NCBI GenBank assembly: GCA_003175985.1
Contig: PSRJ01000351.1
Coordinates: forward strand, 1 to 37,300
Reading direction: 5' to 3'
Source of the DNA: Terriglobia bacterium
GTDB lineage: Bacteria > Acidobacteriota > Terriglobia > Bryobacterales > Bryobacteraceae
DNA: 37,300 nucleotides
In this document: positions 1-37,300 of the stretch, in pieces
Position numbering within the stretch: position 1 is the stretch's first letter
Layout: the number at the start of each line of letters is the position of its first letter
Position numbers and translations under genes: made by a program
Notes under the pieces: model-generated
The model's input: the letters and a program-made list of their open reading frames with translations, nothing else
Databases searched by the model: none
What the model was told of the DNA's origin: nothing

Positions 1-38
1 CCGCGCCGGCTGGCCGGAAGTTTCTCGGACTTCTTCAT
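1..38 (-). CDS. 5' end of an unidentified leftward gene (partial)
   Basis: Only the first 12 codons lie in the window. Reading leftward from the ATG at 36-38 gives MKKSEKLPASRR and then the edge. The start is supported by a purine-rich ribosome-binding site (GAAGGAGA, complement of about 45-52) a short distance upstream. The product cannot be identified from so few residues. Its upstream region (39 to about 199) is shared with the rightward toxin-antitoxin-like unit. Confidence 0.5.
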   Translation of the reverse strand, partial: MKKSEKLPASRR

Positions 39-199
39 ACGGGGTATCTCCTTCTCACAGCTCGCTCGTTCGCTTCGAAATCGCCAATGCCGCCGCGATC
101 GAAGCGATCCTCAGGTATCCTCTCGTCGGTTTGTTCTCAAGCGAGTCCTCGGCGCTCTCTGAAGGATGATATCAGCTTGGGGAAGCGAGTGGAACAGCC

Positions 200-229
200 G
201 CGACATATACGCATGACAGTGTTATATGT
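200..229 (+). promoter_or_regulatory. Putative promoter with overlapping inverted-repeat operator
   Basis: A perfect 7-bp inverted repeat, ACATATA (203-209) and TATATGT (223-229), is separated by 13 nt. A plausible sigma-70-like promoter coincides with it: GCGACA (200-205), a 17-nt spacer and TATATG (223-228), predicting a transcript start near 235. Both arms would therefore cover promoter elements. Because the next genes are an antitoxin-like and a zeta-like pair, autoregulation by the antitoxin is a natural inference, but it is not shown by sequence alone. Confidence 0.45.
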
Positions 230-273
230 GACGGTAGTGACGAGCCGATTTTGTTGCGCAATACTAAAAGGAG

Positions 274-507
274 ATGTTTGCTCCGGGCATACTCACAGAG
301 GAGTTTGCACGTGTCGCCGCCAAAGCCGGGCTTCGTGCCCGGGAAAGCGCGTTGGCCGCGGGCCACTCCGTCGTTTTTATGGACAGTCGTGGCCGGTATA
401 TTGAGGAACAGCCGGATGGAAGGCTCCTTGAGGTTCGTTTGCAACCCGGCACGGTGCGCGAATCACACGTATTCGTTATCGGCGAACTGACGAAAACGGC
501 CGAATGA
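274..507 (+). CDS. Small antitoxin-like protein upstream of zeta-like kinase
   Basis: A 77-residue soluble protein of no family I can name. It is rich in Ala and Arg at the N-terminus (RVAAKAGLRARESALAAG) and has a C-terminal beta-rich half. It ends 1 nt before the GTG of the zeta-toxin-like gene, so the two are almost certainly co-transcribed and translationally coupled. Position, size and partner suggest an antitoxin, but this is inferred from context. One oddity is that the Shine-Dalgarno-like AAAAGGAG (266-273) abuts the ATG at 274 with no spacer, and an in-frame stop at 265-267 prevents an upstream start. Either translation uses an unusual start or the true start lies slightly downstream. 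Confidence 0.6.
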   Translation: MFAPGILTEEFARVAAKAGLRARESALAAGHSVVFMDSRGRYIEEQPDGRLLEVRLQPGTVRESHVFVIGELTKTAE

Positions 508-508
508 T

Positions 509-1078
509 GTGCCGACATTGTCTGTTATTGCTGGCCCCAACGGCTCAGGCAAGAGCACTCTGACTTCGTCGATTTGGTTCGAGGGCAACGAGAATCTGAT
601 CGACCCTGACGCGATTGCTCGCGGTCTGAATCCTGCCAATGCGGCTCATGCCGCGATTCCGGCGGCTCGCCAAGCTATCCTTCGCTCGAAGGCAGCCCTC
701 AGTCAGCAGTTCAGTTTTGTATTGGAAACAACGCTTGCCGGTCACGGCGCAATATCCATAATCCGCAAAGCGAAGATTACCGGGTATCAGACGTTCGTCG
801 TCTACGTCGCGCTTGGGGATCCGGAACTGCACATCGAGCGTGTCCGTCTTCGGGTATCTCAAGGAGGACACGATATCCCTGACACTGACATTCGCCGTCG
901 CTACCTACGAAGCCTTATGCATGCTCCCGAAGCCTTGAAGCTCGCTGACGAGGCGGTTGTGCTCGACAATTCAGGCATCTATCCCGTGCGTATGCTGCTT
1001 CTGCAGCGCGAGCACGTCGTTTGGCGCGCGGATGTGCTACCGGAGTGGATTCAAGGTCTATGCGACGTGCTTGAGTGA
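509..1078 (+). CDS. Zeta-toxin-like P-loop kinase (COG4185 type)
   Basis: A 189-residue P-loop protein. Walker A is at residues 9-17 (GPNGSGKST), followed by a zeta-type acidic motif at 31-35 (IDPDA, with D32 and D34) and an ETTLAG segment at 73-78, all usual for zeta-toxin-like/COG4185 ATPases. Classical zeta toxins phosphorylate UDP-N-acetylglucosamine, but many short COG4185 proteins have unknown substrates, so the reaction is not certain here. A basic stretch at about residues 130-136 (DIRRRYL) is compatible with phosphate binding. The start is the GTG at 509, 1 nt after the TGA of the upstream small gene; the in-frame sequence gives no better start. The gene converges on the ankyrin operon with a 53-nt gap that holds no clear terminator. 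Confidence 0.82.
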   Translation: MPTLSVIAGPNGSGKSTLTSSIWFEGNENLIDPDAIARGLNPANAAHAAIPAARQAILRSKAALSQQFSFVLETTLAGHGAISIIRKAKITGYQTFVVYVALGDPELHIERVRLRVSQGGHDIPDTDIRRRYLRSLMHAPEALKLADEAVVLDNSGIYPVRMLLLQREHVVWRADVLPEWIQGLCDVLE

Positions 1079-1131
1079 ATCGCGCGCCGTTCGATTGTCC
1101 GGAGTCGTCCGGGCGAAACTGAAGGATTTCC

Positions 1132-2922
1132 TCACTCGCACGCCTCCGTAATGCAAATCGATTCCAGGGTGCGGCCGACCGGCGGAACGGGCAGGCCCTG
1201 GGCCGCCATTAACTTGCGCAGAAGTAACCCGGCTTCCGGGTGGGCAATGGCCGATTGCACGCCCACACGGACCAGTCCATCGGCGTAATCCACGGGTTGC
1301 CAGGTGTGGATGGCTAACTTGCCGCCGCGGTTGTCCGTGTTGCCGTAATCGCGGATATCGAGCTTGGCGCCGTGGTCGGCGAGAATCTGGATGACATCAG
1401 TCCGGCCTTTATGGGCGGCGCCGTGCAAGGCGGTACGTCCGGTGTCAGCCTGCAAGTTGGGATCGATCCCCAGGTCGAGCAGCATCTTCACCGCTTCGAG
1501 CGTGGCTTCGGGCGACCATTCGTAAGTGATCCCCTCAACCCAACCGACTCCCGCGGCCACGTGGAGCGCCGACACATTCAATGCCGTGTTGATCTTAGGA
1601 TCGGCCCCGTGTTCCAGCAGAAGCTTCATGAGGACGACGTCGCCGGATTGCGATGCGCGCAGGAAGGCCGTGGCGCCGTTCTCATCCAGCCACTGGTTCG
1701 TGAAAACGGTACGGGTCTGGGTGCTGTCCTTCATGCGGGCGTTCACGTTGGCGCCATGAGCCAGCAGCAGCTTGATGTAATCCAGGTGGTCCATATCCGG
1801 CTGGCGGACCGGATAGTCGCCCGACTCGATATTGCGGTTATCGGTAGCGAGATAAAGCGGCGTCCACCCGCCTTTGTTGGGGAGGTTTACGTCGGCGCCG
1901 TGGTCCAACAGATATGTGCCGAGCTTGTAATAGCGATTCTGGGTTGCCACCAGCAGTGGGCTCCAGCCATAAGCAGTGACCTGGTTGATGCCGGCCCCAG
2001 CGGCGAGCAGGACTTTCACTGACTCGAGATTGTTGGCGCGGACCGCGTAAACCAGCGGTGTGAGACCGCCGCCATCCTTGGGAATCGGACGGCCCCGAAA
2101 TCCGAACGCCGCCACGGCGGCGTCGTCGTTTTGATCGAAGCCTTGCTCGGCGCCGTTCGCCGCCGCTCCGCCGCGACCCCTTCCGGCGGCTCGGCCAGGT
2201 TGTGCCTGCCCTTGGCCGCCAATCCCGTTGTTATCTCCGCGAAGCGAGCTGAGCTGCGATAAGTCGAGCGCCTTGCCGGCAGCGAGTGCCGCACCCTGCG
2301 CCGCCACCTGCTTTCTCGGGTCGTTGGCTTTTCCAAGCGCCGGTCCTCTTCCCCGCTCCGCCGGGTCGGATTGTGCTCTGATTTCGGCGCCGCGCTCGAT
2401 CAAAAGCTGAATGGCCGCGGCGTGGCCTTCGTCGGCGGCCCACATCAACGGAGTGGTTCCGCGCAGCGTTTCCTTCGCATTGACCTGCGCTCCATGGTCC
2501 AGCAAAACGCGGATGGCATCGACCTTGCCGGTGCGCGCAGCCGCCATGAGGGGGGTCCTCCCCAGAGGAAGGTGCTCGTTGGCGTCAGCGCCTGCGTTAA
2601 GAAGGGCGGCAAGGATCGCGGCATCCCCGTTGATGCTCGCCAGCCACAATGGTGTGGCGCCTTCACGGTTCGCGGCTTTGGTATTGGCGCCGGCATGGAG
2701 CAGCACGTCTACCATTTCTTTGTCGGAGCGGAACACCGCCCAGTGAAGCGCCGTTGCGCCATCGGCTTGAGGGACATTCACGTCGGCATGACGGTCCACT
2801 AGTTGCCGCACCGCCGCAAGGTCACCGCGTGCGGCTGCTTCGGTGACTTCATTGGCAGTGGCTGCAAGACTCAAACCCGGCACTATTGCCAACACGATGG
2901 CGGTTGCGATGATGTGCTTCAT
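1132..2922 (-). CDS. Secreted ankyrin-repeat protein
   Basis: A 596-residue exported protein. A Sec signal peptide (MKHIIATAIVLAIVPGLSLA) is followed by a long array of ankyrin repeats, recognisable by repeated G-x-TPLxxA and LLxxGAdvN patterns from about residue 35 to 205 and again from about 290 to 560. A low-complexity Gly/Arg/Gln-rich linker (about 205-290, including RAAGRGRGG) splits the array. Ankyrin repeats bind proteins, and the signal peptide places this one in the periplasm or outside. It is the last gene of the operon with the DUF1552 and DUF1592 proteins (9-nt gap to the gene upstream), suggesting it partners with them. The last repeats are degenerate and end in ESICITEACE. The function is otherwise unknown. 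Confidence 0.88.
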   Translation of the reverse strand: MKHIIATAIVLAIVPGLSLAATANEVTEAAARGDLAAVRQLVDRHADVNVPQADGATALHWAVFRSDKEMVDVLLHAGANTKAANREGATPLWLASINGDAAILAALLNAGADANEHLPLGRTPLMAAARTGKVDAIRVLLDHGAQVNAKETLRGTTPLMWAADEGHAAAIQLLIERGAEIRAQSDPAERGRGPALGKANDPRKQVAAQGAALAAGKALDLSQLSSLRGDNNGIGGQGQAQPGRAAGRGRGGAAANGAEQGFDQNDDAAVAAFGFRGRPIPKDGGGLTPLVYAVRANNLESVKVLLAAGAGINQVTAYGWSPLLVATQNRYYKLGTYLLDHGADVNLPNKGGWTPLYLATDNRNIESGDYPVRQPDMDHLDYIKLLLAHGANVNARMKDSTQTRTVFTNQWLDENGATAFLRASQSGDVVLMKLLLEHGADPKINTALNVSALHVAAGVGWVEGITYEWSPEATLEAVKMLLDLGIDPNLQADTGRTALHGAAHKGRTDVIQILADHGAKLDIRDYGNTDNRGGKLAIHTWQPVDYADGLVRVGVQSAIAHPEAGLLLRKLMAAQGLPVPPVGRTLESICITEACE

Positions 2923-2931
2923 GGATTTGCC

Positions 2932-4284
2932 CTACAGGTTTTCGAGCCGGCCGGTGCTGTCGCCGATGTTGTCCTGGTGAATGCCGTACATATCCAGCAA
3001 CGTCACCAACAGGTTGCCGGTCGGAACCGTTTTGGTCGGATAAGCGATATGCCTTCCGCCTTTCAGCTTCCCATTCAAGCCGCCTACCAGCACATGCGGT
3101 ACGTCATAGTGGACGTGCTGGTTGGAATTGCCCATGTTGGAACCATAAAGAACCAGCGAATGGTCGAGCAGTGTGCCGTCACCATCCTGCGTCTTAGCCA
3201 GATTCGCGACGAGATGGGCGAGCATTTTGACGTGATACTGATTGATCTTCGAGAGCTCGGCGATGCGCCTGGGATCTTCGCCATGATGCGACGCGCCGTG
3301 AAATCCGGCCGTGGGCGCTTCCGATTCGGGGTAAGTCCGCCCGGTGAGATCGCGCGCGAAAAGCAGCGTCCCCACGCGAGTAATATCCGCCTGGAATGCC
3401 AGCGCCAGCAGATCGAACTGGAGCTTGATGTGCTCATCGAAGGTTTGCGGCACGCCTACGGGCACCGACATATCGGCGGGCGCGACCGTGGAAGCCTTCA
3501 TGGCAATTTGCAGCCTGCGCTCGATCTCGCGGACGTTTTCCGTGTAATTGTCGAGCCGCTGCTTATCCGAAGAGCTCGATTGGCTGCGAAGCCGCGAGAG
3601 ACTACCGTTCAGCGAATCCAGAATACTGCCATCCCGCTTTCTCCGCCGGGCGCGCTCCTCCACGGTGCTGCCGTCGCCGAACATGCGCTCGAAGACGACT
3701 TGCGGATTCAATTCCATGGGCAACGGATCGGTGGGCGACGACCAGGAGATGGTGTTCGTGTAGGTGCAACTGTAACCCTCGCCGCAGTTGCTCGAATTCG
3801 CGCCGGGATCTTCGACGGCAAGTTGCATGGAGGGCATCAGGTTTTCGCGGCCGATCTTCTGCGCGATGATCTGATCGATCGTGGTGCCTGCGTAGACGTC
3901 GGCGCCGGCGGTCTTCTTGGGCTTGTTCGCGCACAGGAACGCAGCAGCCACCCAGTGATCGGCGCCGGTAGCGCCGGGTGGCGGTTCAGCGGATCGGGAA
4001 TGCAGGCCGCTGAGAATCACGGTGTGGCTGCGGAATGGCTCCAGCGATTTCCAATTGAACGGAAATACGGCGTCGAGGGCGCCTTCTTTCTCGGGTACCC
4101 AATAACCGGGCGCCATCCCATGCGGCACGAAGCAGCCGACAAAGCGCGGCTTCGGCGAAGCTGCCGTCTGCGCGAGCGCAGTCATGGCCGGCACCATGGC
4201 ATCCAGAAGCGGCAGCGCGAGCGTGGCCCCGGCGCCACGCAGAACCGTGCGGCGGGACATGTGTTTCTTCGTGATGAACCTCAT
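2932..4284 (-). CDS. DUF1552 exported protein with Tat-like signal
   Basis: A 450-residue protein starting with a twin-arginine-like leader (MSRRTVLRGAGATLALPLLDA, residues 9-29), followed by the hallmarks of DUF1552: FVPHGMAPGYW, a LHS segment, a central DHWVAAAFL region, and a C-terminal block on gene order-typical residues (LYGSNMGNSNQHVH, HVLVGG, NLLVTLLDMYGI). DUF1552 proteins occur mainly in Planctomycetes, Verrucomicrobia and Acidobacteriota, nearly always beside DUF1592-type cytochromes; they resemble DUF1501/sulfatase-fold proteins but their reaction is unknown. The gene lies 13 nt downstream of the DUF1592 gene. An AGGAG sits about 10 nt upstream of the chosen ATG at 4284; ATG at residue 9 is an alternative start that would still give a complete Tat leader. 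Confidence 0.9.
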   Translation of the reverse strand: MRFITKKHMSRRTVLRGAGATLALPLLDAMVPAMTALAQTAASPKPRFVGCFVPHGMAPGYWVPEKEGALDAVFPFNWKSLEPFRSHTVILSGLHSRSAEPPPGATGADHWVAAAFLCANKPKKTAGADVYAGTTIDQIIAQKIGRENLMPSMQLAVEDPGANSSNCGEGYSCTYTNTISWSSPTDPLPMELNPQVVFERMFGDGSTVEERARRRKRDGSILDSLNGSLSRLRSQSSSSDKQRLDNYTENVREIERRLQIAMKASTVAPADMSVPVGVPQTFDEHIKLQFDLLALAFQADITRVGTLLFARDLTGRTYPESEAPTAGFHGASHHGEDPRRIAELSKINQYHVKMLAHLVANLAKTQDGDGTLLDHSLVLYGSNMGNSNQHVHYDVPHVLVGGLNGKLKGGRHIAYPTKTVPTGNLLVTLLDMYGIHQDNIGDSTGRLENL

Positions 4285-4297
4285 GGCCGTCTTTCTC

Positions 4298-6721
4298 CTA
4301 ATTCCTTACGATTGCGCCCGGCGCCTTGCGGGCGGCTACCTGCTGCGTGCTGTCCGATGTTTTCATATTCGTCTGGAATGGGGCGCTCTTCACGATGCCC
4401 ATCACGATCGAAGTAAATTTGTATTTGCCGGCGGCCGAATCGCGTACGATCGACCGTACCACCGGCATATCCTGATATTCGACGCCGCGGCCGAGAGCGT
4501 AGGTGAGCAGCTTTTCGGTGACGACTCTGGCGAACTGATCGGAGCGGCGCATCAGCGAATCGCGGAGGCTCGCGACGCCGTCGATTTTAGTTCCGTCCAC
4601 GAGGACTCCCGAGGCATCGATCGGAGTATCGCCATCATAAGTGCGCCAGGTGCCCACTGCATCGAAGTTTTCGAGCGCCAATCCCATCGGCTCAAAAATC
4701 TTGTGGCAGGACGCGCAGACTGGATTGGCGCGGTGCGCTTCCAAAGTCTGACGCATCGTCGGCGTTTTGGTGTTGCCCGTAGGATCCACCGTTGGCTCCT
4801 TCGGTTTCGGAACGTTGGGCGGCGGATCCGGAGGGCTGACACCAAGGAAGGTTTGCAGAAACCACTTCCCCCGCGCCACAGGAGAGGTGCGCGCCGCCGC
4901 GGACGTGAGGGTCATCAACCCGCCCTTCCCCAGGAGGCCGCGGCGCATATCAAGATCCGCAGTCAACGTCACCCGCCGGAACTGCGGGCCATAGACGTTC
5001 GGGATTCCGTAGTGCTTCGCCAGCCGTTCGTTGACGAACGTGTAATCGCCATTCAGCAGATCGAGTATGCTGCGGTCCTCGTGTGCGATGCTGCCGAAGA
5101 ACAGTTCGATCTCGCGTTGAAATGCCGCGCGCAGGTTGTCGTCAAAATCGGGAAACAGATTCACCACCGGCTCACTGGTCTTCAGCGAGCGCACGCTCAG
5201 CCATTGACCCGTGAAATTGGTGACCAACGCGTCAAACTTGGGATCGGCGAGCATGCGCCGCACTTGCTTTTCGAGCACGGCCGGGTCTTTGAGCCTGCCC
5301 TGCGCGGCCACGTCGATCAGTTCATCGTCGGGAACGGTACTCCACAGGAAGAAGGACAGCCGGGAAGCCAGCGCCAGATCGCTAACGCGATAGCTCTTTC
5401 CGGCGGGCAAGCCGGCCGGCTCGGGCTCCAGGCGGTACACAAACTCCGGATCGGCGAGCACCCGCTGCGCCACGGCTTCGATGCCATCATCAAAAGTTCC
5501 TTCGCTGCGGCCTGCCTGATAGAAGGTCATAAGGGCAGTCACGTCGGAAGGCGTTGCCGGGCGGCGGAATGCATGCTTCACCAAAGTCGAAATAATAGTC
5601 CGCGCACAGGGTGTTTCGTCACGAGCCGTTTCCGGGCGGCACACAAAGACCTTCTTACGGCTGCCGGTTTCAGTCGCGCCGTTGGCATTGTAGGGTCCTT
5701 CAATCCAAACCTGGCCGACGTGCGGGTAGAAGAGGAATCCCGGAATAGAGCCCGGCGTATTCATGGTCCGTAGAAACGGCCGGTCGAGTTCGGTGCCGGG
5801 CACATCGTTGGTGGCCATGAATGTCACACCTACAGTATGCAGGCCGGCCTTGATCGGAATGCGCTGCGTAGAGCGGCCATTGCCCGTGGTGTTTGAAATT
5901 TCTCTATCCCAATCGAACAGGCGCACCCGCTCCCCATCGACTATAACTTCAAGTTGTTCGCCCTTGACGCCGCCCAGGACGGCCTGGAAGTAACCGGTCA
6001 CGCCCTTCACCTTAAAGGAATACTCGCCATCGGCGGGGAACTGGTATTTGAAAAGGATGCCGCCGCGAGTCCCGAACGGCAGGCCCTCGATGTGATAATT
6101 CTGCGCGGTATCGGCGGGGACTTCGAAGACGGCCTGCGTGGGCGCGGAAACATCGCCAATCGCCAGGCGGCTGATCTTGCCAGCGGCCGATAAGTATGCC
6201 TCCATCAAAGCCGGGGAAAGAGTCAGCGCTCCTGCAATGTTGTCGAAACCATGCGTGGAATCATCGGAGGGAAGAAACTTGGTGGCATCCACTTCGAGTC
6301 CGAGCACGTCGCGAATCGCGTTCGTATATTCGGTGCGATTCAACCGGTGCAAGCCGGGCGCAGGCAGGTGAGTGACCGCCGTCCGGTCCAGCTCATTTTC
6401 CATCCAGGAGATCAGCGAATCCAGGATGGCGGGTTCGGGCCGCGGCATGCCGGTGGGCGGCATCATTCCCGCGCGTAATTTGCGCACAACTTTTTCCGCG
6501 ATCTCCGCCTGATCCGCGAGGTGCGCGAGGTCGAGTTTGTCGAGCTCCAGGTTAGCCGTCTTCAACTTCGCGCTGTGGCAAACCACACAATAACGGTCTA
6601 GGACCGCGCGCTGTGCGGCGACATCCGGCGCCGGTGCCGTCGACCGCGAGACGGACTGGCCGGAGACAACAACGACCGACAGTGTCGCCAGACAGGCGAC
6701 GAAAAGAACTATTGTTTTCAC
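4298..6721 (-). CDS. DUF1587/1592/1588/1585 exported cytochrome-like protein
   Basis: An 807-residue protein with a Sec signal peptide (residues 1 to about 22). A c-type heme motif CVVCH is at 45-49, followed by a planctomycete-cytochrome-like region and then the DUF1587 signature [19 protein letters not shown] beta-rich DUF1595-like carbohydrate-binding-like section follows (about 200-360), then DUF1592 ([18 protein letters not shown]), DUF1588 (around [15 protein letters not shown]) with a second CxxCH (CASCH, about residue 670), and DUF1585 at the C-terminus ([14 protein letters not shown]). The family is widespread in Acidobacteriota and Planctomycetes and is presumed to carry out extracytoplasmic redox chemistry, possibly on carbohydrates; no substrate is established. 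It is the first gene of a three-gene operon. GAGGG lies about 6 nt upstream of the ATG. Confidence 0.92.
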
Positions 6722-6827
6722 AGACCCTCGGCCAATAGTATCGGACTTTGAGACACTATTTAATCCTGCCGATCATATCATTGTGATGCCTCCTTCGCCA
6801 TCCCCATCTCGGGCCATCTTTCGAGAG

Positions 6828-6855
6828 CCAAGTCCCAGGTACATCAGGGACTTGG
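6828..6855. repeat. Perfect 9-bp inverted repeat in divergent promoter region
   Basis: CCAAGTCCC (6828-6836) and GGGACTTGG (6847-6855) are exact reverse complements separated by 10 nt. They lie in the 195-bp region between the divergent DUF1592 operon and the carboxymuconolactone-decarboxylase-like gene. A TAGAAT hexamer (6863-6868) follows and could be the -10 of the rightward gene, which would put the repeat over its -35 region. A transcription-factor operator is the likeliest reading. A leader hairpin or terminator is possible but there is no T-run after it. Confidence 0.5.
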
Positions 6856-6916
6856 GATTCGATAGAATGGACACTCCTGCGCAACCAACGAGTACGGGAA
6901 GAAACAGGAGATCGCC

Positions 6917-8260
6917 ATGCGTCTGCAACACTTTTTCGCTTTGACTGTGTGCCTGACATCCATTGCCGGAGCCCAGACCTCTTCCAGCCAGGGAAACGCC
7001 AAACAAGCGCCCGATCCGCGAAAGCTGGTGCTTGTGGGTGACCGGCTCAAGCCGCTCAAGTATGACGAAATGACGCCCGAGCAGAGGACCATGATCGATC
7101 ATCTGCTGGCCGGGGAACGCGGCGGAGCGCGCGGTCCGTTCAATGTACTGCTGCGCAGTCCCGAAGTCGGCGATTTCGCTCAGCAATTCGGCGGAGCGAT
7201 GCGTTTCCGGACCACCATACCCAAAGACGTCTCCGAGACGATCATTATCATGACCGGCCGTTACTGGAGCGCCCAGTACGAGTGGACCGCGCACAAAGCC
7301 GCCGCGCTACAGAATGGCGTCAAGCCGGAGATTGTGGACGCCATCGCCGCCGGCAAGCGTCCCAGCGGCATGCCGTCTGAAATGGAAGTGGCCTATAACT
7401 TCATCGATGAACTGCTCACGACGCATCAGGTGAGCGACGCCACCTTTAAGGCCGCCAAGGACCGCTACGGCGAAAAAGGCGCCGTGGATATGGCGGGGCT
7501 TAGCGGATGGTACGGCCTGGTCTCGATGGCGTTGAACCTGGACCGCTATCCTTTGGGTCCGGACGCACAGCCCGAGTTGAAGCCCCTCGACAATCCGCTT
7601 CCCATCGTGGGATCGGGTTTTGCCACTGCGATTCCGGGAACGCCGGCGCCGGCGGCTGCTACATCTACTGCCAAGGGTAAGATGTTCACCCTGCGAGGCG
7701 ATCGTTTTAAGCCGCTGACTTACGAGCAAATGACTCCGGAACAAAAAGAATTCACCGACCTGGCCATGGCCGGGCGCGGCACAGCCGGCAGTTTTAATAT
7801 CTCGCTGCGCAGCCCCGAGGCAGGCAAGCTGTTCTACCAAATGGGAGAACGGGTCCGCTTCCACATGTCTGTGCCCGATAAGCTCAAGGAACTGACGATC
7901 CTGCTCACCGCGCGTTACTGGGGCGCGCAATTCGAGTGGCTGGCTCACCACCGGGCCGCCGCGCAGGCCGGTTTGAGCGAGGACAAGATCAAGGCGATTG
8001 CCGAGGGAAAGCGGCCGGCCGGAATGTCAGCTGACGAAGAGACCGTCTATAACTTCATCACCGAGCTATTCAAAACGAAGCAGACCAGCGACGCGACGTT
8101 CGCGTCCGTAAAGAACCTGGTTGGCGAGCGCGGCATGGTGGATTTGCTGGTCACGGCGGGCTACTACCAGGTTGTCTCAATGCTCATGAACCTTGATCGT
8201 ATGCCGTTGAATGACAACCAGCAGCCCGAGCTGAAGTATCTGGCCAAGCCCATTTCGTGA
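6917..8260 (+). CDS. Exported tandem carboxymuconolactone-decarboxylase-like protein
   Basis: A 447-residue protein with a Sec signal peptide (MRLQHFFALTVCLTSIAGAQ) and two copies of a CMD/AhpD-like domain, about residues 35-220 and 250-445. The copies share GDRxKPLxYxxMTPEQ, LRSPE, GRYW/ARYW, a QYEWTAH/QFEWLAH segment, IAxGKRPxGM and YNFIxEL. Gamma-carboxymuconolactone decarboxylase acts on a beta-ketoadipate intermediate in the cytosol. This protein is exported, and neither copy has the CxxC pair of AhpD peroxidases, so neither classical role can be assumed; the conserved E/H pair in the EWxAH segment is the probable active site. An SD-like AGGAG lies upstream of the ATG. The gene converges on the sulfatase gene with a 45-nt gap. 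Confidence 0.85.
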   Translation: MRLQHFFALTVCLTSIAGAQTSSSQGNAKQAPDPRKLVLVGDRLKPLKYDEMTPEQRTMIDHLLAGERGGARGPFNVLLRSPEVGDFAQQFGGAMRFRTTIPKDVSETIIIMTGRYWSAQYEWTAHKAAALQNGVKPEIVDAIAAGKRPSGMPSEMEVAYNFIDELLTTHQVSDATFKAAKDRYGEKGAVDMAGLSGWYGLVSMALNLDRYPLGPDAQPELKPLDNPLPIVGSGFATAIPGTPAPAAATSTAKGKMFTLRGDRFKPLTYEQMTPEQKEFTDLAMAGRGTAGSFNISLRSPEAGKLFYQMGERVRFHMSVPDKLKELTILLTARYWGAQFEWLAHHRAAAQAGLSEDKIKAIAEGKRPAGMSADEETVYNFITELFKTKQTSDATFASVKNLVGERGMVDLLVTAGYYQVVSMLMNLDRMPLNDNQQPELKYLAKPIS

Positions 8261-8305
8261 GGGATTGAGGGCACATTCGCGCCGCACTCGCGTCAAGCGG
8301 TCCCA

Positions 8306-9685
8306 CTACCGGACTGCGTCCGGATATGGATATGCCCCCGTCGGAGTAATCGGGTTGGCTCGCCGCTTCTGCGTGGCGGCAAACGCCTCTTGCACGGGCG
8401 GTGGGAACGTCGGAACCATCTTGGCAACCTGCTCGAGAAGATCCTTGACCACTTCGGAATTCTCGGCCGCGACGTCATAGCTCTCGTCCGGGTCGCGCAC
8501 GAGGTTGTAGAGTTCCGGACGGGGGAGCGTGAAAGTGTGGCGTCCCCTCGCCGGCACTTCTACATAAGGCGGCGTGTTGTACCTCGCCAGGTGCAGCTTC
8601 CAATTCTTCCAGCGAACGCACTGCAGTTCCCACTCGTCGAAGTACAACAGCGGCGGCCGCTCGACGGACTGCATCCGCCCCTGCAGCAGAGGCCAGATGT
8701 CCACTCCATCCAGAGATTTGGCGGGGAGCGCCGCGTCGCAAAGCCGGGCAACCGTGGGAAACACGTCCATCAGGGATGCCGTGCCGTCGCAGGTCCGTCC
8801 TCCCGGAATCTTGCCCGTCCAACGTGCGAGGAAAGGCTCCCGGACGCCGCCTTCATACGTGGTGGCCTTGCGGCCTCGAAGCTTGCCTGGGCTGCCGAGA
8901 TACCAGGGGCCATTGTCACTCGTGAAGATCACCATCGTGTCCTGGTCCAGCTTGTTTTGCTTCAGCGTGTGGAGCACTTCGCCAACGCTCCAGTCCAGTT
9001 CCTCGACTACGTCACCGTAAATCCCTTGCGCCGATTTTCCGCGAAATCGTTGCGAAGCCCCCAGCGGAATGTGCGGGTAGGTATGCGGCATATATAGGAA
9101 GAATGGCGAAGTCTTGTTGGTGTTGATGAATTTGACCGCCTGTTCGGTATACCGCATGGTCAACGCGTCCAGGTCGGCCGTTTCCTGGATGACTTCGGTA
9201 TTGTGCATCAGCACCCTGGGATTCATGTCGTTGGAGTAGGGAATCCCGAAGTACTCTTGAAAGCCGCGCGCGGTGGGTAGGAACTGCGCCGGGCGGCCCA
9301 AGTGCCACTTCCCGATGCACATGGTGGAGTACTTGCGGGCCCGCAACACATCCGCCAGCGTGGTTTCGTCCAGGTTCAAGCCATCCTGATCCTGCGGGAA
9401 GAAGACGCGGGGCACACCCACGCGCGTGGGATAGCGGCCCGTCAGCAGAGCGGCGCGCGATGGTGAACAGACCGGATCCGCCGAGTCGCAGTTTGTGAAC
9501 CGGACACCTTCGGAGGCCAGGCGGTCCAGGTTTGGCGTCCGGATGCTGGACCCGTAGCACCCCAGGTCGCCGTAGCCGAGGTCATCCGCCAGTATCAGAA
9601 CGATATTCGGCGGTTTCGGAGCCGCGGCTAACGCCTGGCGGCCGGCCGCCGCGGCCATCGCGGAGAGAAATTCACGTCTGTCCAA
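8306..9685 (-). CDS. Exported sulfatase (formylglycine type)
   Basis: A 459-residue type I sulfatase. The N-terminus carries a Tat-like DRREFLS followed by an Ala-rich segment. The alkaline-phosphatase-superfamily core is complete: metal-binding ADDLGYGD (33-40), the formylglycine motif CSPSR at 73-77 (Cys73 would be converted by a sulfatase-modifying enzyme), LLTGRYP, GKWHLG, MPHTYPH and the metal-binding TSDNGPW. Length and motifs fit arylsulfatase A-like family enzymes that remove sulfate esters from carbohydrates or other organics. The substrate cannot be read from sequence. It lies 9 nt downstream of the carboxylesterase gene, so the two are probably co-transcribed and may act on the same exported substrate. 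No maturation enzyme is visible in the window. Confidence 0.93.
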   Translation of the reverse strand: MDRREFLSAMAAAAGRQALAAAPKPPNIVLILADDLGYGDLGCYGSSIRTPNLDRLASEGVRFTNCDSADPVCSPSRAALLTGRYPTRVGVPRVFFPQDQDGLNLDETTLADVLRARKYSTMCIGKWHLGRPAQFLPTARGFQEYFGIPYSNDMNPRVLMHNTEVIQETADLDALTMRYTEQAVKFINTNKTSPFFLYMPHTYPHIPLGASQRFRGKSAQGIYGDVVEELDWSVGEVLHTLKQNKLDQDTMVIFTSDNGPWYLGSPGKLRGRKATTYEGGVREPFLARWTGKIPGGRTCDGTASLMDVFPTVARLCDAALPAKSLDGVDIWPLLQGRMQSVERPPLLYFDEWELQCVRWKNWKLHLARYNTPPYVEVPARGRHTFTLPRPELYNLVRDPDESYDVAAENSEVVKDLLEQVAKMVPTFPPPVQEAFAATQKRRANPITPTGAYPYPDAVR

Positions 9686-9694
9686 TCCGCCTCC

Positions 9695-11350
9695 CTATCC
9701 CAGTTGCTGCCAAAGCAAGCGCTCTTCGTGAAATGGATCGTGCACCAGGCGGCACTCGGCGTCCAGGAACATTGTGGCCCGGTCTTCCAGGGTGTAAGCC
9801 GGCCAGTGCGGGATCTCGTCGTGGTTGGGGTTGCTCGATCGCGCGAATGATGCCCAGGCACGGCTCATGTTACGCGCCGCTTTGAAGCGGTCGGGCCGTT
9901 TGCTGTTTACGATATCCGGGTGGTTGAATTTGAACGCGATCTCCGTGGCATGCGCCGCCTTGGTGGGATACGTCACTCCCGGCGCGGCGGGTGCTTCCAG
10001 TTCAAAGGCGAACAGGTACATGTAAACCGGCGCCCCCTTCTGCGCAACTTTACGCTCCGCGAGCGTGATGGCGTTGGTCCACATCCAACGGGCTGTCGTG
10101 ATGGCAACGTATAGATCCGTCGGCGAGGCGCCCGGCCTGCTGCGGCGGTAGGTTTCGAGCACGCGGCCGGTATTTTCCCCGAGGCTCGGCTCCAGCGCCT
10201 TCCGCACTCCCGGTTCATCCAGCGAGAACAGCTCCGGCGTGCCGCGCATCATGAAGATGGTCTCGTCCTTGTTGGTGCCGACCATGAGGGGGATCTTCGC
10301 TGCCGCCGCGGGAGCCACGGGGTCGAACGGATGGTTGGGAATGTAATGGCCGTCCACCACCGGGCTGAAGCCCAGGTTGGCTCCCGAGAGCGCAGGCAGC
10401 GCCCCGGTTCTGCGCCCCCCGGACTGCAGCGCGATCTGCGCCTCGAGTAGTTTTTCCGCGGGTAGCGTGAGCAGTTCCCGGGCGTTATTCCTGCTCAATC
10501 CCAGTTTGCCGAGGAGGGCCAACGTCGCTTCCGTGCTCGCATCTTTCGACCGCAGGCGCAAAGTGGCGCCGCTCTCTATGCTGGCCTTGTGGAAGTTGCC
10601 CTTGGCCGATGGCAGGGCCAGGAGCGTGCTCGTTTTGGCGCCGCCTCCCGATTCACCCCAGATCATAATGTTGTCCGGATCGCCGCCAAACGCCTCTGCG
10701 TTTTCCCGAACCCACGCGAGTGCGGCCGCGATGTCCAGCATCCCGGCGCAACCCGAAGCGGCGTACTCCTCCCCGAGTATCTCGCCCAGGTAGAGATAAC
10801 CAAACAGGTTGAGCCGGTGGTTGTGCGTAACGACCACCACGTCGTAACTTTTCGCCAGTGCAGCGCCATCGTGCGCGCGGTCCTGGGGGAACACGTCCGC
10901 GCCGCCATTCCCCGTGGCAAAACCGCCTCCGTGGGAATAGAACATAACCGGGCGCTTCTTCCCGTCCCGAAGCCCGGGCGTCCAGATATTCAGGAAGAGG
11001 CAATCCTCGCTGGCGGGGGCGGGCTTCCATTCCTTGGGCCAGGCGGGATCAGGATTCTGCTTGGATTGTGGCCCGTAAGCCAGCGCGTCGCGGACTCCGG
11101 TCCAGGGCTTCAGTTTGGGAGGAGGCTGGAACCGCTTGACGCCCGCGGGAGATTCGCCATATCGGATGCCTTTGAAAATCTTCAAACCATCCTGCACGGC
11201 TCCACGCAACTCTCCATGCGTGGTTTTCACATTTGCCGTAGCTTCCGGTTTCGCGTCCGCCCGGAGGAGCGGTGCGGCAAGCGTCACTCCGGCCCCGGAT
11301 GAAACGTGAAACAGAAATGACCGGCGATTCATGCCCGAGCTATAGAACAT
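9695..11350 (-). CDS. Exported type-B carboxylesterase
   Basis: A 551-residue carboxylesterase/p-nitrobenzyl-esterase-type enzyme. A Tat-like leader MNRRSFLFHVSSGAG begins at residue 7. Family motifs are FKGIRYGE, EDCLFLNIW, an oxyanion-hole HGGGF, the nucleophile elbow GESGGG (Ser about 234), NKDET with the acid and AAHATEI with the probable catalytic His. The start was set at the ATG at 11348-11350 because AAGGAGG (complement of 11359-11365) stands 8 nt upstream; the longer ORF beginning at 11383 has its first codons inside this ribosome-binding site and is rejected. The gene lies 70 nt downstream of the citrate-family transporter and 9 nt upstream of the sulfatase. A role releasing an organic acid or alcohol from an exported ester is inferred. 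Confidence 0.92.
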   Translation of the reverse strand: MFYSSGMNRRSFLFHVSSGAGVTLAAPLLRADAKPEATANVKTTHGELRGAVQDGLKIFKGIRYGESPAGVKRFQPPPKLKPWTGVRDALAYGPQSKQNPDPAWPKEWKPAPASEDCLFLNIWTPGLRDGKKRPVMFYSHGGGFATGNGGADVFPQDRAHDGAALAKSYDVVVVTHNHRLNLFGYLYLGEILGEEYAASGCAGMLDIAAALAWVRENAEAFGGDPDNIMIWGESGGGAKTSTLLALPSAKGNFHKASIESGATLRLRSKDASTEATLALLGKLGLSRNNARELLTLPAEKLLEAQIALQSGGRRTGALPALSGANLGFSPVVDGHYIPNHPFDPVAPAAAAKIPLMVGTNKDETIFMMRGTPELFSLDEPGVRKALEPSLGENTGRVLETYRRSRPGASPTDLYVAITTARWMWTNAITLAERKVAQKGAPVYMYLFAFELEAPAAPGVTYPTKAAHATEIAFKFNHPDIVNSKRPDRFKAARNMSRAWASFARSSNPNHDEIPHWPAYTLEDRATMFLDAECRLVHDPFHEERLLWQQLG

Positions 11351-11420
11351 AACATTCTCCTCCTTATAGACAATGCTCATCATACTCTGCTGCTCTGTTC
11401 ACGCGGGGGGAAGCGATTCG

Positions 11421-12716
11421 TTACAGCGGGAAGATACCCAGGATAACGGCCACCGCGGTCATCGCCAGCGAAGCGCCCAACAACAAAGGAAACGCAAATT
11501 GCTGATGATCACGGAACTCGATTCCGGCCAGCCCTGCAATCAGAAATGCAGCGGGCGTCAAAGGACTCACCGGGAATCCCGTGGTCATCTGGCCAAGAAC
11601 CGACGCTTGCGCCATCTGTACGGTTGGGATGCCGAAAGTACGTCCCGTTTCCGCCAGCACCGGCAGCACTCCGAAATAGAAAGAGTCGGGGTCGAACACG
11701 AGGCTGAGAGGCATGGATAGCAGCCCCAGCACGAACGGCAGATGCGGCGCCGCGGCCCGCGGCAGAACGGACACAGCCGATTTCGCCATTGCTGCCAGAA
11801 TTCCCGATTCCTTCATGATCCCGGTAAAGGCCCCAGCGGCGAAAAGGATGGCGGCCATCAGCAGAGCCGCCCGGGCGTGCGCGTCAATCCGTTCCCGTTG
11901 CTGACGGATGTCTGAGTAGTTGATCTGCAGCGCCAGCACCACTCCTACCATGAACACCGCGACCGGGTCCAACTTCGCCGCAATCATGGCAGTAATCAGG
12001 ACCAGGGTGAGAGCCAGATTGATCCAAAACCGGTTCGGCCGGCGCAATGCCAGTTGCTCCTTCGTTAGCTCACGCAGGAAGATCTCGCCGGGCCCCTGGC
12101 CCTGGCGGAACCCCAATCGCTTTGCTTCTCTTCTGCCCAGCCACCAGGCGGCGCTAAATACGAATACGAGTCCTGCCAACTGCACCGGTAGCAATGGGTT
12201 GAAAATGGACGCGACCGTGAGGTGCAGTGAGGCCGCCGCACGAATCATCGGCCCGGTCCACGGCAGGAAGTTTACGCCTGCCGCGAGAGAAGCTGCGCAC
12301 GCCAGCACGCGCTTATCCATGCCAAGGCGCTCGTAAAGCGGCAGCATCACCGGCACGGTCACCAGGAAGGTCACGGCGCCGGAGCCATCCAGATGCACCA
12401 GCAAGGCGAGCAGCGCAGTGCCGATCACAATGCGCACCGGGTCGCTGCCGGCGGCTGCGAGGATCCGGTCGATGATCGGATCGAGCATTCCGGCGTCGGT
12501 CATTATGCCGAAATACAGGATGGCAAAAACGAACATCCCGGCCACACCCGCGACACTTTGAATGCCCCGAAGCATGAAGCCTGCCGTTTGAAACCCGAAG
12601 CCCCCCGCCACCGCAGCCGCCACTGGAACTGCAATCAGCGCGCCTAGCGGAGTCATCTTTTTGCCGAGAATAAGCGCGAGCAGTACGGCGATGGTTACGA
12701 ATCCGAGGAGCGCCAC
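11421..12716 (-). CDS. Citrate transporter family (CitMHS-type) permease
   Basis: A 431-residue integral membrane protein with about 12 hydrophobic segments and the CitMHS layout: an N-terminal hairpin ([18 protein letters not shown]), a conserved [17 protein letters not shown] motif near residue 110, [12 protein letters not shown] near 155, a hydrophilic loop at about 215-235, and a second half with FGVLPVL and [14 protein letters not shown]. The family imports citrate or related carboxylates, commonly as a metal complex with protons; the exact substrate is not determinable. It starts 4 nt after the CoA-transferase stop codon, which implies co-transcription and a shared substrate: import followed by CoA activation. 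Confidence 0.87.
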
Positions 12717-12720
12717 GTTT

Positions 12721-13947
12721 CTAGGCTACGGTCCCGGGGGGCACGGAGGATTCGAAAATCGCTCCACTTGAAGCAAGCTCGTCGAGCGTTGGATCGTCCA
12801 GACTGAGCAGCGCCTGCAGCGCGCAGCGGGTATGCTGGCCCAGCAGCGGCGCCGGGGTACGCGTCCGGGCAGGCATCTCCCCAAGCTTCACCGGCGTGCC
12901 GGTTACCCGGTGCGGTCCGGCGACCGGGTGTTCGAGCACCGGGAACATCTCCCGAATGGCACATTGCGGATGCTCCGCAACCTCCTGGAAATTGCGTACC
13001 AGCGAAGCCGGGATGCCGGCCGCCTGGAGTCTTTCGAGCCACGCGCCCGCGGGTCTATGCCGGAAAACCTCCTCCAGCAGCGGTTCTAACACACCTCGAT
13101 TGCGGATGCGCTGCGCGTTGCTGGCGTAATCCGGGTGATCCGATAAATCGGGCCGATCGATCGCCCCACAAAAGGCGGCCCACAGCTTTTCGCTGCCTAC
13201 GGCAATTGCAATCTCGCGGTCGCCGGTGTGAAAGACGCGGTAGGGCACCACGGTCGGGAATGCCGTGCCCATCGGCCGGGGAACGATGCCGGAGCCGAGG
13301 TAGGTCATGTAATTGGAGCTCATGGTAGAAATCATGCTATCGAGCATGGCCACGTCCACGAACTGGCCCCGACCTGTTGTCTCGCGGGCACGGAGCGCCA
13401 GCAGAATCCCGATCACGGCGAACAGACCTGCTGTTACATCCGTCACCCCATAACCACAGCGCACGGATTCGCCCTCGGTGGTCCCGGTGATGCTCAGCAG
13501 CCCGCTCGATGCCTGCACCACCAGGTCCATGGCGGCTTCGTCACGTGACGGGCCGCCCTGTCCATAACCGGAAATCGAGCAGTAAACGAGGCGAGGATTG
13601 CGCCGGCTGACCGCTTCATATCCCAGGCCAAGCCGGTCCATGGCGCCGGGGCGGAAGTTTTCGAGGAGCACGTCCATCCGGTCAATGAGCCGGCCACACA
13701 GATCGAGGCCCTGCGGCTGTTTCAAGTCGATCGAGATGCCCCGCTTGCCCCGGTTCAATCCCAGGAAGACGCTGGCCTCACCGCCCGCGAACGGCGGGCC
13801 CCATCCGCGGCCCATATCGCCCGAGCGCGCCTCGAGCTTATACACCTCGGCTCCATAATCCGCCAGCAGCAGCGTGCAATAAGGACCGGCCAGCGCGTGC
13901 GAGAAGTCCAGCACGCGAATTCCTGCCAAAGCGCTCTGTGGTTCCAT
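12721..13947 (-). CDS. Family III CoA-transferase (CaiB/BaiF type)
   Basis: A 408-residue family III CoA-transferase. Diagnostic segments are the N-terminal [30 protein letters not shown], the [12 protein letters not shown] block, [17 protein letters not shown] and AAMDLVVQA with the probable catalytic Asp at 141. These enzymes move CoA between carboxylic acids in the cytosol, for example between succinyl-CoA and an organic acid. The acceptor is unknown, but the gene is the first of the unit that includes a CitMHS permease, so a di- or tricarboxylate is likely. Start is the ATG at 13947; the upstream AAGAGTGG is only a weak ribosome-binding site. Confidence 0.9.
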
Positions 13948-13970
13948 CCACTCTTATGCTAGTTCCGGGA

Positions 13971-13990
13971 CTGCATTTAGACAATTGCAG
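13971..13990. promoter_or_regulatory. Interrupted palindrome upstream of CoA-transferase gene
   Basis: CTGCATTT-AG-ACAATTGCAG is a 20-bp near-palindrome: CTGCA/TGCAG pair exactly and two further T-A pairs lie inside. It is 24-43 bp upstream of the CoA-transferase ATG, in the 161-bp region shared with the divergent porin-like gene. Size and location fit a dimeric repressor operator. A second, wider inverted repeat in the same region is CCCGCCGA (14018-14025) with TCGGCGGG (14060-14067). Binding is inferred, not shown. Confidence 0.35.
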
Positions 13991-14108
13991 CCGCTGACCT
14001 CTAAAGAAAACTCCCGGCCCGCCGATCAGATAACCAGTGAATAACGTCTCAGCATTCGCTCGGCGGGTCCTGTACGGTCCGCATCTCAATCGATTTCACG
14101 GAGTGATT

Positions 14109-15350
14109 ATGCCAGCAAAAACGCTCGCCTTGGCCGCGGCCCTCTCCGCCGCGCCCGGCCTCGTCTATGCACAGTTTGATTTCCACGTTCACGGGCGGGA
14201 TGTGCAGGTCCACAGCTTCGCCTCGCAGGGCTTTGCTTATTCGAACCACAACAACTACGTGACCATGAACACCAGTCAGGGAAGCTTCCGGCTGACTGAT
14301 TTCGGCTTCAACGCATCCACGCAGCTCACCGACAAGTTGCGCGTCGGCGCGCAGCTCTACGATTACAACCTCGGACAGTTGGGCAAATGGCATCCGAGTC
14401 TGGATTGGGGGCTGGTCGACTACCGCTTCAAGGACTGGTTCGGCGTGCGCGGCGGAAAAGTGAAGACCGTGGTGGGTCTCTACAACGACACACAGGACAT
14501 GGAGTTCCTTCATACGTGGGCACTCATGCCGCAGTCAGTCTACCCGCTCGATGTGCGCGGCGATTCCATCGCGCATATCGGCGGAGACCTGTACGGGAAT
14601 GTTCCAGTCCGCAAGATAGGCACTTTCAGTTATACGGTTTACGGAGGCAAGCGGCCCAACGATCCGGATGGCGGGTATCTTTTCGGCTTGTCCACATCGA
14701 GCAGGGTGACACTACCGAACGGAACCTTTATCTATGTCACCTCCTCGACGAAGAGTATTACCCACTACAGCGGACCGGTTTTTGGGGCGGATCTGCGTTG
14801 GACTACTCCGGTGAAAGGGCTCCTCGTGGGCGCGTCCTATATGAAGCAGGACATCACCACGACAGGTCAGTACGTCAAGCCCACGACCATTCCTTACCGG
14901 CTGGTCACATTGAAGGACCCGATGATCGCATTTTACGTGGAGTACACGCTCGGCAATCTCAGATTTGCCGGCGAGTACCGCCGGGAAATCAAGACCGGGG
15001 TGTTCAACGCTCCCACCGGAATACTGATACCCGGAAATGAAAACGCGCGCAGCGGCTATGTATCGGCTGCTTACCGGATCTCGAAATGGCTGGAGGTCGG
15101 CGCCTACCATTCGCGCTTCATTGCCAATTGGTCGCTATACCACGGCGATCCGATGAACCATGTTTTCGATCAGGCCGTAACCGCCCGTGTGGATATGACC
15201 AGGTACCTGGATTTCAAGGTGGAAGGCCACTTCGTGGATGGAGCGATGATCAATAGCGTTCTGGATCGGGGTTTCTACGCGGCTCCCAATCCGGGCGGTC
15301 TTAAGCCCACCATGAACATGCTCGTAATGCGGCTGGGGTACCACCTGTAA
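14109..15350 (+). CDS. Porin-like outer-membrane beta-barrel
   Basis: A 413-residue exported protein. The signal peptide MPAKTLALAAALSAAPGLVYA is followed by alternating, aromatic-rich strands (FDFHVHG, FRLTDFGFNAST, RVGAQLYDYNLGQLG, FGVRGGKVKTVVGLYNDTQD) and a C-terminus LVMRLGYHL that ends in an outer-membrane-like beta-strand. The chosen ATG at 14109 has GGAG about 6 nt upstream and gives a proper signal peptide at residue 1; the ORF could be extended upstream to 14037 but then the leader is internal. The next gene is a small periplasmic binding-like protein 27 nt downstream. The pair faces the divergent carboxylate-utilisation unit, so a role in outer-membrane passage of that substrate is plausible but unproved. 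Confidence 0.75.
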   Translation: MPAKTLALAAALSAAPGLVYAQFDFHVHGRDVQVHSFASQGFAYSNHNNYVTMNTSQGSFRLTDFGFNASTQLTDKLRVGAQLYDYNLGQLGKWHPSLDWGLVDYRFKDWFGVRGGKVKTVVGLYNDTQDMEFLHTWALMPQSVYPLDVRGDSIAHIGGDLYGNVPVRKIGTFSYTVYGGKRPNDPDGGYLFGLSTSSRVTLPNGTFIYVTSSTKSITHYSGPVFGADLRWTTPVKGLLVGASYMKQDITTTGQYVKPTTIPYRLVTLKDPMIAFYVEYTLGNLRFAGEYRREIKTGVFNAPTGILIPGNENARSGYVSAAYRISKWLEVGAYHSRFIANWSLYHGDPMNHVFDQAVTARVDMTRYLDFKVEGHFVDGAMINSVLDRGFYAAPNPGGLKPTMNMLVMRLGYHL

Positions 15351-15377
15351 AGCAGCCGCCAGAATGAGGGAAACTCG

Positions 15378-15812
15378 ATGCGAAACCAACCAATGCTGAC
15401 GGCTCTATTAGCCCTCGCCGTGGCCTGCGTCTGCGGCCGCGGGAACGCCAATGCGGCTGATCTCAAGATAATCGCAAATCCAAGTGTGAGTGCATCCTCA
15501 CTCTCCAGCGACGAGCTCAAGGGTGTCTTTCTGGCCACCAAGACATCGCTCGGTGATGGCAGCCACGTGGAGCCGGTGCTCGAGAAGGGCGGACCGGTTC
15601 ACGAATCATTTCTGAAAACATATCTCGGAAAGACGGATAACGCTCTCGAGACCTACTATCGCAGCCTCGTATTCACTGGCAAAGGTTCCATGCCCAAGAC
15701 CGTTGCGGGGGATGCCGACGTCGTGGAATACGTTGCCAAAACCAAGGGGGCCATAGGGTATGTCGGCTCCGGAGCGAATATAGCCGGCGTCAAAACGCTC
15801 GAAGTAAAATAG
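15378..15812 (+). CDS. Small periplasmic binding-like (PstS/PBP-like) protein
   Basis: A 144-residue protein with a signal peptide (residues 1 to about 27, ending NANA) and a mini-PBP-like fold: DLKIIANPSVSASSLSSDELKGVFLATKT, a GPVHESFLKTYLGKT segment and a terminal AIGYVGSGANIAGVKTLEV. These resemble the phosphate-binding PstS-like family, but at about half the length of a normal PstS. Small proteins of this type are frequently encoded next to porin-like genes. The ligand is unknown; no ABC permease is present here. GAGGGAA lies 7-8 nt before the ATG. Confidence 0.72.
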   Translation: MRNQPMLTALLALAVACVCGRGNANAADLKIIANPSVSASSLSSDELKGVFLATKTSLGDGSHVEPVLEKGGPVHESFLKTYLGKTDNALETYYRSLVFTGKGSMPKTVAGDADVVEYVAKTKGAIGYVGSGANIAGVKTLEVK

Positions 15813-15948
15813 CGCGAATCAAGCGGGCCAGACACGGCGAAGTTCGCGTTCCGCGACGCGTTTCTTCCTGCTCCACTTCATAGACCTCTTCAAGCCGAGC
15901 GCGCGGGCTGATATATGATAGATCGCTGGGCGTCGCTTGAAGACTCCT

Positions 15949-17262
15949 ATGATCGAGCGCAAAGAAGCTGCCGTAGCCGCAAAGGACTCTGTCGCGTGCG
16001 AGCGTCCCACGCGCGTGCGCCGCGTCGTTTTGGGCCTCGCCGTAGCGGCTTACATGATCACGTACATGGATCGCGTGGTGATGTCGGCGGCCGTGCCTTC
16101 CATCCAGAAGGAGTTCGGGTTCTCGCTGATCACCATGGGCTGGATTGTCAGCTCGTTCCGTTGGGCCTACGCCCTGTTCCAAATCCCCGGCGGCTGGTTT
16201 GGCGATCTGGTGGGCCCACGCAGAGCGCTCTCGGCAATCGTCGTCTGGTGGTCGGTCTTCACGTCGATGACAGCGTCCGCCTGGAGCGCTGCTTCCATGG
16301 CAACCATGCGATTCCTTTTCGGAATCGGCGAGGCCGGCGCATTCCCAATTGCGACGCGATCCCTTTCCCGTTGGGTTCTTCCGGCAGAGCGAGGATTCGT
16401 GCAGGGTCTGACGCATGCCGGCTCGCGCCTGGGCGCCGCTTTCACGCCTCCCCTGGTCGTCTTCATCCTGCTGCGTTATGGCTGGCGAGCCCCGTTCTTC
16501 TGTTTCGGAATCCTGGGACTTCTTTGGGCAGCCACCTGGTATTGGTACTACCGCGACAGTCCCGAGCAGCATTCGTCCGTCAATGCCGCCGAGCTCGCCG
16601 TAATCCGAAACTCCCTCGGCGCGCCTGCTTCCGCCAAACGGAGCATCCCCTGGAAGGCGATTCTCTCGTCTCCACAGATCTGGCTGATTTGCGCAATGTA
16701 TTTTTGCTACGCCTACAACATCGACTTTTACCTGTCGTGGTTTCCGAAATACTTGAACGCCTCGCGTGGCATCAGCCTGGAGAAAATGGGATTGTTCGCG
16801 AGCGTTCCGCTGATTGCCGGCACACTGGGCGATCTGTTCGGCGGCTGGATTTCCGACGTGTGGCTGAAACATTCGGGGAACGTCACGCGATCGCGCCGCG
16901 TTGTTGCCATGGCCGGCTTCCTTTTGGCCGCCGTCTGCGTATGGCCCGCCTATAAGATTCCGCATCCCGTAACCAGCGTGCTGTTCTCCGGTCTGGTGAT
17001 GTTCGGATTGGAAACCACGGTCGGGGTTTCCTGGGCGCTCACCATGGATATCGGAGGCGAGTTTGCCGGCTCGGTCTCATCGGTGATGAATACGTTCGGT
17101 AATCTGGGAGGCGCGCTCGCCTCGGCTCTCGCCGCGTACCTAGTGGAGTTTTACGGCTGGTACACACCGTTCCTGGTGATTGGAATCTTATCGGGGCTGG
17201 GAGCGATTCTCTTTTTGAAGATCGACGCGGGAAGACCGATCCGCGGCCTCGCGAAATCGTGA
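15949..17262 (+). CDS. MFS transporter, anion:cation symporter (ACS)-like
   Basis: A 437-residue major-facilitator protein with about 12 transmembrane segments. The ACS-family signature features are AYMITYMDRVVMSAAVP at TM1, GWIVSSFRWAYALFQIPGGWFGDLVGPRRAL (TM2 and the loop 2-3 motif), and FGIGEAGAFP at TM4. Members carry organic anions such as glucarate, galactonate or tartrate with protons. The ATG at 15949 was preferred over the in-frame TTG at 15937. A TATGAT (15914-15919) could be a -10 element. It follows the porin-like/PBP-like pair in the same direction with a 136-nt gap, so it may have its own promoter. It may take up the product of the adjacent carboxylate locus. Confidence 0.88.
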   Translation: MIERKEAAVAAKDSVACERPTRVRRVVLGLAVAAYMITYMDRVVMSAAVPSIQKEFGFSLITMGWIVSSFRWAYALFQIPGGWFGDLVGPRRALSAIVVWWSVFTSMTASAWSAASMATMRFLFGIGEAGAFPIATRSLSRWVLPAERGFVQGLTHAGSRLGAAFTPPLVVFILLRYGWRAPFFCFGILGLLWAATWYWYYRDSPEQHSSVNAAELAVIRNSLGAPASAKRSIPWKAILSSPQIWLICAMYFCYAYNIDFYLSWFPKYLNASRGISLEKMGLFASVPLIAGTLGDLFGGWISDVWLKHSGNVTRSRRVVAMAGFLLAAVCVWPAYKIPHPVTSVLFSGLVMFGLETTVGVSWALTMDIGGEFAGSVSSVMNTFGNLGGALASALAAYLVEFYGWYTPFLVIGILSGLGAILFLKIDAGRPIRGLAKS

Positions 17263-17277
17263 ACCCAGCTCATCGTG

Positions 17278-17604
17278 TCAAAAAGAAAACGGGTGCCTTT
17301 TTCCCCGCCGCCCCAGCCAGTGACGGACGAGCTCATACTGGGGCACCGCGGTAGGGGACGCCCGAGTCACTTCGATCAACCCCCGCCGCCCCAATAAACG
17401 GATGGCCGCCTGCACCGCGGACTTCGAGAGGCCTGTTTGCGAGGACAAGGTTTGTAAACTGACAGCGATGGAGCGGCTCTCGGAACGGAACAGCAGCGTC
17501 CAGAGGATCAGGTACACCAGGAACCCGGCTGGGGACTTGTCGTGACCTACAAGGTCCGGCAAGAGTACATCTACGACGTAGTCGTCGATAGCTATATGGT
17601 GCAT
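17278..17604 (-). CDS. Small winged-helix DNA-binding protein
   Basis: A 108-residue protein with a predicted winged-helix domain: LQTLSSQTGLSKSAVQAAIRLLGRRGLIEVTR is a typical helix-turn-helix plus wing pattern (about residues 50-80), preceded by a helical segment DKSPAGFLVYLILW. GntR- or MarR-like regulators have this organisation but no effector domain is visible, so it is best left as an unassigned winged-helix regulator. The ATG at 17604 was chosen over the longer start (17661) because the extra 19 codons have no ribosome-binding site and are AT-rich unlike the gene. It is divergent from the VOC gene. It may bind the palindromic region at 17603-17627, which adjoins its own start. Confidence 0.72.
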   Translation of the reverse strand: MHHIAIDDYVVDVLLPDLVGHDKSPAGFLVYLILWTLLFRSESRSIAVSLQTLSSQTGLSKSAVQAAIRLLGRRGLIEVTRASPTAVPQYELVRHWLGRRGKRHPFSF

Positions 17605-17627
17605 ACTACTATAGTAATTATCAGTAT
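17603..17627. promoter_or_regulatory. AT-rich palindromic region next to regulator start
   Basis: An AT-rich island of 25 bp in GC-rich DNA carries a perfect 10-bp palindrome TACTATAGTA (17607-17616) and an outer inverted repeat ATACT (17603-17607) with AGTAT (17623-17627). On the minus strand GATAAT and TATAGT hexamers could be -10 elements for the winged-helix gene, implying a very short or absent leader. The site adjoins the regulator start codon and lies in the divergent region, so autoregulation is a natural hypothesis. Confidence 0.42.
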
Positions 17628-17689
17628 AGATCGCTTGCACGGTCTCTGCGTAGCAGCGCAAACTGTGGTGAAGGGAGGATAAAATTCAT

Positions 17690-18052
17690 ATGATTCGAGG
17701 GGTCAAGTTTGTCAGTATTCCCGTATCGGACCAGGACCGGGCGCTCGCCTTCTATACCGAAGTGCTGGGGTTCCGGCTCCTCACCGATCAGCCGTTCAAC
17801 GATAAGCAGCGGTGGCTGGAGCTAGGCATTCCGGGTGCGGACACACGGGTCGTGCTGTTCCGGTTCGGGGAGAAACTGCAGCCAGGCGGGCTGTTGAACG
17901 TCACGCTGTGGGCCGACGATGTGGAGGCAACAGCGATGGAACTCAAGGCCAAAGGCGTCGAGTTCATCATGGAACCGAGGCGGATGCACTATGGGACGAC
18001 TTCGATCTTCAAAGATATCGACGGGAACCACTTGGTCCTAAGTTCTAAGTAA
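17690..18052 (+). CDS. VOC family (glyoxalase/dioxygenase-like) protein
   Basis: A 120-residue single VOC-fold protein: GVKFVSIPVSDQDRALAFYTEVLGFRLL (first beta-alpha-beta unit), a central ADTRVVLFRF and the terminal MHYGTTSIFKDIDGNHLVLS. VOC members include glyoxalase I, extradiol dioxygenases and resistance proteins; the length fits a single module that would work as a dimer. The reaction cannot be fixed. AGGGAGG (17672-17678) lies 11 nt before the ATG at 17690. It is divergent from the winged-helix gene and may be its target. Confidence 0.85.
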   Translation: MIRGVKFVSIPVSDQDRALAFYTEVLGFRLLTDQPFNDKQRWLELGIPGADTRVVLFRFGEKLQPGGLLNVTLWADDVEATAMELKAKGVEFIMEPRRMHYGTTSIFKDIDGNHLVLSSK

Positions 18053-18055
18053 CGA

Positions 18056-19432
18056 TTACTTCACCGGATTCCCCGCAATATACACCGAAGAGATCGAACG
18101 GGTATTCCTGATATCCGCCAGCGGATTCGCATTGAGCACCACCAGATCCGCCCATTTGGCAACCTCTAGCGTGCCCAGATCCTTCGCGCCCAAGAATTCG
18201 GCGGCATCCCGGGTCGCGGAAGTCAGCGCCTGCATTGGGGTCAGCCCGGATTCGACCAGGAGTTCCATCTCCCAGTGTTCGCCGTAACCGGGGAAGCGGC
18301 CCGGAGGACCGGTATCGGTTCCGAATCCGAACTTCACTCCGGCATCGGCCAGCCTCTTGATATTCTTCTTGGCCGTCTCCAGAATTGCGGGGTATTGCTG
18401 GAAATGCGGGTCGCTCGCGATCGTCTTTTGGCGGTCCGGGCTGGCCAGCAGATTCAGCGTGGCCTGCGAGACCCCACGCTTAAAGAACGGATCGCTTGCA
18501 AAAGCCGGCGTGTGCGCGTAGGCAAACATCGAAGCCTCGCGCGACAACGTCGCCGCTACCTGCCATGTGCCCTGCTTCTTCATACCGTCGATCAGCGCCT
18601 GGTCCACCGGCTTGTCACGCACGAGGTGCACCAGTCCGTTGACGCCCTGATCCACCACTCGCTTGGCGTCTTCCAGGTAGAACACGTGCGCCAGCACGCG
18701 CAGATTGCGCTTGTGAGCGGAGTCGATGATGGCCTTGCTCATCGCCGGAGGCATCTTGGGGAACTTGCCGAGCTCATCGTCGAGCCAGAACTTGACGAAG
18801 TCCACCTTTTGCATCGCGAGCTTTTGAACGGCCGGCTCGATTTCTTCTACCTTGGAATAGGAGGGCGTCGTCCCGGCCAGCCCTCCGTACCCGCCCGTGT
18901 ACACGAAGCCGAATCCCGCGGTGTAAACTCGCGCAACCGACGGCCTCCCCGCGCGCTGCTCCGAACGAACCTGGAAGATGAGGTCCTGATCCGTTCCCAT
19001 GCTCAGCACCGTGGTTACGCCGTACAGAGCATAGGTGTGGAGGTTGGCGTCGATATTCTTCCGGGTGAAATTCTTGCCGTCCTGCACCAGGTCGATGGTA
19101 TTGCCCACATGCCCGTGGAGATTGATGATCCCCGGCGTCACAAACTTGCCTGTGAGATCGACGGTTTCGGCTCCGGCGGGAACCTTGAGTTGCGACGTCG
19201 CGCCGACCCAGGAAATCCGTCCGTTATCGATGATCATGGATGAGCCCGCTACGGGAGGGCGGCCGGTGCCATCGATTAAGGTGAAATTTCGCAGCACCTT
19301 CACTTCGGCGTGGAGAGACCCGGCCAGCACCAGGGCGAGTGCGATCAAGGAACTTACCGAGCCGCGACCGTTAGGGAGCGGTTGTGAGAAGCCGCTTTCC
19401 AGCAGGCTCCTACGTCGTCTTCTTGCGAGCAT
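18056..19432 (-). CDS. Exported metal-dependent amidohydrolase
   Basis: A 458-residue amidohydrolase-superfamily protein with a long, Arg-rich leader before the hydrophobic core SSLIALALVLAGSLHA. The HxH metal motif is in GIINLHGHVG, with a possible bridging Lys in VDFVKFW, His in VLAHVFY and in LVHLV, and the terminal Asp in GFGTDTG. Family relatives cleave C-N bonds in imidazolones, dipeptides or cyclic amides; no substrate is evident. The ATG at 19432 has GAGAGGA 9 nt upstream and overlaps the end of the preceding gene by 23 nt. A repeat-like segment (19359-19381) encodes PLPNGRGS in the leader. The stop is 4 nt before the convergent VOC stop region. Confidence 0.88.
   Translation of the reverse strand: MLARRRRRSLLESGFSQPLPNGRGSVSSLIALALVLAGSLHAEVKVLRNFTLIDGTGRPPVAGSSMIIDNGRISWVGATSQLKVPAGAETVDLTGKFVTPGIINLHGHVGNTIDLVQDGKNFTRKNIDANLHTYALYGVTTVLSMGTDQDLIFQVRSEQRAGRPSVARVYTAGFGFVYTGGYGGLAGTTPSYSKVEEIEPAVQKLAMQKVDFVKFWLDDELGKFPKMPPAMSKAIIDSAHKRNLRVLAHVFYLEDAKRVVDQGVNGLVHLVRDKPVDQALIDGMKKQGTWQVAATLSREASMFAYAHTPAFASDPFFKRGVSQATLNLLASPDRQKTIASDPHFQQYPAILETAKKNIKRLADAGVKFGFGTDTGPPGRFPGYGEHWEMELLVESGLTPMQALTSATRDAAEFLGAKDLGTLEVAKWADLVVLNANPLADIRNTRSISSVYIAGNPVK
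19359..19381. repeat. Short GC-rich interspersed-repeat-like element inside a coding sequence
   Basis: The 23-nt stretch (GAGCCGCGACCG followed by TTAGGGAGCGG on the plus strand) has no inverted repeat of its own, but I recognise this type of sequence as a frequent interspersed element in Solibacter-like and other Acidobacteriota genomes; translated copies give PLPNGRGS. Only this one copy is visible in the window. Here it lies in the N-terminal leader of the amidohydrolase, right after the end of the previous gene (19410). The family assignment is from memory. Confidence 0.4.
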
Positions 19433-20087
19433 CTTCAATGATCCTCTCCGCCCTCGATGGATTGAAAACCCCGCAGGAGCAGAACCTCATCAATGTCGCG
19501 GCCGCATCCTTGGGCGTGCGCCGGCCTTCTTTGACGAAATCGATCATTTTCTTCGCGAGCGAGTGACTGATCATTCCGTGCCCGCACATGGTGGAGAGCA
19601 TCAGTACTTGCGAATTGGGAAGCTTTTCGGTGGCCCCTTCAAACCCTAACGAGTACCCAACGCTGTGCCGCGGGATACAAGCGTGGTGGCAGCACTGCTC
19701 CGCCCCATCGATCGAAGTAGAGATATTGACGCTGAGGCCCAGGTCTTCCTCTTTGATTCGCTTGACGAAATCTTCCGCCGCCGGTCGGTTGTCAAATACG
19801 GCGGCGCATGTGGTGGGATGATCCAGCCCATCGATTACGGCCTGGAAATCGAGCGACACGTCGCGGCGCCAATGGTTCAGAGGGTTCAGACTTCGCGATG
19901 GCCGCAGCGCCCCGCCATGACGGGCGTCGCCCAGGTTCACCGGCTTATACTCCACGGCGATTTTTAAGAATTTTCGCAGGCCTTCGAGAGAGCCCTGATC
20001 GTTCTTCCCCTTTGCCGCGATGGCGAACACCACGTAGTCGTCGCGAAAACTCGCGGCATCGCCAAAGCGGTGAAGTGTGTTGGTCAT
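19410..20087 (-). CDS. Cys/His-rich protein coupled to a ferredoxin (unknown function)
   Basis: A 225-residue protein that I do not recognise. It has no signal peptide or membrane segment. Cys and His cluster in the C-terminal half: CCHHAC at 132-137 plus H141, CGHG at 168-171, and CSCG at 203-206, with a lone Cys at 94. The pattern could hold an iron-sulfur cluster, zinc or another cofactor. A helix-rich tail (RAERIIEDARKKTT) ends the protein. Its ATG overlaps the TGA of the upstream ferredoxin gene by 4 nt (20084-20087), so the two are translationally coupled and probably a complex or an electron-transfer pair. The function is left open. Confidence 0.65.
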   Translation of the reverse strand: MTNTLHRFGDAASFRDDYVVFAIAAKGKNDQGSLEGLRKFLKIAVEYKPVNLGDARHGGALRPSRSLNPLNHWRRDVSLDFQAVIDGLDHPTTCAAVFDNRPAAEDFVKRIKEEDLGLSVNISTSIDGAEQCCHHACIPRHSVGYSLGFEGATEKLPNSQVLMLSTMCGHGMISHSLAKKMIDFVKEGRRTPKDAAATLMRFCSCGVFNPSRAERIIEDARKKTT

Positions 20088-20923
20088 GCGCTTACCAAAT
20101 CCTTTTTCGGCTGTTCCACCACTCTCGATACCCGGCCCATGCCCGTGTTCGTCTTAGCGCGCTCCAGCTTGTATCCCAAGCGCTCCAAAATGGGAGCCAC
20201 CACGTGATCCTCTCCGTCCGACTCGCAGCGCACGCCGACGCCGAGCGTCACCACCGTGCGAATGCGTTTCTCCACATCCCACACCAGGCGGATGACCTCC
20301 TCCACACGCTCCACCGGCACCTTGATCTCGACAATGGCCGAGAGCACCTTCTCGCCCAGGATGTCTTCGCGCAGCGTCCCGGTGGATAGATCCGACATCA
20401 ACGAGGTCACCGGATTCTTTTTTTCGAAGGCCACCTTGGCTTGCGCCAGGGCCCAGCACATCTCCTGTATTTCACGGAACCGTACACCCACGCCGGGCCG
20501 GCCGAATTCGATTGTAAAGCCGGCTTCACCCAACTGTACGCGCCCCGTAACGTCGTTGGTTTTCACTTCCTCCGTGCCCCGGCCTTCCACGCCAGTCGAT
20601 TCATGCGGCACACGCGGATCAGAAAATGCGCGGCGAACTACTCGCGGCCACGCCAGCTCGTTGGGTTCAAATGCAGCCGTTGGACAGACGTCCGGCTCCG
20701 GGTCGAACCGAATGCGCGCAAGCGACAGCAGCTTGCGGATCGTCCTGACCATTGTTGGATTGAGATGCTCCTGGCTCAGGCCGTTAAAGCACGAGTAGCA
20801 CTCGACGCACTCGTCGTCGTTGATGGTGGCGCGTTTGAGCGAAGGGTCGATGTAGATCGCGCCCATGGGACAGACGTAAGTGCAATTACCACACGCGACG
20901 CATTTTGAGGAGTTTATTCTCAT
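20084..20923 (-). CDS. Atypical 2[4Fe-4S]-type ferredoxin-like protein with long C-terminal domain
   Basis: A 279-residue cytosolic protein. The N-terminus has a standard [4Fe-4S] motif, Cys 8, 11, 14 and 18 (CVACGNCTYVC). A second set is incomplete: Cys39, 42 and 45 (CVECYSC) lack the close fourth Cys, but CP at 80-81 (DVCPTAAF) may supply it after a 34-residue insertion. The C-terminal part has HESTGVEGRGTEEVKTNDVTGR and a mixed alpha/beta tail. That segment reminds me of 6-hydroxynicotinate reductase-like proteins, a weak memory-based hint. It is the first gene of a coupled pair with the Cys/His-rich protein. No clear ribosome-binding site precedes the ATG. Confidence 0.72.
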   Translation of the reverse strand: MRINSSKCVACGNCTYVCPMGAIYIDPSLKRATINDDECVECYSCFNGLSQEHLNPTMVRTIRKLLSLARIRFDPEPDVCPTAAFEPNELAWPRVVRRAFSDPRVPHESTGVEGRGTEEVKTNDVTGRVQLGEAGFTIEFGRPGVGVRFREIQEMCWALAQAKVAFEKKNPVTSLMSDLSTGTLREDILGEKVLSAIVEIKVPVERVEEVIRLVWDVEKRIRTVVTLGVGVRCESDGEDHVVAPILERLGYKLERAKTNTGMGRVSRVVEQPKKDLVSA

Positions 20924-20994
20924 CGGAACGGCTCATAACATATCATAGATCATCAGAACCGAGCCCCTTGGCGAGGGAACTTTCTACTTTGCCG

Positions 20995-21023
20995 CGACAC
21001 CGTGTCGTCTGTCGGATATCCGA
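20995..21023. promoter_or_regulatory. Two adjacent palindromes in a divergent promoter region
   Basis: CGACAC-C-GTGTCG (20995-21007) and TCGGATATCCGA (21012-21023) are perfect palindromes of 13 and 12 bp separated by 4 nt. They lie in the 182-bp region between the leftward ferredoxin gene and the rightward CapA-like gene. A TAGAAT (21061-21066) may be the -10 for the rightward gene. Two different palindromes side by side suggest binding sites for one or two dimeric regulators. A chance origin is possible. Confidence 0.4.
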
Positions 21024-21105
21024 ATGATTTGCGGACCGGGCATGCGGCCGGCAATGGGCGTAGAATCGACTGGAGTGCCCATGCGCAGAGCAAAGGAAAA
21101 CCAAA

Positions 21106-22353
21106 ATGACAAGCACATCTAATCGTGGATCAGTTACCGGCCGAATGCTGGCGGCAGCAGCATCTCTCGTGTTCCTCTGCGGTAATGCAGCGGCGCAGAG
21201 CCAGAACCCGGCGCCGCTCACGATCACATTGGCGGGGCAGTCCATGATCCGATCGGACATTCGGGAAACGGCGCCGGCGGCAGTCCCCGTAATCCAGAGC
21301 TTGTTGAAAGGCGACGTGGTGTTCACCAATTTTGAAGCCACCGTCGCAGAAAGAGGTCAGACAGTCCAGGAAGGCAGGGGATTTCTCGCCCCGGCAGACG
21401 CGCTCGATGCAATGAAAAAGTTCGGCTTTAACCTGTTGTCGTTGTCGGGCAACCACGCCTTCGACTTAGGTGTCACGGGTATTCAGAACACGCTTCGGGA
21501 ATTGGACGCGCGCAAAATCGTTCATGCGGGGACAGGAAACAACCTGGTTGAGGCTGCCGCCCCCGGTTACCTCCATACGCCAAAGGGAACGATCGCCCTC
21601 GTAGCCAGCGCTTCCGGACTCATTGCGCCGGGAGGAAGCGCTACCTCAGACCGGCCGGGCGTGAATGAGCTTCGTATCTTTGCGGGTAGCCAGCCAAACG
21701 AGGCGACGACCGATCTGCCCGGCGCCGCTCCCAACACCCCAAGCCCCGACGATTCGCAGCGCATCCTGCAGAGTATTCGCGATGCCCACAAGCAGGCCGA
21801 CCTGGTGATCGTCTATCAGCACAACCACGTTTTCGGCAATTACTCCTTCGCAACGATTTTCACCGAAGGGATGCAGGAACGCCTCGCCCCGAATGATTGG
21901 CTCAAGAAGTGGACGCATGCGGAAGTGGACGCGGGGGCGGATATTATCGTCATGCACGGCGCCCCATTGCTGCACGGTGTCGAAATTTATCGCGGGAAGC
22001 CGATTTTTTACGACTTGGGCAACTTCATTTACAACCTGCCGCCGACGCTGACTTACATTCACGAACCGATGAATTGGGAGAGCGCGGTCGCATATGTCGA
22101 ATTGCAAGGGAAAAACCTCGACTCGATCTCGTTTCGGCCGATCGTCATGAACTACGTGGGCGAGGGCCAGCCTGATATCCATAACGCATACGCCAGTAAC
22201 CAGTTCCTCCACACGCGGGGCTTACCATCGCCGGCGACAGGCGCGCGGGCAGGTTACATTCTTCAGCGTCTGGCTGAGCTCTCAAAGCCATTCGGCACGA
22301 AACTGGAGATCAAGGGCGAGGTAGGGGAAATCAAGCTGAAAAGCGCGAAGTAA
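21106..22353 (+). CDS. Exported CapA-like metallophosphoesterase-fold protein
   Basis: A 415-residue protein of the CapA/PgsA type. After a leader with a hydrophobic core (MLAAAASLVFLCGNAAAQ, about residues 13-31) comes LTITLAGQSMI, then DVVFTNFEATVAE, LSLSGNHAFDLG, a second QHNH segment and DAGADIIVMHGAPLLHGVEIYRGKPIFYDLGNFIYN. CapA relatives take part in poly-gamma-glutamate capsule synthesis. Here no PgsB/C genes are nearby, and the usual GD and GHHPH motifs are altered (AGQSM; MHGAPLLHG), so the catalytic function is uncertain. AAAGGA lies 9 nt before the ATG. The next gene follows after 2 nt. Confidence 0.85.
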   Translation: MTSTSNRGSVTGRMLAAAASLVFLCGNAAAQSQNPAPLTITLAGQSMIRSDIRETAPAAVPVIQSLLKGDVVFTNFEATVAERGQTVQEGRGFLAPADALDAMKKFGFNLLSLSGNHAFDLGVTGIQNTLRELDARKIVHAGTGNNLVEAAAPGYLHTPKGTIALVASASGLIAPGGSATSDRPGVNELRIFAGSQPNEATTDLPGAAPNTPSPDDSQRILQSIRDAHKQADLVIVYQHNHVFGNYSFATIFTEGMQERLAPNDWLKKWTHAEVDAGADIIVMHGAPLLHGVEIYRGKPIFYDLGNFIYNLPPTLTYIHEPMNWESAVAYVELQGKNLDSISFRPIVMNYVGEGQPDIHNAYASNQFLHTRGLPSPATGARAGYILQRLAELSKPFGTKLEIKGEVGEIKLKSAK

Positions 22354-22355
22354 CC

Positions 22356-23390
22356 ATGAAGAAGGTCATTCAGTTTGCGATTCCCAGCCTGGCGGTCGTA
22401 GTTTGTGTCGCCCTTGCACTGGCCCAGGAACCCGCTGGCCGCGGCGGCAAGAAAGGCAAGGGGCCGGCCCAGCAATGGTATGTCGAGAAGACCGTGGGCG
22501 GAGTCTACCTTCCTCCGAATCGTCCGCTATGGAAACTCTCCGACCTGAAAACCATGCACACGGGACAAAGTGCCTGGCAGGAACAGATCATTCTGGATCC
22601 GGAACAGGATGCAACTTACAACGGCGCCGCCCCAGGCACGAAATTTGCATCCCGCATGCATCCCGACACACCCACAGTTTTCGTGGTGGTTGCGGGAAAC
22701 GTTGGTTTCACGGTGGAAGGTCAGCCCGAGCCCGCCAATGGCCGTCGGGGATCGATCGTGAACATCATGAAGAGCACCCTGTTTTCCTATGAAGTGACGG
22801 GCGATCAGACAGCCTACTGGGTGGAAGTCAATCCCACAAACTACAAGACCGTATACCCGGTCGAAGGGCCGGCGCCCAAGGCCGTCAAGCCCGGCGGAGA
22901 GATCGTCAAAGTCGCGTTCAATCACACCCCGGCCAAGTACTCCCCTCCGAACCGGCTCGAGTTCAACACATTCGACGACATGATCGCCAAGTGCGAACCG
23001 GCGGGGCCCAGGGTGGTGGACGATCACCTTTTTGCCAGCCCTCTTTTGGGCTGGGTCAATGCGGAAGACAACAAGTGCGGCACGGGCAACGGAAATATCG
23101 GAAGCGGTCCCGCAAAAGCCGGAGACCCGCCTTTCAATCCCAAAACGATCTTCGGACACATACACGCGGGCCCGGCGGAATGGTGGATCGTTCAGGTTGG
23201 CCAGATTAGCGGCAAATTCGAAAACATGGGCGAATACCATGCAGTCGAGGGGGACGTTCTATATGCGGCGCCGATGACATGGCACCAGATGGCTGCCGAA
23301 GCGCTCTCCGGTCCTTCGGTTCGTCTGGCGATGGGTGGGTATCAGCTCATCAACATGAACAACACGGTAACCGCCGCGGGCCCGCAATAG
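22356..23390 (+). CDS. Exported bicupin protein
   Basis: A 344-residue exported protein. The leader MKKVIQFAIPSLAVVVCVALALAQ is followed by a Gly/Lys-rich linker and two cupin-like halves. The first, at about residues 95-170, has HPDTPTVFVVVAGNVGFTVEG; the second, at about 265-320, has GHIHAGPAEWWIV, which matches the HxH-x4-E cupin metal motif, and APMTWHQM for the final His. Bicupins include dioxygenases, isomerases and decarboxylases such as oxalate decarboxylase; no substrate is evident. It starts 2 nt after the CapA-like stop, so the two are co-transcribed and likely share a role in the periplasm or outside. It converges on the next gene. Confidence 0.82.
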   Translation: MKKVIQFAIPSLAVVVCVALALAQEPAGRGGKKGKGPAQQWYVEKTVGGVYLPPNRPLWKLSDLKTMHTGQSAWQEQIILDPEQDATYNGAAPGTKFASRMHPDTPTVFVVVAGNVGFTVEGQPEPANGRRGSIVNIMKSTLFSYEVTGDQTAYWVEVNPTNYKTVYPVEGPAPKAVKPGGEIVKVAFNHTPAKYSPPNRLEFNTFDDMIAKCEPAGPRVVDDHLFASPLLGWVNAEDNKCGTGNGNIGSGPAKAGDPPFNPKTIFGHIHAGPAEWWIVQVGQISGKFENMGEYHAVEGDVLYAAPMTWHQMAAEALSGPSVRLAMGGYQLINMNNTVTAAGPQ

Positions 23391-23414
23391 CGATGAAACA
23401 GCGCGCGGTCGGTT

Positions 23415-24254
23415 CTATCTTTCCGATACCAGCTCGACCTCATCGCCTGCGCCGAGATCCTGCTTCGCCTGCCTTTCGGCGAGCCGCAGGTCCGCTCTGA
23501 TCACGCCCGGGGTGAGAGCCGGCCGCAAATCCGCAATAGCTTGACCCAGCGGCACTCCGCTGGTGACCTCCGCTTTCAGCCGGCTGAAGGGAATGTTCAG
23601 ATTGCGCGCTACGTGAAGCGCTGCGATGAACTGTCCTGTATTGGTGAAACCCGCGGCCGCGGACTGGAGGCTCATGCCGGCGGGAAGAAGCGCAACGACG
23701 CGTGTATCGAGCACCGGGTGCTGCGCAATGCGCGACGATACCCCGGCCGGACTGGCGGCGCTGGAACGAAGATCCTGCCGCGCCTCGCCGCGCGCGGTCT
23801 TAACTGAATTCTTGATGGCCTCGCGATCCATGTCGGGGCGCAGCTCATGAATCGCCCGCGCCAGGGAATCGTGATCGCTCCCGGTCATTTCCGCTTTGAG
23901 TTGGTTGAAAGGAATACCGAGGTCATTCGAGACGTGCAACGCTTCGAGGAATCGTGCCTGACTCGCGAAACCGGAAGCGGCCGACGACGCGCCCATGCCG
24001 GCCGGGAGAACCGGCTGAATGCGACCGGACAGTGCCGGATTCGCACTCACACGCGTGGCTGCGTGATTCGGAATGGCGGAATTAGGCAGCGCCGGGGCAA
24101 CAATGGGCCTCGCCGTCGTTGCCTGCGGGCTCGAAAAATTCGGCGGGGCGCCGTGACTGCCGATCGGACCAATGCCATGACCATGCTCTCCCCAGCCCGG
24201 TGGCAAAGCGTAAGCAACCGCCAGTCCGGTGATCGCCCAGCAAAGACTCTTCAT
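23415..24254 (-). CDS. Exported protein with two tandem repeats of unknown function
   Basis: A 279-residue protein with a signal peptide (residues 1 to about 16) and a His/Gly/Pro-rich spacer. It contains two related helical units, about residues 90-170 and 190-272. The conserved pattern is SAAxGFxxxxxFxxALHVxxxLxIPFxxLKAEMT/VTxG, then LAxAIxxLRPxxxxxxIxxxxxxARxxARQDL. I do not know the family. GAGGAG lies 5 nt before the ATG. The repeat suggests binding of a filament or polymer. The gene lies downstream of the outer-membrane barrel gene with a 22-nt gap, so it may be co-transcribed with it. Confidence 0.78.
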   Translation of the reverse strand: MKSLCWAITGLAVAYALPPGWGEHGHGIGPIGSHGAPPNFSSPQATTARPIVAPALPNSAIPNHAATRVSANPALSGRIQPVLPAGMGASSAASGFASQARFLEALHVSNDLGIPFNQLKAEMTGSDHDSLARAIHELRPDMDREAIKNSVKTARGEARQDLRSSAASPAGVSSRIAQHPVLDTRVVALLPAGMSLQSAAAGFTNTGQFIAALHVARNLNIPFSRLKAEVTSGVPLGQAIADLRPALTPGVIRADLRLAERQAKQDLGAGDEVELVSER

Positions 24255-24276
24255 TGCAAACTCCTCTCCCGAAGAA

Positions 24277-25110
24277 TCAAATTCCCCAATGGCGTAGCAC
24301 TTTCCCCATACTTACACCTACGCCGAAGAAGACTGTGTCCAAACTAAACTTGGTGCTGTGCGTGTAGCCTCCGTAAAAACTCACGTGCGAGCCGCTCCCG
24401 ATCTCCGCCCACGCCGACAACCCGTGATCGCGCGTGAGGTCCGGACCGGTGGCTACGTTTCCCGACCCGAACACTCCCGACAGGCGGCTCACCAGGGTTT
24501 GCTCACCGAGCGGCTCAACACCATAGAAAGATCCGGCCGCGCTCACCGAATGCACCAGCCGGTAGCGGGCTCCGGCCTGCCAATGCGCGATGCTGCCATA
24601 GGTTTCGTATGGCCGGATGAAGAAGGCCGTATCGGAAATGGAATTGGAGAAGCCGATGTCTCCGAAAGGCGTGAGGCGTGAAAAGGTTCGTTCGAAATAG
24701 TTGCTCCAATCCACTGTGACATGCCCGGTGCTTAAACCAATCGCTTCGTCGCCGGTTGGCGCTGTGACGGTGATGGTGGAAGCGAAATCCACCACGGGGT
24801 TCGCGAGCGTCAACTGGAATTGACCATAGGCGTTTCCGATTCCGCTGAACGAATGCGTTCCCGTAGCTGCGGTGGTGGAGCTCGACGGCCTGACAAAATA
24901 GACCGGAACTCCACCTGCCACGGAAAAATGAGAATCGAAGTTGTAGCCAACTGTCGAATCCAGCCGCGTCACCGCGCCCAGCGTGTTCACACTCCCCTCG
25001 AATCGCTCATACCAGGTGAAACCGCGAGACGATTCGCTGGTTTGACCCAACGCCTGAAGGCCTGTGGTCAGAAGAACAGCAACACAACCGGAGAATTTGT
25101 ACATACGCAC
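24277..25110 (-). CDS. Outer-membrane beta-barrel protein
   Basis: A 277-residue exported protein with a leader ending LQALGQ. The rest alternates hydrophobic and polar residues with frequent aromatic residues (GVPVYFVRPSSS, YFERTFSRLTPFGDIGFSNS, HVSFYGGYTHSTKFSLDTVFFGVGVSMG), typical of a small beta-barrel of the kind annotated as transporter-like or outer-membrane protein. No specific function is assignable. A GGAGG 8 nt upstream of the GTG at 25110 favours that start; an ATG lies two codons downstream. The gene is upstream of the tandem-repeat protein and downstream of the glycine-zipper gene, separated by 67 nt. Confidence 0.7.
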   Translation of the reverse strand: MRMYKFSGCVAVLLTTGLQALGQTSESSRGFTWYERFEGSVNTLGAVTRLDSTVGYNFDSHFSVAGGVPVYFVRPSSSTTAATGTHSFSGIGNAYGQFQLTLANPVVDFASTITVTAPTGDEAIGLSTGHVTVDWSNYFERTFSRLTPFGDIGFSNSISDTAFFIRPYETYGSIAHWQAGARYRLVHSVSAAGSFYGVEPLGEQTLVSRLSGVFGSGNVATGPDLTRDHGLSAWAEIGSGSHVSFYGGYTHSTKFSLDTVFFGVGVSMGKVLRHWGI

Positions 25111-25177
25111 GTGAGTTGCCTCCGCCCGCGGGCCTTTGCAATACGAATACCAACGTGCGAACTACCCCGCTAACGGC

Positions 25178-25825
25178 TTAGCTTGGACGGTTGCGGCGAT
25201 ACTGAGCGGAGCGCGTTTCCGTCCGCACGCTGAGCGGACGGCGCAAAGCGAATGTGAGCCGTGTCTCGGGAGCCAGGTGCAGGTTGCGTTTGCCGGTAAT
25301 CAGTTCACCAGCCGTGCCTGCAGCCGCGCCCGCCCCCGCGCCGATCAATGCACCGACACCTCCGGCGGCGATCCCTCCGATGGCTGCTCCGGTGCCGGCT
25401 CCACCCCCGATTAAGACCAGATTACGCTTCTTATGGCCTTTGCTCGCGAACGATGGGTCGGAAGTGGCGATCGAGTAGGTTCGCCCATGCGAGTAAACCG
25501 AATCGAGGCTCAGGCTCATGAGGGCGCGCCCTTTCAGACGCCCCGACGGCTTCGATTCCACGATGTGGCCGCGTACCACCGCTCCGCGCTGCAAGATGAC
25601 TTCGCCATCGTGGCGGACAGGCTCCGACACGTGTGCCACGAACGGCGTTCCGGGCCGGTCCCGCTTCGTATCGAGCGCCTGCCCCAGGCGTACGGGAATC
25701 CGAGTCCCGGCTGGCAGAGTAACTGTTGTAATTGTTACATTCGGCTCGGCGGCGAACACGTTCATGTTGCCGATCAATATTGCCAGGCCGGTCAAAAGAC
25801 ATTGATTCTTATACACTGTCCGCAT
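25178..25825 (-). CDS. Exported glycine-zipper protein
   Basis: A 215-residue exported protein. After a signal peptide (ending NMNVFAA) there is a beta-rich N-terminal domain (VTLPAGTRIPVRLGQALDTKRDRPGTPFVAHV) and then a glycine zipper at about 135-168 (LIGGGAGTGAAIGGIAAGG and following), the type that inserts in or packs against membranes. The C-terminus is basic. AGGAGG lies 4 nt before the ATG. The family is recurrent in Acidobacteriota, but I know no function. It shares an exported-protein cluster on the minus strand and may be co-transcribed with the barrel gene. Confidence 0.72.
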   Translation of the reverse strand: MRTVYKNQCLLTGLAILIGNMNVFAAEPNVTITTVTLPAGTRIPVRLGQALDTKRDRPGTPFVAHVSEPVRHDGEVILQRGAVVRGHIVESKPSGRLKGRALMSLSLDSVYSHGRTYSIATSDPSFASKGHKKRNLVLIGGGAGTGAAIGGIAAGGVGALIGAGAGAAAGTAGELITGKRNLHLAPETRLTFALRRPLSVRTETRSAQYRRNRPS

Positions 25826-25888
25826 TGATCCTCCTGTAGCGCCGATGGAGCAGCAATTTTGGGTCCGCGGCGAACTTGCGGCTATCCT

Positions 25889-27208
25889 TTAGAATCGCTT
25901 GTTCGCCCAATCGCGGATGTAATCGAAGAGGTTCTTCACGGTGTTGGAATACTGTCCTCTCGTCTTCTCGCAGGCGGTGCAGGGTCCGAAACCGTGGAGC
26001 GCGCCTTCGATAACAACGTAGTCTTTATCCCTGCTCCCCGATTTTTCCAAGAGGATCTCGTCATCGCGAATGAACTGATATCCGCCCATTGCCGCGATCA
26101 TGATCGGCGCCGTAATCGATTGCACGGCGCAGGTTGTTGAATTGTTTGTGGAACAGTAATCTATTCCGTCGCGGGAATTCGTCGCCCGCGTTGCGTTCGC
26201 ACTCAAGAATGACTTGAGCGTGAAAATCTTCGTTCCGGTGTCGAATGCGCGATTCGTCGCGGCCGTCTCTGGCTGTGGAACCGCGACACTGCGGACGATC
26301 TGAGTTTTGATCGTTCCATCGTTCATAAGCAACTTCTCGGGACGCATGGTGCTCATCAGTCCGGCCACGGAAGGATCGAGCGCCGCAAGGGTCGCGCCGC
26401 CGCCGGGCCCCGGCCCGGGGTTGCCGCCTGACGGAATGATCACGATGTCATCGTCCGTGTACGGATATTGGCCGTTCCGGATTCGCGTTTGGGCGGAAAG
26501 AGCTGCGTCGACCAGTTCGTTCATGCGTCTGGCCTGCGCGGTGAAATACTTTTCCTCGAACTCCTTCGAATAATGGGAAGCGCCGTTCGGGTTGTATCCA
26601 TTGCGGGGATCGAACGGATCAAGGGTGGAATCGACAAGACGCTTGCCGCCCTCTACTTTTACCGATGGATTAAGGCTACGCAGCGTCTGTACGGGGTTCC
26701 CGGAATGAGCGTCGGCGAACACGATAGCGTCCGCGGGCTTGAGCCCGTTCAAATCGCCGCCGCACTTCACCAGCCTTTCCGGCGCCTGGCAGTAGGCCGG
26801 CCCCTTCTCCGCTACAGCTTGATAGAAGCTCATCAGCGGTCCGCCCCCGCTGTGTCCAAAGAGGATGACTTTGGTAATGCCGGTCTGGCTCCGCGCGAAA
26901 TCCACTGCCGCCTTTACATCGAGAGGCAGCTCTTCCCACCGGACCGATGCCTCGTTGTTCTGAAACCTGGTATTGAAGCAAAGCGCGAGGAAGCCGCGCG
27001 CGGACAATTCCCGGCAGCCGATGTGATTCAGATAATCCGCCGTACGGTGAGCAATGAGGAAGGCCACGTGGGGGGCAGTCCCACTGTCGGGCTTGTAGAG
27101 CGCTGCGCTCAAGCGTCCAATCCGGAGATACTCCGGATGGCTCTGCGCAAAACAAGCACTGGAAATAACCGCAGCCGTGGCGGCCAGCACCGCGATCCGT
27201 GCCGTCAT
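25889..27208 (-). CDS. Exported alpha/beta hydrolase
   Basis: A 439-residue exported serine hydrolase. The signal peptide is about residues 1-21. The nucleophile elbow is GHSGGG at 118-123 (Ser120), after a strand TKVILFGHS; an early RTADYLNHIG segment is the usual cap or oxyanion region. A probable catalytic His is in EGALHGFGPC near the C-terminus, and the acid residue is not certain. Substrate unknown; esterase activity is the family expectation. The ATG overlaps the TGA of the GYD gene by 4 nt (27205-27208), so translation is coupled to it. Confidence 0.85.
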   Translation of the reverse strand: MTARIAVLAATAAVISSACFAQSHPEYLRIGRLSAALYKPDSGTAPHVAFLIAHRTADYLNHIGCRELSARGFLALCFNTRFQNNEASVRWEELPLDVKAAVDFARSQTGITKVILFGHSGGGPLMSFYQAVAEKGPAYCQAPERLVKCGGDLNGLKPADAIVFADAHSGNPVQTLRSLNPSVKVEGGKRLVDSTLDPFDPRNGYNPNGASHYSKEFEEKYFTAQARRMNELVDAALSAQTRIRNGQYPYTDDDIVIIPSGGNPGPGPGGGATLAALDPSVAGLMSTMRPEKLLMNDGTIKTQIVRSVAVPQPETAATNRAFDTGTKIFTLKSFLSANATRATNSRDGIDYCSTNNSTTCAVQSITAPIMIAAMGGYQFIRDDEILLEKSGSRDKDYVVIEGALHGFGPCTACEKTRGQYSNTVKNLFDYIRDWANKRF

Positions 27209-27498
27209 ACAACTCCACCGACGATTTTGCGGTACTCGTCCTCCGTGTACGCCCGGCAGGTTTCGGTCGTAATGTTCCCCTGCGCTCCCAGCGACAAGAT
27301 GACTTTGGCAAGCGTGATATCATCCGGTGTTTCAATAATCGCAATCATGTCGTATTGCCCGGTCACCATGTAAAAATCCTTCATTTTCGCGCCCGCGGCT
27401 TCAAAACCCTTGCGGGCGGCTTCCAGCCGGCTAGGGCTTTGTCTGATGGTCTGGAGTCCTTGAGGAGTCCATTTGAGAAGTGCGATGTAGGTTGGCAT
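27205..27498 (-). CDS. GYD domain protein
   Basis: A 97-residue cytosolic protein with GYD-domain features: MPTYIALLKWTPQGLQTI at the start, FYMVTGQYDMIAIIETPDD and GAQGNITTETCRAYTEDEY. The GYD family resembles ferredoxin-like dimeric alpha/beta barrels of unknown function. GGAGG lies about 7 nt before the ATG. It is the first gene of a coupled pair with the alpha/beta hydrolase (4-nt overlap). It is divergent from the cytochrome c gene across a 123-bp intergenic region with an inverted repeat and a TATAAT. Confidence 0.88.
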   Translation of the reverse strand: MPTYIALLKWTPQGLQTIRQSPSRLEAARKGFEAAGAKMKDFYMVTGQYDMIAIIETPDDITLAKVILSLGAQGNITTETCRAYTEDEYRKIVGGVV

Positions 27499-27573
27499 CG
27501 AAAACCTCCGGTGGTCTGGTATTGTACTCGGGAATCGTCGCGATGAGCTAGTTTAGCTGGCTGCGGAAAAAAT

Positions 27574-27612
27574 GGCTTCGGAGTGTTCGCCTCCGAAACC
27601 CTGGCATATAAT
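27574..27612 (+). promoter_or_regulatory. Inverted repeat plus TATAAT upstream of cytochrome c gene
   Basis: A near-perfect inverted repeat, GGCTTCGGAG (27574-27583) and CTCCGAAACC (27591-27600), has 9 of 10 pairs and a 7-nt centre. A consensus TATAAT (27607-27612) follows at once. The predicted transcript start is only about 3 nt before the ATG (27622), so the mRNA would be leaderless or nearly so, although GAAGG at 27614-27618 could act as a ribosome-binding site if the transcript starts upstream. The repeat would cover the -35 zone, as for an operator or activator site. Confidence 0.45.
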
Positions 27613-27621
27613 CGAAGGTCC

Positions 27622-28554
27622 ATGAGAACCCTCGTTGCCGCTGGAATCCTGTCCTCATTGCTCGCGGCCGTAGTGTACGCCCAGCAGATCCGCACTGCCA
27701 ATAACGGCGTATACACCGATTCCCAAGCTGCGCGTGGACGCACGCTCTATCGCGAAAAATGCGCCGCGTGCCATGGGGATGCGCTGGAAGGGAAGGTAGC
27801 GCCGCCGCTGGCCGGAAGCGCGTTTCTCGCCGGCTGGGGAACGCAGCCGCTCTCTGAACTGGCGGCTAAGATTCGGAACACGATGCCGGCCGACAATCCA
27901 GGGAAACTCAAGGCTTCCGAGGCGGCCGACGTGGTCTCCTACATCTTGCAGGCCGGCAAGTTTCCTTCGGGAAGAAACGAACTCAGTGCCGATGAGGGCG
28001 CGCAGAAGTCGATCATCCTGGCGGCGGGTACGCGGCAAGCCACCGCAGCGCCCGCATCGCAGACTCCGGCTTTTCCGGCGGCGGGGAATCTGGCGCAGGT
28101 GATGCGGGGCATCCTGTTCCCCAGTTCCAACATCATTTTCAATGTCCAAACCAACGATCCGGGTGCGCCGGCCAAGCCTGGCCCGGCGGGCGCGGCCACC
28201 GCGGCCTTTTCCTGGACCGACTGGGGCGCCGGTATCTATTCCGGCTGGCAGATCGTGGATTATGCGGCAGTGGCAGTCGCCGAATCGGCTCCACTGATGC
28301 TGACGCCGGGACGCCGCTGCGAGAATGGCAAGCCGGTACCGGTCGATCGGCCCGACTGGATCAAATTCTCGCTGGAGCTTGCCGAAGCGGGCAGGGCGGC
28401 GTACCGGGCCTCGCAAATGCGAAGCCAGCAAGCGGTGAGCGATGCCAGCAACCAGCTTGCCGATTCCTGTTTGCACTGCCACGAAGTCTATCGCGATAAA
28501 CGCGGATTTCGTCCCGGAGACCCGGCTGCGGCCGCCGCCCGCTGCACACCGTGA
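27622..28554 (+). CDS. Exported diheme cytochrome c
   Basis: A 310-residue exported protein. The signal peptide is MRTLVAAGILSSLLAAVVYA. The first heme motif CAACH is at 47-51 in a class I cytochrome c domain (RGRTLYREKCAACHGDALEG, then the LAGSAFLAGW region and a Met/Pro segment). A central Ala/Pro linker joins a C-terminal domain of about 170 residues with a second CLHCH at 283-287 near the end (DSCLHCHEVYR), similar to a c'-like C-terminal heme motif. The start at 27622 has GAAGG upstream; the 13-codon extension has no leader. The electron-transfer partner is unknown, and it may serve the DUF1592-type or other exported oxidoreductases. Confidence 0.9.
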   Translation: MRTLVAAGILSSLLAAVVYAQQIRTANNGVYTDSQAARGRTLYREKCAACHGDALEGKVAPPLAGSAFLAGWGTQPLSELAAKIRNTMPADNPGKLKASEAADVVSYILQAGKFPSGRNELSADEGAQKSIILAAGTRQATAAPASQTPAFPAAGNLAQVMRGILFPSSNIIFNVQTNDPGAPAKPGPAGAATAAFSWTDWGAGIYSGWQIVDYAAVAVAESAPLMLTPGRRCENGKPVPVDRPDWIKFSLELAEAGRAAYRASQMRSQQAVSDASNQLADSCLHCHEVYRDKRGFRPGDPAAAAARCTP

Positions 28555-28649
28555 CCGAGCGCGGCTTGCGTCTCCTCGCGGAAATCCACGTGCAGTAACA
28601 TTGGGCCTGCGCGCTATAGGCTGCGAAACTGAGAAGCCAGGTTTGGTGG

Positions 28650-28682
28650 GGCAGGCGGTTTCGCCTGCCATCCCAATTTTTT
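28650..28682 (+). terminator. Terminator-like hairpin (possibly an interspersed repeat)
   Basis: GGCAGGCG (28650-28657) and CGCCTGCC (28662-28669) pair perfectly around the loop GTTT. A run of six T (28677-28682) starts 7 nt after the stem. It would act as an intrinsic terminator for the cytochrome gene, which ends 95 nt upstream. The stem sequence also resembles a hairpin that I remember as frequent between acidobacterial genes, so it may instead be a mobile or REP-like element. Spacing to the T-run is longer than ideal. Confidence 0.5.
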
Positions 28683-28768
28683 CTCATTGCCGGGTTGGCA
28701 TTTAACGCCTCGCATGTCGCTGGAATGCCTCGACTCCGCGCGGCTACGGTGCAGAATGGGATCGGGTT

Positions 28769-28837
28769 CGGCTCAAGCTGAGCCGGAATTTGGGGTTAAG
28801 TCCTTTAGTTTGGATTTGCCCCGCTCAGATTTGAGCC
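28769..28837. repeat. Nested inverted repeats with two alternative foldings
   Basis: Two small hairpins are present: CGGCTCA-AGC-TGAGCCG (28769-28785) and GCTCA-GATT-TGAGC (28823-28836). Their arms can also pair with each other: GGCTCAA (28770-28776) with TTGAGCC (28831-28837), TGAGC (28779-28783) with GCTCA (28823-28827), and GGGG with CCCC further in. The two foldings exclude each other, as in a regulatory leader. It may also be an interspersed element. It lies just before the small ORF at 28855. Confidence 0.42.
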
Positions 28838-28854
28838 GAAGATTTGAACCTTCC

Positions 28855-29031
28855 ATGACACCGGAACTTCCACTCGAGGGCACGAAGGCCGCTGCGCCTT
28901 CCGATCATGATTTCGATCTGGGCCAGGAGATGTACCGCGCCATCGCGCCGCAGGTGAAACCTGAAGGCCCGGAGTTCGATGGTGAAGTCATTCCCTTCAC
29001 TCCCGACAGTGCGCACAAGATGAGCAGTTAA
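28855..29031 (+). CDS. Small acidic protein of unknown function (putative)
   Basis: A 58-residue acidic product (MTPELPLEGTKAAAPSDHDF and onward to SAHKMSS). Third-position bases are mostly G or C, as in neighbouring genes, which is mild support for coding. No ribosome-binding site is obvious before the ATG at 28855. There is no signal peptide, and I do not recognise the protein. It is followed by the AAA ATPase gene after 63 nt in the same direction, so it may be a small partner of it. The ORF can be extended to 28687 but the extension overlaps the repeats. Treat as tentative. Confidence 0.38.
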   Translation: MTPELPLEGTKAAAPSDHDFDLGQEMYRAIAPQVKPEGPEFDGEVIPFTPDSAHKMSS

Positions 29032-29094
29032 CCAACGGCTACTGGCCCTCACCCACCGCCGCGGTGTACAGTCCAAGGCAGCGTCCTGGAAACT

Positions 29095-30384
29095 ATGACT
29101 CCTGCAAACAGCGCCTTGGCCGATATCGAAGAGCCAGTTGGCCGGCCTACAATTCCCGATCGCGTCGACCACCTCGGTATCCCGCGCTCGCTGGTGAACG
29201 ATCTCATTCTGCGCTACCTCTGGCTGCACGGCTCGGCGACGCTCTCGGCCTTGAACAGCACGCTGAAGCTTTCGTTTCCTATCCTGGAAACGATCTTTCA
29301 CCAGTTCCGGCAGCAGCAGCTCCTGGAAGTCAAGGGCATGGTCGGTAACGACTACTCGTTCATGCTGACGGCCGCGGGCCGCGCGCTGGCCACGTCGCGG
29401 AACGAAGTCTGTCAATATGTCGGGCCGGCACCGGTCTCGATCCAGGAATACCACCGGGTGGTGCAGTCGCAGGCCGCGCACGTGCAACTGAATCGCGAAA
29501 GCTTGAAGCAGGCTTTCCACGACATCGTCCTTCCCGACAACCTGCTCGATCAACTCGGGCCTTCGTTGATCGGACACCAGTCGCTGTTTCTCTACGGCGG
29601 CACCGGGAACGGCAAAACGAGCATCGCGGAGCGGATCCTGCGCATTTACCAGGACACCGTTCTGGTGCCCTATGCCATCGAAGTGGATGGCCACATCGTC
29701 ACGCTGTTTGACCCCGTGGTGCATCGCGCCGTGCCCGATTCGGATGACCTGCTCGATCCCCGCTGGGTGGTTTGCCAGCGGCCCTGCATCACCGTGGGCG
29801 GCGAGCTTTCCGCCTCGATGCTCGAACTCCAGATGGATGCCGACACCCGGGTGTTCATTTCGCCGTGCCAATTGAAGGCCAACAACGGCATCCTGATCAT
29901 CGACGACTTCGGCCGCCAGATGCTGACACCGCGCGAACTGCTCAACCGCTGGATCGTTCCGCTCGACCGGCGCGTGGATTACCTGACCCTGGCTTCCGGA
30001 ATGAAGTTCCAGGTTCCGTTCGAACTCATGGTGGTGTTTTCGACCAACCTCGACCCCTACGACCTGGCCGACGAAGCCTTTCTGCGGCGCATCCAGACCA
30101 AAGTGCTCGTAGAGAATGTCAGCCCCGAGAACTTCGACGAGATCTTCAACCGCGTGATGCAGAAGAAACAGATACCCATGGAACCCGGAAGCGCCGCGTA
30201 CCTGCGGGAGCGCTGCCTGGCGGCGGGTTCCAAGCATCTACGTGCCTGCTACCCGATGGACATCTATCGCCTGGTGAAGGCAATCAACGAGTACGAGGGC
30301 AGGCCCACGCGGATGAACAAGGCCAACATCGATCGCGCCGTGGCGCTCTACTTCGCGCGCAACGCCAAGCCGATGATGGATTAG
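29095..30384 (+). CDS. AAA ATPase with N-terminal winged-helix-like region
   Basis: A 429-residue cytosolic ATPase. The N-terminal about 110 residues look like a winged helix (HLGIPRSLVNDLILRYLWLHGSATLSALNSTLKLSFPILETIFHQ, then VKGMVGNDYSFMLTAAGRALA). Walker A is GGTGNGKT at 168-175. Walker B is ILIIDDFGR at about 266-274, with D-D in place of the more usual D-E. A sensor-1 Asn is at 318 (VFSTNLDP) and an Arg pair follows (LRRIQTKV). A helical lid region ends the protein (YPMDIYRLVKAINEYEG). I know such proteins as recurrent acidobacterial AAA proteins of unknown role; DNA-linked or chaperone activity is conceivable. It may partner with the small acidic ORF upstream. Confidence 0.82.
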   Translation: MTPANSALADIEEPVGRPTIPDRVDHLGIPRSLVNDLILRYLWLHGSATLSALNSTLKLSFPILETIFHQFRQQQLLEVKGMVGNDYSFMLTAAGRALATSRNEVCQYVGPAPVSIQEYHRVVQSQAAHVQLNRESLKQAFHDIVLPDNLLDQLGPSLIGHQSLFLYGGTGNGKTSIAERILRIYQDTVLVPYAIEVDGHIVTLFDPVVHRAVPDSDDLLDPRWVVCQRPCITVGGELSASMLELQMDADTRVFISPCQLKANNGILIIDDFGRQMLTPRELLNRWIVPLDRRVDYLTLASGMKFQVPFELMVVFSTNLDPYDLADEAFLRRIQTKVLVENVSPENFDEIFNRVMQKKQIPMEPGSAAYLRERCLAAGSKHLRACYPMDIYRLVKAINEYEGRPTRMNKANIDRAVALYFARNAKPMMD

Positions 30385-30394
30385 CCGCCCCCGC

Positions 30395-32425
30395 TCACAT
30401 TAGAATCCCGAACAGGTTCGAGAAATCGTCGGTCCAGGTGCGAAAGCCGGGGCGCGGCTGCAACACCGCCGATTGCTGCCTGAGGTCCGGGTGAGCTGCC
30501 AGCGTGGCGGGATCCATGATCAGGACCCAGGAGCACGCGAAGCACAGAAAGTCTTCCTCGTCGGGATCGAAATGGTAGACCAGCGCGACTTTACCAAAGT
30601 CGGCGGCCGCGTTCGCCATGACGGGTTGCAAATCGAGATAGCGGTTGGAAATGTTCACCGCCACGATTCCGTTCGGCTTGAGGTGGCGGAAGTAGTCGCG
30701 GAAGGCTTCGCGCGTGATGAGATGCACCGGCACCGAATCGCCCGAGAAGGCGTCCATCACCAGGAGATCGAATTGCTGGCCGGCCTCCGATTCGAGCACA
30801 AGGCGTCCATCGCCCATCGCCACTTCGGTGCGCGCCGGTGTGTCGCGCAGATACGAGAACTCGGAGTTCGCTAACTGCAGCACCTGGGGATTGATCTCGT
30901 AAATGCGAATGGTATCGCCGGGATGACCATATGCGGCCAGCGTGCCGCAACCTAACCCGAGAATGCCGATGCGGCGGGGCGCGCCCTCCAAGGCCTTCAT
31001 GGCGCGGCCGATTCCGCTCGCCGGGCAGAAATAGGTGACAGGCATGTGCCGGTAGGGTTCGCGCAGCATCTGCTCGCCGTGATTGATCGTGCCGTGAATC
31101 AGCTTCCGGGTGGCAGTGTCGTCCGTTTTGGGGTCGCCCTCATCTTTCACCCGAAGCTGGCCATAGAAGTTGCGAGCGACGACGCGATAGGGCTGAACGG
31201 CTTCGCGAAGCACCACTCCCAGGGCGAAGAGATAACCGGCCAGCGCCACGGCCAGCGCCGCGCGCGCCACCGGGCGCGAGGCTTTCCACAGCGCCGTTAC
31301 GATGAGCGCCGCGCACAATGCCAGGCCGAGGTGGAACTCGTAATAGCCGCTGAACAGGTAGGGCGCCAGCAGACCGACGAAGATGCCGCCCAGGGCGCCG
31401 CCCAGTGAGATCGAGACGTAAAAAGAGGTCAGGTAGCGGGCCGGCGGCCTGCGCCGCACCAGTTCGCCGTGGCAGACCATGCAGCAGACGAATAGTGAGA
31501 CGGCCAGGAGAGCAATCAAGGGTTTCATGGCCATCACCGGGCGATTGGGCCACAGCCGGTACGCCAGGAAACCCAGGGCGAGCACGGACAGCGGGAGAAA
31601 GACCCAGCGCCGGTAATAGCGCGACGATTCGAAGCACAGAATGAAGGTCAAAAGATAAACGCTGAGCGGCAGGATCCAAAGAAACGGGATGGCGGCGACA
31701 TCCTGCGTCAGATGCGTGGTCACGGCGAGCAGTAAGATCGAGGCGCAAGCGGCGAAGGCGATCCAAAGCAGTCGAAGAGTCCAGCCCGCCGGCGCAGGGG
31801 ATATATCGGGCGTGGGAGTGGCGGCGACTTCCGCACCGCCACCGCGCGTGGAAACCCTCCACGCCGTGAGCCCGCAGAGCGCCGCAAAGACCGCGTAAGC
31901 CACCGACCAGATGCCCGCCTGGGTGCGCGCCGCCAAAGCCGGCTCGACGAGCACGGGGTAACTGAGCAGAGCCAGCATGGAAGCAAAGTTTGAGAGGGCG
32001 AAGAGCCGATAGGGCATTCCGCTTTTGTGAGTGCGCGCATACCATGCCTGCAGGAGTGGGCTCGTGGACGATAGCAGAAAGTACGGCAGGCCGATAGTCA
32101 GCGCGAGCAAGGCGAGGATTCGCCACGCCGGATTCCCCACGGTGGCGGTTCTCCAGGCGGGATTGGGCACAATCGGCAGTGCCAACAGGCTCGCCGCGAG
32201 GACCAGGATATGCACGACAGCCTGCTTGCGTCCCGAAACCTTCTCATGCAGCCAATGCGCATAGGCGTAGCCTAGCAGGAGCACTGATTGAAAGAAGAGC
32301 ATGCATGTGCTCCACACGGCGGATGACCCGCCGAACCAGGGGAGAATGATTTTGGCGATGACCGGTTGTACCTGGAAGAGGAGAAATGCAGAAAGAAATA
32401 TCGTGATCGGGTAGAGAAGTCCCAC
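30395..32425 (-). CDS. Membrane-fused spermidine synthase-like protein
   Basis: A 676-residue fusion. The first about 420 residues have some 12 hydrophobic segments (MFS-like, beginning MGLLYPITIFLSAFLLFQVQPVIAK). A cytosolic aminopropyltransferase-like domain follows: GILGLGCGTLAAYG (SAM-binding loop), IRIYEINPQVL, GDGRLVLE and DLLVMDAFSGDSVPVHLITREAF. Fused MFS/spermidine synthase proteins are widespread in bacteria and their function is unproven. Nothing in the window suggests polyamine synthesis. It follows the VOC gene by 3 nt and so is co-transcribed with it. Confidence 0.9.
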   Translation of the reverse strand: MGLLYPITIFLSAFLLFQVQPVIAKIILPWFGGSSAVWSTCMLFFQSVLLLGYAYAHWLHEKVSGRKQAVVHILVLAASLLALPIVPNPAWRTATVGNPAWRILALLALTIGLPYFLLSSTSPLLQAWYARTHKSGMPYRLFALSNFASMLALLSYPVLVEPALAARTQAGIWSVAYAVFAALCGLTAWRVSTRGGGAEVAATPTPDISPAPAGWTLRLLWIAFAACASILLLAVTTHLTQDVAAIPFLWILPLSVYLLTFILCFESSRYYRRWVFLPLSVLALGFLAYRLWPNRPVMAMKPLIALLAVSLFVCCMVCHGELVRRRPPARYLTSFYVSISLGGALGGIFVGLLAPYLFSGYYEFHLGLALCAALIVTALWKASRPVARAALAVALAGYLFALGVVLREAVQPYRVVARNFYGQLRVKDEGDPKTDDTATRKLIHGTINHGEQMLREPYRHMPVTYFCPASGIGRAMKALEGAPRRIGILGLGCGTLAAYGHPGDTIRIYEINPQVLQLANSEFSYLRDTPARTEVAMGDGRLVLESEAGQQFDLLVMDAFSGDSVPVHLITREAFRDYFRHLKPNGIVAVNISNRYLDLQPVMANAAADFGKVALVYHFDPDEEDFLCFACSWVLIMDPATLAAHPDLRQQSAVLQPRPGFRTWTDDFSNLFGILM

Positions 32426-32428
32426 TGT

Positions 32429-33223
32429 TTACTGGCCGGGCTTGAGGCCGGGACGTTCCACCAGCTCTATCTTCGCGCCTGCGGGTCCGGCTACGTACGC
32501 GAAATTGATCGTGGGACCGTTGGGAAGCGGCAGCGGGCGCGGCTCGGTCAGGATCGTCACACCTTTACCGCGCAGATCGTCGATCGTCTTCGCCAGGGCG
32601 CCGCTAGAGCGCCAGCCGATGTGGTCGATGGCATGCCCCTCGCTGGGCTCCGCGTCACCGCTCTGCACCAGGATCCACATGTCGCTGAAACCGGCGGCGC
32701 TGTACTTGACGGCATCGAGGCGCCCCTTGAGCTTGGTGCGTTCGCCCCCAAACTTCGCCAGAAGCCAGGCGAAGACGTCATCGGGGTTCGGACCGCGCAT
32801 GTGGACGTGATGCAGCCCCAGCAGTTCCGGATCCTGCACCACTTCGATGCGCGTGCCCCAGGGGTCTTCCACGAAGCCGAGCTTGAATAGACCCTGCACA
32901 TCCCGCACTGGCGTCACGATCTTGATACCCGCCGCTTCGAATTCCTTCATCTTGGCGTCGAGGTCGGCGAACGAGAAACCGACGTGATCGACGGCGCTTC
33001 CGGCGCTGGGCTTCGCATCGGCCTTGCGGAGGAACATAAACCGGGTGCTGCCGAACATCAAGCGGTCCGGAGCTTCGGTGATGCGCCGCGCGCCGAAGTA
33101 CTTCTCATACCAATTGGCGGCCGCAGCCGGGTCGGGCACGTTCACGTGGATGTGGTCGTAGGGAAAGGTCTGCGCCGCCAGCGCGAAGGAGACCGAAACC
33201 AAAAGAAACACCACGCGTCGCAT
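32429..33223 (-). CDS. Exported two-domain VOC protein
   Basis: A 264-residue exported protein. The signal peptide is MRRVVFLLVSVSFALAAQ. Two VOC modules follow, about residues 20-130 (PYDHIHVNVPDPAAAANWYEKYFG and VDHVGFSFADLDAKMKEFEAAG) and 135-255 (LHHVHMRGPNPDDVFAWLLAKFGGE, AIDHIGW, FAYVAGPAGAKIELVE). Repeated xHHVH/DHIH motifs could hold a metal. The function is unknown, but extracytoplasmic VOC proteins are frequent in this kind of genome. The start at 33223 has ACCTCCTT (complement, 33228-33235) 4 nt away; the ORF can be extended to 33271 but that has no leader. The gene is upstream of the spermidine-synthase-like gene by 3 nt. Confidence 0.85.
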   Translation of the reverse strand: MRRVVFLLVSVSFALAAQTFPYDHIHVNVPDPAAAANWYEKYFGARRITEAPDRLMFGSTRFMFLRKADAKPSAGSAVDHVGFSFADLDAKMKEFEAAGIKIVTPVRDVQGLFKLGFVEDPWGTRIEVVQDPELLGLHHVHMRGPNPDDVFAWLLAKFGGERTKLKGRLDAVKYSAAGFSDMWILVQSGDAEPSEGHAIDHIGWRSSGALAKTIDDLRGKGVTILTEPRPLPLPNGPTINFAYVAGPAGAKIELVERPGLKPGQ

Positions 33224-33261
33224 CAGGACCTCCTTAAGAAGCCTATCATCAAAGGGACGCA

Positions 33262-33873
33262 ATGTCGCCACTCGAATCCCTACTCGGCCCGATCGACATC
33301 TACCTGTTCGACCAACTGCTGCGGGGGCGCATCGCCCCCGGAATGCGCGTTCTGGACGCGGGCTGCGGCTTCGGCCGCAATCTCGTCTATCTGCTGCGGG
33401 AAGGATATGAGGTTTTCGGCGCCGACGCCGATCCGCAGGCGATTGCCGCCACTCGCGAGTTGAGCGGCTCGCTTGCGCCGGCGCTCCCCGCCGGCAACTT
33501 TCGTGTGGAACCGGTGGATGCTATGTCTTTTCCGGACGCCTTCGCGGATGTGGTGATCAGCAGCGCCGTGCTCCACTTCGCGCGCGACGACGCCCAGTTC
33601 GACGCCATGCTGCGCGGCACCTGGCGAGTCCTGAAGCCGGGCGGTCTGTTCTTCTGCCGCCTGGCATCCTCCATCGGCATCGAGACGCAGGTGCAACCGG
33701 TCGCCGGACGGCGTTGCCTTCTGCCGGACGGCTCCAGGCGTTACCTGGTGGATGAGGAGCTTCTGATGCGGCTCACGAGCCAACTCGGCGGTCAACTGCT
33801 GGACCCGCTGAAGACCACCGTCGTGCAAAACCAGCGCTCGATGACGACGTGGGTCGTGCGGAAGAGCCCCTAA
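33262..33873 (+). CDS. Class I SAM-dependent methyltransferase
   Basis: A 203-residue cytosolic protein with the usual class I pattern: motif I VLDAGCGFGRNLVYLL (30-45), an acidic residue after EVFGADADP, motif II-III FADVVISSAVLHFARDD and the LKPGGLFF segment. It resembles general small-molecule or Methyltransf_11-like enzymes; the acceptor cannot be read. AAAGGGA lies 3-4 nt before the ATG. It is divergent from the VOC gene with a 38-bp gap that must hold both promoters, and it overlaps the next gene's stop region. Confidence 0.87.
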   Translation: MSPLESLLGPIDIYLFDQLLRGRIAPGMRVLDAGCGFGRNLVYLLREGYEVFGADADPQAIAATRELSGSLAPALPAGNFRVEPVDAMSFPDAFADVVISSAVLHFARDDAQFDAMLRGTWRVLKPGGLFFCRLASSIGIETQVQPVAGRRCLLPDGSRRYLVDEELLMRLTSQLGGQLLDPLKTTVVQNQRSMTTWVVRKSP

Positions 33874-34640
33874 CGCGGAGGAAACAGATACTCCAAAACG
33901 CTGCCAAAGCGCGCCGCCCACGCCCTCTCGGAGTGATCGGCGCCTTCGGCCTCGCAATACCGCAGATCGCTCCATCCGCGCTCGATGAGCGCATCGCGGA
34001 GTAAACGTGCGTCTTCGACGATCTGCGATGGATTGCTTCCTTCGGCAGTCCCGATATCGAGCCAGATACGCCCGTGAATGCGGCTGCGGTACGCGCGCAC
34101 CATGGAAAGGATGGAGCGGCCGTCCCACCAGACCGAGGGCGAGAGCATCGCCATCCCGCCAAACACGCGCGGATATTCGAGCCCGGTCACCAAAGAGGCC
34201 AGCGCGCCCAGCGAGGACCCGCCCACCGCAGTATCGGCCGCGCCTTTGCGCGTGCGGTACTCATGATCGATGAAGGGTTTGATTTCGCGCGCCAGCATCT
34301 GCGCATAGCGCACTGCCTTGCCGCCCTTCCGGGATTGGCGGTCGCGGGTGGGTGTGTACTCGGAGATGCGGCGCACTCCGGTGTTGTAGATGCCCGCAAG
34401 AATCACGGGCTGGATTCTGCCGCGCGCGATCAGGTCGTCGGCCGTGGCATCGGCGCCCCAGGTCTGGCCGTTGAAGGCGGTGACGGGGTCGAATAGATTC
34501 TGTCCATCCTGGAGATAAAAGACCGGGTAACGCGCCGTGGATTCCTCGTAGCCCGGCGGTAGATACACGATCAGGTCCCGCCTGGTGGACAGGAACTGCG
34601 ATGCAAATTTGTTATGTAAACGGAGGGTGCCTTGGGCCAC
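33870..34640 (-). CDS. Esterase-like alpha/beta hydrolase
   Basis: A 256-residue enzyme of the enterochelin-esterase/esterase D-like (COG2819-type) superfamily. Motifs are RRDLIVYLPPGYEE, YPVFYLQDGQNLFD, the elbow GGSSLGALASL and HSERAWAARFG with a probable His. The likely start is the GTG at 34640: AAGGA (complement of 34648-34652) is 7 nt upstream, and the 15 codons that lead to a possible ATG at 34685 have low GC at third positions, unlike the gene. The usual substrate range is short esters, siderophore-linked esters or peptides. It is divergent from the ligase operon by a 43-bp gap, so it may be co-regulated with it. Confidence 0.83.
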   Translation of the reverse strand: MAQGTLRLHNKFASQFLSTRRDLIVYLPPGYEESTARYPVFYLQDGQNLFDPVTAFNGQTWGADATADDLIARGRIQPVILAGIYNTGVRRISEYTPTRDRQSRKGGKAVRYAQMLAREIKPFIDHEYRTRKGAADTAVGGSSLGALASLVTGLEYPRVFGGMAMLSPSVWWDGRSILSMVRAYRSRIHGRIWLDIGTAEGSNPSQIVEDARLLRDALIERGWSDLRYCEAEGADHSERAWAARFGSVLEYLFPPR

Positions 34641-34683
34641 GCGATAATCCTTCAGGCTAGCACCGTATGATGGATCTTCGGAC

Positions 34684-35397
34684 ATGCGCAGAGAGTATGT
34701 GAAATGGTACAGCCCTTCGCTCCATCGCGATATGGAGCTGCTGGCGTTTGGCGAGCGGGGCTTCCCCCTCGTCGTGTTTCCCACTTCGGGCGGGCGATTC
34801 TATGAATATGAGGATCGCGGCATGGTGGGGGCGCTGGCTTCCAAAATCGATCGCGGAGAACTCCAGGTAATCTGCGCCGATTCGGTGGATAGCGAGTCGT
34901 GGTACAACCACGGCGCGCGTCCCGCGGACCGGCTGCACCGGCAGAACGCCTTCGATGCCTACCTGGTTCTGGAGTTGGCGGCCTTCGTGCGCCAGCGTAC
35001 GAGCTGGGGCCAGATCGGGACCACCGGGTGCAGCTTCGGCGGCTATCACGCCATCAACTTCGCCTTGCGGCATCCGGATCTGGTGACCTATGCTGTCAGC
35101 ATGTCGGGGGCGTTCGACATTCCACATCGCTTTCTCGACGGATACTACGATCAGAATGCGTATTTTCATGCGCCGCTCGACTATCTGCCCGGCTTGAACG
35201 ATGGCTGGCAGCTCGAACGGTTCCGAAGGAACTACTACGTGCTCGCGGTGGGCAATCACGATCCGCTCTTCGATCAAAACGTCAAGCTGGCGCACGAATT
35301 CGGCGTGAAGCACGTGCCGCATCTGCTGGATGTATGGGAGGGGTTTGGACACGACTGGCCCTGGTGGCGCCAGATGGCGGTGAAGTTTTTCGCGTGA
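34684..35397 (+). CDS. Cytosolic esterase/lipase-superfamily protein (COG4947-like)
   Basis: A 237-residue alpha/beta hydrolase without signal peptide. It has MRREYVKWYSPSLHRDMELL, VVFPTSGGRFYEYED, the elbow GCSFGGYHA (Ser117), and a HDW-type ending (GFGHDWPWW) with the probable catalytic His. Such COG4947-like proteins occur next to ATP-grasp and GCS2-type ligases in several phyla. Substrate unknown; a cytosolic hydrolase or thioesterase acting on the ligases' product is an attractive idea. It starts an operon with the ATP-grasp gene 10 nt downstream. A TATGAT (34666-34671) could be the -10, giving a very short leader. Confidence 0.87.
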   Translation: MRREYVKWYSPSLHRDMELLAFGERGFPLVVFPTSGGRFYEYEDRGMVGALASKIDRGELQVICADSVDSESWYNHGARPADRLHRQNAFDAYLVLELAAFVRQRTSWGQIGTTGCSFGGYHAINFALRHPDLVTYAVSMSGAFDIPHRFLDGYYDQNAYFHAPLDYLPGLNDGWQLERFRRNYYVLAVGNHDPLFDQNVKLAHEFGVKHVPHLLDVWEGFGHDWPWWRQMAVKFFA

Positions 35398-35407
35398 CGG
35401 AGAAGCG

Positions 35408-36343
35408 ATGAAAACAATCGGCGTGCTGTATGGAATGGAAGAGTCGTTTCCTCCGGCGCTCGTGGACCGGATCAACGCGATGGGCGTCGGCGATGTTCGC
35501 GCCGAACACCTCAAAGTGGGCGGAGTGGAGATGGCGGCCCCTGCTCGTTACGCGGTGATCATCGACCGGATTTCACACGATATTCCCTTCTACCGTTCGT
35601 ACATGAAGAACGCCGTGCTAGGCGGAACGGAGGTGATCAACGACCCGTTCTGGTGGAGCGCGGACGATAAGTTCTTCAACTACGCGCTGGCCGACAGGTT
35701 GGGAGTGGCGGTGCCGCGCACCGTTCTGCTGCCGCATAAATCGCATCCTCCGGGGACCACCGAGCGTTCGATGCGGAACCTCGAATTCCCACTGCCATGG
35801 GACCGGATTTTCGGATACGTCGGCTTTCCGGCCTTTCTCAAACCGCACGATGGCGGCGGATGGAAGAATGTTTACAAGGTGAACTCGCCCGAGGAGCTGT
35901 TCGCGGCGTACGATCAGACCGGCACGCTGTGCATGACCCTGCAAGCGGCGGTCGAGTTCCAGGAGTATTTCCGTTGCTACGTGGTGAACCGCGAAAAAGT
36001 GCACATCATGCGCTATGACCCCGGCCAGCCGCACGCCCTGCGCTACGTTCCCGGAAATCCGCCGCCGGAGCAGGCGCTCGGGCTGCGCATGGAACGCGAT
36101 GCGCTCAAGCTCTGCCAGGCACTGGGCTACGATCTGAATACCGTGGAGTTTGCGGTGCAGGACGGGATTCCTTGCGCCATCGACTTCATGAATCCCGCAC
36201 CCGACGCAGGGCTGGAATCCGTGGGCGCCAGCAACTTCCGATGGATTGTGGAAGAAGTGGCCGAAATGGCAGTGCAGAGGGCCTTGGAAGGGCCCCGGCG
36301 GCCGTCGTATCACTGGTCGCGATACCTGGAGGACGGCAAATGA
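35408..36343 (+). CDS. ATP-grasp ligase of unknown substrate
   Basis: A 311-residue cytosolic ATP-grasp protein. An N-terminal domain leads to DPFWWSADDKFFNYALADRLGVAVPRT, then FLKPHDGGGWKNVY (Lys145 and a glycine-rich loop), a QEYFRCYVV segment and the metal-binding NTVEFAVQDGIPCAIDFMNPAPD (Glu247, Asp259, Asn262). The family makes amide or related bonds through an acyl-phosphate. The substrate is unknown; a carboxylate is activated and joined to an amine. It overlaps the next gene by an ATGA (36340-36343), so the two ligases are translationally coupled and probably sequential. Length is near that of stand-alone ATP-grasp enzymes such as D-Ala-D-Ala ligases. Confidence 0.85.
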   Translation: MKTIGVLYGMEESFPPALVDRINAMGVGDVRAEHLKVGGVEMAAPARYAVIIDRISHDIPFYRSYMKNAVLGGTEVINDPFWWSADDKFFNYALADRLGVAVPRTVLLPHKSHPPGTTERSMRNLEFPLPWDRIFGYVGFPAFLKPHDGGGWKNVYKVNSPEELFAAYDQTGTLCMTLQAAVEFQEYFRCYVVNREKVHIMRYDPGQPHALRYVPGNPPPEQALGLRMERDALKLCQALGYDLNTVEFAVQDGIPCAIDFMNPAPDAGLESVGASNFRWIVEEVAEMAVQRALEGPRRPSYHWSRYLEDGK

Positions 36344-37300
36344 CTAGTCCCAGCTTCAATATCGGAATCGAAGAAGAGTATCAGACTATCGATCCGAATT
36401 CGCGCGATCTGCGGTCGCACATTCACGCGGAAATCGTGCAGAAGGGCAAGACGCTGCTGGCGGAACGCGTGAAGCCGGAGATGCACCAGTCGGTCATCGA
36501 GATCGGCACCGGAGTTTGCCGGAATATTCAGGAAGCGCGGCTGGAGATCCAGTCGATACGGCGGCAGATCATCACGCTGGCGCGGGAGAATGGGCTGCGG
36601 CTGGCGGCGGCGGGCACGCATCCGTTCGCCCAGTGGCGCACTCAGGAGATTTACCCCGACGAACGGTACCACACCATCGTGGAAGACATGCGCATGGTGG
36701 CGCGCGCAAACCTGATTTTCGGGCTGCACGTCCACATCGGAGTCGAGGATCGGGAGACGGCGATCCAGGTGATGAACGGGGCGCGGTATTTCCTGCCCCA
36801 TATCCTGGCGCTTTCCACGAATTCGCCGTTCTGGCAGGGGATGGAGACGGGGCTGCGGTCGTACCGCTGCAAGGTGTTCGACAAGTTTCCGCGCACCAAT
36901 ATCCCCGATCTGTACAGCAGTTGGTCGGAGTTCGAGAACTATGTGAACCTGCTGATCAAGACGAACAGCATCGATAACGCGAAGAAGATCTGGTGGGATA
37001 TCCGGCCGCATCCGCACTTCCCCACGCTGGAGTTCCGCATCTGCGATATCCCCATGCGCGTGGACGAGACGATCGCGATCGCGGCGCTGTGCCAGGCCGT
37101 GATCGCCAAGCTCTACCGGCTCCACGAGCAGAACCTGAGCTTTCGCCACTACAGCCGGGCGCTGATCATGGAGAACAAATGGCGCGCCTCGCGCTATGGG
37201 CTCGACGGGCGCCTGATCGATTTCGGCAAGCAGGCGGAGGTCCCCGTGCGCGATCTGATCCACGAGATTCTGGAATTCGTCAGCGATGTGGCGGGCGAAC
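36340..37300 (+). CDS. GCS2/YbdK-type carboxylate-amine ligase (partial, right edge)
   Basis: The first 320 codons of a COG2170-like gene; the stop lies beyond the window. Motifs of the family (GCS2, glutamate-cysteine ligase-like) are FNIGIEEEYQTIDP (the acidic triad at residues 11-13), the QSVIEIGTGVC segment, GLHVHIGV with a metal-binding His pair, a PFWQG region, and RPHPHFPTLEFRICD. The family links a glutamate or other carboxylate to an amine; YbdK has weak glutamate-cysteine ligase activity. The usual length is about 370, so 50 or so residues are missing. The gene shares an ATGA with the ATP-grasp gene. The pairing of two unrelated ligases is notable. Confidence 0.92.
   Translation, partial: MTSPSFNIGIEEEYQTIDPNSRDLRSHIHAEIVQKGKTLLAERVKPEMHQSVIEIGTGVCRNIQEARLEIQSIRRQIITLARENGLRLAAAGTHPFAQWRTQEIYPDERYHTIVEDMRMVARANLIFGLHVHIGVEDRETAIQVMNGARYFLPHILALSTNSPFWQGMETGLRSYRCKVFDKFPRTNIPDLYSSWSEFENYVNLLIKTNSIDNAKKIWWDIRPHPHFPTLEFRICDIPMRVDETIAIAALCQAVIAKLYRLHEQNLSFRHYSRALIMENKWRASRYGLDGRLIDFGKQAEVPVRDLIHEILEFVSDVAGE

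Follow-up and report, generated by a model that had tools for sequence, protein, structure and literature searches.

The L-aspartate semialdehyde sulfurtransferase MA1821/MA1822 combines a COG1900/DUF39 subunit with a NIL-ferredoxin (PMC12068725, PMC5764234). The gene pair analyzed here, which lies in a stretch of 37,300 nucleotides (the window) of contig PSRJ01000351.1 from a Terriglobia bacterium of the Bryobacteraceae, resembles this enzyme in joining a ferredoxin that bears a small-ligand domain to a partner protein, dependence on cysteine being a feature of the sulfurtransferase partner. It differs in having neither NIL nor DUF39, in the order of its domains (Fer4 comes first, at the N-terminus, with the alpha/beta domain at the C-terminus), and in its genomic neighborhood.

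The ferredoxin-corrinoid pair HgcB/HgcA likewise consists of a dicluster ferredoxin adjoining a dedicated partner, and the HgcB model (NF040864, NCBIfam) matches the present ferredoxin weakly, although its 27.9 bits fall far below the cut-off of 99, and the present partner has no NCBIfam match. Operons of the tungsten aldehyde:ferredoxin oxidoreductase (AOR) provide a further comparison, given that AOR and a MoaD-like gene are found in the same gene run as the most divergent pair, at locus L191. The Pfam domains AFOR_N and AFOR_C are found in the L191 neighbor, however, and in neither protein of the pair, while 11 of 12 tested genomes with the pair are without AOR. The PII and SbtB regulators are the nearest folds of both alpha/beta domains, and a transporter gene is adjacent in both systems, whereas the pair has weak Z scores, no sequence match to these families, predicted Fe-S clusters, and a CxH/CxC site.

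Organization and Distribution of the Gene Pair

The two genes were described in an earlier note on this DNA as joined by an overlap of 4 nt, and both ORFs do indeed share positions 20084-20087 (Table 1); the identical overlap recurs in 46 loci. The genome contains a single copy of the partner. An amidohydrolase gene that is possibly cotranscribed with the partner gene follows, although it is a neighbor in some lineages only; among same-strand downstream neighbors, it represents 15-16 of 50.

Table 1. Positions of the gene pair, its motifs and domains, and two neighboring genes in the window.
Feature	Position	Strand	Basis or remark
MFS organic-anion transporter	15937..17262	plus	TIGR00893-like, below cut-off; orthologue, rearranged here
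Amidohydrolase	18056..19438	minus	Amidohydro_1; overlaps end of partner gene
Partner protein, 225 aa	19410..20087	minus	ORF; ferredoxin-like alpha/beta N-terminal domain and helical CxH...CxC C-terminal module
C-terminal module MCxHG...CxCGxFxPxRA, residues 157-221	19425..19619	minus	Conserved among homologues; also in small stand-alone proteins
CSCG 203-206 (C203, C205), second half of proposed metal site	19470..19481	minus	Invariant, 40 homologues
CGHG 168-171 (C168, H170), first half of proposed metal site	19575..19586	minus	Invariant, 40 homologues
CCHHAC stretch, residues 132-137	19677..19694	minus	Variable as a cluster
Ferredoxin-like alpha/beta domain of partner, residues 16-127	19707..20042	minus	VIA-align, best Z about 7, weak
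Stop/start overlap of ferredoxin and partner genes, 4 nt	20084..20087	minus	ORF coordinates
Ferredoxin-domain protein, 279 aa	20084..20923	minus	ORF; N-terminal 2[4Fe-4S] domain and PII/ACT-like C-terminal domain
PII/ACT-like alpha/beta domain of ferredoxin protein, residues 130-234	20222..20536	minus	VIA-align
GRGTEEVKTND signature, residues 114-124	20552..20584	minus	G114-E119 and K121-N123 invariant, 38 homologues
C80, remote fourth Cys, Pro next	20684..20686	minus	Invariant, 38 homologues
C45-to-C80 stretch, 34 residues, carries insertion	20687..20788	minus	Kept in homologues except divergent L191
Second cluster motif C39xxC42xxC45	20789..20809	minus	Invariant, 38 homologues
First cluster motif C8xxC11xxC14xxxC18	20870..20902	minus	Invariant, 38 homologues; Pro after C18

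When 84,980 species genomes were scanned for the partner, 170 relatives were recovered; the best 80 are 63-84% identical to it and are nearly all labelled Acidobacteria, Bryobacterales, or relatives, with one labelled Acidimicrobiia; the more divergent members belong to other families of the same order and class. The ferredoxin gene is directly upstream of the partner in 145 of the 148 loci with sufficient upstream sequence, which agrees with the proposal that the two are coupled. Of the three exceptions, two (L076 and L081) have a full-length ferredoxin elsewhere in the genome. At the third (L158, in genome G528), the first 21 residues are missing from the partner match, and a full ferredoxin was not found in the genome; this partner is probably decaying.

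The co-occurrence analysis recommended earlier gave the same picture. Among 250 sampled genomes of the order, 101 had both genes and five only one (partner in four, ferredoxin in one), with neither in the other 144, a class which includes four genomes with only a small stand-alone module protein (Fisher p ~5e-64, uncorrected for phylogeny). Four of the five single-gene cases are at contig ends; G528 is the remaining one. The presence of the pair varies among the members of one genus, so that the ferredoxin and its partner appear to have been gained or lost jointly, as a unit. Given its presence in 101 of the 250 genomes, 18 of them from family f89, a marginal accessory role is unlikely there.

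Outside the Acidobacteriota, the searches covered plasmid, phage, and viral collections, together with the best 80 of the 170 relatives from the genome scan. Neither protein has a match in the plasmids or phages, and the partner has none in the viral contigs either, where a single interrupted ferredoxin fragment was found. This shortened relative, on a phage-like contig (L197:5985-6335, IMGVR_UViG_3300009529_000025), retains a single complete Cys motif, with a TAG following CVE and then the segment TGVYGRGTEGMKTND, and is without the region of the second cluster.

The Ferredoxin Protein

The Pfam models Fer4_10, Fer4, and Fer4_7 are above cut-off on the ferredoxin protein at residues 1-46 only. 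The protein has the two CxxCxxC...C(P)-type motifs and eight conserved cysteines of the Fer4-clan 2[4Fe-4S] proteins, with two predicted clusters, and all eight residues (C8, C11, C14, C18, C39, C42, C45, and C80) are invariant in 38 diverse homologues. One complete 4Fe-4S motif, a second one with a displaced fourth cysteine, C80, and a long C-terminal part had been recognized in the earlier note, and each is present, C80 being located 35 residues past C45 and followed by some 200 more.

The description of the protein as an atypical ferredoxin needs correction in one respect: apart from an insertion, the spacing matches that of ordinary dicluster ferredoxins, and so does not imply an atypical cluster. 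In the L191 protein, approximately 29 residues fewer separate the third and fourth cysteines of the second motif, which are 6 apart, in the ordinary form CxxCxxCx5C. On the strength of this comparison, the ferredoxin of the window is best interpreted as an ordinary dicluster protein bearing an insertion of about 29 residues, and an unusual Fe-S cluster formed through a displaced C80 is unneeded. By the rule for dicluster ferredoxins, C80 would presumably ligate the cluster of C8, C11, and C14, and C18 the other.

The dN/dS of the ferredoxin is approximately 0.06-0.07. Beyond the clusters, in the C-terminal part, the strongly conserved GRGTEEVKTND signature forms a loop of low pLDDT at residues 116-123 in the AlphaFold model, and is a candidate loop for the binding of a ligand or of the partner. 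A literature search, which is a weak test, found no paper on the GRGTEE motif.

The Partner Protein

The absence of a nameable family for the partner was confirmed by the profile and sequence searches, in which it matched none of the Pfam or NCBIfam families (E<=1), none of the PHROGs (E<=0.01), and, by sequence, no entry of the PDB. The ferredoxin domain is of a known kind, but the libraries searched have no model for the partner family, for the C-terminal domain, or for the combination. The dN of the partner is 0.10-0.24, with saturated dS.

Most of the metal-type ligands of the partner are conserved, although the three Cys/His clusters proposed earlier give way to one plausible four-ligand site, CxH...CxC: the ligands of CGHG and CSCG are invariant, whereas CCHHAC varies. 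In 40 homologues, the only invariant Cys and His residues are H6, C168, H170, C203, and C205. By contrast, C132 and C133 of CCHHAC are conserved in 70% of the sequences, H134 in 33%, and H135 and C137 in 7%, which rules this stretch out as a third metal cluster.

The final 65 residues of the partner form the module MCxHG-x(32)-CxCGxFxPxRA. In four loci of genus g213 (L154, L155, L157, and L162), small proteins consist of the CxH...CxC module alone, with all four ligands, and the full pair was not found in these genomes. The existence of such proteins points to the module as a self-contained unit for metal binding. Zinc, iron, and an Fe-S cluster are candidates for the site, which could also be a structural zinc site.

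Predicted Structures

The AlphaFold models have a pLDDT of 81 and a pTM of 0.80 for the ferredoxin protein, and 82.6 and 0.83, respectively, for the partner. In VIA-align, PII, SbtB, and ACT proteins are the nearest folds to both alpha/beta domains, all with Z <8. The best match of the ferredoxin protein, to PII, reaches a Z of 7.6, which is weak and accompanied by matches to many families, and the best PII/SbtB values, 7.2-7.6, fall within the range usual for unrelated folds. Absence from the VIA-align list is no indication of a novel fold, and Foldseek matched neither protein at E<=0.001. The ferredoxin-like topology that the models appear to share is common, and such a fold would not by itself set the function.

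Transporters and Other Neighbors

The usual neighbor of the pair is an MFS transporter, which direct mapping located immediately upstream in 47 of 81 loci, within 30 nt in most cases, and anywhere in the examined flanks in 57, leaving 24 without one. These transporters also represent 41 of 61 same-strand upstream neighbors, and are nearest to TIGR00893 (NCBIfam), the D-galactonate/anion group, below the cut-off. The commonest minimal unit is the MFS gene plus the pair, which suits an enzyme acting on an imported compound. In family f89, the pair has a different neighborhood, without the MFS gene. The transporter listed in Table 1 is the best match in the whole genome to the ferredoxin-linked MFS of locus L063 (61%, 579 bits), followed by one at 43% and 373 bits.

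The gene neighbors, which were called by a simple GC-frame script instead of a gene finder, also include GntR/FCD regulators, BKACE, lactonase, FMN_dh, HpcH aldolase, FAD/Fe-S oxidases, and an FAA hydrolase similar, at a score below the cut-off, to 2,4-didehydro-3-deoxy-L-rhamnonate hydrolase. None of the catabolic enzymes is constant, and as a set these neighbors suggest the catabolism of sugar-derived acids. At L191, the gene row is DctQM (a TRAP transporter), AOR, a ThiS/MoaD-like gene (sub-threshold), ferredoxin, partner, and PdxA. This compact run (L191:1-7674) also contains a second ferredoxin-type protein, and is followed by a sigma-54 regulator on the opposite strand. No paper on the AOR/PdxA/TRAP combination emerged from the literature search, again a weak test. 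A general role as an accessory of AOR is ruled out by the absence of AOR from 11 of the 12 pair-bearing genomes tested.

Proposed Function and Alternatives

Genetic coupling, conserved ligands, and linkage to a transporter are all observed features of the pair. As a dedicated ferredoxin is combined here with a four-ligand partner and a carboxylate-type transporter, the unit is best read as uptake plus a first enzymatic step, and since the usual neighbor is a transporter for sugar-like acids, a redox enzyme for such acids is proposed. The pair is thus tentatively regarded, at somewhat less than an even chance, as an uncharacterized two-subunit redox or Fe-S/metal enzyme for a small imported carboxylate. 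The cofactor-bearing oxidoreductase suggested in the earlier note, with predicted catalysis, is a plausible fit to this neighborhood, and neither of the two findings that the note named as contradicting it, a well-known family or unconserved Cys/His residues, was obtained.

Under this proposal, the two proteins would associate in one cytoplasmic enzyme, in which the first subunit would carry two [4Fe-4S] clusters and an alpha/beta domain of the ligand-binding type, while C168, H170, C203, and C205 of the second may form a mononuclear metal or Fe-S site. The substrate, possibly a small hydroxylated or sugar-derived carboxylate, would enter through the MFS transporter linked to the pair, or in some relatives through a TRAP transporter, and undergo an early redox or Fe-S-dependent step, with the two clusters passing electrons between the site of the substrate and the pool of ferredoxin.

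A dicluster ferredoxin might instead belong to an electron-transfer accessory, itself non-catalytic, that serves separate dehydrogenases, such as AOR or FMN and FAD oxidases. This is considered unlikely: AOR is indeed encoded two genes upstream of the pair in L191, FMN_dh is downstream in three neighbors, and a fused FAD/Fe-S oxidase is upstream in some, but none of these oxidoreductases is a regular neighbor (AOR is found in G767 only, among the 12 genomes tested), and a shuttle would require neither so large a conserved C-terminal domain nor the partner. The immediately upstream transporter gene in 47 of 81 loci and the PII/SbtB-type folds as the best resemblance for both alpha/beta domains would also be expected of a redox- and metabolite-sensing regulator of the transporter, similar to PII/GlnK-AmtB or SbtB-SbtA. 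The Z values below 8 refer to a very common fold, however, 24 of the 81 loci have no MFS in the examined flanks, and conservation peaks in the clusters, GRGTEEVKTND, and CxH/CxC, all of which leave regulation a distinctly improbable role.

An even slimmer chance is given to reductive sulfur transfer or cofactor assembly. The L-aspartate semialdehyde sulfurtransferase has a like architecture, in which the ferredoxin bears a small-ligand domain and the other subunit is Cys-dependent (PMC12068725, PMC5764234), but neither NIL nor DUF39 was matched in the pair (Pfam, E<=1), and a transporter with sugar-acid neighbors is not suggestive of sulfur metabolism. The probability left over by these readings and the two-subunit enzyme is reserved for others.

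For the enzyme of imported carboxylates, it is possible, though rather doubtful, that the partner is the first member of a family of catalytic subunits dependent on a metal or Fe-S site. Together with the ferredoxin, it would then constitute an oxidoreductase or lyase, so far undescribed, by which the Acidobacteria of soils act on sugar-derived acids. Acidobacteria abound in soils, and it is mainly known families that have served to assign their carbon metabolism. A redox pair that is conserved, lacks a family model, and is linked to an organic-acid transporter would indicate a step missing from this catabolism, and the defined four-ligand site is a testable feature of the pair.

Other Genes of the Window

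Two further ORFs of the window, at 29095-30384 (429 aa) and 30395-32425 (676 aa), have no Pfam match at E<=1e-5. On the minus strand, at 11421-13947, a CitMHS citrate-type symporter adjoins a family III CoA-transferase, which represents a second organic-acid unit near the pair.
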